A program made the translations under genes and the position numbers. A DNA stretch of 64,000 nucleotides from positions 62,001 through 126,000 of the forward strand of contig JAPTJF010000055.1 of NCBI GenBank assembly GCA_029339195.1. The letters are read 5' to 3'. Positions 1 through 64,000 of this stretch are shown here, piece by piece. Position 1 is the first letter of the stretch, and each line of letters begins with the position of its first letter. Below the pieces are notes generated by a model. The model was not told where the DNA came from. It worked only from the letters and a program-made list of their open reading frames with translations, and did not search any database. This DNA comes from Micractinium sp. NFX-FRZ. Taxonomy: Eukaryota > Chlorophyta > Trebouxiophyceae > Chlorellales > Chlorellaceae.

Positions 1-76
1 AACCTGGGCCCTGCTTACTTGCCCTCCGGGCCCACTCATGCACACCGCCCCACCCTTGCCCCGCCCACTCCCGCAG

Positions 77-699
77 GTCCAGCCCTGGAACGAGACGCTG
101 TCTGGCGGCGAGAAGCAGCGGCTGGCCATGGCCCGCCTGCTCTTCCACCGCCCACGCTACGCAATCCTGGACGAGTGCACCTCCGCTGTGTCGGCGGACG
201 GAGAGACCAAGCTGTGAGCGCTGCGCCGTGCTGTGCCGTGCTGTGCCGTGCCGTGCTGTGCTTTTGCCGTGCTGTGCACACACGAGGGGCTGCGCTGTGG
301 ATGGTCAACCGGCAGGGACTGGCTTGTCACTGGCAACCGCATTGCAATCATCGGCACCTCTGGGGTCCTTCCCTGCCCCCCAAGCAGCTGCACCGAGTGC
401 GCACGCCCCCTGCTCCCCTCCCCTCCTCTCCTCCCCACACCAGGGAGTCACCCCTGGCACCTCCCCTTCTCACATGCACCCCTCCCTGCTCCCCCCTGCT
501 GCCATTGCTTCCCCTGCGCAGCTACACCGAGTGCGTGCGCGCCGGCATCACGCTGCTCTCCATCGGCCACCGCCCCGCCCTGCGCCGCTTCCACTCAGTG
601 GCGGTGCACTTTGAGGGCAGCGGACACTTCTCAATTGAGCAGCTGAGGGGCAGCGACGTGCAGGGGCTTCAGGAGGCGCCCGAACAGGCACACCACTAG
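77..699 (+). CDS. ABC transporter subfamily D (peroxisomal type), C-terminal exons
   Basis: This is the 3' end of a gene that begins outside the window. Exons are 77-213 and 522-699, joined in frame (T-K-L-Y-T-E-C) across a GT-AG intron. The 105 codons hold the end of a nucleotide-binding domain: ABC signature LSGGEKQR, Walker B plus catalytic Glu in [11 protein letters not shown], and the switch His in LLSIGHRP. The wording LDECTSAVS followed by a HRPxLxxFH stretch is typical of ABCD half-transporters such as human ALD protein and plant CTS/PXA1, which import very-long-chain acyl-CoA or fatty acids into peroxisomes by ATP hydrolysis. Bases 1-76 are the 3' part of the preceding intron. Whether the full gene is a half or a full transporter cannot be seen here. 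Confidence 0.85.
214..521 (+). other. ABC transporter intron with decoy copy of the next exon start
   Basis: The intron contains a short GTGCTGTGCC-type tandem run (about 226-275). Near 382-402 it has a near-copy of the acceptor and first codons of the following exon (agctgcaccgagtgcgc against the true agctacaccgagtgcgtgcg at 520). Confidence 0.6.
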
Positions 700-1277
700 A
701 TGCCCCCAGCAGCGCAGCTGGCAGATGCGTACTCAGCAGCTGCGTTGGTGCTGCGCGCACGCTACCACATGTTGCATGGTAGCGGCACGCGCCCTCTGGT
801 GTGCGGGCGCTGTGTGGCCGCGGCCATGGGCCAGATTCCCTGGGCCCGCTGACTGACAGAACACACAAATAACCAATCAACAGCCACTTAACGTATGACC
901 GACCTCTCTCCCTCCAGTTGCTTCGCTTTGCCTCTGACTTTCCCTACTTGCAAGTGTCCGCCGCCCCCTGCCTCTCAGCCACCGCCCTATCCACTTGGCC
1001 CCCCTCTCGCGCCTTCATGCCACTGGCACCCCTGGCAACACAATAACCCTTGCTCAAGCCACACAGCATCACATGTACACATACATTCGTTCTGACGGGG
1101 AGACACGGGGTGCAACAATGCAAGGAGACAGGCAAGAAGGCAGGCAGGCAAGCGCTGCAGACTCTGATCGGATGCGCAGCAAAGCAACACAGACAGAGGG
1201 CTGTGGAGCCAGAGAAGACAGAGAAGCGGCCAACGGGGGCTGCCAGGGCTGCTACATCAGAGTATTAACTCGCCGCC
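700..1277. other. Convergent 3' flanks
   Basis: This lies between the ABC transporter stop (+) and the PUX1-like stop (-). No convincing gene was found. Open frames here are short, overlap on both strands and match nothing recognised. It is taken as the two 3' UTRs and spacer; no TGTAA motif was seen on either strand. Confidence 0.5.
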
Positions 1278-3662
1278 TCACTTGCCACCCAGCTTCATCC
1301 ATTTCGGCACACCCTTCTGCACCTGAGCCGCGCCCGAGGCGCCGCCCTGCCGCGCCGCCGCCGCGCCGCCTGCGGGACCAACGCCGCCCGCCGCTGCCCC
1401 TGCCTGCTGTGCCTGCTGCGCTGACCTGCTGTGCATGACTTCCGACCTCCTGGGAGGCGCCTCCACAAGCGCCAGCACCTCGGGCCGGAGCAGCTGCTGC
1501 TGTGCCTGCTGGGCTTCGGCGCCCGCCCCGCTGGCGCCAGCTGGCGGCGCCACCTTGGCGGCATCCACTCCCACGTGCACCTTGGCCGCTGGGATCAGCT
1601 TGGCGGCATAGAGGCTGGGGGAGAGGTCTTTGAGCACCTGCCTGGGTGGAGTGGTGAAGAGGTAGGCGCCCGCCGCTGCACCTGGCGCCAGCGCGGCCTG
1701 AGCCAGCGCCAGCACAGCGCTGAGGGGTGACGTGGCAGGCAGTACGGTCTGCAGGCAGTGCTGGCCGTCGGGGAGGTACAGGCGGATGGGGACGTCGCCG
1801 AAGCTCGCTGCCCGCCGCTGCTCCTCTTTGGCGCGCATCTGGGGGACAGAGGGGAGACAGGGGACAGGGAATGAGAATTGAAGTGGAGTGGGGAGGGCAG
1901 GCAGGTGAGAACCAGAAGTAGACGGGAGGTGAGCAGTGAGGGTTGGGGTTGGGGAGCCTTGAAGGATGGGTGATGTGGAGCGCCAGGAACGGGGGAGCGG
2001 CACGCAGGCATGCGTGGCCCAGCATGCCTGCCGGCTCCTCGCATCAGGCACACCTGCACCATGTGACGCACAGACTTGCCCACAACCTGCCCTTGTCAAC
2101 AGCCTGTCCCACCCTCCTCCCCCCCTCCCCCTCCCACCATGCACTCACCGCCGCGGTCATGAGATGCCCTCCCTCCTGCTTGGCACGTGTCGCCGCCTGG
2201 CTGGCCATGACGCGCCGCAGGTCGGTCTGCGGCGGGGGGCAGGGCGGGGCAGCATGAAAAGGACAGCCGGTTTCAGTCCACGAACGCTAGCGGCCGCCTT
2301 GCTCTGGTCTCTGCTGCCCCACCTGCACCATCCATGCATGCCCAGCTGCAGCACCACCCAAACCCGACTGCATCAGCACGAACCGTATTGTTCGTGAAAA
2401 TGCACCGGGAATCCAACCGTCCAGCTACAGTATCAGTGACCATCACATATGCGATACCATCACAGTGCGGCATAAACGTCGTAGAAACATTACCTCGTTG
2501 AACTCGTAAAACGAGTCGTCCACCTCCTCCACTCCAGCCCCGCCCTCCGCCTCCTCCTCCGCCTGCCGCGTGAACACCCACACGCGCCGGCCAAACAGCG
2601 CCACCGAGGGGTGGGAGTCCACCGGTGCAGCTGCGGGAGCTCCGGCAGGCTGCACAGCTGCTGCTGCTGGTGCGGGTTGGCTGGGGGCGGCAGGCCCGGG
2701 TGCTGCGGGGGCAGCACTGCTGCTGGGTCTGGCATGCTGAGGAGCGGCGGCCTGCTGCTGTGCCTGCTGGGCGGGGGGCGCCACTGGCGCTGGGGACGGC
2801 GCTGCACCGGCCGGGGGCGCCTGCTGCTGCGTCGGCGGGGGCGCTGCAGGTGCCACCGGCGCTGCTGCAGCTGGGGCGGCAGGGGCGGCAGTCTTGGGTG
2901 CTTCCTGCACTCCCAGCACCTGCTCGCGCCCTGCAGCATCCCACAGGGGCAGGCAGGCCAGGGAGGCCGGTGTCGGCATGGTGCATCGACCATCGCCTAA
3001 GCATCTCTCCACACCGCCCCGCCATGCACGCTCTCGATACTTCTTCGGTACTGTTGTATGGCAATCCATACAACACCCCATGTCCATGCACGCTCTGCCC
3101 GCGCATGCAACCCAGAGTCAAGCATCACACAAACGGCGCTATGCACTGCTGCACTCCCTCATGCGCGCTAAATGGCGCATTGTACACCAGTCTGCCGGCC
3201 CATCCACCACCACCCCACCCCACCCCACCTGTCTTGAGCTCCACTTTCTCCCGCCCAATGTTGGCAAAGCGCACGGGTGTGGTCAGGTCTAGAGCCTTCC
3301 CTTTGAGCAGCAGCTGGCAGTGCTCAGGGCGCAGCCCAGCACCCAGCCCCAGCTGTCCCAGCACATCAGTTACAACTGCTGACAGTGGCATCATGGGGGT
3401 GGCTTTAACCGAGAAGCGGCGCCCTGCAGGGGGGCGACAGGCGGGGACGTTGGGTGGCCGCGGCTAGCGGCAGGGTGTCGGGGTGTGAGGCGGCGGGGCT
3501 GGGGTGAGCGGCCCGCCCAGGACCTGCCGGCGGCCGGCCGCAGGCCGACAGGAAATCCATATGCGGTATGCTGGGCAAAACAACGGTAGAGCCCATAGCA
3601 CGATCGGCCGCCGATCACGGGGCCCACGCACTGTGCGCCTCCACTGTCACTGTCGTCGCCAT
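1278..3662 (-). CDS. TUG/PUX1-like UBX-domain protein (Cdc48/p97 cofactor)
   Basis: Five exons (3662-3632, 3423-3229, 2930-2494, 2226-2149, 1838-1278) join in phase to 433 codons. Residues 1-75 form a TUG-type ubiquitin-like domain: the start MATTVTVEAHRRRFSVKATP is followed by a VLxxLGLG...LLLKGK...VRFANI pattern. A long Ala/Pro/Gln-rich linker follows, then a short SFYEFNE-TDLRRVMA segment. A UBX domain lies at about 260-340 (IRLYLPDGQ...AYLFTTPPRQVL). The end is Gln/Ala-rich and basic. In plants this architecture is PUX1, which binds the AAA ATPase CDC48 and promotes hexamer disassembly; in animals it is ASPSCR1/TUG. The ATG at 3662 was chosen because its ten codons complete the UBL beta strand when spliced. 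The gene is divergent from the first MYND gene. Confidence 0.85.
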
Positions 3663-4242
3663 GCTGAGTGCCCGATGTAGGGGCGACGAAAGAAGGTGGA
3701 GACAGTGCTGGCGCCGGACATGGCACGCTTGTGCCGTGCTGGCGGCGGCCGGCGGCGGGCACCACCGCCACAAGGGCAGATGTCTAAACTGTGGCCCAAG
3801 CTGCCTGTAGCCAGACCATAATTTTTCATTCCTCACGCCACATAGTTCAATCATTAAGTTGCAACCAATGCTGGTGATCTTGTGTGGGAGTGTGCTGCCC
3901 GCGGCAAGCACCCCGTAGCAGGTGTCAGAGTTGCCATGGCCAGCTAGCAGCCTCCAAGGTGCAAGAGTTGCCTGCCACACGAGCTCCTGATCCAGCCCTT
4001 CAGTCTCTCTGATTGGCCAGTCCATAAAAGGCACGGCACCGCAGCCGGTCACCCCAAGGCGGCCTGCCTGCCTCTGCTCACCCCAGGCAGGTGCAAGACA
4101 ATGAGGGATGCACATCCAGCAGCAGCCAGGCCAGCAGGTGCTCTCGACGCCTTGGGAACCCCACTGCGCCTTCCCTACACCCTCCTTTCGCAGGCACCCT
4201 CTCGCTCCCAGCACACCCCCTTGCCCCCTCGGCTCGCCAGCC
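3663..4242. promoter_or_regulatory. Divergent intergenic promoter region
   Basis: This 580-bp gap separates the PUX1-like start (-) from the first MYND start (+). A TATA-like cataaaag lies at 4023-4030, about 213 nt before the MYND ATG, and a CCAAT-type attggcca lies at about 4012-4019. Only the last 120 bp or so (from about 4120) resemble the 5' flanks of the other MYND copies. They include a conserved cgcag|gca that could be a 5' UTR acceptor. Confidence 0.45.
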
Positions 4243-5605
4243 ATGGACCGGCTCCACGGGTCGGAGTTCCTGCTGCGCCGCCTGCAGCGGGCGGCCGCCA
4301 TCCCCGCCGCCGAGCGCTCGCCCGACGTCGCCGCATTCGTGGAGTCGGTGCAGCTGCTGCGCGAGGCGTGCGACCTGCTGCCGCTGAAGAGAGATGGCAG
4401 TCTGGCGCTGCAGCTGCGCAGCGCCGAGGCCCGCAAGCAAGCGACCCTGGCGCTGCTCAAGGCGGCACGGGCCGACTACATTTCCCCGCAGATCCCAATC
4501 AGCGACAGGAGGCTCCCCTTGCACGCCTGGTGCAAAGCCTTGGGCAAGGTCGAGCATGATGACCTCTGGGCTGTGCTTCTCCGCTACTCAACCATGATGC
4601 AAGCCGGCATTGCAAGTATTGAGCTGGCATGCAGCACAGCTGCTGCCATGCTGGACCAGCTGGCAGACCCGGCTACGAAGCACGCCATCAGCGGTCAGCT
4701 TGCTCAGCTGGCAGCCGCCTACCCGGGGCAGCCGCTGCTCAGCTTCAACCAGCTGCACTACGCCTGCTGCTGCGCCGTAGTGCGAGTCGTGCGGCACTTG
4801 CACCAGGCAGAGGGTGCTGAGCATAGCGCTGCATCTGCCCAGCGCCGGGCGGCCGCCCTTATGGCCAGCGCGGCCGCTTCTATTCAGACTTTGGAGCCTG
4901 GAAACCCCAAGAGCTACGAGATGGCTGGTTTAGCAGGATGGGTAGTTGCAGCTGGGGCAGGCGGTGCAGCTGCAGCTGCGCAGTGCGCGCTGAAATCGGC
5001 CACGCTTTACCTCCAAGGCGCGCAGCTGGCCAGGCAGCAGGGCAACGTGTTTTTCACAGCCTACTGTGCTGCAGGTGCCGTGATGCACGCCAATCTTATT
5101 GCACACTCCCACCACGCCAGCTGGCAGGCGGCAGTTGCTGCGTTCGAGGGCGCAGAGGCGGCTGTGCGCACCTGCCAGCGCTTGCTTCCAGCACTCTGGG
5201 CTGACAGCTTGCAGTCGTCTGTGCAGCTAGCGCAGCAAGCCGTGCAGCTTGTTCAGTGCCCGCTGCACAGTGCAGTCGAGGTCATGGCAGCAGCGAGAGG
5301 CATTGCGGAATCATCTGCAGCTGTCATCAACCGGATTGCCATGTGCGACGGCTGTGGGCAGCGGGCGGTGGGCCTGCGCCGCTGCGCCCGCTGCAAGACG
5401 GCGCAGTACTGCAGGTGAGCGGGGGTGGCGTGGGGGTGGTTGTTGTGCTGCTTGCTGCACGTGCACCATGCACAACTGCAACACTGTCATGCGTGCAGGG
5501 TGCCTGCACTTCACCCTCCTGCCACACACTGGCTTCCCTGCCTGCAGCACGGAGTGCCAGCACAAGCACTGGCGCACGCACAAGCGGGAGTGCCGCCAGG
5601 CCTGA
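4243..5605 (+). CDS. MYND zinc-finger protein, array copy A
   Basis: Exons 4243-5414 and 5548-5605 give 409 codons. The second exon supplies the end of the finger. The C-terminal 45 residues are a complete MYND finger (C-x2-C-x9-C-x2-C-x5-C-x3-C-x7-H-x3-C) starting CDGCGQRAVGLRRC. MYND fingers bind zinc and usually mediate protein-protein contact. The rest is predicted helical and unlike any family I can name. It has a near-invariant block at about 6-50 (SEFLLRRLQRAAAIPAAER...), a middle block ISGQLAQLAAAYPGQPLLSF followed by YACCC, and QGAQLARQQGN with SWQAAVAAFEGAEAAVR later. No SET domain, ankyrin repeats or signal peptide are seen. The ATG at 4243 is favoured because it matches the start in all other copies; an in-frame upstream ATG at 4108 is not conserved. 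Function unknown. Confidence 0.85.
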
Positions 5606-6320
5606 GCTACAACAGCCGCGGGCAGCGTGCTGCGACAGCCATCGTGCGCGCAAGCAGCGGCGGCCTTGCTTCCCACCTGCACCCACCCCACCCTGCCTCT
5701 TCAAGACTTGGCCCCAACAGGGGGCTCTGTGCAACCCACAGGCCTAGGACTGCTGCGCCGCTGCACCCTGCCGCTTGACCAGCGGTGGTGGGCTGACCCA
5801 GACACAACACCCTTGTGCTGTTCCGACCTGTTACATGCCTTTGGCCCTGTCTAGCGCTCATGTCAGGGGCGTGTTCCATTCCGCCTGCCGCCCAATAACA
5901 GTGTACTAACCCACGATGTGTGTATGGCCCAGTGTACCCTGTGTTCCACCACCCCTTATGTTGGCGTCATGGCGTTTTGTTTGCAACAGCGAGGTGGACG
6001 TTTTGGAATGTGAGCATGCCAACAATGACCCGCCTGCCAGGAATGTGACGCCAGGCACCTCTGCTCGCCGAGGGGGAGCATGGGGGTACCACAAATGACC
6101 GAACACGCGGGGAGGAGCAATGCAAGAACAGGAGTTAAAGTGAGGCTTTGGGGGAGCCGAGTCGGCGCCGGCACCCCTGGCCAGGCGCACGGTTTGGTGG
6201 CGCCTGCAAGGCCCCGCATCTCCTCTGCACTGTGCAGCTGCACAGCAAGCGCAGCTGCAAATGGAAGCGTGTGTGTGCAGTTGTGCCTATCAGCACAGTA
6301 CTCAGAAGCGTGCTGCACGC
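5606..6320. repeat. 3' flank of MYND copy A with antisense flanking repeat R
   Basis: No gene seen. About 5905-6122, read on the - strand, matches a repeat found beside the other MYND copies. Shared landmarks are attgctcctcccc, a gttccccctcgg-like run and gcgtc. It is the most decayed copy in the left array. Confidence 0.5.
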
Positions 6321-7041
6321 CAACACCTGCCCTGTGCCACCGCTAGCTCTCTGGCTGGGTGCCCGCTCACCTCCCTCGGCGCCGCCGCCCGCCAGCGCCG
6401 GTTGGGAGAGGCGGTACCCAGGAGCTGCGCCACCTGTTGCAGGCTCAAAGCCTCCTGGTCGAACGGTTTCAGGCGGGCTAGCACCAGGGAAAGCAGGCCG
6501 TGGCCAAGCTGCCCTAGCTGGAGGAGCCTGCTCTGCCGACCGCTGTGGTGTCCGCCGGCAGGCGCCGCTGCCTCAGCCCTTGGCTTCTATGGCCATGCCT
6601 GCTCTGTCCCCGCCTACAGGCCACATGTGGTTGCCGCGAGTCTGCAAGAGCCAACGAGCACGGTTTAGAGCGCCAGCATTGCGTGCCGAGGAAGAAAGTC
6701 GGACGGTGGCAGGCTGTTCCTTGTCCTCTGTGGCTCCTTTGCTCTCAGGTTGTGCATTCGCCCTGACACCGCGTGCTCACTGCATTTGTTGGGCGCCTCC
6801 CCTGTCGCTGAGACACGAAGCAGCCGCATTACTAACCAAGGTACGCAGACGTGCCTCGGCTGCCTCCCGGAAAGCGCAAACCAAAGAGAGGTCCAGAGCA
6901 GCAGCCAGGCAGACCAGCAGCCGCTGCTTCGAGGCCACCGGCCTTGGACCCCCACTGCGCCTAAAGGGAAAGTTCCCTACACCCTCTATTCGCAGGCGCC
7001 CTCTCGCTCCCAGCACTCCCCTTGCCCTCGCCTCGGCAGCC
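6321..7041 (+). promoter_or_regulatory. Duplicated 5' flank of MYND copy B
   Basis: This segment recurs before copies C, D, E and F. Landmarks in order are ctggctgggtgcccgctc, ggcgccgccgcccgccagcgccgg, a gccatgcctgctctg run, a gcctcggctgcctccc run, and ccctacaccctctattcgcaggcgccctctcgctcc just before the ATG. An open frame continuous with the MYND frame crosses it, but the openness is not shared by all copies, so it is treated as promoter and 5' UTR, possibly with a 5' UTR intron ending at cgcag. Confidence 0.55.
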
Positions 7042-8452
7042 ATGGCTGAGCAGCTCCACGGGTCGGAGTTCCTGCTGCGCCGCCTGCAGCGAGCGGCAGC
7101 CATCCCCGCCGCCGAGCGCTCGCCCGACGTCGCCGCATTTGTGGAGTCGGTGCAGCTGCTGCGCGAGGCGTGCGACCTGCTGCCGCTGACAAGCGATGGC
7201 AGTCTGGCATTGCAGCTTGGCAGCGCCGAGGCTCGCCTGCAGGCGGCGCTGGCGCTCCTCAAGGCGGCACGGGCGGACTACATCTGCCCATCTTTCCCTG
7301 TCAGCGATAGGAATGCCGGCAGACATTTGCACGCCTGGTGCAAGGCCGTTGCTAGCAAGGAAGAGTGCACCGAGCTCGACGGCCTGATGCTCCGCTACAC
7401 AATCCTACAGCACGGCGATATTTTGAATGTTGAAGCAGTGTGCAGCACAGGTGCTGACATGCTCGATCAGCTGGCAGCCCCGGCTGTGCAGCAGGCCATC
7501 AGCGGGCAGCTTGCTCAGCTGGCAGCCGCCTACCCGGGGCAGCCGCTGCTCAGCTTCAACCAGCTGCGCTACGCCTGCTGCTGCACCATCGTGCGAGTCG
7601 TGGACCAGGTATGCAGCCCACGTTCCATTGACTTTCAGCACCAGCCAGACGGCACTCAGCATAGTGCTGCATCTGCCCAGCGCCGGGCGGCTGCCTCGCT
7701 AGCAGCGCGCGCGGCCGCTGTCATTCTCAGTTTGGAGCCTCAAAACCCCCAGAGTTTTGTCAGGGCAGCCTCAGCAGAAATGGTAGCGGCAGCTGGGGGG
7801 GGATCTGCAGCGGCACAGCACATGCTGAGATCAGCCGAGCTCAACCTCCAAGGCGCACAGCTGGCTAGGCAGCAGGGCAACATGTTCTTCACAGCCTGCT
7901 GCGCTGCGGGAGCCGTGGTGCATGCTGCCACGAATGCACGAACCCACCTTGACAGCTGGCAGGCGGCGGTCACAGCATTTGAGGGCGCGGAGGCAACAGT
8001 TCGAACCTGCAAGCGTCTGCTCCCAGCCCCCTGGGCTGACCGTGTGGAGGCAACAGTGCAGCTGGCACAGCAATCAATCCAGTTCATTGAGAGGCAGCTG
8101 CCCCACCAGCACATCACCGACAGCGACCTGGCAGCAGCGAGAGGCATCCATGAATCAGCCACAGCTGCCATCAACCGCCTTGCTCTCTGCGATGGCTGCG
8201 GGCAGCAGGCTGTGGGCCTGCGCCGCTGCGCCCGCTGCAAGACGGCGCAGTACTGCAGGTGATGAGCGGGGGTGGCGTGGTGGTGGGTGCTGTGCTGCAT
8301 GCTGTACGCGCCCCGTGCACATTTGCAATGCCGTCACGGTGCTGGCTTGACCACACACTAACTTCCTGCCCCACGCCAACTGCCCTGACTGCAGCGTCGA
8401 GTGCCAGCGGAAGCACTGGCGCGTGCACAAGCGGGAGTGCCGCCAGGCCTGA
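7042..8452 (+). CDS. MYND zinc-finger protein, array copy B
   Basis: Exons 7042-8258 and 8395-8452 give 424 codons starting MAEQLHGSEFLLRRLQRAA. The protein keeps the family plan: N-terminal block, AISGQLAQLAAAYPGQPLLSF, QGAQLARQQGNMFFTA, SWQAAVTAFEGAEATVRTC, and a full MYND finger (CDGCGQQAVGLRRCARC... SVECQRKHWRVHKREC). All eight zinc ligands are present. The donor is GTGATG rather than the GTGAGC/GTGAGG of the other copies because of a 2-bp insertion, so splicing may be weaker. The intron ends in a normal CAG. The middle (about 190-215) is longer than in copy A and differs strongly between copies. Function unknown. Confidence 0.85.
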
Positions 8453-8524
8453 GTCACAACAGCGTCCAAGTCACAACAGCGTCCAACGCACAGCAGCAGC
8501 CAGTCCCCGCGCATGAAATGTCGG

Positions 8525-8529
<5 letters not shown>

Positions 8530-8566
<37 letters not shown>
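8530..8566 (+). repeat. Poly(C) tract, 37 bp
   Basis: An uninterrupted run of 37 C follows the stop of MYND copy B by 78 bp. It could form unusual structure and is prone to assembly and sequencing length errors. Confidence 0.95.
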
Positions 8567-8584
8567 ACCCCCACCCCGCCCGCA

Positions 8585-9150
8585 GCTCTTTGAGATTGCC
8601 CCTCAAAACATGGGGCTCTCTAAGCCTGGGCCCCTGCCCCCTTGGCGTTGCTCCCCAGCGGCTCTCCCAAACCGACCCCCAAGCAGTCCTCCCCTGTTCC
8701 TCCCACCAGGCCACCACCCACAGCATGTGGGCACCTGTCTTCTACATCCTGTCTGCCCTGCTGCATCCATTGCCCCTCCCCTCAAGCTCGATGAGCGTGA
8801 CCTGCCAGCTTGCCGCTCTGCCTGTGCCCCACACCGTGTGCACAGCCAAACACGGAAACAGGGTCTGCCTGCCCTGCTCTCCCGGCTGTCCGTTACAGCA
8901 AGGTGGAGAGCTGAAACATGTGAATGTGCCCAAAATGCTACGCCTGAGGTAGGAGAGCCGACGCACACACAGTGGCTGAGCTGAGGAGCAGGAAGGGGAC
9001 GCCAGGTGGCACCGTGCGCGGAGGGGGAACAATGGTAGAGACGGACACACATACGACACGAGGAGGAATTGGGAGGAGCAATGTCACACACCGAATCGAA
9101 GTGAGCCCGTGGGGGAGCAGCCATCAGCGCCGGTGGCTCCAGGCGGCAGG
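8585..9150 (-). repeat. Antisense flanking repeat R, copy downstream of MYND B
   Basis: Read on the - strand this has the order: gttccccctccgcgcac, gccacctggcgtcccc, ttcctgctcctcagc, gtgcgtcggctctcctacc, gcattttgggcacattcac, cttgctgtaac, ggctgtgcacacggtgtgg, gagcttgaggggagggg, gtgcccacatgctgtgggtgg. The same order recurs near 11.6-12.1 kb (-), 56.6-56.9 kb (+) and 63.7-64.0 kb (+). Frames through it are broken differently in each copy, so it is not coding. Confidence 0.7.
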
Positions 9151-9299
9151 GGAAGTGCGGCACCTGCCAAGCCCCGCATGCCTCTGCACTCGCAGCGATG
9201 CACAGAACATTGCAGCTGCAGTGCGCAGCGGGTGTATAGAGTTGTGTCTGCATACAGACACGTTTGATCATTTCTTCATGCCAGATGCCGGTCTCGTGT

Positions 9300-10010
9300 G
9301 CCTCTTCTGGCCAGTGCCCCCGGAAGCTCCCTGGCTGGGCGCCCGCTCGCCTTCCTCGGCGCCGCCGCCCGTCAGCGTCTGTTGTGACGGGCGCTACCCG
9401 CTACTCTGCACGACCCACGCCGCCTAGCACAGGTTCAAGGCCTCGTGGCCCTGCAGGATCAGGCGGCTAGCAGCACGGACAGCATATCGGGGCAGGAATT
9501 CCCAGGCAGAGGCGCCCATCGCTGTCTGCAAGCTGCAAGCGTCTGCTGCTGCCGGTCAGCTTGGGCTCTCCAGCCTCCATGGCCATGCCAGCTCTGCCAC
9601 CGCTTCACAAGTTGCTTATAACTGCTGCCCGTGCATCTCTTGCATAACACCCTGCGCCTTGGCTCGAGCGCCAGCATGGCGGGCGACCAAGAAAGAAGAA
9701 CAGGTGTCCTGCGGCGTCCTCACCTCTCGGGCTCCTCGGTTTTTTTCTGCTGTCCACCCCGTGCGTACTGCATTCTTTGGCCCCCCGTGAAGGCTGCAAG
9801 GCCAGACAGCCCCGGCAGGCTCACAAAGGTAGGCCTGCTTGCCTCGGCTTCCTCCTGGCCAGTGCAAGACAATTGGAGTGCAGAGCAGCAGCCAACACGA
9901 CGAGCAGACGGGGCTCTCGAAAGCCTTGGACCCCACAGTGCCTCCCTACACCCTCTTCTCGCAGGCACTCTTTCGATCTTAGCACACCCCTTGCCCTCAG
10001 CCCGCCAGCC
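9300..10010 (+). promoter_or_regulatory. Duplicated 5' flank of MYND copy C
   Basis: This carries the same landmarks as the flank of copy B: ctggctgggcgcccgctc, ggcgccgccgcccgtcagcg, ccatggccatgccagctctg, gcctcggcttcctcctgg and ccctacaccctcttctcgcag. It also contains a stretch (about 9470-9545) shared with the flanks of E and F (cagcatatcggggcaggaa, cagaggcgccca). No separate gene is supported. Confidence 0.55.
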
Positions 10011-11387
10011 ATGGCAGAGCAGCCGCATGGCGCAGAGTTCCTGCTGCGCCGCCTGCAGCGGGCGGCCGCCATCCCCGCCGCCGAGCGGCCGCCCGACGTC
10101 GCCGCATTTGTGGAGTCTGTGCAGCTGCTGCGCGAGGCATGCGACCTGCTGCCGCTGACAAGCGATGGCAGGCCCGCACTGGGGCTTGGCAGCGCAGAGG
10201 CACGCCAGCAGGCGACCCTGGCTCTGCTTAAGGCAGCGCGGGCAGACTACATCTGCCCATCCACCCCTGTCAGCGACAGGGAGGCCAGCAGGCATTTGCT
10301 AGCCTGGTGCAACGACCTGGCCAGGGTCAGTTGCAACGAGCTCACCACTCTGCTGCTCCACTGCACCTTGCTACAGCGCGACGAGGGCGTGAGTATCGAA
10401 CTGGAATGCAGCTCAGCTGCTGCCATGTTGGACGTGATAGCAGACCCGGCTCAACAGCAGGCCATCAGCGGGCAGCTTGCCCAGCTGGCCGCCGCCTTCC
10501 CGGGGCAGCCGCTGCTCAGCTTCGGGCAGTTGCGCTACGCCTGCTGCTGCGCCAGTATGCAAGTCGTGCGGCAATTACGCGCCACAGATCTCACTGGTTC
10601 AACGCACCAGCCAGAGGTTGATGATCACAGAGCTGCCTCGCGCCGGACAGCTGCCTCAATCGTGGCTCGCGCGGCCGCCACCATTCTCAGTCTGGAGCCC
10701 CGAAACCCCAAGAGCTACGACATCGCGGCCGTAGCGGAGACGGCAGTTGCAGCTGAGATGGGGCGTCCAGCTGCACAGCACCTGCTGAGGGCAGCCGAGC
10801 TCCTCATCCAAGGTGCACAGCTGGCCCGGCAGCAGGGCAGCATATATTTCACTGCCCGCTGCGCTGCTGGTGCCGTGGTGCATGCTGCTGCGATTGCCCA
10901 CCGTGCCACCTGGCAGGCGGCGATGGCAGCGTTTGACGGTGCAGAGGCAGCTGTGCGCACTTGCAAGCGCTTGCTTCCAAGCCCTTGGGTTGACAGCCTG
11001 GAGGCAAATGCGCAGCTAGCACAGCAGGCAGTCCAAGTTGTTCAGGGGCAGCCGCAAAGCCAGCACACTGCCAGCACTGCCGCTGTTTTTTCGGCCATGG
11101 CTGGCATGCAGCGCCTCAGCATGTGCGACGGCTGCGGGCAGCAGGCTGTGGGCCTGCGCCGCTGCGCCCGCTGCAAGACGGCGCAGTACTGCAGGTGAGG
11201 CGGGGGTGGCATGGTGGCGGGTGCTGTGCTGCATGCGATGCGCACACCATGCACAACTGCCATGCTGTCACGTGCGCTGGCCTGCTAACACTCCACTATC
11301 CTGCCCCACATTGGCTGCCCTGCCTGCAGCACGGAGTGCCAGCACAAGCACTGGAGCGTGCACAGGCGGGAGTGCCGCCAGGCTTGA
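10011..11387 (+). CDS. MYND zinc-finger protein, array copy C
   Basis: Exons 10011-11194 and 11330-11387 give 413 codons starting MAEQPHGAEFLLRRLQRAA. The finger is complete (CDGCGQQAVGLRRCARCKTAQYC, then STECQHKHWSVHRREC). It is closest to copy D in the variable middle (shared VVRQLR/IVRQLR stretch, AELLIQGAQLARQQG and a PAAQHLL/PDQQQML stretch). The segment SDREASRHLLAWC is family-specific but varies elsewhere. Neighbours and flanks show it arose by tandem duplication of a roughly 2.9-kb unit. Function unknown. Confidence 0.85.
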
Positions 11388-11639
11388 GCCACAAAACAAC
11401 GGTCAGCGCGCAGCAGCGGCCAGGCTGTGCCTGTTGCCTGTGCGATCCCTCTGTTCTGATAGCCAGCGGAGGGGGGCCTGCTAGGGAGCGTGTTCCCTCA
11501 ACCAACGCCTAAGGGCGTAGCTTGTATCTTCATCCTCTCTCCCCTGCTCGTAAAGACTGCATCGCAAGCACTGTACGCCTCTCTTGGCTTTGCTCTCCCC
11601 TCGGCCCTTCAAGACCGGCCCCCAAGCATGACCCTCCGT

Positions 11640-12070
11640 ACCTCCCACCAAGCCATCACCCACAGCATGTGGGCACCTGTCTGTTCACTTCCTGCCTGCC
11701 CTGCTGCATCCATTGCCCCTCCCCTCAAGCTCGACGAGCGTGACCTGCCAACTTGCCGCCCTGCCAGTGCTGCACACCCTGAACAGCCCAGCACAGACAC
11801 AAGCACCCCCAAAGCACCCTGCTTGTGCCATCTCTCGGCCTGAGGGTGTGTTTTTACCAACATAGAGAAGTGGAAACACGCCAGTGTGCCTGAAAATGCC
11901 CTGCTTTATAAGATCCAATGCGTCACAGAAGCTGAGGGGAAGGAAGGGGACGCCAGGTGGCGCCACACACCAGAGGGGAGCAGCATCGCAGTCGGCAGCT
12001 CCAGCTGAAAGCAGGGAAAGGGCGGTGCCTGCCGGGCCCCACACCTCCTGTGCGCCTTCCAACTGCACAG
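11640..12070 (-). repeat. Antisense flanking repeat R, copy downstream of MYND C
   Basis: Read on the - strand it shares with the 8.6-9.1 kb copy a near-identical block of roughly 140 bp (11645-11780: gggcggcaagttggcaggtc, gagcttgaggggaggggc, ggtgcccacatgctgtgggtg). It also shares gttcccctctgg and gccacctggcgtccccttcc further on. The middle (11820-11920) has diverged. Not coding. Confidence 0.65.
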
Positions 12071-12159
12071 CATAGCACAGTAAAAAGAAGGGCAAGATGT
12101 GTGTATAGTGTGCCGCTAAATATATTGTTTCGTGCGATGCCTTAGGTCACGTAGGCGTC

Positions 12160-12678
12160 TTCTGGCCAGTGCCACCGGCACCTCTCCGGCTGGGCGCCCG
12201 CTCCCCTCCCGCAGCGCTACCGCCTTTGCCCCCGCCAATGCCGGTTGCCCAGCACCTGCGCCGCCTGTTCACTTCGATTCCCATGGCTGACTGCCGCCTC
12301 ACAGGTCACATGTGCTTGCCGTGCAGCATGTTCGGTATCACAAAACAGCAGTGGGTTGGGGCGCTGGCATGGGGCCAAGAAAGAAAGCCTTGGGCTCCTC
12401 AGCTCTTCTGGCTGTGGGTTCACGCTCGAAACAGCGTGCTCCCTGCATTCGTCGGGCCCGTGAAAGCTGCGCGACGTGGGAGCGCCGTCAGACTCACAGA
12501 GGTGCGCCTGCTTGCCTCGGCTTCCTCCTGGAGGCTGCCAGCAAAGAGAGCTTGCAAGGCAGCAGGTACTCAGACCAGCAGCAGGTGCCTCGAGGTCCCG
12601 GGCCTCGGACCCCACTGCGCTTTCCCCACACCCTCTGTTTGCAGTCACCCTTTAGCCCTCAGCAGCTGCTAGTCTGCC
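12160..12678 (+). promoter_or_regulatory. Duplicated 5' flank of MYND copy D
   Basis: A shorter version of the shared 5' flank: ggctgggcgcccgctcccctcc, ttgcccccgccaatgccggttg, gcctcggcttcctcctgg and ttccccacaccctctgtttgcag are all recognisable. Confidence 0.5.
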
Positions 12679-14077
12679 ATGGCAGCGCAGCCCCAAGGGT
12701 CGGAGTTCCTGCTGCGCCGCCTGCAGCGGGCGGCGGCCATCCCCGCCGCCGAGCGGCCGCCCGACGTCGCCGCATTTGTGGAGTCGGTGCAGCTGCTGCG
12801 GGAGGCGTGCGACCTGCTGCCGTTGACAAGCGATGGCAGGCCTGCACTGCAGCTTGGCAGTGCAGCCACCCGCCAGCAGGCGACGGTGGCACTACTCAAG
12901 GCAGCGCGGGCAGACTACATTTGCCCATTCGACCCTGTCAGCAACAGGGAGGCCAGCAGGCACTTGGTAGCCTGGTGCAGAGGCATGGCCATGGTCAAGT
13001 GCAGCGAGCTCACTTCTCTGCTGCTCCACTACACAGCCCTACAGCATATCACGATAGTCAGTATTGAAGTGATGTGCGGCACAGCGGCTGCCATGCTGGA
13101 CCAGCTGGCAGACCCAACCATGCAGCGGGCCATCAGCGGGCAGCTTGCTCAGCTGGCAGCCGCCTACCCGGGGCAGCCGCTGCTCAGCTTCAACCAGCTG
13201 CGCTACGCCTGCTGCTGCGCCAGTATGCAAATTGTGCGGCAATTACGCACCACAGCTCTCAATGTTTTAATGCACCAGCCAGGGGGCGCTCAGCCTAGAG
13301 CTGCCCAGCGCCGGGCGGCTGCCTTAATACCGGGACGCGCGGCCGCCACCATCCTCAACCTGGAGCCTCAAAACCCCAAGAGCTACGACATGGCCGCTTT
13401 AGCGGAGACGGCAGGTGCAGCTGAGACAGGGAGGCCAGATCAACAGCAGATGCTGAGGTCAGCCGAGCTTCTCATCCAGGGCGCACAACTGGCCAGGCAG
13501 CAGGGCAACGTGTTCTTCGCGGCCCGCTGTGCTGCGGGTGCCGTGCTGAACACCACTCCCTCTGCACAAACACACAGCGCCAGCTGGCAGGCGGCGGTCA
13601 CAGCACTTGAGGGTGTGGAGGCAGCTGTGCGCGCCCGCAAGCGCTTGCTTCCAGCCTCTTGGGTCGACGGTTTGGAGGTGAATGTGCAGCTAGCGCAGCA
13701 GGCGATCCAACTTGTTCAGAGGCATCCGCAAGGCCAGCACATCCCAACCAGTGCAGGCGCCGGCTCATCGGAGCTGAGCAGTGCCGTCCTCTCAGCTGTA
13801 GCCTGTATCGAACGCGGTGGTAGGTGCGACGGCTGTGGTCAGGAGGCGGTGGGCCTGCGCCGCTGCGCCCGCTGCAAGACGGCGCAGTACTGCAGGTGAG
13901 CGGGGGTGGCTGGGGGTCGAGTACTGTGCTGGCTTGCACGTGCGCCTTGCACAACCGTCACTCATGCTGGCTTGACCTCACTCCACATTTCTGCCCTCAA
14001 TCGCCTGCCCCACCTGCAGCACGGAGTGCCAGCGCAAGCACTGGCGTGTGCACAAGCGGGAGTGCCGCGAGGCGTAA
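12679..14077 (+). CDS. MYND zinc-finger protein, array copy D
   Basis: Exons 12679-13895 and 14020-14077 give 424 codons starting MAAQPQGSEFLLRRLQRAA. The MYND finger is intact (RCDGCGQEAVGLRRC..., STECQRKHWRVHKREC). The conserved blocks AISGQLAQLAAAYPGQPLLSF and QGAQLARQQGNVFF are kept, while about 175-215 and 330-375 differ most from other copies. It is the last plus-strand copy. Its 3' flank lacks a recognisable R repeat and has a TGTAA at 14463-14467 that may be its distant poly(A) signal. Function unknown. Confidence 0.85.
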
Positions 14078-14787
14078 GTTACAACCAAAGGCGCGGGCAG
14101 CGTGGAGCAGCAGCCAGCCAGCTGCCAGCAGGGCCAGACAGTGCCAGCACCTTCGCTCCTGCTACCAACTCGCTGTCCCATTATCACCTCGCTGGTGTCT
14201 CCACAGCACGCAAAGCGCCTTCTCAGCATCCAGCGCACATTTTTCACCTTGCCCTGACTTTGCCTCAGTAGCTTTGGCAGCGCACCGCACCATTTGCACA
14301 GGCCGGCACAGGATGAGCGTATGCCTCTCCGAGTGTCAGTATTACTCAACTCAAGCCAAACCTATTGTGGTCAGCCTGCCCAAGGCTGTGCATAGCAATC
14401 AAGACGCTGCCTGCCAGTCGCCCTGCGCTGCAGCGTCGTCGTTTTTCAGGCGTAGTACACGGTGTAACAGGAAGGAAAGGAAGGAAGGAAGGTTGGACGA
14501 CCCCTCTTGCCGTTGTGCTTTTATACAGGTGTTGAGGGTGACATGCTCCAAAGTGTGCAGATTGAAGAGGATGCTGCTGCCGTAAAGGGCACTACAAGTT
14601 TGCGGGGCACTTGCATGCGTGCCCACCTGCCTGCTTGCCGGCCTACACACCTTCCTGCCTGCCTGCCCACGTGCCCGGCTGCCTGCCCGGCTGCCTGTCC
14701 ATGAGCCTGGCTGCCTGCTGCCGCAGGCAGGCTGCACGAATGAGTGGCCCAGCTGCACGCAGCTCGGTCCAAACCTGGCCTGTCGCA
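14078..14787. other. Spacer with simple repeats
   Basis: No gene seen between MYND D (+) and the AOX-like gene (-), which converge. It holds a GGAA/GGAAGG run at 14467-14492 and a tandem gcctgcc/ggctgcctgcc run at about 14628-14720. Open frames here are Cys/Pro/Leu strings made by the repeats. Confidence 0.5.
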
Positions 14788-17226
14788 TCAGCCGCCAAAG
14801 TGGGGCAGTGCCACGGCATCGGTGGCTGTCCCAGGTGTGAGCCCAGCCAGCCGTACATTGATGCCTCGGATGCTGGCCTCATCTGCACGCATGCGCAGCA
14901 GCACGTCCCTGCATGCAAGTGCGGCAAAACGGAGATAGACAAATGAGATCCACAACGACTGCTGGTTGGGCGGGAGGAAGCTGCTGCAGGCAGTCAGGCA
15001 GCCAGGCAGCTGGCAGGCGCATTACCTCAGGGGCATAACTAGCCCCGGCATGTGCAGCACAACAAGGCAGGCCGCCGGCCTGCCGTGCACGATGCCCACC
15101 TGACTGTGGCGCTGGGCAGCAGCGCATAGTAGGCGCGGGCAGCAGGCGGCGCAGCGTGGCGCTCCCAGCGTGGCAGGCGCCCCGAGGTGCTCAGCCTGCT
15201 CAGCATGTTTGACAGCCTGCGAGGTTCACAGGCAAAAGACGGGCGTGGCATCATGTTTTAACTACCTCAGGCTTGGTCCCGACAGCAGTAGGTCCGCACA
15301 CAGCATGCACAGCAGAACCCCGCACCACCAAGGGGGCCGCCACCGACGCAGCATGCGCAGTATGCATGAGGCACTGCAGGACCGCATGCCCTTGCTCATG
15401 TGGCTTACATCAGGTACGCACGTTCCCAAGGGCGCCGGAACGACGCCCATGCAGGCACCCACTGCCCCGCAACGTGCACAGCCCTCACCACCACATGTCC
15501 TCCTCAGCCCGGTACATTTGGTAGGCGTGGATGACGGAGGGGGCCAGCAGGTAGACCACGCAGCACTGCGAGAGACGGCAAATTGTATGGCATGTGTTCA
15601 TGAGCGATTGCCATGGCAGGGTCCATGGTTACAGGGCGGGCCGTGAGAGGGCAGGGCTGTGTGGCACAGGTGGGTCGAGACAAGTGGGGTGGCTGGGCGG
15701 GGCCCTCTGACGTGGGACTCCTGACCCACACGGTGGGGGCAAGGCAATGTAGCAAACCTGAGACAGCAGGTTGGCCGTCAGGAGCAGCAGAAACACTCGC
15801 TCAGGAAGGGAAGGAGGCTCCAGCTCGCTCCAGGCTGCACGGGCATGGTGAAGGCACAGTTGCGGCAGGTGCAGGCGCAGCCAGCGGGGTGAAGCGGCTA
15901 CGTGAAGCAGAGCGCCCCGAACCGCACCGGCTCAAGTCTCACTTCCAGCCCCTGCGCTAGGCAAGTCGACCCCCTGCCAGGGCCTTCAAGGCAAGCTGCG
16001 TGGCACATTGTTGCGGGCCACTCCTGGCGCAGTATCCAGTGGAGTGGAATGGGGCTCAAGTGCGAGCTCTGCCACCTCAGCCCAGCCGCCCTCTGCCCCA
16101 CCGCATACTCTGCCGCTAGGCAAGGCAACGCTGGTGCCCAGCGCACCCCAAGCTGGCGCTGCACACGAGAGCATCTCACCGGCGAGCTGGCAGCGGGCGC
16201 AGTCCACCTCCATCATCAGCGTGTGGCACCAGCCGTTGTCGGGCTTATTGAGCAGTACGGACCGCACGTGGTTCAGCAGTACGGCTGCCGGCGGGTGGGA
16301 GGGCGAGCGGGCGGGCGGGCAGGCAAGGGGGTGGGAGGCGAGTGTGACTGGCATGTGTGGGCGGGGTGTGCGTCAAGGCGGGATGGCGTGCCAGCTGGGT
16401 TTTATATATATGTAAATTCTCTGCAGGGCGCTGTCCTTTTGCAGAGCGACAGGTTCCAAGGCACCCTCTTCGCCTCGAGCGCCCGCTTGTGCCAGCCAGC
16501 CAGCCATGACAGCCAGGCCGCTGTGTGCCGGCATTGCTGGCGCTCCCAGTGCAGCACATGAGGTTTGACATCCCATCCTGCCCAGCAAGCCACCCACCCA
16601 CAAGCCGTCTACCCATTCACCCATTAACTCTGACCCCACCACCCATCCACACAACCACACTACCCATCCACAACAGTCTTCCACCCCTCTACCCACCCGA
16701 CAGCGCCGTGGCCTGGCCGTCGCAGTTGAGCATGCGGGCACGCTTTGCCAGCTGGCGCTCGCCGATGTCATGCTGGCGCCCAAAGGTTCCCGACAGCAGG
16801 CCCACCACGGTGCGCACTGCACCAGAGTGTTCAGGGCGTTCAGGATCAAACGAGAAGAGGAATATTCTGTGCATGCCGTGGTGAACCAGCAGAGGCACGT
16901 GGCCCCCCATGGCAGGTCTCAGGCCCCTCTGGGTGGAGGGCAGCACAGCCTGAGCAGCAAGCTTACTGGCAGCGGTCGGCAGGAGAGGCATAAATTGCAC
17001 CATGCAATGCCCGCAGCGGTGCAAGCACCGAAGGGCAGTCCGCCCTGTGCCCACGCCACGGTGCCCCGCCGAGGGGGGTGCCCGCTCGCCTGCCAGCAGC
17101 CACCACCAGGCCAGGCGCTCGGCCCACGTGCGGGGAAGCTGGTGCACGGGGCGCACGGATGCCAGGTACTCTTCTGTGTACACGTCCCGCTCCTGCATCA
17201 GGCCCACCACATCTAGGCATTCACGC
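14788..17226 (-). CDS. Alternative oxidase-like protein with degenerate di-iron site (5' end unresolved)
   Basis: Exons 16816-16697, 16284-16180, 15834-15758, 15565-15489, 15216-15100 and 14908-14788 join in perfect phase. An earlier exon starts at 17226 and probably ends near 17090; its donor and the true start were not settled. The joined protein follows mitochondrial AOX almost without gaps: RPVHQLP-x4-ERLAW, RARMLNC (AOX RAxMLET), NGWCHTLMMEVDCARCQL (AOX GGWIKALLEEAENERMHL), YLLAPSVIHAYQMYRAEED (AOX YLISP...YLEEEA), and YYALLPSATVRDVLLRMRADEA (AOX DYWRL...RADEAHH). Of the six iron ligands, Glu in LET is Asn, Glu and His in NERMH are Ala and Gln, and the final His is Ile. Only the LEEEA and RADEA Glu residues remain. 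AOX is a matrix-facing ubiquinol oxidase; this copy is predicted inactive as an oxidase. No stops or frameshifts are seen in the exons. Confidence 0.7.
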
Positions 17227-18053
17227 CTGCAGGGGATGCCGGAGAGGAGCGGGAGGGGAGGGGAGGGGAGGGGGCACACAGGGGCCCCGGCGTCGCTGGA
17301 TGCCGCTGACGGGGCGGTGCAAACCGAGCTGCCCGGCGTGCTGGCCGGCGTGTGGGAGCGTCTCGTGCTATGCAGTATAGCCTCTGCTAGCAGCTAGGCC
17401 CCGAGGGCCGAGGTCCGAGGCCCCGTGCCAGGGCACCTCAAGGAGGGGTGGGGCGCAACGTAGCCTGCAGCCAGAGTGTGCTTAGGTGGGGCTATGGCTT
17501 GTGGAAGATTGCAGCTACAAAGGAGCAGGAGGACGAAGAGGCTCTGGAAGAGGGTCCTAGACTTGAAGAGGCAGCTTGTACCGCCGTACCGCCCGGGCAC
17601 TCTAAAGCAGGCCTGCAAGTCGCTCAGCTTCAGTGAGCAGCATGCTGTTGCTGGCGCGCACTCTCGGAAAATGCCAACGGCACAACATGTTGCTGCCTCA
17701 ACTGCCCTTCCCTTGTCCTGCCGCATTCTGTGCGTGTGTGTAGATAAAAGCTGCTGGGTTGGGGTGGTGCGCATGCCCTTGACCACTGAAGAGCCAGTAC
17801 TCAACAAAAAGTACAAATGACTGATATACACATTTCAAATTTTAATATCAATCGCTCTGAGGAGGTGTGTGGGGGAAAGGCTGTGCCATGGGCAGGGGTT
17901 CAAATATATTACCGCTCATGGCTGGTAGGCAGGTCAAGATCTGAGGCACCAACAGGGTGGGATGGAGATAGCGCGCATTCCACAGCAGCAGGCTGTCACA
18001 GCACGGTGCCCGCAGGTGGGGGCAAAGAGGGGCAGCGCCCGAGGATTGGGCGC
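17227..18053. other. 5' region of the AOX-like gene and 3' flank of the hog gene
   Basis: It should hold the first exon(s) of the AOX-like gene. One candidate start, at about 17690 on the - strand, begins MLCRWHFPRVRA, which resembles a mitochondrial presequence, but I could not splice it in frame. A gggag repeat lies at 17249-17272. Nothing else is supported. Confidence 0.35.
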
Positions 18054-20446
18054 TCAGAAGGAGGCGCCGACGGTCAGCAGGGCTGCGGCGCTGACAGTTG
18101 CGTCGGGGGTGCCGTGCACCCAAGAGCTTCCCGCCTTGACGGCCGACTCCACGGCGCTGGCGGGCAGCACGGCAAAGGCGGCGCGCATGAGGGCGGCAAA
18201 GGCGGCCTGGGTGCGGGGGCCCGCCACGCTCTGCAGGCCAGGCACGGGAGCAGCGGTTGGAGGGCGCAGGTTGGAAGGCGCTTGCAGTGGTTCGGTGAAA
18301 GTGTTGCCCACGGCGGGCATGGGAGGGGCGGGGGTGGGCGGGTGCTGGTCACGCACCCCCCATGCTGCCTGCTCTGTCAGGGTGGCACAGGGCAGTTGGC
18401 TGCTGGGGGAGTAGCTGCCCTGCAGGGGTTCCTCTTCAGCTTTGACCCTCACCCGAGGCACAGCATCAGTCATCTCGGTGGCGGCCACGCCATCCACCAC
18501 AATCGCGCCTGCAGCGGGCAGCCACGTCCGTGGTGGCAGCCGCTGCCGCGTCAGCAGAAGCACACTCGAACAGCGGCGGCAGCTAGATACAGAACAATGC
18601 GCCCTGCGGCAACGGCACGTCGGCTGTTTGCTGTATACATGCAGACACCAGCCATGCAAAGGCCTTGGCGTCCCGCTGTGCACATGGCCAACTGGGAGCC
18701 TGCAGGCCCTGCGATCAGCACAGGATTGCCACAGGGATGCGCCCTTCTGTCCAGTGGCGGCCCGCCCCACAGCGTGCGCAGCGCACCGGACAGGGTGTGG
18801 GGCATGAAGACGCCGCGGTCGTGGGTGCGCTCCACTGCAGTGACGCGGGCCAGCTGCAGGGGGCTGCCGGGGGCGCTGTCTCCCGCCACAGGGACCAGGT
18901 CGCCCACGGCCACCTGCGGGGGAGGGGAGGCGGGGGCGGGCTGAGGTGGCAGCGTGGCCTGAAAAACCCACCACAGGGGTCGGTTGTGCCTGCCCATGTG
19001 CCATGAGTTGCACCGACACAAAACTTCTGCATGAGGGAACAACCGAAGGGTGGCGGTTGCAGGCTTGTGGAGAGGCCCTGTGCCGCTGGGAGGGCCGGGA
19101 GGGTTGCGAGGCGGCACAGGGGATGCAGCTGTCGTGGCTCAGGCAGCGCTGCCAGGATCACATCCCCATAGCATCCTCGCAGCCAGCGCTTCAAGCTACC
19201 CATCAAGGGTGGCTGGGGCTGACTGGAGGTCGGACACTGGCTGGCAAGACCAAGGCAGCAGCCAGCAGGGCTTGCCTGGGTGGGCAGGACGTAGGGCCAG
19301 GTGGAGGGGGCGGGCAGGGCACTGTGGGCGGCTGCAGCCTTGGCGGCGGGCCAGGAGAAGAGGTAGTGGCCGGGGGTGACTGCAGGCGGGGAGGGAGGAG
19401 GGAAGTGGGGGTGGGAAGGGTTGGTGATGAGCCAGGGCGAGGGTAGGCAACACGGGGTGGAGGCGCATTGGGAGCGGCAACGGCGGCAGCGGCAGCAGCG
19501 GGGAGGTAATGCGACCAGTGGTGGCTGTGCGGGTGGGCAACGGCGACCCTCACTGAGACGGCTGCCCCTGCCATGGTTCCCCACCCACCCCACCCGCCCA
19601 CCAGTGATGTTGAGGCCGGCATCGGTTGACACGCGCACAAAGGAGGCCAGCTCGTCGAGGCGGCGGGAGGTGAACATGAAGACCTGCGGGGGGCGGCGAG
19701 CGGGCGGCAGGGCCGGCAGGGTTGTGTGGGCAGCGGCGAGGCGTGGGCATGCATCATGCAGACATGATGCATCATTCATGATTGTGTGGGCCCGCAGCGG
19801 CGGCAGCACCCCGGCCCCCGCCATGCCCTGCCCTCCCAATGCGCCCCAGCGTGTTCCTTCTGCTTACCTTTTGGTAGGCCAGCTTGCCGTCCGCCCCCAC
19901 GGCCAGCACCTCGTCGCCCAGGGACAGCTGGTCCATGCGCCGGGGGCCGGCGGGTGTGGCCGCCAGCGCGGCGCCGGGGAAGCACGCCAGGTTGCCGCAG
20001 GCACACTTGGCTTCATACGAGCCACCGCTGCCTATGCAGGTGTTCGTTTTGATGGTCTTGCCTGCAAGCGAGGCAGTCGAGTCAGGGGGGAGGCGGGGGC
20101 TTGCCGCACCGCACTCTGGCGCATGCCCAGTACCCGCACACAGATTGACAGCCGTCCGAGAGGAGCCAGCACAAAGTAACCGCGACACTGCGCACTCGGC
20201 ACATATGTTGTTATAAAGTTTACAATATAAGGTGTTGGCGGTCACTGGTGTCGCTGCTCAGGTTGGCGGCGGCGGCGGCGGCGGCGGGAACATCAGGGGC
20301 ACTTCGACGCGCGCACCTGCACAGTTGCGCGTGCATTCATCTATCTTCTTCTGGCATTCGGAACTTTGCTGCAACCTGCGTCCCGACACAAAAGAGCTGG
20401 CCGCCAGGAGGAGGCACAGCGCGGTGGCGATGCGAGCAGTGGCCAT
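18054..20446 (-). CDS. Secreted hog-type protein with hedgehog/intein (Hint) autoprocessing domain
   Basis: Seven exons (20446-20317, 20061-19868, 19683-19602, 19379-19276, 18913-18787, 18508-18453, 18230-18054) join in phase to 289 codons. Residues 1-22 are a signal peptide (MATARIATALCLLLAASSFV). Residues 23-69 are a small Cys-containing secreted segment (SECQKKIDECTRNC... KCACGNLA). The Hint domain starts at Cys70 (CFPGAAL) with LGDEVLAV, a TPGH motif at 137-140, AVGDLVPV, and GVFMPHTLSGAIVVDGV near 203-220. Hint domains cleave the chain before their first Cys, in hedgehog with sterol transfer. Here the residue before it is Ala, not Gly. The intron after 19276 starts GCAAGC (GC-AG). The mature peptide and its role are unknown. 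Confidence 0.8.
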
Positions 20447-20931
20447 CGCGTCCTGAAACATGGGGGAAGATAGCCGCCGCAGTGTGCCTGATAAAGTGTA
20501 AGCGCAAACCGCGGATGCGGCGTCGCGTGGAGCGGTAGATGAGGCTGGCGCTTGCACCTTCCCAGCAGGTTCCCAAACGGCAGCAGGCACAGCACCATTC
20601 CTGCCTTGGCGTTGGCGCTGCCACCTATCTTCCTTTCTCTACCCCTTGGCAGGACCTTCAATTCCCATCCAGTGCATAACACGCGCTAAATGCTGCCATG
20701 CCCGCCTACGACACATGGGCGCCGACGGCCACCGGGCACCCCTGACATCCCAGGCCCTGTGGCTCTTGCCACGCTTGAATCCTGATGGCTCCACACGTCC
20801 CAACAATCTCGAGCATGCCCATAGATACGTTTAAAGAATTAAGAGGTACATAAATGCGAAAGGGTGGCATGGAAATGGTGGACATGACTGCCGAGCACAT
20901 GGCTTCAAAACATGCTGGTGCCAGCTGAAGC
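20447..20931. other. Spacer between hog gene start and RAP gene end
   Basis: This is the 5' flank of the hog gene and 3' flank of the RAP gene, both minus strand. No gene or clear signal was seen. Confidence 0.4.
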
Positions 20932-23900
20932 TCAGCCAGCACCCGACAAGGCGCTGGCTGCGCTTTGCCCCCGCACCCGCTCCAGCCGTGTCAGCAGCCA
21001 CGCCTGCCGCTCGCTCACATGCAGCCGTCCCCACTCCAGCCACTCCACTGACAGTACACGCCAGCCCTGCGCGCGCAGCAACCTGTCGCGCATCTGCGTG
21101 CGGCCCAGCGCCCAGTGCCTGCCGCCCACACAGTTTGCTGCAGGCAGGCAGGCGGGCAGGTGGGTGGCGTAACGTGTGTCAGAATAAGAGCTCGTGGGTG
21201 GGAGCAGGGGTGGGGGAAAACTGTGGCAATCCTCACCAGCCTGCCCACCCAGGCAGTCATTGCTAGACTACTTTTCGTGCAGAATGCCCACCAGCACTAG
21301 CGGCATTGGGCACAGCCTCGGCAGTCCTCCTTGCTGCAGCTGCCAGCCCCCCTAGCCAGCCAGGCGCACTCACATGTAAAGTGGTGGCACCCGTCCACCT
21401 CAACTGCCACCCGCTCTGCAGGCAGGGCGAGGTCGATGGAGTGGTGGCAGCCCTGCAAGCCAGGCGGGCAGGCAGGTAGGCACATGCACATCATGGGGTA
21501 CATGACATGATGAGCAGGCATGATGAGCAGGCATGATGAGCAGGCCGGGTAATAGGCAGCCAAGGAACAGAGGAAGTGCAGCAGTGGAGAGCGGCAGCGG
21601 AAAGCAGCCGCAGCCAACACCAGCTGCAGAGCGTGCTCCCATTTGCAGCAAAACTCCACTCGGTGCTGCACCCCGGCTGCTGCACCGCACCGAGTTCGCG
21701 CTGCACCTTGGCCTTTGCAACGCGCCCGCCGCTGCACAGCGCACACAGCACACACCAACCCAGACCCAAGAGGAGCTCCTCTTCTCGAGGTGAGAGACTT
21801 GCCTCTGGCGTGAACTCTACTTCATGTTCCACCCCGGCCGCCGCCAGCGCCTGTGACACCTGCTGCTGCAGCTCCGACACCCTGGCGCTCTCACGCGCTG
21901 TGGTCATGGCGCAGCGCGCGCGGCGCCTCATTTCGGGCGGCAGCTCGACCTGGCCGCCCCAGCCGGGGTGCTCGGCAGCCAGCAGGCGGTGGGCGTCGTG
22001 CAGCTGCGCAAACCCGGTGTCCTCCAGGGCCTGGCTGCCGCCGTGCATCCCACCGAGGAGCGCTGACGTGGCAGCCCGCCACAGCTCGGGTGTGCAGGCC
22101 TGCAGGCAAAAGCGGCGGTGCACTGACAGTCACGGGTTGTTTGATTGCGACGTGATCCACGCTTGCAGCAAGGCTGTCTGTACATGTACAGCAGTGTTGG
22201 ATGCGTATAGCTAAGCAGACCCGGCTGGCCACAGATCTGGATGTGTGGCGATGGATAAAGAGCTCAGCCCCCCCCCCCCCCCCTGCCCCCACCTGCAGCG
22301 CCGCCAGCGCCCACAGCGTGCGACACAGGCAGGCCGGTGTGGGGCTATACCCAGGGATGGGCCTCTCCACACTCTCCAACTGGAGCAGCCGCCTCAGCAC
22401 CTCATCCCTCAGCGCCGCCACGTGCTCTGGGCTCACGCACCGCTGCCGCTGGGTAGGAGCGCGCGCCCCTTCCGCCATGACTGAGCGTGCTGGGTTTGCA
22501 GGCCGGCTCTGCTGCCCCTCAGCGGCAAAAAATGGTTCCCCTGCGCCCGCTGGCTCTGCCGCTGCATCTGTCGCTTGACCGATGCTAAAGCCGAATGCTG
22601 GTGCCGGCTCTGCTGCAGCCAGCGTCTCAGGCATATAGTGCGGCAAGTGGGCGGCAGACAGCAGTATGTTGTCCAGATGCTGCTCGTCCAGCATGCGAGG
22701 TTGGCAGCCGCGGCAGCCACCAGGCCTGCGGGAGGGGGCCGCCAGGGCACTGCTGTTAACAAGGAGTGGCTGGTGGCAGACCCTTCAACGGGAGCGAGAG
22801 TGGCAGCTAGGCGCTGCCTGCCCATCTGTGCGCCTCGCATACTGGATGTCCTTGCCTGCGCCTGCCCCTGCGCCTCTGCATGCCATCTGCTGCCATGCAT
22901 GGTGCCAGAGCCTGCGCCTGCGCCAAGCCCTGCCCTGCCCAGCCCAGCCAACCTGCCAGCGCCTGGGGGTGCAGGAAGCAGGTGGTGTGCATGGCCAGCA
23001 TGAGGTTGCTGAGCTCCTGGGGCGGAAGGCGTGGGGCCCTGGCCGCGGCCTCGCTAAACAGGCCGCCCAGCTCGGCCTCCCAGCGTCGCCACGTGTCATG
23101 AGTGGTGACCTGCACTGTGCTGGGCAGAGGCAGTGCGTGTGAGTAAGTCAGGGTGTGTTGGGCGGCGCCCTGCTGCTGCGCATGCGTGGTGACCTGCAGT
23201 GCATGTCCAATTGGGCAGGAAGTGTGTGTAGGTAGGCCAGGGTGTGGAGTGCATCGGTGGCAGGAGGATGGGCGCTGCACCCTGCAGCTGCATATGCACA
23301 CTCGGGCACAGGCCCGCCTGCGTGCCTGCAGTTGCCTGCAGCTGCACTTGCCTGCCCGACCGTCGGCCTGACTGCCTCCCAGCACACCCGCTACCTGCTC
23401 AACCTAAGCCAACCATACACTGCCATCTGCCAGCTTTCTGCCCAGCTGGTGCAGAGGGCCGGCAACCCTCGCTCCGGCCATGTCTGCCAGCCACTCCATG
23501 TTACAAGCAATGCAATGCCCTTGGAGCCATCTCCTGCAGTTACTGTATGCAGTTGTAATGGGAACCAAACATTTGCCTGACAGCCGCAGTGCATCCACCG
23601 CTGCTGCTCTGCCGCCGGCCCCTGCGCCCTTTCAACGAACTGTATGCAGAGGGCCGCCCACCTTGCTGAAACTCCAGGCCAGGTTGGCAAGCTCCTGATC
23701 CGACAAGGACGACAGGCGGCGCTGGGCCGCCTGCAGCAGCGCCCCCGCCGCACGCTCCACTCCGCTGGGCGGCCGGGTGTCCCGAGGCTGGGCGCCATAC
23801 ATGCGAGCCAGTGCCAGGGACGTGTTGGAAAGCTCCTGCAGAGGACCACACAACCTTATTCTGTTGTTGGAGGGTTTGGGTTGAAGGGAAGTGCCGTACA

Positions 23901-25503
23901 TACACATACAAGCAGGCCCGGAAACTATTGGCAACGCACATGAGCACAAGTTTGCAAGGCGGCCAGCAGTGGCGGCAGTCACCCCACCCCGGCAAGACTG
24001 GCAGCAGCCACCTCTTGCTCACGGCAACTGCAAACCCACTGCCCAGCGGCAAGTTGGTCAGTCAGGTCCGCCTCCCCCACCACCTCACACAGGGGTACCA
24101 ACCAGGGGCTTCATGCTGGCGCTCCTCCGCTCAATGGCTGCGCAGAAGAGCGGCCGCAGTGTGCTGGGTAGTTGCTGCCCCATCACACCGATGAAGTAGA
24201 GGCTGTTGGAGAGGTCTTGAGGGTTGAACCTGCGGGTGGATCGAGGCAGGGCAGGGCAGGGCAGGACAGACCAGGGCGGGGTTGGGAAGTCAGGCCGCCT
24301 CTGCCGGCAGCCAGGGAAATGGGTGCCGTGGGAACACTGGCCATCACAGCAAGGATATGGTGCAGCCAGGCCTTGAACGCCTGCCCCACCCTGCCACCTC
24401 CCCACCCTGCCACCTCAACCCCAGCGCCAGCCAGCCCTCGGCCCCCCACCTGTCCAGCTGCCGCTCAGCTGCCGCCGCCCAGTCGTGCAGAACCGCCGGG
24501 CTCAGCGGCGCCTGCAGCCGGGCGGCGGTCCTCACAATGATGCACAGCCCAAAGCTGTCAAAAGAGGCCAGCCGGGGCAGCACCAGGTCTAGCACGCGCT
24601 GGAAGCAGCGTTTGTCATCTGCCGCCGGCGCCCGCTGGTGGACCTGCGCAGGGAGTGGAGCAGGCACGAGAGCAGTGCGTGTTACACGATGGACAGGACA
24701 GGTGCTTGCTTTGAGGAACAGCAGGGCGCACTACGCAGCAGGTGCGCTGCGCAGCCCAGGACAGCACGAGTTTAGACTGACAGCAGCATTTCTCTAACAA
24801 ACCATGTCTCCAGCCAGCAAGCAGCAGAGCCGCTGCCCCGCCCACTCACCGTCGCCATGTGCTGCATCGCCCCGCTAAGCAGCCTCTGGTCCAGCTGCCC
24901 GGGAGGCAGGGCCTCTATATTATGAGCAACCTCCCGGCAGCTCTGCCAGCTTTTCACGGCCACAAAGGGCCTGGGACCACTGGCCGCACCCCATCCTGCG
25001 GGAGCACCCGCACTATGACGCTGCTCCTGTGGCCCCTGCCGTGGCAGCGCCAGCTCGGGGCATTGCTGCTGCCGCTGCTGCTGCGGCAGGTGCGCTTGGG
25101 GCTCCTCAGGCCGCCACCGTGCAGCCCTGTCTGCGGCGGCGGCTGCCCCTCCGCCAGCAGGCCGGCCGCTACGCCAGCTGGAGGGGCCTCCTGTGCTGTG
25201 GCCGCTCTGGAGCCATTCCTCTGCAGGCGGGGACCGTCTTCCTTGCTGCTGCTGGTGCTGCTGCTGCTGTTCATGCTGCTGCTGCTGTTCATGCTGCTGC
25301 TGCTGCTGCTGCGGGAACTTGCGCCAGCTCGGAGCCTCACGGGTGCTCACAGGCGGGCTGGCCACGGGACTGCTCAGCGAGCCGCTGCAGGGGGCGGCAC
25401 CGCCAGCGGGGCGCCGCCAGCTGCCCGCCTTCTGTCCCCACTGCGGTCGCAGGCTCAGACCGGCCATGCTGTCCGCCGCTTCTCCATCTGCAGCCTGCGC
25501 CAT
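20932..25503 (-). CDS. RAP-domain protein with OPR-like helical repeats (organellar RNA binding)
   Basis: Exons 25503-24850, 24643-24450, 24229-24103, 23835-23662, 23109-22953, about 22725-22293, 22099-21803, 21452-21374 and 21137-20932. The N-terminus is Gln/His-rich with polyGln-His runs. Repeats of the octotricopeptide/FAST type follow: NPQDLSNSLYFIGVMG, QELSNTSLALARMYG, DQELANLAWSFSKVG, PPQELSNLMLAMHTT and LCRTLWALAAL. The end is a RAP domain: VAVEVDGCHHF, then LGRTQMRDRLLRAQGWRVLS and W-L-E-W. In green algae such proteins enter plastids or mitochondria and act on specific transcripts. The joint between 22953 (phase 1) and 22725 (needs phase 2) does not fit, so a small exon there is missed or the junction is wrong. 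The intron after 21803 starts GCAAGT (GC-AG). Confidence 0.8.
22268..22283 (+). repeat. Poly(C) tract, 16 bp
   Basis: A run of 16 C inside an intron of the RAP gene, 9 bp beyond the donor; on the coding strand it is poly(G). Confidence 0.9.
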
Positions 25504-26153
25504 GGCTGAAAGGTTGCCACTTCGCTGCGCTCTACAGCATGTCGCCCGAGACGCCCCGTCTTTGCTTAAGGGGCAGCACTATTAGAAGCAGCACTGTAGG
25601 GAATTGCAGCGCTCATTGCACAGCCGCAGTGTGGCACGAGCGAATGCTGATGTACAATGGCGGTACACTCATGGCAGCGGCAGCAGCCCTGTGAGCACAA
25701 GCTGCTCAGCCCGCTGAGCTGCTAGGCTTGATCTGAGGGGCAGTCTGCCTGCCCCGCCCATTCAATTCTAGGCGCGGAGTGTTAGTTTGTATACTTGACA
25801 ATTGAGTAAGGATTCTGCAGCATATGCAGCACGAACAGGGCGCTGGGGTGCCTGGGTGGCAGCATGCTGGGCATAACAATGGAACGCACTGGTGGCTTCA
25901 ATAAGTAAAGATGTTAAATGAATGCCAACAGGCAGCGTTTCATAAACTGATGAAATTACAAATTTACTGGATCCCCAGATTACTGTGGCGCTGGTATAGG
26001 TTGTCGGGATTTGGATGCATGCTGGCACACAGCAAACTGCAGCGTGCCGGCCGGGCATGCTAGCAAAGGGGATGACCAGCATTGAGGCTTGGCAAGAAAG
26101 GGAAGGGCTGGACAAGAAAGGGAGGACAGTACTGCCTTCTTCACGGCTCAAAC
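25504..26153. other. Spacer between RAP start and protease end
   Basis: AT-richer than the surroundings around 25890-26000. It holds the promoter of the RAP gene (-) and the 3' UTR of the protease gene (-). No gene seen. Confidence 0.45.
25956..25960 (-). terminator. TGTAA poly(A) signal of the protease gene
   Basis: TGTAA on the - strand, 194 nt past the protease stop, in AT-rich sequence. This is the usual green-algal poly(A) motif. Confidence 0.5.
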
Positions 26154-29100
26154 TCACGAGCATTTGCCGTTGTTGCGGCAGCTGCCGCTGCAGCAGATGC
26201 GGCTTGCAGAGCAGGCTGCATTCCGGACTGCGCACGGGGGAGAGGGAGGCGGGCGTGGGGGAGGTGGCGAGGGCGGGGTGGTGGGCGGGCGAGGGGGTGG
26301 GGGGCTGGGGGTAGGAGGGCGGGGGGAAGGGGGAGGGGGGCGCGGCGACGGGGGCGAGGCAAGGGGCGGCGAGGGCAGGGGCGGGCGAGGGGGCGGAGGG
26401 GCGGGGGAGGGTGGTTTAGGGGAAGGAGGCGGGGGGCGGAGGGGCGGCGAAGGAGGGGGCGGGCGAGGTGGTGGGGGTGCGGGCGACGGCGGGCGAGGGG
26501 AAGGGGGCAAGGGCGAGGGGAGGGGTGGGCGCGGCGGAGGGGGGCGTGGCGGCGGGGGCTTGGGCGAGGGGGGCTTGGGCGAGGGAGGCGGCGGGGGGGC
26601 TAGGGCGGCGGGCGGAGGCGAGGGGGGCGTGCAGGGTCCCGGCGTGAATCCGGAGCTGGCTGCCGGGTGCGACACTGTAATGCTGTACTCTCCCAGGGAG
26701 CCATAAGAGGTGTACCCCACGCTCGCGCTTGCACCGTCCCCCGCCCCAGTGACCGACACATAGTAGCGCCCCTGCGCCGGCAGGCTGACGGCGTTGGCCC
26801 CGCTGAGCACGCTGCCCTGCGGGTCCCAGCTGGCAAGCGCTGTGGAGCCGCAGGCGGGCCACACCGCCACCCGTGCATCCAGGTTGCTGCGCCCGTTGCT
26901 GCCGGCGGCGGGGACAAGGCTGAGGGTCACGGTGGCGGTACCCGCCGCAGCCACAAAGGTGAAGAAGTCGGCATCGCCGCTGCGCTCAATGGTGCCGCCC
27001 ACAGCCACGCCCGAAGTCAGTGACGTGGCGTTGGCAGCCGTGTTGCCGTGGTCGTCGCCCCGGTAGGGCAGCTTGCCCGAGATGATTGCCAGATCATCCT
27101 GTGTAGTGGTGGCACCCGTGTACTCTCCCTTGGACCACTGCACGTGGTGGGGGAGAAGGAGGAGGAGGCAAGGGGGCTGTGAGCAGGCAGGGCAGGAGGG
27201 GCAGGCTGCTGCTGCTGCCAGGGAGCGGACGAGCGGCAGGCATGGGGTAGGCAGGTCGCCACTGATGCTGGCAGCGCAGATGGCTGAATCCTCCTGCTCC
27301 TGCTGCTGCCAGTGGAGGCGACAGTGGGGGCAGCAGGAGGGGGCAGCCGGCAGGAGCGGCGCTGACCTGGGACAGGGGCTGGTAGTAGCCAACCTGCAAG
27401 GCAGGGGGTCAGAGGGAGGCAGGGCGCAGGCTGGCGTGAGCATGCGGTGCTTGGGGCATGCAGTGGAGGAGTGGAGGAGCGGAGGAGCGGAGGCAGGGGC
27501 TGCTGACCTCCCAAGCCAGCTTGTGCGCTGCAGCAAAAAGGCAGTCCAATTGGTGTGATGGCCCTCAAAGCAACCCGACACGAGGCTGCCGCTCCTCGCC
27601 ACGTCACCCTCATGATGTCAACAGAAGACAAAGGGGCACCCCTGGCTCGCCCCCATGATGTCAACAGAAGACAAAGGGGCACCCCTAGCTCACCCCCATG
27701 ATGGGCGCCCATCCGTTGTGGCCTGTGTAGTAACCGGTGGTCCCTTGCCCGTCGTGGCTCAGGCCTGCGGGGGATTAGGGATGTGCAAGGAGCCGAGCTC
27801 AACGACACACACAGCAGGGCGTGCCGCCGTGCCAGCAGTTTGTTCCTTGCAGCCATGCAACCACACACTGTGCAGCCAGGCGATCCACCGACCCGCCAAT
27901 GCCCCCACCTTTCCCCACAGGCACCTTCTCCCCCTCTTGGGGTTGCGCTCACCCATGTTGTGCCCCAGCTCGTGGCTGGTCGCCTCCCACACATATTTGG
28001 GAAAGCCGTTGCCGAGCTGAGCGGGAAAAACAAAGGCGGGCTGCAGCAAGCAAGGGCACACAGTGCACATGCAGCCGTGAGTGGAGGCTTGGGCCAGTCA
28101 GGACAGGTGGGCACCCTTGCCAGCGGCGCAAGAAGACGGGGTGCGGGTGGGTGCATTTCCACCTCCCGCCTGCATATCCGCCCACCCCTTCCGCCCACGC
28201 ATCTCCACCCCACCCCCCACAGAAGGCAGCCCAGCCCATCAAGAGGCCAGCCCATCAAGAGGCACCTGGTAGAAGTTCTGGCCGTGTCCGCCCACGTAAG
28301 CGATGCCTCCCGCCCCCGCCTGCAGCCAGTCGTAAGAGGAGCCTCCGATGACGCAGCGCGAGCCGCGGCTTGTCAGGTCCAGCTGGGCGCCGCTGGCGTC
28401 CGTCTCCTCTGTGGTGACGTCCACCTAAGGGCGGGGCAAAGTGGGGGTGGAGCACGGAAAGTAGCATGGTCAGGCCTGGCCCAGTGCAGCATCAGATTCT
28501 CTGGTCTGTTGTGGCGTCCACCTGCCGGAAAGGCCAGGGAGCAGTGCAGCCGGAGAGGCTGAGGTGGGGCCTGGGGCACGCTCGGGGGCAGCAGCGGCGG
28601 GCAAACAACTTGCAGTGGAGGGCCTCTGCCAAGCCCCCGGGGCACGGCTTCTGAGGTGGTGGACCCGCCGCCGCACAGTGAACAGCCCAGGGGCAACAGG
28701 CAAACCAGCAGCAGGCGCTGCAGCGGCAGCATCTCGTGGCAGCACCCTAGCGTCACGGCTGCACTGGCGCCCCCGCCCCCGGCTGCCTGCAACCCCCCTC
28801 AGCTCCCCAACTGCTGTGACTCACATCAAAGGGCGCATAGTCTTCGGCCACCGCACGCCAGATGGCAATGATGTTCTGGAGCTCCGTGGTCGAGAAGGAG
28901 GCGGTGTTGCCATCTGTGTCGTACTGCAGGCGGCGCGGGCGGTATCGGGGTGGGAAGCAGTACAGTGGATGCCAGGTCAGCAGGGATGAAGAACGAGGCG
29001 GTGCTGCCGTCTGTGTCGTACTGCAGGCGGCAGAACAGCGTGGGCAAAGCATGCACCGCATGGAGAGGCAGCAGTCGCCGTCAGCAGGGAGGGAGCTTTG

Positions 29101-30089
29101 TGATACAAACACCTGGCAGGCACCCAGGGCCCTGATTGGCTGCAGGCATCTTTGAGGGCCAACAGGCCCGGGAGGTGGGCACTACAGGGCCCGGCAGCAG
29201 GGGCAGGGGGCAGTGCGGCACCACACGCACAGCAGCTGAGCCTGGCCCCGCAGCTGCCGTCACCGATGAGGGTGGCCCGGTGCCTCACCGGCGGCGTCAC
29301 AAAAGCGGCGCCGGCTGTGTAGGCGTTGTTCCAAGCAGTGCCGGAGGTTGTGTGCCCTGTAAAGTCCAGCAGCAGGATTCTTGTGGCGCCGGGGCGGCTG
29401 TGCAGCTTGAAGGCCAGGGAGGTGTCGGTGGGGTCGGCTCCGCCTGGGGTGGCGCTTTCCAGCAGCCGGCGGCGGGATGTGTGGATGTGCGTGTGGGCAT
29501 GGTCGTGGGTGTGGGCGTGCTTGAGGGCACGGCGGGTCGGGGACGGCCGAGGGGAGGGGGGAGGCGGGCGGAAGGGTGGGGGGCGAGGCGAGGGGGGAGG
29601 CGGGCGGGAGGGTGGCGGGCGAGGGGAGGGGGGAGGCGGGCGCGACGGGGGTGGGGGGCGGGCGGGCGGGGGCGAGCTCCTGATCCCGCCAACTGCGATG
29701 CTCTCGCATACATACATCACGCGCTGGTGCTTCTTGTCGAAGCCTATGTCTGGGTCATTGTCTATCTCACGACTCAGAACTGCCTCCGACATGCCGGCGG
29801 CGGCGGCGACGGCAGCCATTTTGGTGCCGATGGCGGCGCGCACGTTGGTCCTGCACCGTTGGGGGCGCAGTTTACATTCGGGACACCATGAGGAGGGCTG
29901 GATAGTGCCGCCGGCCCAGCGTGCAGGTCGCAAGCGGCGCAACCCGCCCTCAGGAAGCTGCCTCCGGTCCACAACCCTGCCACACCCTCACCTCCCCCAT
30001 GCGACATTCGCGTTCTCTGGTTTGCCGGCGGATGCTGCAGCAACGAAAGCCGCCAGGAGTGCAAACACCGCCCGACCGGCTTTGGTCAT
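26154..30089 (-). CDS. Secreted metzincin-type metalloprotease with PPC domain and cystine-knot-like tail
   Basis: Eight exons (30089-29992, 29850-29289, 28923-28825, 28424-28266, 28040-27953, 27764-27694, 27393-27367, 27137-26154) join in phase to 695 codons. Residues 1-21 are a signal peptide (MTKAGRAVFALLAAFVAAAS). A propeptide-like region, a Ser/Pro-Pro-Pro linker and a His-rich stretch (HAHTHDHAHTHIHT) precede the catalytic part. Catalytic features are YDTDGN...APFDVDVTTEE, zinc motif HELGHNMGLSHDG at 329-341, and a Met-turn APIMG near 358. A pre-peptidase C-terminal (PPC) domain follows (DDHGNTAANA...SGDADFFTF, about 395-500). A long Pro-rich stretch leads to a last 26-residue Cys6 module (C-x6-C-x5-CC-x3-C-x4-C) ending at the stop. 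It is likely exported to the cell wall or medium; the substrate is unknown. Confidence 0.8.
27612..27697 (-). repeat. 43-bp tandem duplication carrying an exon donor site
   Basis: Two copies of a 43-bp unit containing catgatgtcaacagaagaca and aaggggcaccccta/tggct. Each is followed on the + strand by a cgcccccatgatg or cacccccatgatg run; the latter is the true end of the 71-bp protease exon (27764-27694). Confidence 0.8.
28985..29030 (-). pseudogene. Decayed copy of the start of protease exon 3
   Basis: ctgcag plus tacgacacagacggcagcac and cctcgttctt on the - strand mirrors the true acceptor and first codons at 28923 (tacgacacagatggcaacac, cctccttctc). It lies 104 bp upstream inside the intron and diverges after about 30 bases. 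Confidence 0.6.
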
Positions 30090-30585
30090 GGCGCCAGACG
30101 TTGCCGGGAAAGCCGCTTCTGTCCCCCGTTCAGATCTATGCACCTTCTGTCCGCGATAAACGCAGCACGGGCGATGCTGGAAGGGTCGTGGCGGAAGCAA
30201 GGTGCACGCACGAACACAAACGACACACAGCAACGCTGCTTCAATGCGGCATTGACAGCCGTCCAGGCCCTAGTGAGCTGCACAACGAAGGGTACTTGAT
30301 GCATCCGTCCCAATGGACGGTGGCCAGCCTGGCAGATGCCAGCAGGGGAAGAGCTGAGCAGGCAGCTGGCAGGCGCATGCCACCCATCAACAAATTTGCC
30401 AGCCATCAAATGCGTGCCAGTCCACTCAACACAACTGCTCAACACACCATCAGGTGCCGCCCATGTGGATCTACTGTGCAGGTGCGTGCACCTGTCCATG
30501 CCTGCACATGATACTATCAACGTTGTGCGTGCTGACGTCCTTTGTGAAGCACACACTGTGGGCTGGCGGGGGGAGCAGGAGGCGG

Positions 30586-30667
<82 letters not shown>

Positions 30668-31209
30668 CGCTCGCTTGCATGCTCAAGCAGGAGCACGAGG
30701 GCACCAGGCAAGGCGATGGGGGGCATGAGAAGGTGCCACAGCATTGCGCCAGGCAAGCATGCTGCCCGCGCCCGGGCGTTGACCTGCCTTTTTCTGTCTG
30801 TTCTTACTTCGAACCACATTGAATTCAAACTACGCAACAGAAGAGTGCGCTACACACGGGGTGCAGAGGTACCACCTTTTGTGCTCAACAGCGCTCCACA
30901 CAGGAGGCAAGCAAGCACGGCGGCAGCCAATGCATGGAGGGTTTTGCAGAAGCCAACCTACCTGATGCATCGAATCGTGCGTAAACTAAGGATGGTGGCT
31001 GAGTAGTTGCCACATGAGATGCGACAATGTAAGGGATGAACTGTCCTGCATGTGCAGTTCTGGGGGACCGCCAGGCGGGCACCCCAACACAGACAGCACG
31101 GCTTGCACCGCGAGTTTTAAACATAGCCCCCCTGATTTTGCGGCACTCTGGCCGTGGAGTTCAGGCGGTCACGGAGGGCAGTGCAGCGCATCGGCGGTTG
31201 CAGAGCTGC
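30090..31209. other. Divergent spacer between protease and kinase-phosphatase genes
   Basis: This holds promoters for both genes and the GCTT microsatellite. No gene with more than repeat-derived or antisense open frames is seen. Confidence 0.5.
30589..30678 (+). repeat. (GCTT)n microsatellite
   Basis: About 19 perfect GCTT units followed by GCTCGCTCGCTTGC variants. All frames through it are open (Leu-Ala-Cys or Ser-Lys-Gln-Ala repeats), which explains the spurious open frames here. Confidence 0.95.
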
Positions 31210-34200
31210 ATGGCGCACCCGCAGCAAACAGTGCTGGTTCTCGTCGGCCTTCCAGGTTCCGGTGAGCGCAGCCAAGAGCTTCGGAGCGCACCGCCATGCT
31301 GTTAGCCCCGCGCTTGACCCGCTGCCGCCACCGCCGCATGCCGCCGTCTGCTGCCTGTCGACCAACCTGCTGCCCCTTGCACCCCCGCCGTGCAGGCAAG
31401 TCCACCCTCGCGCAACATTTTCGCGAGCAGGGCTGGGCTGTCATCAACCAAGACGAGCTAGGCGACCGCAAGGCTTGCGAGGCAGCCTGCTGGAGAGCGC
31501 TCGAAGCTGGGCAGTCGGTGCGGCGCAGCGGGTGGCGCCCGCTGGGACCTCAGTTGCCCCCCGCCTGCCCGCCCCTCTCGCCAGTGCCTGCCACGCCGGA
31601 CAAACAGCTTTAGGATGCTGGCATGCCTTCTGGGTAGCCATGGCATCTCATTGCACACTTCCAAAGACGGTACTTGCCGCCCTGTGTCCCATCCACCGCC
31701 CCGGCAAACCTCCGCAGTCCCTCTGCAGACGCCCTCCGCCCCCTCCAGCCCTTCACTCTCTCCCCCTCCCTGCGGCCCCTGCCCTGCTGCCTCAGGTGGT
31801 CGTAGACCGGTGCAACCACAACGCCATGCAGCGGTCTCATTGGCTGGACATCGCGCGGCGCGTGGCGCAGCAGCAGCAGCAGCATCGGCGGCGATGGGGG
31901 CAGCAGCAGGGGCAGGGGCCAAGGGAGGGGGAGGCGGGCATCCGCCTGGCAGCCCTCTGCCTGGAAGTGCCAGCAGAGCTGTGCTTGCAGCGGGCGGCAG
32001 GGCGGGCGGGGCATGCCACGCTGGCGCCGGAGCAGGCGGCGGAGGTGATTCAGCGGTTTACTGAAGAGTGGCAGTACCCTGACGAGAGGGAGGGGTTTGA
32101 CTCTGTCCAGGTGGCACGCTCCTCTCAAGAGGCGGCAGCCGCCGTGGCCGCCCTGCTCAGGAGGCAGCCGACAGGTGCGATACCAGCAGCAGCGGCAGCG
32201 GTGCTGGCGGCAGGAGGAGGAGGTGGAGCGGTTGAGCCGGCGATTCCAGCCGCCCCGGCGTTTGCAGGGGCGCCAGCAGGGATGGCGCCTGCGATGCCGG
32301 CGGGCACATTTGCAGCGCCGGCGCTGCTGAGTGCCGGGGCGGCGGCGTTTCAACCGGGGATGCCCTGGCAGGTGGCGCCGCTCGCTGCCCAGCAGCTGGC
32401 GCTGCTGCAGCAGGGCTTGCAGCAGCAGCAGCAGCAGCAGCAGCAGAATCTGCCGCAGCCAGGGTGGCAGGTGCAGCAGCAACCCTGGCAGCAGCAGCAG
32501 GGCTGGCAGCAACCGCTCCAGCAGCCGCACCAGCAGCAGCAGCTGCAGCAGCAGGGCTGGCAGGCGCAGCAGCGCCAGCACTACACCTCACGCGCTGACG
32601 CGGCAGGCAGCTGGCGTAGCGGAGGCGATGCGGGCGTGGCAGCCGACCAGCGCGCTCCTGGTTCGCCCAGGCGAGCCTGGCAGCAGCAGCAGGCGCAGGA
32701 GGGTCAGGGGCCTGGGCCGCAGAGCCCGCGGCAGCGCAGCCCACGCGCACGGTGGGCGCCGGGTGAGGGCGGGCAGTTCGACGGCCGGTGGCAGCCGACA
32801 GGTGGCATGCCAGCTGGCGCAGGCAGCCCCACTGGCAACGTCGTGCCTTTCCCCAAGCGAGACCAGCAGGCGCAGCAGGGGCAGCAGGCACAGCAGGGGC
32901 CGGTGGACCGCACCCGCCCCCGGCGCCACCCCTGGCAGAAGCGGGACCCCGACCAGCCCAGCGGCTTCTGGTTGGATGCTGATCCTAGCACCAAGCCCGT
33001 CCTCATGTTTGACGCAAACGGTGGGGGGGCAGGCAGGCAGGGGTGTGTGGTATCAGGGTGGGCAGGGGCTGCGCCTACTTGCGCTGGTGTGCAAGCTCTG
33101 AATGAACCCTTCACGTTGGCTGCCTGCAGCGGGACTGGGTGGGGCAGCTTCTGGCTGGCTGCCTCGTCGCCATGTTGGATGGTCAGGGTGGACTAGGGGG
33201 TGGGCGGTCCAGTGGGGTGGGCTGCTTCGTGCTGTAGGGGCAGCCCACACCGCTGGGCCGCAAGGGGGCTGTGCAGCTGCAGCGGCGCGCCCACTGGTCC
33301 TCCCTGCCTCCTCCACTGGCACCACGTGCCTAGCATCAATGGTGCAAGTGCAGTCCCGAGCATGGCTGCAGCCCTCCTCAGGCAGCCCCACACCCGCTGC
33401 GTGTCCTACTGAAGGCACCCCCTTCCCCTCGTTGCGGCCCTCACCCTCTCTCTCCTGGCAGGCACAGTCACTAGCCACACCAGCATGCGGCGCAGCGCGG
33501 GCATCCACAAACCGCGGCCCGGCATCCACCTGCTGCGCCGCCTGCAGGTGAGCTGGGCTGGGCGTGTGGGTGGGCATGGTGGCCCATGGGCGGTTGACCG
33601 CTCCTGCTTCTCGTGGCTGTGCCGCTGAGCTGCCAGCCTGGCCTTCACACTCTCCTCTCATCCAAATCAGCCGAGCGGCAACCGCAGGAGCAATAGGGGA
33701 TCAAAGCGTTCTCCAGCTCCATGCCTGCGCCCTGCACCGCCGCCTTGTTCTCTTCTTCACCAAAACTCGCCTGCCGGGTTGAATGCACTCTAGTGCCATG
33801 CCTGACCAAGGCATTGCTGCGCTGCCCCTTGTTGACCTGCAACAACCGCAAGAGCACTCCCGGGCCGAAATGCACTCCGGCAGCATGCCTGCACCTCGCA
33901 CTGCCGCCCTGCTGCCTTCCCGTCCATACATGATTTCTTGCAACTGCAGGAGCACTACCGCATCGGCATGTACTCCAGCGCCAGCGCGCGCACGGTGGAC
34001 ACGGCGCTGGCGCTGCTGGAGGAGGCGGCAGGTGAGGCGGGGGCGGCAGGGGGGGGTGCTTGCAAGGAAGGAACAGCGGAGGCAGAGTTTGGTGGGGCAG
34101 GGGAGCATGCATGAGAGCAGAGGGGTGAGGATGACATGGGTGTTACAGATCCCAGATCCCAGGACAGGATAGAGGGGATTCACCTGCGTTGCACGCACCA

Positions 34201-35711
34201 CCACCCTCCCATGTGCCTGCCCCAGGTCGCCTTGCACCCCTGTGCCACGCTGGGCCACCTCAGCACCCCGCCGCGCCCCCACTCCTTCCCTTTCCCAATC
34301 CCCCCTCCCCCCGCTGCAGGCCCCGGCCCCGCCCCTCTGTTTGACCGCAAGTTGGTGCTGCACCGCAGCCACACGGCGCTCATGCCGCTGGCACATGTGG
34401 ACGCAGGGGGCAAGGAGTGGGACACGTGCAAGCCGCTGCGCCCCTACTTCCAACGCATCCACCGGGTCATACTGATCGACGACGACAGGTGGGCTGCTCT
34501 GCTGTGGGGGGGAGGGCGGGAGGGCTGCTGCCGGCTGGAATGGGGTTGCAGCTGGCGATGGTCAGGCAGGCAAGCCCATCACACTGATTGATTGATGATA
34601 ACAGGTGGGCTGCGGTGGGAGCAACGGGTCTGGGATTGATGCGGGTGGGCAGGCAGGGGGGTGAAGGCTGGGCATTGGGCAGCAGCTGGTTTGTGTGGTC
34701 ATGCATGCAAGAGCTTCACCCTGATTGATGACGGCAGGTGGGCTGCTGCAGGAGGGAGGGGGACAGGGCTGCTGTGGGAAGGGGCGCGGCACTGCCATCC
34801 TGGTCTCACCACCAGGCGCCCCGGCGGCCATGAACGCGGCCGCATGCCTCACGGCGCCCCACGGCCTCGCTGATCTGCCTGACCTGCTGTGTTTGCCTGT
34901 GCCTGCTGTTGTCTGTGCCTGGTGGTGCTACGGTGAGCTCTGTGCCTGCCTGCCCGCCCGCCTGCCTGCCCCCGCCCTGCACTGCAGCTACAAGCTGTGC
35001 CCCGGGGAGGAGTCCAACCTGCTGCTGATGCCCTGCTGGGAGGAGGACGACCCTAGTGACAGAATGGTGAGCTTATCAAGGGGCTTACGCGTTTTGCTAG
35101 TTACTTGCGCCAGCTGTCATCCCATGGCCACGGCTGCTGACTGCGGATATGTCTCTTTCCCCTGCATTCATACAAGTTATATGAATATAGTCATACATCA
35201 CACATTGCCAGGGTATCCCGTTGCACCCCACCTGCTTTGAGGGTGCTGTTTGCTGTCCGCAACACAGGGGGGTTTCATCTGGCACAACGCACTTCTCCCT
35301 AATATCCAGACTGCCAGCTGCGCCCCACCGCCGCCACTCCCTTCTTCCCCCCTACTGCAGGTCGGCCACCTGGTGGATGTGCTGCTGCAGCTGGCAGAGG
35401 CGCTCGAGAGCGACCCAGAGGCAGACGTGCGGCTCTTCACGGCAGACGCATCGGCACGGTTGAAGGCGCTGGCGCAAGAGGAGGCGGCAGCCAAGGCGGC
35501 GGGGGCAGGCGAGGAGGAGGGGGCAGCAGAGGCGGCGGCGGCCAAGGAGGTGTGGGAGGAGGAAGAGGAGGCGCAGGAGGTGGAAGAGGAGCAGGCGCAG
35601 GCGCGGGAGGAGGAGGTGCATGCGCGGGAGGAGGACGGGGAGCACGCGGCAGAGGCGCCAGAGGTGGAGGAAGAAATAGAACCAGAGCTGGCAGTTCCTG
35701 GCAGAGCCTGA
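31210..35711 (+). CDS. P-loop kinase fused to HAD phosphatase-like domain (PNKP-like, T4 order)
   Basis: Eight exons (31210-31261, 31396-31517, 31796-33020, 33462-33547, 33950-34031, 34320-34488, 34988-35066, 35361-35711) join in phase to 721 codons. Residues 8-21 hold Walker A (VLVLVGLPGSGKST). Then come INQDELG, VVVDRCNHNAMQRSHW and LCLEVPAELCLQR, as in polynucleotide-kinase-type P-loop kinases. A long Gln/Ala/Gly-rich low-complexity middle follows (polyGln at about 32419-32450). From about 455 an HAD/FCP1-like domain appears: VLMFDANGTVTS, RPGIHLLRRL, MYSSASARTVD, then ILIDDD and SYKLCPGEE. Motif I reads D-A-N-G-T (464-468), so the second Asp, normally general acid/base, is Asn. The tail is a Glu-rich coiled coil. 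Nucleic-acid end repair or RNA processing is possible. Confidence 0.75.
34489..34987 (+). repeat. Intron with repeated copies of the exon 6 donor
   Basis: The true exon end (ctgatcgacgacgacaggtg, 34473-34492) recurs as ctgattgattgatgataaca+ggtgggctgc (34583-34612) and ctgattgatgacggcaggtg (34722-34741). Each has a usable GTGGGC donor. Confidence 0.7.
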
Positions 35712-36407
35712 GCTTGTGTAACCTCCAGCGCAGTGTGAGCACCTGCTTGTGCAGAGCCTTTGATTGGGGCCCCGGGACCCACCGACAACCTGCATGTGCT
35801 TTCCTCGCTGCCCCCAAGGTGTAATCAAGACCCCCTGCCCGTCCCCGTCGAGCTGCCCCTGCCCTGCCCTGGGCAGCTGCAAGCCACGCCTTCGCGCAAA
35901 GGCTTTCGTCTGCCCCCCCCTTCTCCGTGCGCCTGTGGATCGCCAGCGCGCAGGCTGCACAGACAATTGTCTTGCAAGCAGCTGCATGCGCCATCCCTGG
36001 TGCTAGCACTCTCGCCACGCGTATACTGGCACATGATAGGCAGCAACCGCGACAGCAGGGGGTTCACATGGGTGTAAGCTTGGGGAATGTCTTCAAGTGA
36101 AGAGCCGGGGGAGCAGGAATCAAAGAGTGGGGCAGCTGTGCACAGGTGTGGGCAGGCACCTCCAGTCAGAAGGCACCAAAGAGCTGCTGCCAGCTGCTGT
36201 GGCAGCAGCGGCTGCTGACCAGGCCAAACAGGAAGTGGCAGGGGAGGGCGGATGAATCAGCGAGAGGGGAGATGGAGGAGCGGCAGGGGGGACGGAAGGA
36301 GCAAGGCAAGCCGAACAACGGAAACAAAGTGGAGATGGGCCGGGGCAGCAGGCGGGCAGAAATATGTCGGCAGCAGGCATAGCGTGCCCGCCTCAGGTGC
36401 AGCACGC
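35712..36407. other. Convergent 3' flanks of the kinase-phosphatase and prefoldin genes
   Basis: No gene seen. TGTAA motifs on the + strand lie at 35717-35721, 35820-35824 and about 36073. Confidence 0.5.
35820..35824 (+). terminator. TGTAA poly(A) signal of the kinase-phosphatase gene
   Basis: TGTAA 109 nt past the stop; another copy is only 6 nt past the stop and is less likely used. Confidence 0.5.
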
Positions 36408-36713
36408 TCAGCTGCTGACCAGCACGCCCTGTCCGCCGCTGGCAGGCTTGCCGCCCGCGCCGCTGCTGCCGCCGTCCTCCCCTCCCTCTCCCTTGATCCT
36501 GATGTTGTACTTGTCCTGGTAGGCAAGCACCTCCTTCTGCTTCGCCTCCAGCTGCTTGCCATACGTGCTCACCAGCTGCAATGAGAGGGGGCGGCGGAAG
36601 CAGAGGGTGCGAGGTGGGAAGGCGAGGGCGGGGTGCCAAATGGTCCCCATTTGCTCTCCACTGCTGGCGGCACCTCTCCCACGGTGCGTATCAATAACTC
36701 CCCTCGCATCTTT

Positions 36714-36744
<31 letters not shown>

Positions 36745-37607
36745 TACCACCCCCCGGCTCCACCCCACACTCCCTGCCCTCGGCCCGCCCCCCCCACCTG
36801 CCACCAAACATTCACGCCCGCCCCCTCACCGCTTCCAGGTGCTCCCGGTTGCTCTTCACCGCCGGCAGCACCTCCCCCACCGTGCGCGCCACCAGCACAT
36901 CGCCCACCAGCCGGAAGCAGCGCCTGCAGGCACTCAAGAGAGCGGGCCAGGGCAGGGCAGGGCAGGGGTGGGCGCATGCAATGATGTGGCCATGAGAGGC
37001 ATTGCTAACCAGTCGACCTACTCAGAAAAGTCAACAGCCCAAGCAGTCTGAATGAAATTCCATTGTCGCTGACTGACAACAGCATGGTTGCAGCTCGGCG
37101 GTTCGGCCTGTTGACGTCGGCATTACCTCTCTGCATCCAGCGGCTCGAGCGTTTTGATGACCAAATCGTGCTCCGCCAGCTTTGCCTGCTGGTCGATCTG
37201 CGCGCTGGTCAGCTGGTCACGCTCGTTGAGCAGCCTGGGGGGAGCATGGGGAACACATGAAGGGGGGAGGGTGAGGCAGGGAAGGGGGGCGGCGGCAGAC
37301 AAGAGAGAGTGTGGTTTGATGGAGCGGGGCTCAGGCAGTGGGAGCATCAGGCAAGCTGACGGGGTCTGCATGGGCGCAGAGCTGAGGATCTGGGGAGAAT
37401 GGCAGGATGGGAGCAACAAAGCAGAGGGTGTGCTGAGCAAGAGACGAGCGGCAGCGGCTGGCGGGCTGGCGGCGGCAGTGAAGGCAGGCTAGTGGCGACT
37501 GGGCGCAGCGGCGGCGCAGCATAAATTGCAACGTAGCTACTACCAGCAGGTGCTCACTGCTGAAAGCGCGCCACCACCTCCTGCTCGCTCTTGGGCTCCC
37601 CCGCCAT
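36408..37607 (-). CDS. PFD2: Prefoldin subunit 2
   Basis: Four exons (37607-37558, 37234-37127, 36923-36830, 36575-36408) join in phase to 139 codons, close to the family length. The chain shows the beta-type prefoldin pattern: an N-terminal helix with NERDQLTSAQIDQQAKLAEHD and LVIKTLEPLDAERRCFRLVG, the hairpin DVLVARTVGEVLPAV, and a second coiled coil (LVSTYGKQLEAKQKEVLAYQ, then KYNIRIKGE). The tail is Gly/Ser-rich and ends GVLVSS, as in eukaryotic PFDN2/GIM4. Prefoldin is a cytosolic hexamer that passes nascent actin and tubulin to the CCT chaperonin. The start MAGEPKSEQEVVARFQQ is the only plausible one. Intron 3 carries a (CA)n run at 36716-36743. Confidence 0.93.
36716..36743 (+). repeat. 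(CA)14 microsatellite
   Basis: Dinucleotide run inside the third intron of the prefoldin 2 gene. Confidence 0.95.
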
Positions 37608-37969
37608 CGCTCTGCTGACTGCTGCACGCCGGCTGCCTGTCGCTCTCAAATATAGGAGTATGTACTTATATTTGGTATATCAGATTCAGAGAGCAAACAG
37701 AGACGCAGGGCTGGGAGGCCAAGCGGTGATCGATGGACAAACGGAAGGGCAAGTAGGCCGGGTTGGTGCTGGTCCTCAATTGGCGGCTCAGATCGGTTCT
37801 CGGGGTTCAACGGTGCAACTGGGAGCCGTGGTTTCTATTCCACGTGGCAGCCCGCAAAGATGTCCTGTTTGACACCACCCCCGGCCTGCATGCGTGGTTG
37901 CATTTCTCCTGGATCCCCCCTGTTTCGTGTCGCGGCTTGCCAAAGAGGGTTGAGCGGCCGACAGGGAGA
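37608..37969. promoter_or_regulatory. Divergent promoter, prefoldin 2 / prolyl-tRNA synthetase
   Basis: A 362-bp gap between two divergent starts. AT-richer sequence with tatatttggtatat-like runs lies at about 37650-37682, close to the prefoldin start. No further feature was found. Confidence 0.45.
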
Positions 37970-44195
<6,226 letters not shown>

Positions 44196-45233
44196 TCAGG
44201 AGGAGGGAGGCTTGTGCTAGCCAAAGATGAGGGATCTATTCCAAGCAAGATGAAGGACTGCTGCAGAGGAGGAGGAGGAGGGCGCTCCTCTTTGAGCAGG
44301 CGAGCAGCCCGCCCCCGAGGCGGCCAGCCATCTTGGCCAAGCCGATGCGCTGGAGATGGAAAAGGGCCTGCAGGTGTCCAACCGCTGGCGACGCAAGTGA
44401 GCAGGGCCTGCGCTTGGCCTGCTGAGGGGAGGAGGGAGTGCTGAGGCTTTGCCCTCGGAGTGGCGCGGCCGCCGCCGGCGCACCCACCGCCGGCAGGGCA
44501 GAGGGCCTGGCGGGGCTGCCGTGAGTCCAATGCGGCTCCCCCGCTGTCACAATCTGATGTGCCTCGCATGAGTGCAGCCTGCAATTCACCTTTCCCCTGC
44601 TATTGCTGTACTGGCAACCCTGATCTGTCAACATCTTCAACATCTTCTACAGTGTCATTGCAGCGCACACTTGGTTGGTGGGGCTATGAAGCAGAGAGGG
44701 ATGCATGGGAGGCGGCATGTTGCGCGAGTGGCAGGCCTGAGAAATATGGGGTTGCTTTGGGAGGGTGGACGTGTGACAATGGAGGGGAGCGGGAAGCACG
44801 GGGAGAATGGAGTGATGGTGTGAGGAGTTTGGTGCATGGCTGTCATGAAGGCGGCTCTCGCTGCATTGCATGGTTGTCATGAAGGCGGCTCTTGCTGCAT
44901 AGATGGGATCGGCGCCCGGCAGGGGCATGGGGCTGCTTACAGCTGTTCAGGACGTGTACAGGAGCTGACTGGAAGGATGGGAGAGAAATTGAAGGATGGC
45001 AGATATTGAAGGATGGCAGAGAATGTGAAGGATGGCATGCATGCAGGATGTGGGAGCGACAGCCTGCCGGCCTGAGCGGTCTGCAAAGCGGCGCAAAATG
45101 AGAGGAAAAGGAAGGAAAGGATGGGGTTGGACAGGAGCTGCCAGGAAGGAGCTGCTGCAGGGCGGATGGGAGCCCGGCGCCGGGTGTGGGGGCGGCAGCC
45201 TAGCCAAAGGGCCAGCCCAAGTGGGGCCCAATT
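44196..45233. other. Spacer with short direct repeats
   Basis: No gene seen. About 44285-44345 is a decayed copy of the last ProRS exon (ctttgagcagg...gcggccagccatcttggccaag against ctttgagcagc...gaggtggccatctttgccaag). A tandem repeat of about 34 bp (gtcatgaaggcggctctcgc and gtcatgaaggcggctcttgc) lies at about 44841-44900. A gaaggatggcaga-type array lies at 44971-45034. A - strand TGTAA at 44943-44939 may serve membrane protein B. Confidence 0.5.
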
Positions 45234-46660
45234 TCAGGGGGCGGACACCTTGGCCAGCATCCACATAATCTGGACCCACAGAAACAGGTGCAGCCCGCGC
45301 TCCAGCCGGCCTCCCTGAAGCAGGCACACCCTGAAGATGGCAACGTCAGCCCGCCTCCAGGCTGCCATGACATGGATAGACACATGGTGCCACTGGTGCC
45401 AAGTGGCAAGTGCTAAGTGCCACCTTGGTGGGGGCAGCACCGCGCCGGCATTCATCGGCGGGTGCCCTGCCACTGCTGCCACCGGCGTGTGCTGCTGCTG
45501 CTGGGGCGGCTGCTGGGGCGGCTGCTCGGCAAATGGATCCCGCTCCCTTTCCAGCCGCTGCTCCTGCCATACCTGCTGCTGCCGCAGCGTGCGGCGCGGA
45601 TCCGCCCACGCCAGTATCAACAACGGTAGCAGCACCGACGCCATCTGAACGAAGCCCACAAACACGGTGCAGTCGCGCTGTGCGGAGCGCTCTGCGGGCG
45701 TGCCGCCTCCTGCCGCGCTGCTTGTGCCGGCAGCCAGCATGAAGCCGGCGGGTGAGACTGCCTGTCCAAGACAGTCCAAGACCGTTGACAGCACGTCAAT
45801 TCGCTGCTGCGCCAGCGGGTGATCCAGCAGCTGCAGGAAGGCAGCGCGCACGGCGGCAAGCGGCTGGCGTGCTCATCAGAGGGGCAGGTAAGGGGCAGGG
45901 GAAGCTCAGATGGTCTGGTGGAGGAGGGGGAGCCGGGCAGAGGATGAAGGCGGCAGCAGCAGCTCACAGCACAGAGCTGGCAGCAGCAGGCTTTTGACCC
46001 GCCTGCCGCACCTGCCTGCCGCCGTGCCGCTGACCTCTGTCCGGCAGAATGCGGCGTTGTTGCGGCTGAGCAGGATGATGGCGGAATGTGTGGCGGCCGC
46101 CAGGGGCAGCGGCAGCGGGATGAGGAGGGTGATGAGGATGTTTTGCAGCAGGCGAGTGCCCACAAGCACCCTCAGGGCGTCCTTCATCACGCCCACCAGT
46201 CCTGAGTGCGGCGGTGTGTGCATCATCACATGTGCAGCCCCGGTCTGCAGCAGCCAGGGAGGCCGAGGCGGGTGGTGCGGGGCAGAGTGCAGCAGCAGGA
46301 GGCGCCCAGAACGGCATGCACCGCCGCCTTCTGCTCTTTCCCGCAACACCAGCGCATGCACATGCTGCACCATTGCGGGTATTGGGTTCTGCCGAAGCAC
46401 CTGGGCAGCAGGCTCACCATAGCAGAGCGCTGGTAGGCGGGCAGGAACGCAAGGAGGCGGGCGGTGGGTATCAGCCAGAGGCGGTGCCGGCGGTACGCCG
46501 CCTCCCGTGTGCTCAGGGCCAGCACAAGGAGGGCCGCTGCCGTCATACACGCTTGATGCACGTGCCCGTCCAGCGTCAGTTGTCCTCCCTTCACCCACAC
46601 GATAGCCTGGCCCGCCGCAACCAGCAGCGCACAGCGCCTCTCCCAGCGGAAGCGGCCCAT
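45234..46660 (-). CDS. Multipass membrane protein, paralogue B (unknown function)
   Basis: Exons 46660-46418, 46244-46035 and 45830-45234 join in phase to 349 codons. It pairs exon for exon with the next gene upstream, and exon 2 is exactly 210 nt in both. Shared features are an N-terminal pair of hydrophobic helices, EAAYRRHRLWLIPTARLL, GVMKDALRVLVGTRLLQN followed by ITLLIPLPLPLAAATHSA, LLDHPLAQ near the start of exon 3, a VFVGFVQMASVLLPLLILAW helix with ADPR, and a final RLERGLHLFLWVQIMWMLAK helix. A Gln/Pro-rich loop lies between the last helices. No enzymatic motif is recognised. The ATG at 46660 is the first in frame, but an upstream exon cannot be excluded. Confidence 0.7.
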
Positions 46661-47008
46661 GTGCTCGCGGTGCAGCAAGACTCACCAAACGGCCCGCCGC
46701 GTTTCAGACGCGGAATGACAAGCGGATGCGCCAGCAAGGGGCCACTGATGGGGGGCACTTAGTCAGCTCAGCACTGCCGGGACTGCCGCAGTCGGCGGCC
46801 GTCACTGCGGGCCGTGGCCTCATGTTTTGGACTTCCATCTCGACCAAAGACAGGTGGCCACCCATCCCTGGTGCTAACCACATGTCCCGTCTGGAGGTTC
46901 CACATCCACATGCCCCTAGTGCTCAAGTACAGTGGTGTTTACAGAGGAAGCGCGTGGGCAGGAAGCGGTGCATGACGGTGTGCACGGCTGGACATGCAGC
47001 GGCAGGGC
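46661..47008. other. Spacer between the two membrane protein paralogues
   Basis: This holds the 3' UTR of paralogue A and the promoter of paralogue B. A - strand TGTAA lies at 46943-46939. Nothing else seen. Confidence 0.45.
46939..46943 (-). terminator. TGTAA poly(A) signal of membrane protein A
   Basis: TGTAA on the - strand, 66 nt past the stop at 47009. Confidence 0.5.
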
Positions 47009-48329
47009 TTACGTGACGGCCCTTGCCAAGAGCCACACCCCCTGCACCAGCACAAACATATGCAAACCGCGCTGCAGCCAGCCCCCGCCACACATACAGG
47101 CGGAGTGCATGGCTGAGTCAATGCGTCGCTCGATCCTTGAGAGCCAAGGCAGCCACGCTGTGCCGCCGCTTGGCTGTCCGCCTGCGGCTGGGCCGCGTGT
47201 CGACCCATGCCGCGGCTCCCGCGGCCACCGCCCCTGCCGCATGCACTTTGGGTCGCCCCACGCCAGCGCCGCCACCGGCAGCAGGAAGGACACCACTGCC
47301 AGGAAGTTGACTGCCACAGCACACTCGTGCCGCTGGGCTCGCCCCAGGCTCGCAGCCGCAGCGCTGCCGCCCCCGACAAAGGGCATGCCAGCCAGGCCAG
47401 GCAGCAGCAGGTGCAGCAATGACTCCATTGCCAGCCACAGAGCGTGAGCGCGCCATTCAGACAGCGGGTGCGACAGGAGCTGCAAGCCAGGGGGGATGTG
47501 AGGATGAGAGGGGACGTGCGCGCTTCATGAGTGGAGTGGGCTGGTGAGGGGCAGCCGATTGATGCGAGCGGGCACCCAGGCATCCGCGGGCATCGTGCAA
47601 CGGCAGCTCTGCACTGTTGTGTCCCTGTCCTGGGCCTCTTGTGCCCAACAAACAGTGCGTCACCCCCATCCCTGCCAGCTCACCTCGGTGCCGCAGTACT
47701 GCTCCGCGTCGTGACTCAAATAAGCGACGGCCCCGTGAGTGGCGGCTGCCAGCGGCAGCGGCAGCGGCAGCATGAGCACGATTAGGGCATTGGGCAGCAT
47801 CCGCGTGCCCACCAGCAGCCGTGCGCCGTCCTGCAGCGCGCCCAGCAGGCCTGGGTGTGGAGCTGTGTGCATCAGCAGACCTGCGGGGCCCGACTGCTTG
47901 CACAAGCAAGTTTGGCGGCAGGCGGAGGGGCAACCGCTGTGAGGGACCCTGTGCCAGCAGCACGGCCCTGCCCTGCTGACACCAATTGGCACGCGCCCCA
48001 CTGCATGCTGCACATATGTGCATGCTCTACATATGTGAATGCCGCAAGGCATGCAAGCAAGCATTGCGCCACCTTACCGCTGTGGTGCGCTGTGAGCTGG
48101 GCAGGTTGGAGGCCAGGCGGAGGGCGGGTAGGAGCCACAGTCGATGCCGCCGGTAGGCCGCCTCTTGCATGCAAGTACTCATGGCGAGTACCAGCAAGGA
48201 CGCCCCCAACATGAAGAGTTGCTGGGCGTTGTCCCGGGTTGAGTTGAGCTTGAATGACCGGAAGAAGAGGGCGCCAAAGCCAAACACTAGCAGCAGGGCG
48301 GCGCGCTGCTCGCTGACTCGGCTGTGCAT
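47009..48329 (-). CDS. Multipass membrane protein, paralogue A (unknown function)
   Basis: Exons 48329-48078, 47893-47684 and 47479-47009 join in phase to 310 codons. Four to six hydrophobic segments are visible: ALLLVFGFGALFF, FMLGASLLVLAMS, a stretch around LPLPLPLAAATHGA, LAVVSFLLPVAALAW, and a last LHMFVLVQGVWLLA. Motifs EAAYRRHRLWLLPALRL and GARLLVGTRMLPN are shared with paralogue B. The exon structure is the same, so this is a tandem duplicate pair. The ATG at 48329 (MHSRVSEQRAALLLV) is the first Met aligned with the paralogue; the frame is open further upstream through an acceptor-like ttgccag, so a short upstream exon is possible. Function not recognised. Confidence 0.7.
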
Positions 48330-48674
48330 GATCGCAGATGTGCACTGGCAATCAAGTAGGTGCACCACATAATCGGAAGAACAGGCGCTTGTGCGGATGT
48401 GTTGCATGCTGATTGGGCACTGTGCGGATGTGCCCAATCAGCATGATGTCGTAGGTTCCGGGACTCCTTGCGGTGGGACCACCCACTGCTAGAGCAGACC
48501 AGAGAGGAGCTGCTTTTGAGGCAACGGAGCCCAGGTAAAGATGATTAAAGGAGAGCGCCTGAAGGCCAGATGCAGTACCAGCAGTACATTGCCCGCCCTT
48601 CCGGGCTGGCTGCACTTCCGAAGTTTGAATTGCACACATTCGTTCGCGGTGTTCTAACTCTAACTACAAGATCC
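48330..48674. promoter_or_regulatory. Divergent promoter with a 16-bp inverted repeat
   Basis: Lies between membrane protein A (-) and the small unknown gene (+). A perfect inverted repeat at 48405-48445 (catgctgattgggcac, 9-nt spacer, gtgcccaatcagcatg) puts an ATTGG/CCAAT core on each arm. The decamer gtgcggatgt occurs at 48391 and again overlapping the loop at 48422. Confidence 0.6.
48405..48445. repeat. Perfect inverted repeat, 16-bp arms, 9-bp loop
   Basis: Arms 48405-48420 and 48430-48445 are exact reverse complements. The ATTGG within suggests paired CCAAT-type sites rather than a chance hairpin. Confidence 0.9.
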
Positions 48675-50013
48675 ATGCCGTCCCGAGAGCCCTACGAAAA
48701 CAACGATGGCAGCGCGCACGTGGGGGCGACAACCCTCCTCAACATGCTGGGGGGCTCTAAGAACGTGACAGCAGGTGTGTGAACGTGGCCAGCAGCGCAG
48801 TGGTCGGTGAGGGAGCAGCGCCGCCTGCTGTGCCCGCCGCCGCCGCCAGCGCCGCCCGCTCGCCTGCCTGCAAGGCGCCTGCCTTGCGCCACTTCATAGC
48901 AGTTCCCCGCTTTTCAGTTCCCCGCTGTTCAGTTCCCCGGAACCAGCACGAGTCAAGTCACTGACGAGCAGCCTGCAATCCCATACGATGCACAGGCTTT
49001 GCAGGATTTGCGATCAAGGCACTGACCATCAGCATGTGCTCGTCAACGGTAGGGCTGCGACGCACACAGACGGTCCCAATCCCTGCGTTGCCATGCCTGC
49101 ATTGCTGGCTCTGGAGGCCGCTTGCACGTCTCCCCGCACCAGCCAAAGCTGTGTGAACAGCTGCACAGCGGGCAGTGTGGCTCTGGAGGGGAGGGTGGGA
49201 GGAGTGGGGTGACCCACTCCTCCCACCCTCCCCTCCAATGCTGCAGTGCATGCCTACGCCCTCCCTGCCGGTGCTCGCTGCAGGTGTTTGGGCTGGCCTC
49301 TTGGATGCTCTTCCACGGCCCCCTGGGACCCGCGCTGAGCTTCCTGGCAAGCACAAGCCCGCCGCTCCGCCGCTGCTGCACTGCCCGCTAGCTGGGCACC
49401 TGCATGTGTGCCGCATGGCGAGGCAGCACGGCGGGGAGCATTGGGGTGGGTGCGTGGCACTTGTAGTGAAGCAGCGTGGCCTTGCTCCGCACAGCCGCTG
49501 CACCCGCTGCCTGCCTGGCCGCGCCCCCCTGCAGGGCGGCACCGGATTTGGGTTTGTGGGCGGGCTAGTCAGCCGCTGGCGCTCCGACGTTGCAGAGGCG
49601 CTGCTGCTGGCCGAGAGGTTCCCTGCGCTCCTGGAGCACCATGTGCGCATGACCGAGGCGGGGCAGGAGCTGGAGAAGGGGCAGAGCTTTGCCGGCTGGG
49701 CCTCAGACCTGCGGCGCAACCCGCGCAAGCAAGGTGGGCTGCCTGGAGGGCGGCAGGCGGGGCGGCCGCGGCGGGGCAAGGCGGCGAGCCCGCACCGCTC
49801 GACTGCTGCTGCTGCTCTCCCTTGTGGTGTTCACCAAACCCCCCGCCATTGCGTGCCGCTCCCGGTGCTCGTGCAGGCATTGCCATTGCTGCCATGTACT
49901 CGGCGGGCCCTGCCCTGGAGAGGATTCGGCAGGAGGAGGAGGATGCACTAATCCAGGCATACGCCGCTAGGGAGGCGGCGGTGGCGGCAGCGGCAGCAGA
50001 TGCGCAGGACTGA
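48675..50013 (+). CDS. Small protein of unknown function with a hydrophobic segment
   Basis: Exons 48675-48774, a doubtful 11-nt microexon at 48796-48806, 49284-49346, 49535-49733 and 49877-50013. With the microexon the frame closes at about 169 codons. Without it exon 1 (phase 1) does not match the next exon (phase 0), so another small exon may be used. The chain starts MPSREPYENNDGSAHVGATT, has a hydrophobic stretch VFGLASWMLFHGPLGPALSF, then GFVGGLVSRWRSD, VAEALLLAERFPALLEHHVR, an acidic KGQSFAGWASDLRRN part, and an Ala/Glu-rich C-terminal helix (RIRQEEEDALIQAYAAREAA). The intron after 49346 begins GCAAGC (GC-AG). No family is recognised. Confidence 0.55.
49184..49237. repeat. Perfect hairpin, 25-bp arms, 4-nt loop
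   Basis: tggaggggagggtgggagga and gtggg, loop gtga, then the exact reverse complement. One arm is a purine mirror-like tract. It sits in the intron just upstream of the exon at 49284. Confidence 0.95.
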
Positions 50014-50556
50014 TGTGACGTGCGAGACAGCAGACGTGCCCCGGGTTGCACAGCGGGCGCATGGCAGGTCCCTTGCAGCAGCTGACATGTAAGCCGGCGC
50101 CGGAATGCATGCTGCGGTTGGGCGGTCGGCACCGCTGCAATGCGGTGCTCCAGCGAAACAACAGGCCAGGCATGAGCCACCCACGGGCCTTGGAAAGTGT
50201 TCTGAGCAAAGCAGGGGTGCAAACATGTCCGAGCTTTGGCGGCAAGAGAGGGGAAGCAGGCGCGCTTCCGCCTCTTGGGCTGCGGCTGGCGCCGCCCCGC
50301 CGCCGCCGGGGCAGGGCAAGGCCACCACCGACGACCGCCGCCCCGCATTTGTGGGATCTAGCGCTTCCTGATCTGCTGTGGGCGGGCCTCGCGACCAGCT
50401 TGCCGGGCATAATTGTGCCAAGTCTGTCCCAGGTGCTCACCCACGCTGACGTGGATGGGCACCCGTTTGCACCGACCGCTGCATACAAGGTGCGCCGTGA
50501 AGCCGAGATCGGCCCTCCCGAGCATCGACCTATTCGTTCTACTCACACGGAGCAGA
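50014..50556 (+). promoter_or_regulatory. Promoter and 5' UTR region of transketolase
   Basis: 543 bp without a supported gene. The first part is the 3' UTR of the small unknown gene with TGTAA at 50088-50092. No clear TATA box. Open frames on both strands are not supported by any recognisable motif. Confidence 0.45.
50088..50092 (+). terminator. TGTAA poly(A) signal of the small unknown gene
   Basis: TGTAA 75 nt after the stop at 50013. Confidence 0.5.
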
Positions 50557-52032
50557 ATGGTGGTCGCTCTGCAGCTCTCCGCGGCTACTGCCCGCCCCGC
50601 GCTGGCCCAGCGCAAGCAGCAGCCGCTGAAGGCCCGTCGCGGTCTGGTTGTGCGCAGCCAGGCTGTCGCTCACGCTGAGGTCCCCCCCGCCACTGGCGAT
50701 ATCAAGGGCACAAAGGAGGATGAGCTCGCTATCAACGGTGAATAGCACGCTTGTTGCTGCTCAGCCAGCAGCTGCAGCTGAACAAGGCAGACTGGACACC
50801 AATGTGCCAGGCGATTGGCAGCAGCAGCGCCGGACAGCGCCGGATTCGTGGTGCCTGTGTGTCGAGCAGCCCTCCCTGCTTCCAGCAGCCTCCATAGTCA
50901 CCAGCTCCATAGATCAACCTGCCGGGGATCCGCTTGCGGCTTGGCAATTGGCTGCGCAGCGGACGAGGCAGCCTGGAGGCCGGCGGTAGCACCCCTGAGC
51001 GCCACCTGCACCGGCACCACCGCTGCCGCCCCTGCCAGCTGTGCGTCTGCTGCCGCTCACGATGCTGCTTGCGCCTGCTGCCCCTGCCCTGCAGCCATCC
51101 GCTTCCTGTCCATCGATGGCGTGAACGCGGTGCGTGGCAGCGGCAGCAGGGATCCAGGTGGCAGCGCTGCGTTTCTGGCGCCCCAAACGCTGTTCCGCTG
51201 GAGAGCTCCGGGCAGCACAGCATCAGCATCTTCTTTGCGACAGCCTGCAGCACCCAGCTACCTCACCCGCCCCAGCCCGCCAGCCACCCCACTGCGCAGC
51301 ACCCAGCTGCGCAGTGCATCCGTGTGCTGTCCAGCACCCACGTGCGCCCGCCCTCTCCGCCCCCCTCCTCCTCGTCCCCACGCGCTCATCCATCCCCTGC
51401 CTCCCTGCCCGCCCCGCCCGCAGGCCAACTCCGGCCACCCCGGCCTGCCCATGGGCTGCGCCCCCATGTCGTATGTGCTGTGGAAGGAGTTCATGACCGT
51501 GGACCCCAAGCAGCCCAAGTGGGCCAACCGCGACCGCTTTGTGCTGTCTGCCGGCCACGGCTCCATGCTCAACTACTCCCTGCTGCACCTGATGGGCTAC
51601 AACTCCGTCCAGGTGCGCCACCTCTGGTGCACACACGCTATGCTGCTCCCCCTCGTCTGCACACTGCTCCGCTGCCAGTCCCGCTGCGGCATCTGCGCCC
51701 TGCCTGCCTGCGCGCGCACGCTGAGCGCCTTCTGGAAGCCACCCGGCCTGCTCTGCTCCCCTCCCCTCCCCCCGCCCCAGCTCACGCTTTCACCCCCTCC
51801 TTCACCCGGCGTGTGCAGATTGAGGACCTGAAGCAGTTCCGCCAGTGGGGCTCCAAGTGCCCCGGCCACCCCGAGAACTTCCTGACCGAGGGCGTGGAGG
51901 TGACCACCGGCCCCCTGGGCCAGGGCATTGCCAACGGAGTGGGCCTGGCCGCCGCCGAGGCGCACCTGGCTGCCCGCTTCAACAAGCCCGACGCCACCCT
52001 GGTGGACCACTACACGTGAGGGCGCTGCTGCG

Positions 52033-52065
<33 letters not shown>

Positions 52066-55000
52066 TGGATCAAGTGGTATTGTTTCGGTGCAGGGACGGC
52101 AAGCGGGGCAGCGGCGAAATTGTGGACAGCAGGGATGGTGCGACTCTTGGGAGACGGAAGGCTCGAGTCCGCCATCGCTTGCGGCGCACTCTGCCGCCGT
52201 GCACTGCCGGCAGGGTGACGCTCGCAGACCTCCAGGCAGCAATGCTGCGGCAGGCGCGGCGGCGAGCAGCAACTCCAACCAGCCCGCTCCTAGGCTGGCA
52301 CAGTGGTCTTCACTCCGCGTGCCCCTTAAACTGCCTGCCCCGCCCCGCAGCTACGTGATCATGGGCGACGGCTGCAACATGGAGGGCATCTCCTCTGAGG
52401 CCGCCTCCATCGCCGGCCACTGGGGCCTGGGCAAGCTGATTTGCCTGTACGACGACAACCGCATCTCCATCGACGGTGCGCTGCAGCGCTGCTGGGCAGC
52501 AAGCATGCCGCCCCGTGCATGCACACAAACTGCGCCTGCGTGCTGCCTGCCTGCCGCGTGCCCCGCGCCCCGCGCCCTGCACCACGTCCCCCACAGGCAC
52601 AATCAGAGCACACAAGCAGCTACTTACGCGGCTCTCCCCTCCGTCTCCCCCGCCCCCCCTTCCTTCCCCCCCCCAGGCCACACCGACATCTCCTTCACCG
52701 AGGACGTGTCTGCCCGCTACGAGGCCATGGGCTGGCACGTGCAGCACGTCAAGGACGGCAACCACGACCTGGAGGCGCTGCGCAACGCGCTGGCAGCCGC
52801 CAAGGTGGGCAGCAGGGCGGGGCGGGGTGTGGCAGGCTGAGGGGAAGTGGGGCGATGGCCTGGGTCAGATCTGCAAGGCAGCCGGGCGTAGGGTGGGGCG
52901 GGGGGAGAATGGCGGATGGCCCGGGTCGTCGGCAAGCGCAGGGCTGGTGAGCTGTTGTCAACCCTGCAAGCACAGCTGGGCCTCTTTGCCGGGCTTAAGG
53001 GCCTCTACCTGGCCTGGCGGCTGGTGTTGCTGTGCGCTGACCTCACCCTGCCCCTCCTGCCCCCTTGTCGTTGCGCAGGCCGAGACCGGCCGCCCCTCCC
53101 TGATCAAGGTGTCCACCCTGATTGGCTACGGCTCCCCCAACAAGGCCGACACCCACGACGTGCACGGCGCGCCCCTGGGCGCCTCTGAGACCGCCGCCAC
53201 CCGCGAGCAGCTCAACTGGCCCTACGGCGAGTTCGAGGTGAGGAGGAGGAGGGGCGGCAGCTGGGCGGGGCGGGCTTGACCACTGCTGGCACAACATGAA
53301 CTGCGAGGCAGGAGGGAGTGCGCTGAGGTTTGAGCGTGTGGTGGGTGCGCTGGCGGAAAAGGAGGCCGCGGGCCCCCTCTTTTCCACCCTGACCGTCCCT
53401 CCCTCCCCCATGCCACACACTCTCTTCCTGTCTCACCGCAGGTGCCCAAGGAGGCGTACGCCGAGTTCGCCAAGTCTGCCGAGCGCGGCGCGGCTGCCCG
53501 CAAGTCCTGGGAGGAGGTGAGCTGCTGCGCCACGTTGTGCTGCGCCACGCTGCTGCAAACACCTGCCGTGCATCGCCGCACCCGACGAGGCAGCATGCGA
53601 TTCCGCGCTTATGCCGGCCGGCAGCCTCAGCCGGTCTCACCCCTCACTACTCACTACCCCGGTGTTACTCCCTTGCCCCTCCACAGGTGCACGCCGCCTA
53701 CAAGGAGAAGTACCCCGAGGAGTATGCCGAGTACGAGAGCATCACCACCGGCAAGCTGCCCGCCAACTGGGCCGACAAGCTGCCCAAGTTCACCTCCGAG
53801 GGTGGGTGGGACGGGCGGGAGGGGTGGCAGTGGCATTGGGTGGGCGTGGGGTGCAGGCAGCGGGTGGGGTGGATGACAGTGGGTGTGGGCACAGGCAGTG
53901 GGTGTGTGGGTGGGCGTATGGAAGGGCGCTGGACGCCTGCCTGCTGACCTGTCGAGGAAGCTCGCGGGAAGGCGCGGTGGTGTGCCTCCTCCCATGTTAC
54001 GGTAGTTCCTCTCTCTGACCACAGCTCTCTCTTCCCCTGCTGCTTTCCCCCTCATCTTTCCTCTGCAGACAAGGGCCTGGCCACCCGCCTGCACAGCCAG
54101 ACCATGCTGAATGCGCTGGCCCCCAACCTGCCCGGCCTGATTGGTGGCTCCGCCGACCTGGCGCCCTCCAACATGACCCTCATGAAGGTGGGCAGGCTGG
54201 GAGGGGCGGGAAGAGGTTGGCATGCAGCAGGGTGGACAGCCGGCGGCGGTGTGGAGCCCGTGCATGGGAGAGGCAGCGAATCAGGGCGGGAGTTTCGAGT
54301 GCCTGCCCATTCTGGTCCCTGTCCCCCGTCATGCCACCGCACCTTGCTTACAAGATTGCTGCCACGTTTGGTCACCTGCACAAGCACTCATTCGGTGCAT
54401 TCTCTTTTCTCTGTGCTCTTTCGTGATCTGCAGATGTTTGGTGACTTCCAGAAGGACTCCCCCGCCGAGCGCAACATGCGCTTTGGTGTGCGCGAGCACG
54501 CGATGGGCGCCATCTGCAACGGCATCTCCCTCCACTCCCCCGGCTTTGTCCCCTACTGCGCCACCTTCTTCATCTTCTCCGACTACATGCGCAACCCCAT
54601 GCGCATGTCTGCCCTCTCCGAGGTGGGTGCGGCTGCAGGGGCGTGATTGAACAGTTATGCGGGCAATGGGGAAGGCTCTGCGTTGTTTCTCACGCCGCAG
54701 CTCTGCCTTTTTCTGCATGCCCCCTGCCGCCGCGCCTCCTGCCCTGCCCCGCTCGCTCTCCATCTGCCCACTACTGACTCTGCCCTCCGCTTGTCACCTC
54801 TCAACCTCTCCTCTCCAGGCGGGTGTCCTGTACGTCATGACCCACGACTCCATTGGCCTGGGTGAGGACGGCCCCACCCACCAGCCCGTGGAGCACCTGA
54901 CCTCCTTCCGCATCATGCCCAACATGCTCACCATGCGCCCCGGTGACGGCAACGAGACCGCCGGCTGCTACTACGCCGCCGTGGTGAACGCCAACGCCCA

Positions 55001-56426
55001 GGTGCGTGTGGTTGAGGGTGCTGGGTGGTGCCTTTGTGGGGGCCGGACGGGGCGGGGCGCTGTGCTGTTGTTGGCGTTGCGGGGAGCATTGAGCAGTCGT
55101 TATGCGAGGAGCATGCCCGCTGCGCAGCTCTGCCTTTTGTTCTTATCCTCTTCAGCATACCTCACCTGCTCCATTGCTCGCTCACCAATGTCCCCTCCCC
55201 TCCCCTCCCAACTCTGCTCTCCCTCTCCTGCAGAACGCCAAGGGCATCAAGCGCCCCTCCACCCTGGTGTTCTCCCGCCAGGGCATGCCCAACATGGACA
55301 CCACCTCCATTGAGGGCACCATGAAGGGCGCCTACGTGGTGCACGGCGCCGAGCACGGCGACAGCCCCGATGCCATCATCATCGGTGAGCCAACCGGCAG
55401 CTGGGCTGGCGGCTGGAGCTGAGCTGGCAGGGCAGAGACAGCGCTGCGGCCTGGGGCTTGTTGTCAGCCGACCTGCCTGCGCGCACGCTAGCTGAGCCAG
55501 TGCTGCAGCTGCTTGCAGCTCGCCGACGGGGCATGTTCAGCCCTCCCTGCTCGGCCCCTCACCTTGTTGCCCCTTCTCCTCCCTCTTTCTTCCCAACAGG
55601 CACTGGCTCCGAGCTGGTGATGGCTGTGGATGCTGCCAAGAAGCTGGAGAGCGAGGGCAAGAAGGTGCGCACCCACGGGGTTCCCCTCCACGCCCTGCCC
55701 CGCCTGCCGCCACCCCAAGCAGTCTGGCGGATGCCATGGCTGCTCGCACTCATTGCGCCCCCACTCCGTGCTGTGCTCGCTGCGCCCAGCTGTCCCCGAC
55801 ATCAAGAGGCAGCCAGGCGTTGACCCTGCTGCCTCTATTTTCAACGTGTACTTGCCACCAACCCGTCCCTGTGCCGCCCCCTCCCCACCCCTTGCCGCGC
55901 CCCCGCAGGTGCGCGTCGTGTCCCTGCCCTGCTGGGAGCTGTTTGAGGAGCAGGAGCAGTCCTACAAGGACTCTGTGCTGCCCCCCGCCGTCACCGCCCG
56001 CGTCTCTGTGGAGGCCGGCAGCACCTTCGGCTGGGAGAAGTGGGTGGGCCAGAAGGGCAAGAGCATCGGCATCAACGAGTTTGGCGCCTCCGCCCCCGGC
56101 CCCCTGCTGTACGAGAAGTGAGTGCCTGTTGGATATAGATGGCAGGGGCCGCTGGGTGCTGCCTTGTACTACAACTGGTGCAGTGCAGGGATGTGTGTGG
56201 GTGTCCCTGTGGATGGATGCCCTGCTGTGGTGATCTGGGCGCCAGGGGCAGAGCACTACGTTCCGCCTGCCCCTCGCTGTCTGCCGTCCCTCCCCCTCCA
56301 CTGCTGCCCTTGTCCCGCATTCACCCCTGCCTCTCTCTTTCTTCCTTTCTTCCCTTCCTCCCCTCCAGGTACGGCATCACCGTGGACGCTGTGGTGGAGG
56401 CTGCCAAGCAGTCCATGGCCGCGTAA
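50557..56426 (+). CDS. Transketolase, plastid-targeted
   Basis: Sixteen exons (50557-50737, 51095-51129, 51424-51612, 51819-52015, 52351-52475, 52677-52804, 53079-53237, 53442-53516, 53687-53801, 54069-54187, 54434-54622, 54819-55001, 55234-55384, 55600-55664, 55909-56117, 56369-56426) join in phase to 725 codons, the usual plastid length. The first 45 or so residues ([20 protein letters not shown]...) look like a chloroplast transit peptide. ThDP-enzyme features are [37 protein letters not shown], the GDGCNMEG-x27-DDN cofactor motif, [23 protein letters not shown], and [20 protein letters not shown]. It moves two-carbon ketol units between sugar phosphates in the Calvin cycle and pentose phosphate pathway. 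Intron 4 holds a (TG)n run at 52034-52063. Confidence 0.97.
52034..52063 (+). repeat. (TG)n microsatellite
   Basis: Dinucleotide run of about 15 units, 18 bp into transketolase intron 4. Confidence 0.95.
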
Positions 56427-57123
56427 GCAGCAGCAGCAGCATCTATTCATGCTCGCAGCAGCAGCGGGCGGCGGCGCGGGCCGCTACCACTGACCTGACC
56501 ACCCGCCCGCGCGCCGCCCCGTGCGCACGCCCCCCACGCCATCCCAGCAGCAGCAGCCGGCCGGGTGCGGCTTCCCCCCCACAGCTGCTCCCCGAAGGCC
56601 TCACTCCGAAATTATTTTGTCGCATTGCTCCTCCCCGTTTCGTTCGTTTGTTCGTCGTCCCCTCTGTTCCCCCTCGGCGCGCAGTGCCCCCTCGCGTCCC
56701 CTTCCTGCTCCTCAGCCTCTGTGTGCCGTCGGCTCTCCTACCTCAGGCGGGGCATTTTGGGCACATTCGCATTTTTCAACTCCCCCCTGCTGTAACCAAA
56801 AAAGCCCTCAGGCCGAGAGCAAGGCGGGTGGTGTTTTGGGGTGCGCAGGGCTGTACACACTTTGCGGGGCATCGACAGGGAGGCAAAACTGGCGGGTCAG
56901 ACCCAATGAACACTTGAGGGTGGCAAAAGCAAAAAGTGCATGATGGCAAGAACAAAACGGGGCCCACGTGCTGTGTGCAGTTGGTGGCCTGTGGGACATA
57001 CAGAGCCCCCGCTTGAGGCCAGTGTTGGAAAGGTGAATGCGCTAAGCTGACAGTGAGTGCGCTGGGCATGGCCGCTGTTGCTGGGCATGGCTGCTGCTGC
57101 TGCACGCTTCCCGCAGCTGTGGC
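56427..57123 (+). repeat. Transketolase 3' UTR containing a sense copy of repeat R
   Basis: From about 56600 to 56905 the + strand carries the same landmarks as the antisense repeats next to MYND B and C: cgcattgctcctccccg, gttccccctcggcgcgcag, cgtccccttcctgctcctca, gtcggctctcctacctcagg, ggcattttgggcacattcgc, ctgctgtaacc, gggctgtacacac. The TGTAA at 56791-56795, 365 nt past the stop, is the probable poly(A) signal of transketolase. The rest is the tail-to-tail spacer before MYND copy E. Confidence 0.6.
56791..56795 (+). terminator. TGTAA poly(A) signal of transketolase, inside repeat R
   Basis: TGTAA within the conserved gctgtaac of repeat R. Confidence 0.5.
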
Positions 57124-58528
57124 TCAGACCTCGCAGCACTCCCGCTTATGCACGCGCCAGTGCTTGCGCTGGCACTCCGTGCTGCAGTCAGGGCAGGCAA
57201 TGTGAGGGAGGAAGTAGGAGTGGGGACAAGCCAGCTGGCATGCACGGCAGCTTGTGCATGGTGCGCGGCACGGCAAGCAGCACAGTTCTTGCCCCATGGC
57301 AGTCCCCTCACCTGCAGTACTGCGCCGTCTTGCAGCGGGCACAGCGGCGCAGGCCCACAGCGTGCTGCCCACAGCCGTCGCACATAGCAATGCGCTGCAA
57401 GCCAGCCAGGGCTGACTCAGCGGTGCCTCTCAGTCCGGCAAAGTCGGTGCGTGCACCGCCTGCGGTGTGCTGACTTTTCCGCTGCTGCCTCTGAACAACT
57501 GTGATTTCCTGCTGTGCTTGCCGCACATGTGCCTGCAGACGGTCAGCCCAGAAGCCTGGGAGCAGACGCTTGCAGGTGCGCACAGCTGCCTCTGCACCCC
57601 CAAATGCTGCGACCGCCGCCTGCCAGCTGGCACGGTGGGTTCGTGCAAGCACAGCCGTATTAGTCACGGCACCCGCAGCGCAGCGGGCTGTGAAGAACAT
57701 GTTGCCCTGCTGCCTGGCCAGCTGTGCGCCTTGGAGGTAAAGCTCGGCTGCTCTCAGCATGCATTGTGCAGCTCCATGCGCTGTCTCAGGTGCAGGCACC
57801 ATCTCTGCTGTTGCTGCCTTGTCATAGCTCTTGGGGTTTTCGTGCTCCAAGTTGAGAATGGTGGCGACCGCGCGTGCCTTTATTGAGGCAGCCGCCCGGC
57901 GCTGGGCTGTATGCTGAGCGGCCCCCGCCTGCCGCCAAGAGTCCATCCTCGCGTTGTCAAAAAACAGCTCCGCGTCTAGCGCAATGGCGCAGCAGCAGGC
58001 GTAGTGCAGCTGCTGGAAGCTGAGCAGCGGCTGCCGCGGGTAGGCGGCTGCCAGCTGAGCAAGCTGCCCGCTGATGGCCTGCTGCATGGCCGGGTCTGCC
58101 AGCTGGTCCAGCATGGCAGCCGTGCTGCCCACCACCTCTATACTCACGTTACCAGAGTGCAAAAGGGAGGTGTATTGGAACAGCAGAGCCTCCAGCTCGT
58201 TGCAATCAACTTTGCTGGCCTGGTCTCTGCACCAGGCGAGCAAGTGCCTGCCGGCCTTCCTGTCGCTGACGGGGGCTGCTGGGCACATGTAGTCTGCCCG
58301 CGCTGCCTTCATGAGCGCCAGGGTCGCCTGCTGGCGGGTGGCTGCGCTGCCAAGGTCCAGGTCCAGCCTGCCATCGCTTGTCAGCGGCAGCAGGTCGCAC
58401 GCCTCGCGCAGCAGCTGCACCGACTCCACAAATGCAGCGACGTCGGGCGAGCGCTCGGCGGCGGGGATGGCCGCCGCCCGCTGCAGGCGGCGCAGCAGGA
58501 ACTCTGACCCCTGGGGCTGCTCCGCCAT
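57124..58528 (-). CDS. MYND zinc-finger protein, array copy E
   Basis: Exons 58528-57312 and 57181-57124 give 424 codons starting MAEQPQGSEFLLRRLQRAA. The finger is complete (MCDGCGQHAVGLRRC..., STECQRKHWRVHKREC), but the last residues are CEV rather than RQA or REA. The N-terminal 60 residues are nearly identical to copy F and to the left array. About 165-215 and 330-375 have diverged widely (a LDAELFFDNARMDSW stretch is unique). It points toward transketolase, with which it is tail to tail. No signal or transit peptide is evident. Function unknown. Confidence 0.85.
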
Positions 58529-59240
58529 GGCCGGCTGGCTAAAGGGCAAGGGCCGTGCTAGGAGCGAGAGGGTGCCTGCGAATAGAGGGTGAAGGGAAGG
58601 CGCAGTGGGGCCCAAGGCCTTGGTCCCCGAGAGCACCCGCTGCTTGTCTGCCTGGCTGCTGCTCTGTAACCTCTCCCTGCTGGCAGCTGCCAGGAGGAAG
58701 CCGAGGCAAGCAGGCGCACCTCTGTGAGACTGCCGGGGATGCCCCGCCTCGCAGCGCTCTCACGGGCGCCCAACGACTGCAGTGATGTTCAAAAGCGTGG
58801 ATGCACAGAGAAGAGCTGAGGAGCCCGAGAGGTGAGGAAGCCGTGTGGAGGCCACCGCTTCTTTCTTTGGGTCACCCGATGCTGGCACTCAGAACCCAAG
58901 GCTCCTGGCTTGTGCATGAGTGCATGGACAGCAGCCTGTGCGGCGGTGGCACAGCAGGCATGGCCAAGGAAGCTGAGGGGCTCAAGCCGACCGGCAGCAG
59001 CAGACTCCAGGCAGCTGGTTGATCAGCACTGGGCGCCTCTGCCTGGGACTTCCTGCCCCGTGATATGCTGTCCAAACTGCTAGCCCCCTTGCGTCCCCAA
59101 GCCAGGTGCCTCTGGACCTGCTGGCAGCATCGCTGGTCCTGCAGACCAGCAGTAGCGCCTCTCCCAACCGGCACTGGCGGGCGGCGGCGCCTGGGGAGGT
59201 GAGCGGGCACCTACCCAGAAAGCTTGCGGTGGCAGCCGCA
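58529..59240 (-). promoter_or_regulatory. Duplicated 5' flank of MYND copy E
   Basis: Nearly the same sequence lies upstream of copy F. Bases 59012-59240 match 61741-61965 with about one difference seen over roughly 225 bp, and 58690-58850 matches 61390-61550 with only a few differences. It also shares landmarks with the left-array flanks (ggcgccgccgcccgccagtg on the - strand). Confidence 0.65.
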
Positions 59241-59806
59241 CAGATCAGCAGATGTAATCGCGGTGAAGAGATAACTCGACACTGCCGGCCGACATGTGGC
59301 CTCCTGAGGCCTCTCTCCAACTTGCAGCTCAGGATATTCTTTGTCCCCCTCTGAACTGATCTCCCTTGGCACACACACAGCTTCGACTGCCAGTGGTGTC
59401 AACGTCCTATTCGTCGGCATCTGACATCAGGGACTGTTTTAAGCTTTGCAATTTTCACACATGCACGTGCCAGTGCCCCTGCTCTAACCAATCAAAGCCC
59501 GTTGCCTGGAACAGGGCAGACGGCGCTTGCAACTGTGCTGGGTTGAACACACGGGATGAAGCACTTTGGAAGGCGGCAAGCTGAATGCTGGCATGGGCAC
59601 ACGGAGATAGGCAGATCATGTAGCAGGGCGGAAATGAACAAAGGGACTGTGTATATATGCTATGTGTTGGCGGTCTGCAGGCCGTATGGAAAACCCGGTT
59701 GGGGGACGGTCTTGTTCGCACGACGGGTTATCACAGCTGACGTTGTGCAGGTCATGCATGCCGTGGGGCCAGGCTGTTCCTGCACACTGCCCGCGGCTGT
59801 TGTGGC
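59241..59806 (+). repeat. Spacer with decayed repeat R downstream of MYND F
   Basis: Bases from about 59445 (gcaattttcacacatgcacg, ctgctctaacc) to 59715 (cacacggagataggcagatc, gtagcagggcggaaatgaac, aaaacccggttgggggacgg) match repeat R. The later part also matches 63890-64000. In this copy the TGTAA has become tctaa. No gene seen. Confidence 0.5.
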
Positions 59807-61226
59807 TCAGGCCTCGCGGCACTCCCGCTTGTGCGTGCGCCAGTGCTTGTGCTGGCACTCCGTGCTGCAGGCAGCGCAGGCAATGTGGGGCAGAGTGTGT
59901 TGCCCGGTTGGTGGAGTGTGGGGAAGCGAGCGCACGTGACTGCATGGCAGTTTTGTATGACACACGTTCAGCAAGCAGCTCACCACTCACCCCCCACACC
60001 ACCCCCGCTCACCTGCAGTACTGCGCCGTCTTGCAGCGGGCGCAGCGGCGCAGGCCCACCGCCTCCTGACCACAGCCGTCGCACATGCCATGGCGGTGCA
60101 GGCCGGCGACGACGGACTGATAAGCGCCTTGCAAAGTCGCAAGACCACTGCCTGCAATGTGCTGGCTTTGCATACACCCTTGAGCTGCTTGATCTGCATG
60201 CTGTGCTATCTGCACAATTGCCTCCAAAGCACCAACCCAGCGGGCTGGAAGCAGGCGCTTGCAGGCGTGCACAGCTGCCTCTGCACCCTCAAAGGCTGCG
60301 ACCGCCGCCTGCCAGCTGGCGCGGTGGAATTGCGCAAGCGGAGAAGCGAGGGCCACGGCATTTGCAGCGCATTGGGCTGTGAAGAACGTGTTGCCTTGCT
60401 GCCTGGCCAGCTGTGCGCCTTGGAGGTGAAGCTCTGTCGCCTTCAGCACCTGCGGTGCAGCCGCAAGCCCCCTGCCAGCTGAGAGTCCCACCTCCGCTGA
60501 AGCTGCTGTGTCATAGGTCTTGGGGTTTTGAGGCTCAAGAGTAAGAATGGTAGCGGCGGCGCGGGAAATGATTGACGCGGAAGCCTGGGATTGGGCAAGC
60601 GCAGCGCTGTCCTCTTCACCCTCCGCCTGGTGCTCTGAATCAGGGCGAGCTGCATGACGTGAGCGCTGCGCGGCTCGGACGGCGGCGCAGCAGCAGGCGT
60701 AGCGGAGCTGCTGGAAGCTGAGCAGCGGCTGCCCCGGGTAGGCGGCTGCCAGCTGGGCAAGCTGCCCGCTGATGGCCTGCTGCATGGCCGGGTCTGCCAG
60801 CTGGTCCAGCATGGCGCCAGCTATGCTGCACATCACTTCCACATGCGCATGCTCAGTGTGCTGCAGGAATGTGTAGCGGAGCAGCAGAGCCTCGAGCTCG
60901 TTGCGTGTGTGCTTGGCCAGGCTGCTGCACCAAGCCAGCAAATGCATGCCGGCGTCCCGGTCACTGACGGGGGGAAGCGGGCAGACATAGTCGGCACGTG
61001 CTGCCTTGAGGAGTGCCCGCGTCGCTTGCTGGCGGGTGGCTGCACTGCCAAGCTGCAGTGCGGGCCTGCCAGCTCTTGTCAGCGGCAGCAGGTCGCACGC
61101 CTCGCGCAGCAGCTGCACCGACTCCACAAATGTGGCGACGTCGGGCGAGCGCTCGGCGGCGGGGATGGCCGCCGCCCGCTGCAGGCGGCGCAGCAGGAAC
61201 TCTGACCCCTGGGGCTGCTCTGCCAT
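59807..61226 (-). CDS. MYND zinc-finger protein, array copy F
   Basis: Exons 61226-60013 and 59864-59807 give 423 codons starting MAEQPQGSEFLLRRLQRAA. The MYND finger is intact (MCDGCGQEAVGLRRC..., STECQHKHWRTHKREC). Conserved blocks AISGQLAQLAAAYPGQPLLSF, QGAQLARQQGNTFFTA and SWQAAVAAFEGAEAAVHAC are present. A frame open upstream to 61472 crosses the duplicated flank but is not conserved in all copies, so it is treated as 5' UTR. Despite 5' flanks nearly identical to those of copy E, large parts of the coding middle differ (for example AVRAAQRSRHAARPDS against ALDAELFFDNARMDS). Function unknown. Confidence 0.85.
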
Positions 61227-61965
61227 GGCTGGAGAGCTGAGGGGTGGGGGCGTGTTGGGAGCAAGAGAGGGTGCCTGAGAACAGAGGGTGCAGGGAAGGC
61301 GCAGTGGGGTCCGAGGCCCTAACCCTCGAAAGCACCCGCTGCTTGTCTGCCTGGCTGCTGTTCTGCAACCTCTCCCTGCTGGCAGCTGGCAGGAGGAAGC
61401 CGAGGCAAGCAGGCGCACCTCTGTGAGACTGCCGGGGATGCCCCGCCTCGCAGCGCTCTCACGGGCGCCCAACGACTGCAGTGCTGTTCAAAAGCGTGGA
61501 TGCACAGAGAAGAGCTGAGGAGCCAGAGAGGTGAGGAAGCCCTGTGGCCACACCTCCATGGAGGCCGCCGCTTCTATTCCACTGCAGCTTCTTTCTTTGG
61601 GTCGCCCCATGCTGGCGCTCAGCAACCACGGCCCCTTGGCTCCTGCATTAAAGTTTTTGAGCAAAGGTAGCCTGGGAGGCGGTGTCAGAGCAGCCATGGA
61701 GGCTGAGTGGCGGCATGGCTGGGCGGCAGCAGCAGACGCCGGCAGCTGGTTGATCAGCACTGGGCGCCTCTGCCTGGGACTTCCTGCCCCGTGATATGCT
61801 GTCCAAACTGCTAGCCCCCTTGCGTCCCCAAGCCAGGTGCCTCTGGACCTGCTGGCAGCATCGCTGGTCCTGCAGACCAGCAGTAGCGCCTCTCCCAACC
61901 GGCGCTGGCGGGCGGCGGCGCCTGGGGAGGTGAGCGGGCACCTACCCAGAAAGCTTGCGGTGGCA
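61227..61965 (-). promoter_or_regulatory. Duplicated 5' flank of MYND copy F
   Basis: Near-copy of the flank of E (see 58529-59240). The middle (61555-61740) has small insertions relative to E. The homology ends at about 61965 after agaaagcttgcggtggca. Confidence 0.65.
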
Positions 61966-62866
61966 CGAATCAGATGAGGTCTACCAGATCCAGGGAATCT
62001 GGGCCGAAGTAATGATGACCATATCTGCCCACACCTCCACCCTTGTTGCAGCTGGGCTCTCCTGTGCGGCTAGAGAGTGGTGAGGGGGTGCTGGGCCTGG
62101 TAGGGCAACGCTTTCCCCTGCCGCCACCAAGTGCTGCAGGCGGCAATGCTGCTCCCTGACTTATTCGGTTGCATTGCGCCTCCCCGCCCTCCTCCGTTTC
62201 TGCATGACTGTGCAGCATCCCGCCTTCTGTTCCCCTCCGGCGCACGTGCCACCTGGCGTCCCCTTGCCAAGTATCGATTGTATGCTTGTGGTTCGAGATG
62301 TGATTGAGCACAGTGGCTGACGGAGGTGAGGAGGGGTAGGGGTGCGGGGCAACCACTGAGGCAGCTGGCAGATGTGAGGGTCCACCTTTCAAAGTCCGCC
62401 TCTCTAGGTTGGTGGGAGGCGAAGAGGCAGCATGGTGTGCACAGATGTGGGCTGCAGTCGCCACTGTCAGTATCCTGCAGCCTTATAATGCGTGCACTCA
62501 TCCTGCGACCACCCATTGTTTGCCGCATGTTGCCCTCTTGGGTAAGGCGGCACCTGCGAGGGAACGGTCGAACCGGCGCCTAGTCGGGATCGACGGAAGC
62601 CACTGCTTGTGCGACCAGCTGCAGTGCGTTTGCCAGCTACAGTGCACTGCAATGCACTTGCAAGCACTACTGCCGCAACAAACCTAGAGGCTGCGAACAG
62701 GCAGCGCCGCTGTCGTCAGATGTTGCTGCTCCGCTGCCAGGGCCGCCTGGCGCCACCCACCCACACGAGTCACTGCGAACTTCTTTCACTTCGAGTACCG
62801 CTTCGCCACGTTTGCTCGCATTGCACCAGCTCCTTGACAGCGCTGGGCGCCCCCCCGAAACCGAGC
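61966..62866. other. Spacer with a partial repeat R; promoter of the coiled-coil gene
   Basis: 62160-62275 matches the first half of repeat R on the + strand (ttattcggttgcattgcgcc, ttcccctccggcgcacgtgc, cacctggcgtccccttgcc). The rest shows no gene. The frame of the next gene is open upstream to 62609, but there is no conserved reason to start there. Confidence 0.5.
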
Positions 62867-63688
62867 ATGCGGGTTCACGCGTCTGCTCCGCCGCACCCGG
62901 CCCCAGGCGCCCTCAGGGCCCGGTGCACGCTGCGGTCGGCACCTGCAAGCCGGCTGTCGGGCCGCTGGCGGCGCAACGGACGCCTGCTGGTGTCGGCAGC
63001 TGCAGAGGAGCCCTCGCCGCCACCGCCGCCTCCGCTGGGCTCGCCGTCGCTCAGTGCCCTGGCCCTGGCAGCCTCCCAGGCTGCAGCCCGCACGTATTCA
63101 GCGCTGTGCGATACGTGTGCAGCAGCCTACCAGGTGCGTTGCTGGCAGCAGCCTGTGCCCTGCCCTCACCGTTTTGATACCCAACAGTAAGGATTGTTGC
63201 TTCTGATTCATATGTGGAGCCCGACTGTTCAACGGAGCCGATGCTGCGCACAGCCTGATGATGCCCGCTGGGCTCACCGCCAGCTGCAGCTGCGTCCGCT
63301 TGCCCCCAACCCCCGCCCCCTCCCCTGCCCCCCCCTGCTGCTTCCGGTGCAGAAACACGGCAAGTCGGCGCGGGTGGCAGTGCAGGCTTTTCTGGGCGGC
63401 CCCGACATGTGGGTGAGCAGGGAGGTGCTGGAGACGTATGAGAGGGCGGCGCAAATGCGCGCAAATGCAGCAGAACTGCGCGCAATTGCAGCAGAACTGC
63501 GCGCAAGTGCAGCAGCCTCGCGCGCGCGTGCAGAAGAGAACCTCGCGCGCGCAGCACAGCATGAGAAAGAAACAGAGGCGATCCTGAAGTGGACAGCGGA
63601 GTACAGAGAACACCTTGAGCGCAGGAAGGCAGAGAGGGAGCGGCGCGCAGCACAGCGGCGTGACCCGCCGGCGCCCCCGCAGCTGTAA
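62867..63688 (+). CDS. Probable plastid-targeted coiled-coil protein (unknown function)
   Basis: Exons 62867-63133 and 63353-63688 join in phase 0 to 200 codons. Residues 1-45 (MRVHASAPPHPAPGALRARC..., LSGRWRRNGRLLVSAAAEE) look like a chloroplast transit peptide with a VSAA cleavage-like site. A Ser/Pro-rich spacer with a PPPPPP run precedes LALAASQAAARTYSALCDTC. Exon 2 has GKSARVAVQAFLGGPDMWVS, then a long charged helix with 7-residue repeats of AELRAIA/AELRASA type, a strong coiled coil, and a basic Arg-rich tail (ERRKAERERRAAQRRD). The repeated DNA unit (gcgcaaatgcagcagaactg and variants) suggests internal expansion. No family recognised. Confidence 0.6.
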
Positions 63689-64000
63689 AAGCTCCTCAGC
63701 TTGTGTGTTTGCGTCCGCTCTCCCACCTTGACTGTGTCATTTTGGGCACACTCACATGTACACAATGTCTTCCCAACCCTGCTGTAACAAAGCAGCACAA
63801 TGACTGCGAGAAGGGGAGGCGGTGCCTGTTTCTGTGGCTGGCTGTACACACAGTGTGGGGCAGCGGTATGGCGGCAAGCTGGAGGATGACACGCGCACGC
63901 GGAGATGGGCAGAGCATGTCGCAGGGCGGAAAGTCAACAAGGGAACTGCGTTCAGATGCTATTGTCGGTTGTACAGAAAACCAGGTTGGGAAATGGTCTT
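63689..64000 (+). repeat. Sense copy of repeat R; 3' UTR and edge of a further MYND unit
   Basis: Landmarks cgtccgctctcccaccttga, cattttgggcacactcacat, ccctgctgtaac, ggctgtacacacagtgtggg, gcggcaagctgg and cgcggagatgggcagagcat match the repeat downstream of MYND B, E and F. A TGTAA lies at 63783-63787, 95 nt past the coiled-coil gene stop. By position it predicts another minus-strand MYND gene just past the window. Confidence 0.6.
63783..63787 (+). terminator. TGTAA poly(A) signal of the coiled-coil gene, inside repeat R
   Basis: TGTAA in the conserved gctgtaac of the repeat, 95 nt past the stop. Confidence 0.45.

What the first reader, a model, noticed from the sequence alone, without database searches (positions are those of the whole stretch)
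14788..17226. AOX-family protein that has lost most of its iron ligands
Spliced exons align with mitochondrial alternative oxidase along four helices with almost no gaps. The Glu of LET is Asn, the Glu and His of NERMH are Ala and Gln, and the last His is Ile; two Glu remain. Exons keep phase and have canonical GT-AG ends and no stops, which argues against a pseudogene. A conserved but non-catalytic AOX would be new to me; it could be a regulator, a dimer partner of active AOX, or a quinol-binding protein.
Basis: partly seen in the sequence, partly recalled or inferred. Interest (0 to 1): 0.8.

Follow-up and report, generated by a model that had tools for sequence, protein, structure and literature searches.

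The report
Conserved iron-free alternative oxidase relative
A family of green-alga proteins keeps the predicted shape of the respiratory enzyme alternative oxidase but has lost most of the amino acids that hold its iron, and several related algae have kept it, which suggests a new, non-oxidase job.

Summary

It is not a lone oddity. The same genome has a second such paralogue (C147) plus intact AOX (C111) and PTOX (C67). Relatives occur in Micractinium, Chlorella ohadii, C. variabilis, C. vulgaris and Parachlorella kessleri. All 11 members compared lack E123, E162 and H269, and 9 of 9 covering that site lack E213; 37 of 37 canonical green AOX compared keep all six. The 11 form one group (100%) with new fixed residues (Q193, R212, Y247, R261). 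The window copy is not clearly faster than its Micractinium orthologue (24:22). A relative's copy lies intronless on a short contig, so it is probably transcribed.

Best reading: a neofunctionalised pseudo-oxidase, membrane-bound and probably dimeric; its ligand is unknown. Caveat: where relatives start with Met this genome reads ATA, and expression of this copy was not testable.

The parts
17437..17495 (-). exon 1 (conserved N-terminal motif AAGYVAPHPSLR; relatives' start Met aligns with ATA at 17495)
   Evidence: P0002 residues 1-20 match 17495-17436, E 3.6e-7
17090..17226 (-). exon 2 (N-terminal arm and helix 1; followed by a GC donor)
16697..16816 (-). exon 3 (Arg118 kept, protein residue 91; ligand E123 is Asn, residue 96)
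16180..16284 (-). exon 4 (ligand E162 is Ala, residue 135; H165 is Gln, residue 138)
15758..15834 (-). exon 5 (most of helix 4; its last residue, 166, is the family-specific Gln at position 193)
15489..15565 (-). exon 6 (family-specific Arg at 212, residue 185; ligand E213 is Ala, residue 186)
15100..15216 (-). exon 7 (family-specific Tyr at position 247, residue 222)
   Evidence: P0002 residues 192-230 match here
14788..14908 (-). exon 8 with stop codon (family-specific Arg at 261, residue 236; E266 kept, residue 241; H269 is Ile, residue 244)

Best explanation
This is one of two old paralogues of mitochondrial AOX in Chlorellaceae that lost the diiron site and were then kept for a different job. 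Shown here by computation: AOX ancestry, AOX-like predicted fold, loss of the ligands in every member compared, new residues fixed within the group, signs of continued constraint, and retention of hydrophobic membrane-side helices. Inferred: it cannot reduce oxygen; it sits on one leaflet of a membrane as a dimer of its own kind (or of type 1 with type 2), helped by the conserved N-terminal arm; and it works by binding. The remodelled quinol cavity (Arg118 kept, Leu212 now Arg, position 193 now Gln, Arg261 added, D265/E266 kept) would hold a quinone head group or another small polar or anionic ligand without redox chemistry, so the protein would act as a quinone/ligand sensor, carrier or membrane scaffold rather than as an oxidase.
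Against: No expression, localisation or binding data for the window copy were available. The Met of relatives is ATA here; in-frame ATGs lie 77 and 93 codons upstream, so this copy's start is uncertain. In the tree the window branch is longer (0.27) than the path to P0002 from the same node (0.19), although the counts of changes are even. GC3 is lower (0.80) than in C147 (0.87) and canonical AOX (0.93), which could mean weaker constraint or low expression. C147 has Asp, still a carboxylate, at E123. Much of what I call a ligand cavity rests on recalled structural roles of positions 118, 193 and 212. The fold models had canonical AOX rows in their alignments. The branching order among type 1, type 2 and P. 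kessleri is unresolved: 58% in one tree, another order at 61% in the other.
Confidence: 0.6

Rival explanations
1. Regulatory partner (prozyme-like): the iron-free protein forms a heterodimer with canonical AOX and tunes its activity or stability.
For: AOX behaves as a structural dimer, with an N-terminal arm taking part between the monomers (PMC9246349 passage); a canonical AOX exists in the same genome; H138 and R163 are kept 11 of 11, and Q187 in 6 of 6 type-2 proteins (interface roles recalled).
Against: R143, fixed in 37 of 37 canonical rows, is Val or Leu in 11 of 11; L166 is changed in 10 of 11; Q187 is Thr or Ser in 5 of 5 type-1 proteins. The group lies 1.65 substitutions per site from canonical AOX. 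Shared mitochondrial targeting was not shown (inconclusive).
Confidence: 0.2
2. Decaying pseudogene in this species (start codon lost, low or no expression).
For: ATA at the place of the relatives' Met; lower GC3 than the other two AOX-family genes measured; somewhat longer branch than P0002, 0.27 against 0.19.
Against: No stop in 270 codons and all seven introns with usable borders; counts of changes against P0002 of 24:22, 16:17 and 16:13 with three outgroups; the six residues named as fixed in the group are all present. In a crude neutral simulation at about 69% identity only 24 of 400 runs had no stop. The losses of iron ligands are shared with the other members and so are older than any decay of this copy.
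Confidence: 0.12
3. Still an enzyme, with a different metal site built from E266, E214/E215 and other residues.
For: D265 and E266 are kept 11 of 11, E215 in 9 of 9 rows covering it, H165 in 6 of 6 type-2 proteins, and C147 has Asp at E123.
Against: E123 is Asn, Thr, Ala or (once) Asp; E162 is Val, Met, Leu or Ala; E213 is Ala; H269 is Ile, Met or Leu; type 1 also has Gln at H165. [quoted passage not shown]
Confidence: 0.06

Closest known systems
Mitochondrial alternative oxidase (AOX, PF01786; trypanosome AOX 3vv9, 9kun)
   Same: Whole-length Pfam match, same predicted fold, hydrophobic helices 1 and 4, Arg118, H138, R163 and E266 kept.
   Different: Five of six iron ligands replaced in the type-1 proteins that cover all six, four of six in type 2; at 25 positions at least 95% fixed in canonical AOX the canonical residue never occurs in the group, and other residues are newly fixed; GYIAPHPS-like N-terminal motif.
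Wheat 'AOX-like' isoforms described in PMC6213860 (passages read)
   Same: AOX-family proteins lacking part of the six-residue iron site, function unknown.
   Different: Those are described as missing one of the four motifs; here all four helical regions are present and the ligands are replaced one by one, in proteins shared by several genera. The wheat sequences were not compared here.
Plastid terminal oxidase (PTOX)
   Same: Related family; a PTOX gene is present in this genome on contig C67.
   Different: All 11 AOX-like proteins hit own AOX at 45-150 bits and own PTOX (pieced together by eye) not at all at E up to 10.
Prozymes / pseudoenzymes (recalled, e.g. dead paralogues that activate a live enzyme)
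   Same: Catalytic residues lost, fold predicted to be kept, live paralogue in the same genome.
   Different: No interaction with the live paralogue shown; recalled interface positions partly changed.

Membership tests
AOX protein family (PF01786) by homology | Significant whole-length profile match | tested here: met
   E 7.1e-40, positions 1-215 of 216; 7 of 7 other members tested also pass the cut-off
AOX protein family (PF01786) by homology | AOX fold | tested here: met
Functional alternative oxidase (ubiquinol oxidase) | Six diiron ligands E123, E162, H165, E213, E266, H269 | tested here: not met
   Only E266 present in the window protein
Functional alternative oxidase (ubiquinol oxidase) | Active-site Tyr220 (role recalled) | tested here: not met
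   Leu in the window protein; Tyr kept in 3 of 11 members, P0005, P0006, P0008
Functional alternative oxidase (ubiquinol oxidase) | Quinol oxidase activity | not testable with these tools
   needs purified protein
Functional alternative oxidase (ubiquinol oxidase) | Mitochondrial targeting sequence | tested here: inconclusive
   Charge and hydrophobic-moment counts of N-termini did not separate AOX-like from canonical proteins
PTOX | Closer to PTOX than to AOX | tested here: not met
Pseudogene | Stops, frameshifts or broken splice sites | tested here: not met
Pseudogene | Missing start codon | tested here: inconclusive
   ATA at the homologous place; upstream in-frame ATGs at 17726 and 17774
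Pseudogene | Accelerated or relaxed evolution of this copy | tested here: inconclusive
   Counts of changes 24:22, 16:17, 16:13 show no acceleration, but the tree branch is 0.27 against 0.19 and GC3 is lower
Pseudogene | dN/dS near 1 | not testable with these tools
   no orthologue nucleotide sequence could be fetched

The most novel reading that the evidence does not exclude
An AOX-derived, iron-free membrane protein family of Chlorellaceae that reads out or handles quinones (or another ligand) without redox chemistry: a quinone-pool sensor or carrier made by stripping a terminal oxidase of its metal, and then duplicated into two co-existing forms.
Probability: 0.3. Interest if true: 0.8.

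Novelty: new variant of a known kind. Interest (0 to 1): 0.62.

Why it matters
AOX is usually treated as a family with one function, and a match to it is read as 'ubiquinol oxidase'; three members of this group (C. variabilis P0005, C. vulgaris P0008, C. ohadii P0011) carry that UniRef name although they lack most of the iron site. If the function can be found, it would show a second use of the AOX fold. The group also gives a natural series of replaced residues at a well-studied diiron site.

Tried and rejected
A weak hit on contig C174 (E 0.46) was fetched and is chance: the best match to any of three queries had E 0.18. A hit on C67 (E 3.57) first looked doubtful but is PTOX. The conserved N-terminal peptide was compared with the PDB (best E 0.93, bacterial S4, chance) and with the own genome (four matches, all in the two AOX-like genes), so no donor domain was found there. 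NCBIfam gave no match for four proteins, one canonical AOX included, so it is uninformative. dN/dS was not possible because no nucleotide sequence of an orthologue could be fetched. N-terminal targeting statistics were inconclusive. Identification of the species was not reached: genome size and GC resemble published Micractinium genomes (66.4 Mb, 65.29% in a PMC12516953 passage; 68.28 Mbp, 65.3% in a PMC9922002 passage), but the proteins are only 70% (type 1, to M. tetrahymenae) and 86% (AOX, to Micractinium sp. CCAP 211/92) identical to annotated ones.

Support values printed by the rooted drawings are shifted by re-rooting; the values used here are read from the unrooted trees. In the tree with PTOX the nearest canonical sequence to the group is P0052 at 62%, which I do not trust.

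Database limits: in two searches only about 8000 candidates sharing most words were scored, and one search did not return P0006 although it was in the query, so absence from other algae is not evidence. Ten paper searches, seen as listings, showed no paper on these algal proteins; passages were read in five papers. Subscription papers and preprints are mostly not in that library.

Rows dropped: of the 120 proteins listed (out of 7755 hits, ranked by likeness to an intact AOX, so biased towards intact ones), 37 were picked by hand for alignment A5, with P0009. P0015 and P0018 (double-domain models) were dropped before the ligand table and the tree, and P0117 before the tree; with C111 this leaves 37 canonical rows in the table. 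P0010 and P0012 (gene models with introns read through) were left out of ligand counts. P0007 and P0011 lack the exon with E213, hence 9 of 9 there.

Full report
WHAT IS THERE. The window lies at contig C55:62001-126000 of an unnamed 66.07 Mb, 838-contig genome. I infer a chlorellacean green alga from its nearest relatives. Homology to the Micractinium tetrahymenae protein P0002 adds an upstream exon at 17495-17437, which gives 270 residues. Of seven introns, six are GT-AG and one is GC-AG. Pfam AOX matches the 250 residues at 7.1e-40 over 215 of 216 positions. The three PDB sequences matched at E up to 1 are all alternative oxidase, of trypanosome. Codon periodicity is clear: GC at codon positions 1-3 is 0.694, 0.494 and 0.801, against 0.648 for the introns; 0 of 5000 shuffles reach the observed contrast.

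LIGANDS. The six AOX iron ligands are E123, E162, H165, E213, E266 and H269 (PMC6213860 and PMC9246349, passages read). Counting by hand in the trypanosome sequence printed puts E213 at the first Glu of LEEEA. In the window protein the six are Asn, Ala, Gln, Ala, Glu and Ile. Tyr220 is Leu and Thr219 is Trp; Arg118 is kept.

NOT ALONE. The same genome holds canonical AOX on C111 with all six ligands. It holds a second AOX-like gene on C147 and a PTOX on C67. C147 has Asp, Val, His, Ala, Glu and Ile at the six places and is 39% identical to the window protein. By eye, three intron positions and phases are shared between the window gene and C147 (before AVLL/AVVN, after SQ/FQ, within EEDMW/EEQVF) and these three are not found in C111; no program checked this. 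Database search adds type-1 relatives: P0002 (M. tetrahymenae, 70% identity), P0007 (Micractinium sp. CCAP 211/92), P0011 (C. ohadii, partial model) and P0004/P0010 (unnamed source). Type-2 relatives are P0001 and P0003 (both Micractinium), P0005 (C. variabilis), P0008 (C. vulgaris) and P0006 (Parachlorella kessleri). In all 11 AOX-like proteins compared, E123, E162 and H269 are gone; E213 is gone in the 9 that cover it. H165 is kept in 6 of 6 type-2 proteins and is Gln in 5 of 5 type-1 proteins. E266 and R118 are kept in 11 of 11. In 37 of 37 canonical green AOX compared all six are present.

ANCESTRY. In a maximum-likelihood tree the 11 form one group, split from canonical AOX with 100% support and a branch of 1.65 substitutions per site. 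Type 1 is a group at 100%, type 2 without P. kessleri at 98%. Type 2 with P. kessleri is not a group in either tree, and the place of P. kessleri is unresolved (58% in one tree, another place at 61% in the other). With PTOX added, the 11 still form one group at 100%, within AOX, at an unresolved place. All 11 match own AOX at 45-150 bits, and none matches own PTOX at E up to 10.

CONSTRAINT OR DECAY. Of 67 positions at least 95% fixed in canonical AOX, 25 never show the canonical residue in the group and 20 are the same in at least 90% of it. Fourteen positions are at least 90% fixed in the group and rare (at most 10%) in canonical AOX, among them Gly126, Gln193, Arg212, Ala213, Tyr247 and Arg261 (numbers before 118 and after 213 can be off by one). 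New fixed residues point to a new job rather than to mere loss, though shared descent along one long branch also makes shared residues. Counts of changes for window versus P0002 are 24:22, 16:17 and 16:13 with three outgroups. Against this, the tree gives the window a longer branch, 0.27 against 0.19 to P0002, and GC3 is lower than in C147 and C111. A crude neutral simulation gives modest help: 24 of 400 runs without a stop at about 69% identity.

TRANSCRIPTION. No data were available for this copy. In a relative, P0004 is a full 270-residue frame on a contig of only 1111 bases, while P0010 on contigs up to 111 kb carries the same first 140 residues broken at three places. Two of those breaks, and the point where the likeness ends, fall where the window gene has introns, after residues 65, 105 and 140 (by my count). 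I read this as a spliced transcript beside its gene; that is an inference. The M. tetrahymenae gene models were made with RNA-seq hints (PMC12516953 passage).

HOW IT MAY WORK. Oxygen reduction by the AOX mechanism is very unlikely. Helices 1 and 4, recalled as the membrane-binding ones, are more hydrophobic in the 4 AOX-like proteins looked at than in the 2 canonical ones. Arg118 near the quinol site (recalled) is kept, while Leu212, known to me by recall as part of the leucine gate, is Arg in 9 of 9, and position 193 in the same cavity (recalled) is Gln in 11 of 11. I therefore favour a metal-free, membrane-bound binding protein that dimerises with itself or with its type-1/type-2 sister. 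The chief rival is a partner of canonical AOX. Of six interface positions that I recall, H138 and R163 are kept in 11 of 11, Q187 in 6 of 11 (all type 2), L139 in 3 of 11, L166 in 1 of 11 (the window protein) and R143 in none.

THE START. P0002 begins MAPTKH; this genome reads ATA-GCC-CCA there. The frame stays open upstream to a stop at 17837, with ATGs at 17726 and 17774. Non-AUG start, upstream start, assembly error or recent start loss all remain possible. This bears on the window copy, not on the group.

KNOWN OR NEW. Wheat 'AOX-like' isoforms missing a motif are in print (PMC6213860, passages), with the same open question of function. A group with one-by-one loss of ligands, newly fixed residues and two paralogues did not show up in ten searches of the held library. 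I file it as a new variant of a known kind.

Noticed in passing
L005:4463-4855 (G000 contig C111, canonical AOX gene): The intron before the exon that carries ligand E213 holds three extra copies of the acceptor plus exon start (QYLDEEAI, QYLEAAV, QYLEEEAV), spaced 113-124 bases, before the one used in my model: possible decoy or alternative exons.
   Followed up: partly
L024:5658-5699 minus strand (G000 contig C67, PTOX gene): A partial, decayed-looking copy of the PTOX exon with the NExxH motif (LKCTFGGKWNEPHH) lies upstream of the intact one; like the AOX gene, a duplication at an exon with an iron ligand.
   Followed up: no
window 12673 to about 14075, + strand: The neighbouring gene, convergent with the AOX-like gene, seems to end in a MYND zinc finger split by an intron (weak Pfam match on the first part, E 0.0021, under the cut-off).
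   Followed up: no
P0005, P0008, P0011 database records: UniRef names these proteins 'Ubiquinol oxidase' although most iron ligands are missing: a likely misannotation.
   Followed up: yes
P0015, P0018 (Actinostola sp. cb2023): Two consecutively numbered gene models on a contig of the same length each read as a double AOX domain, possibly tandem copies fused by the gene predictor.
   Followed up: no
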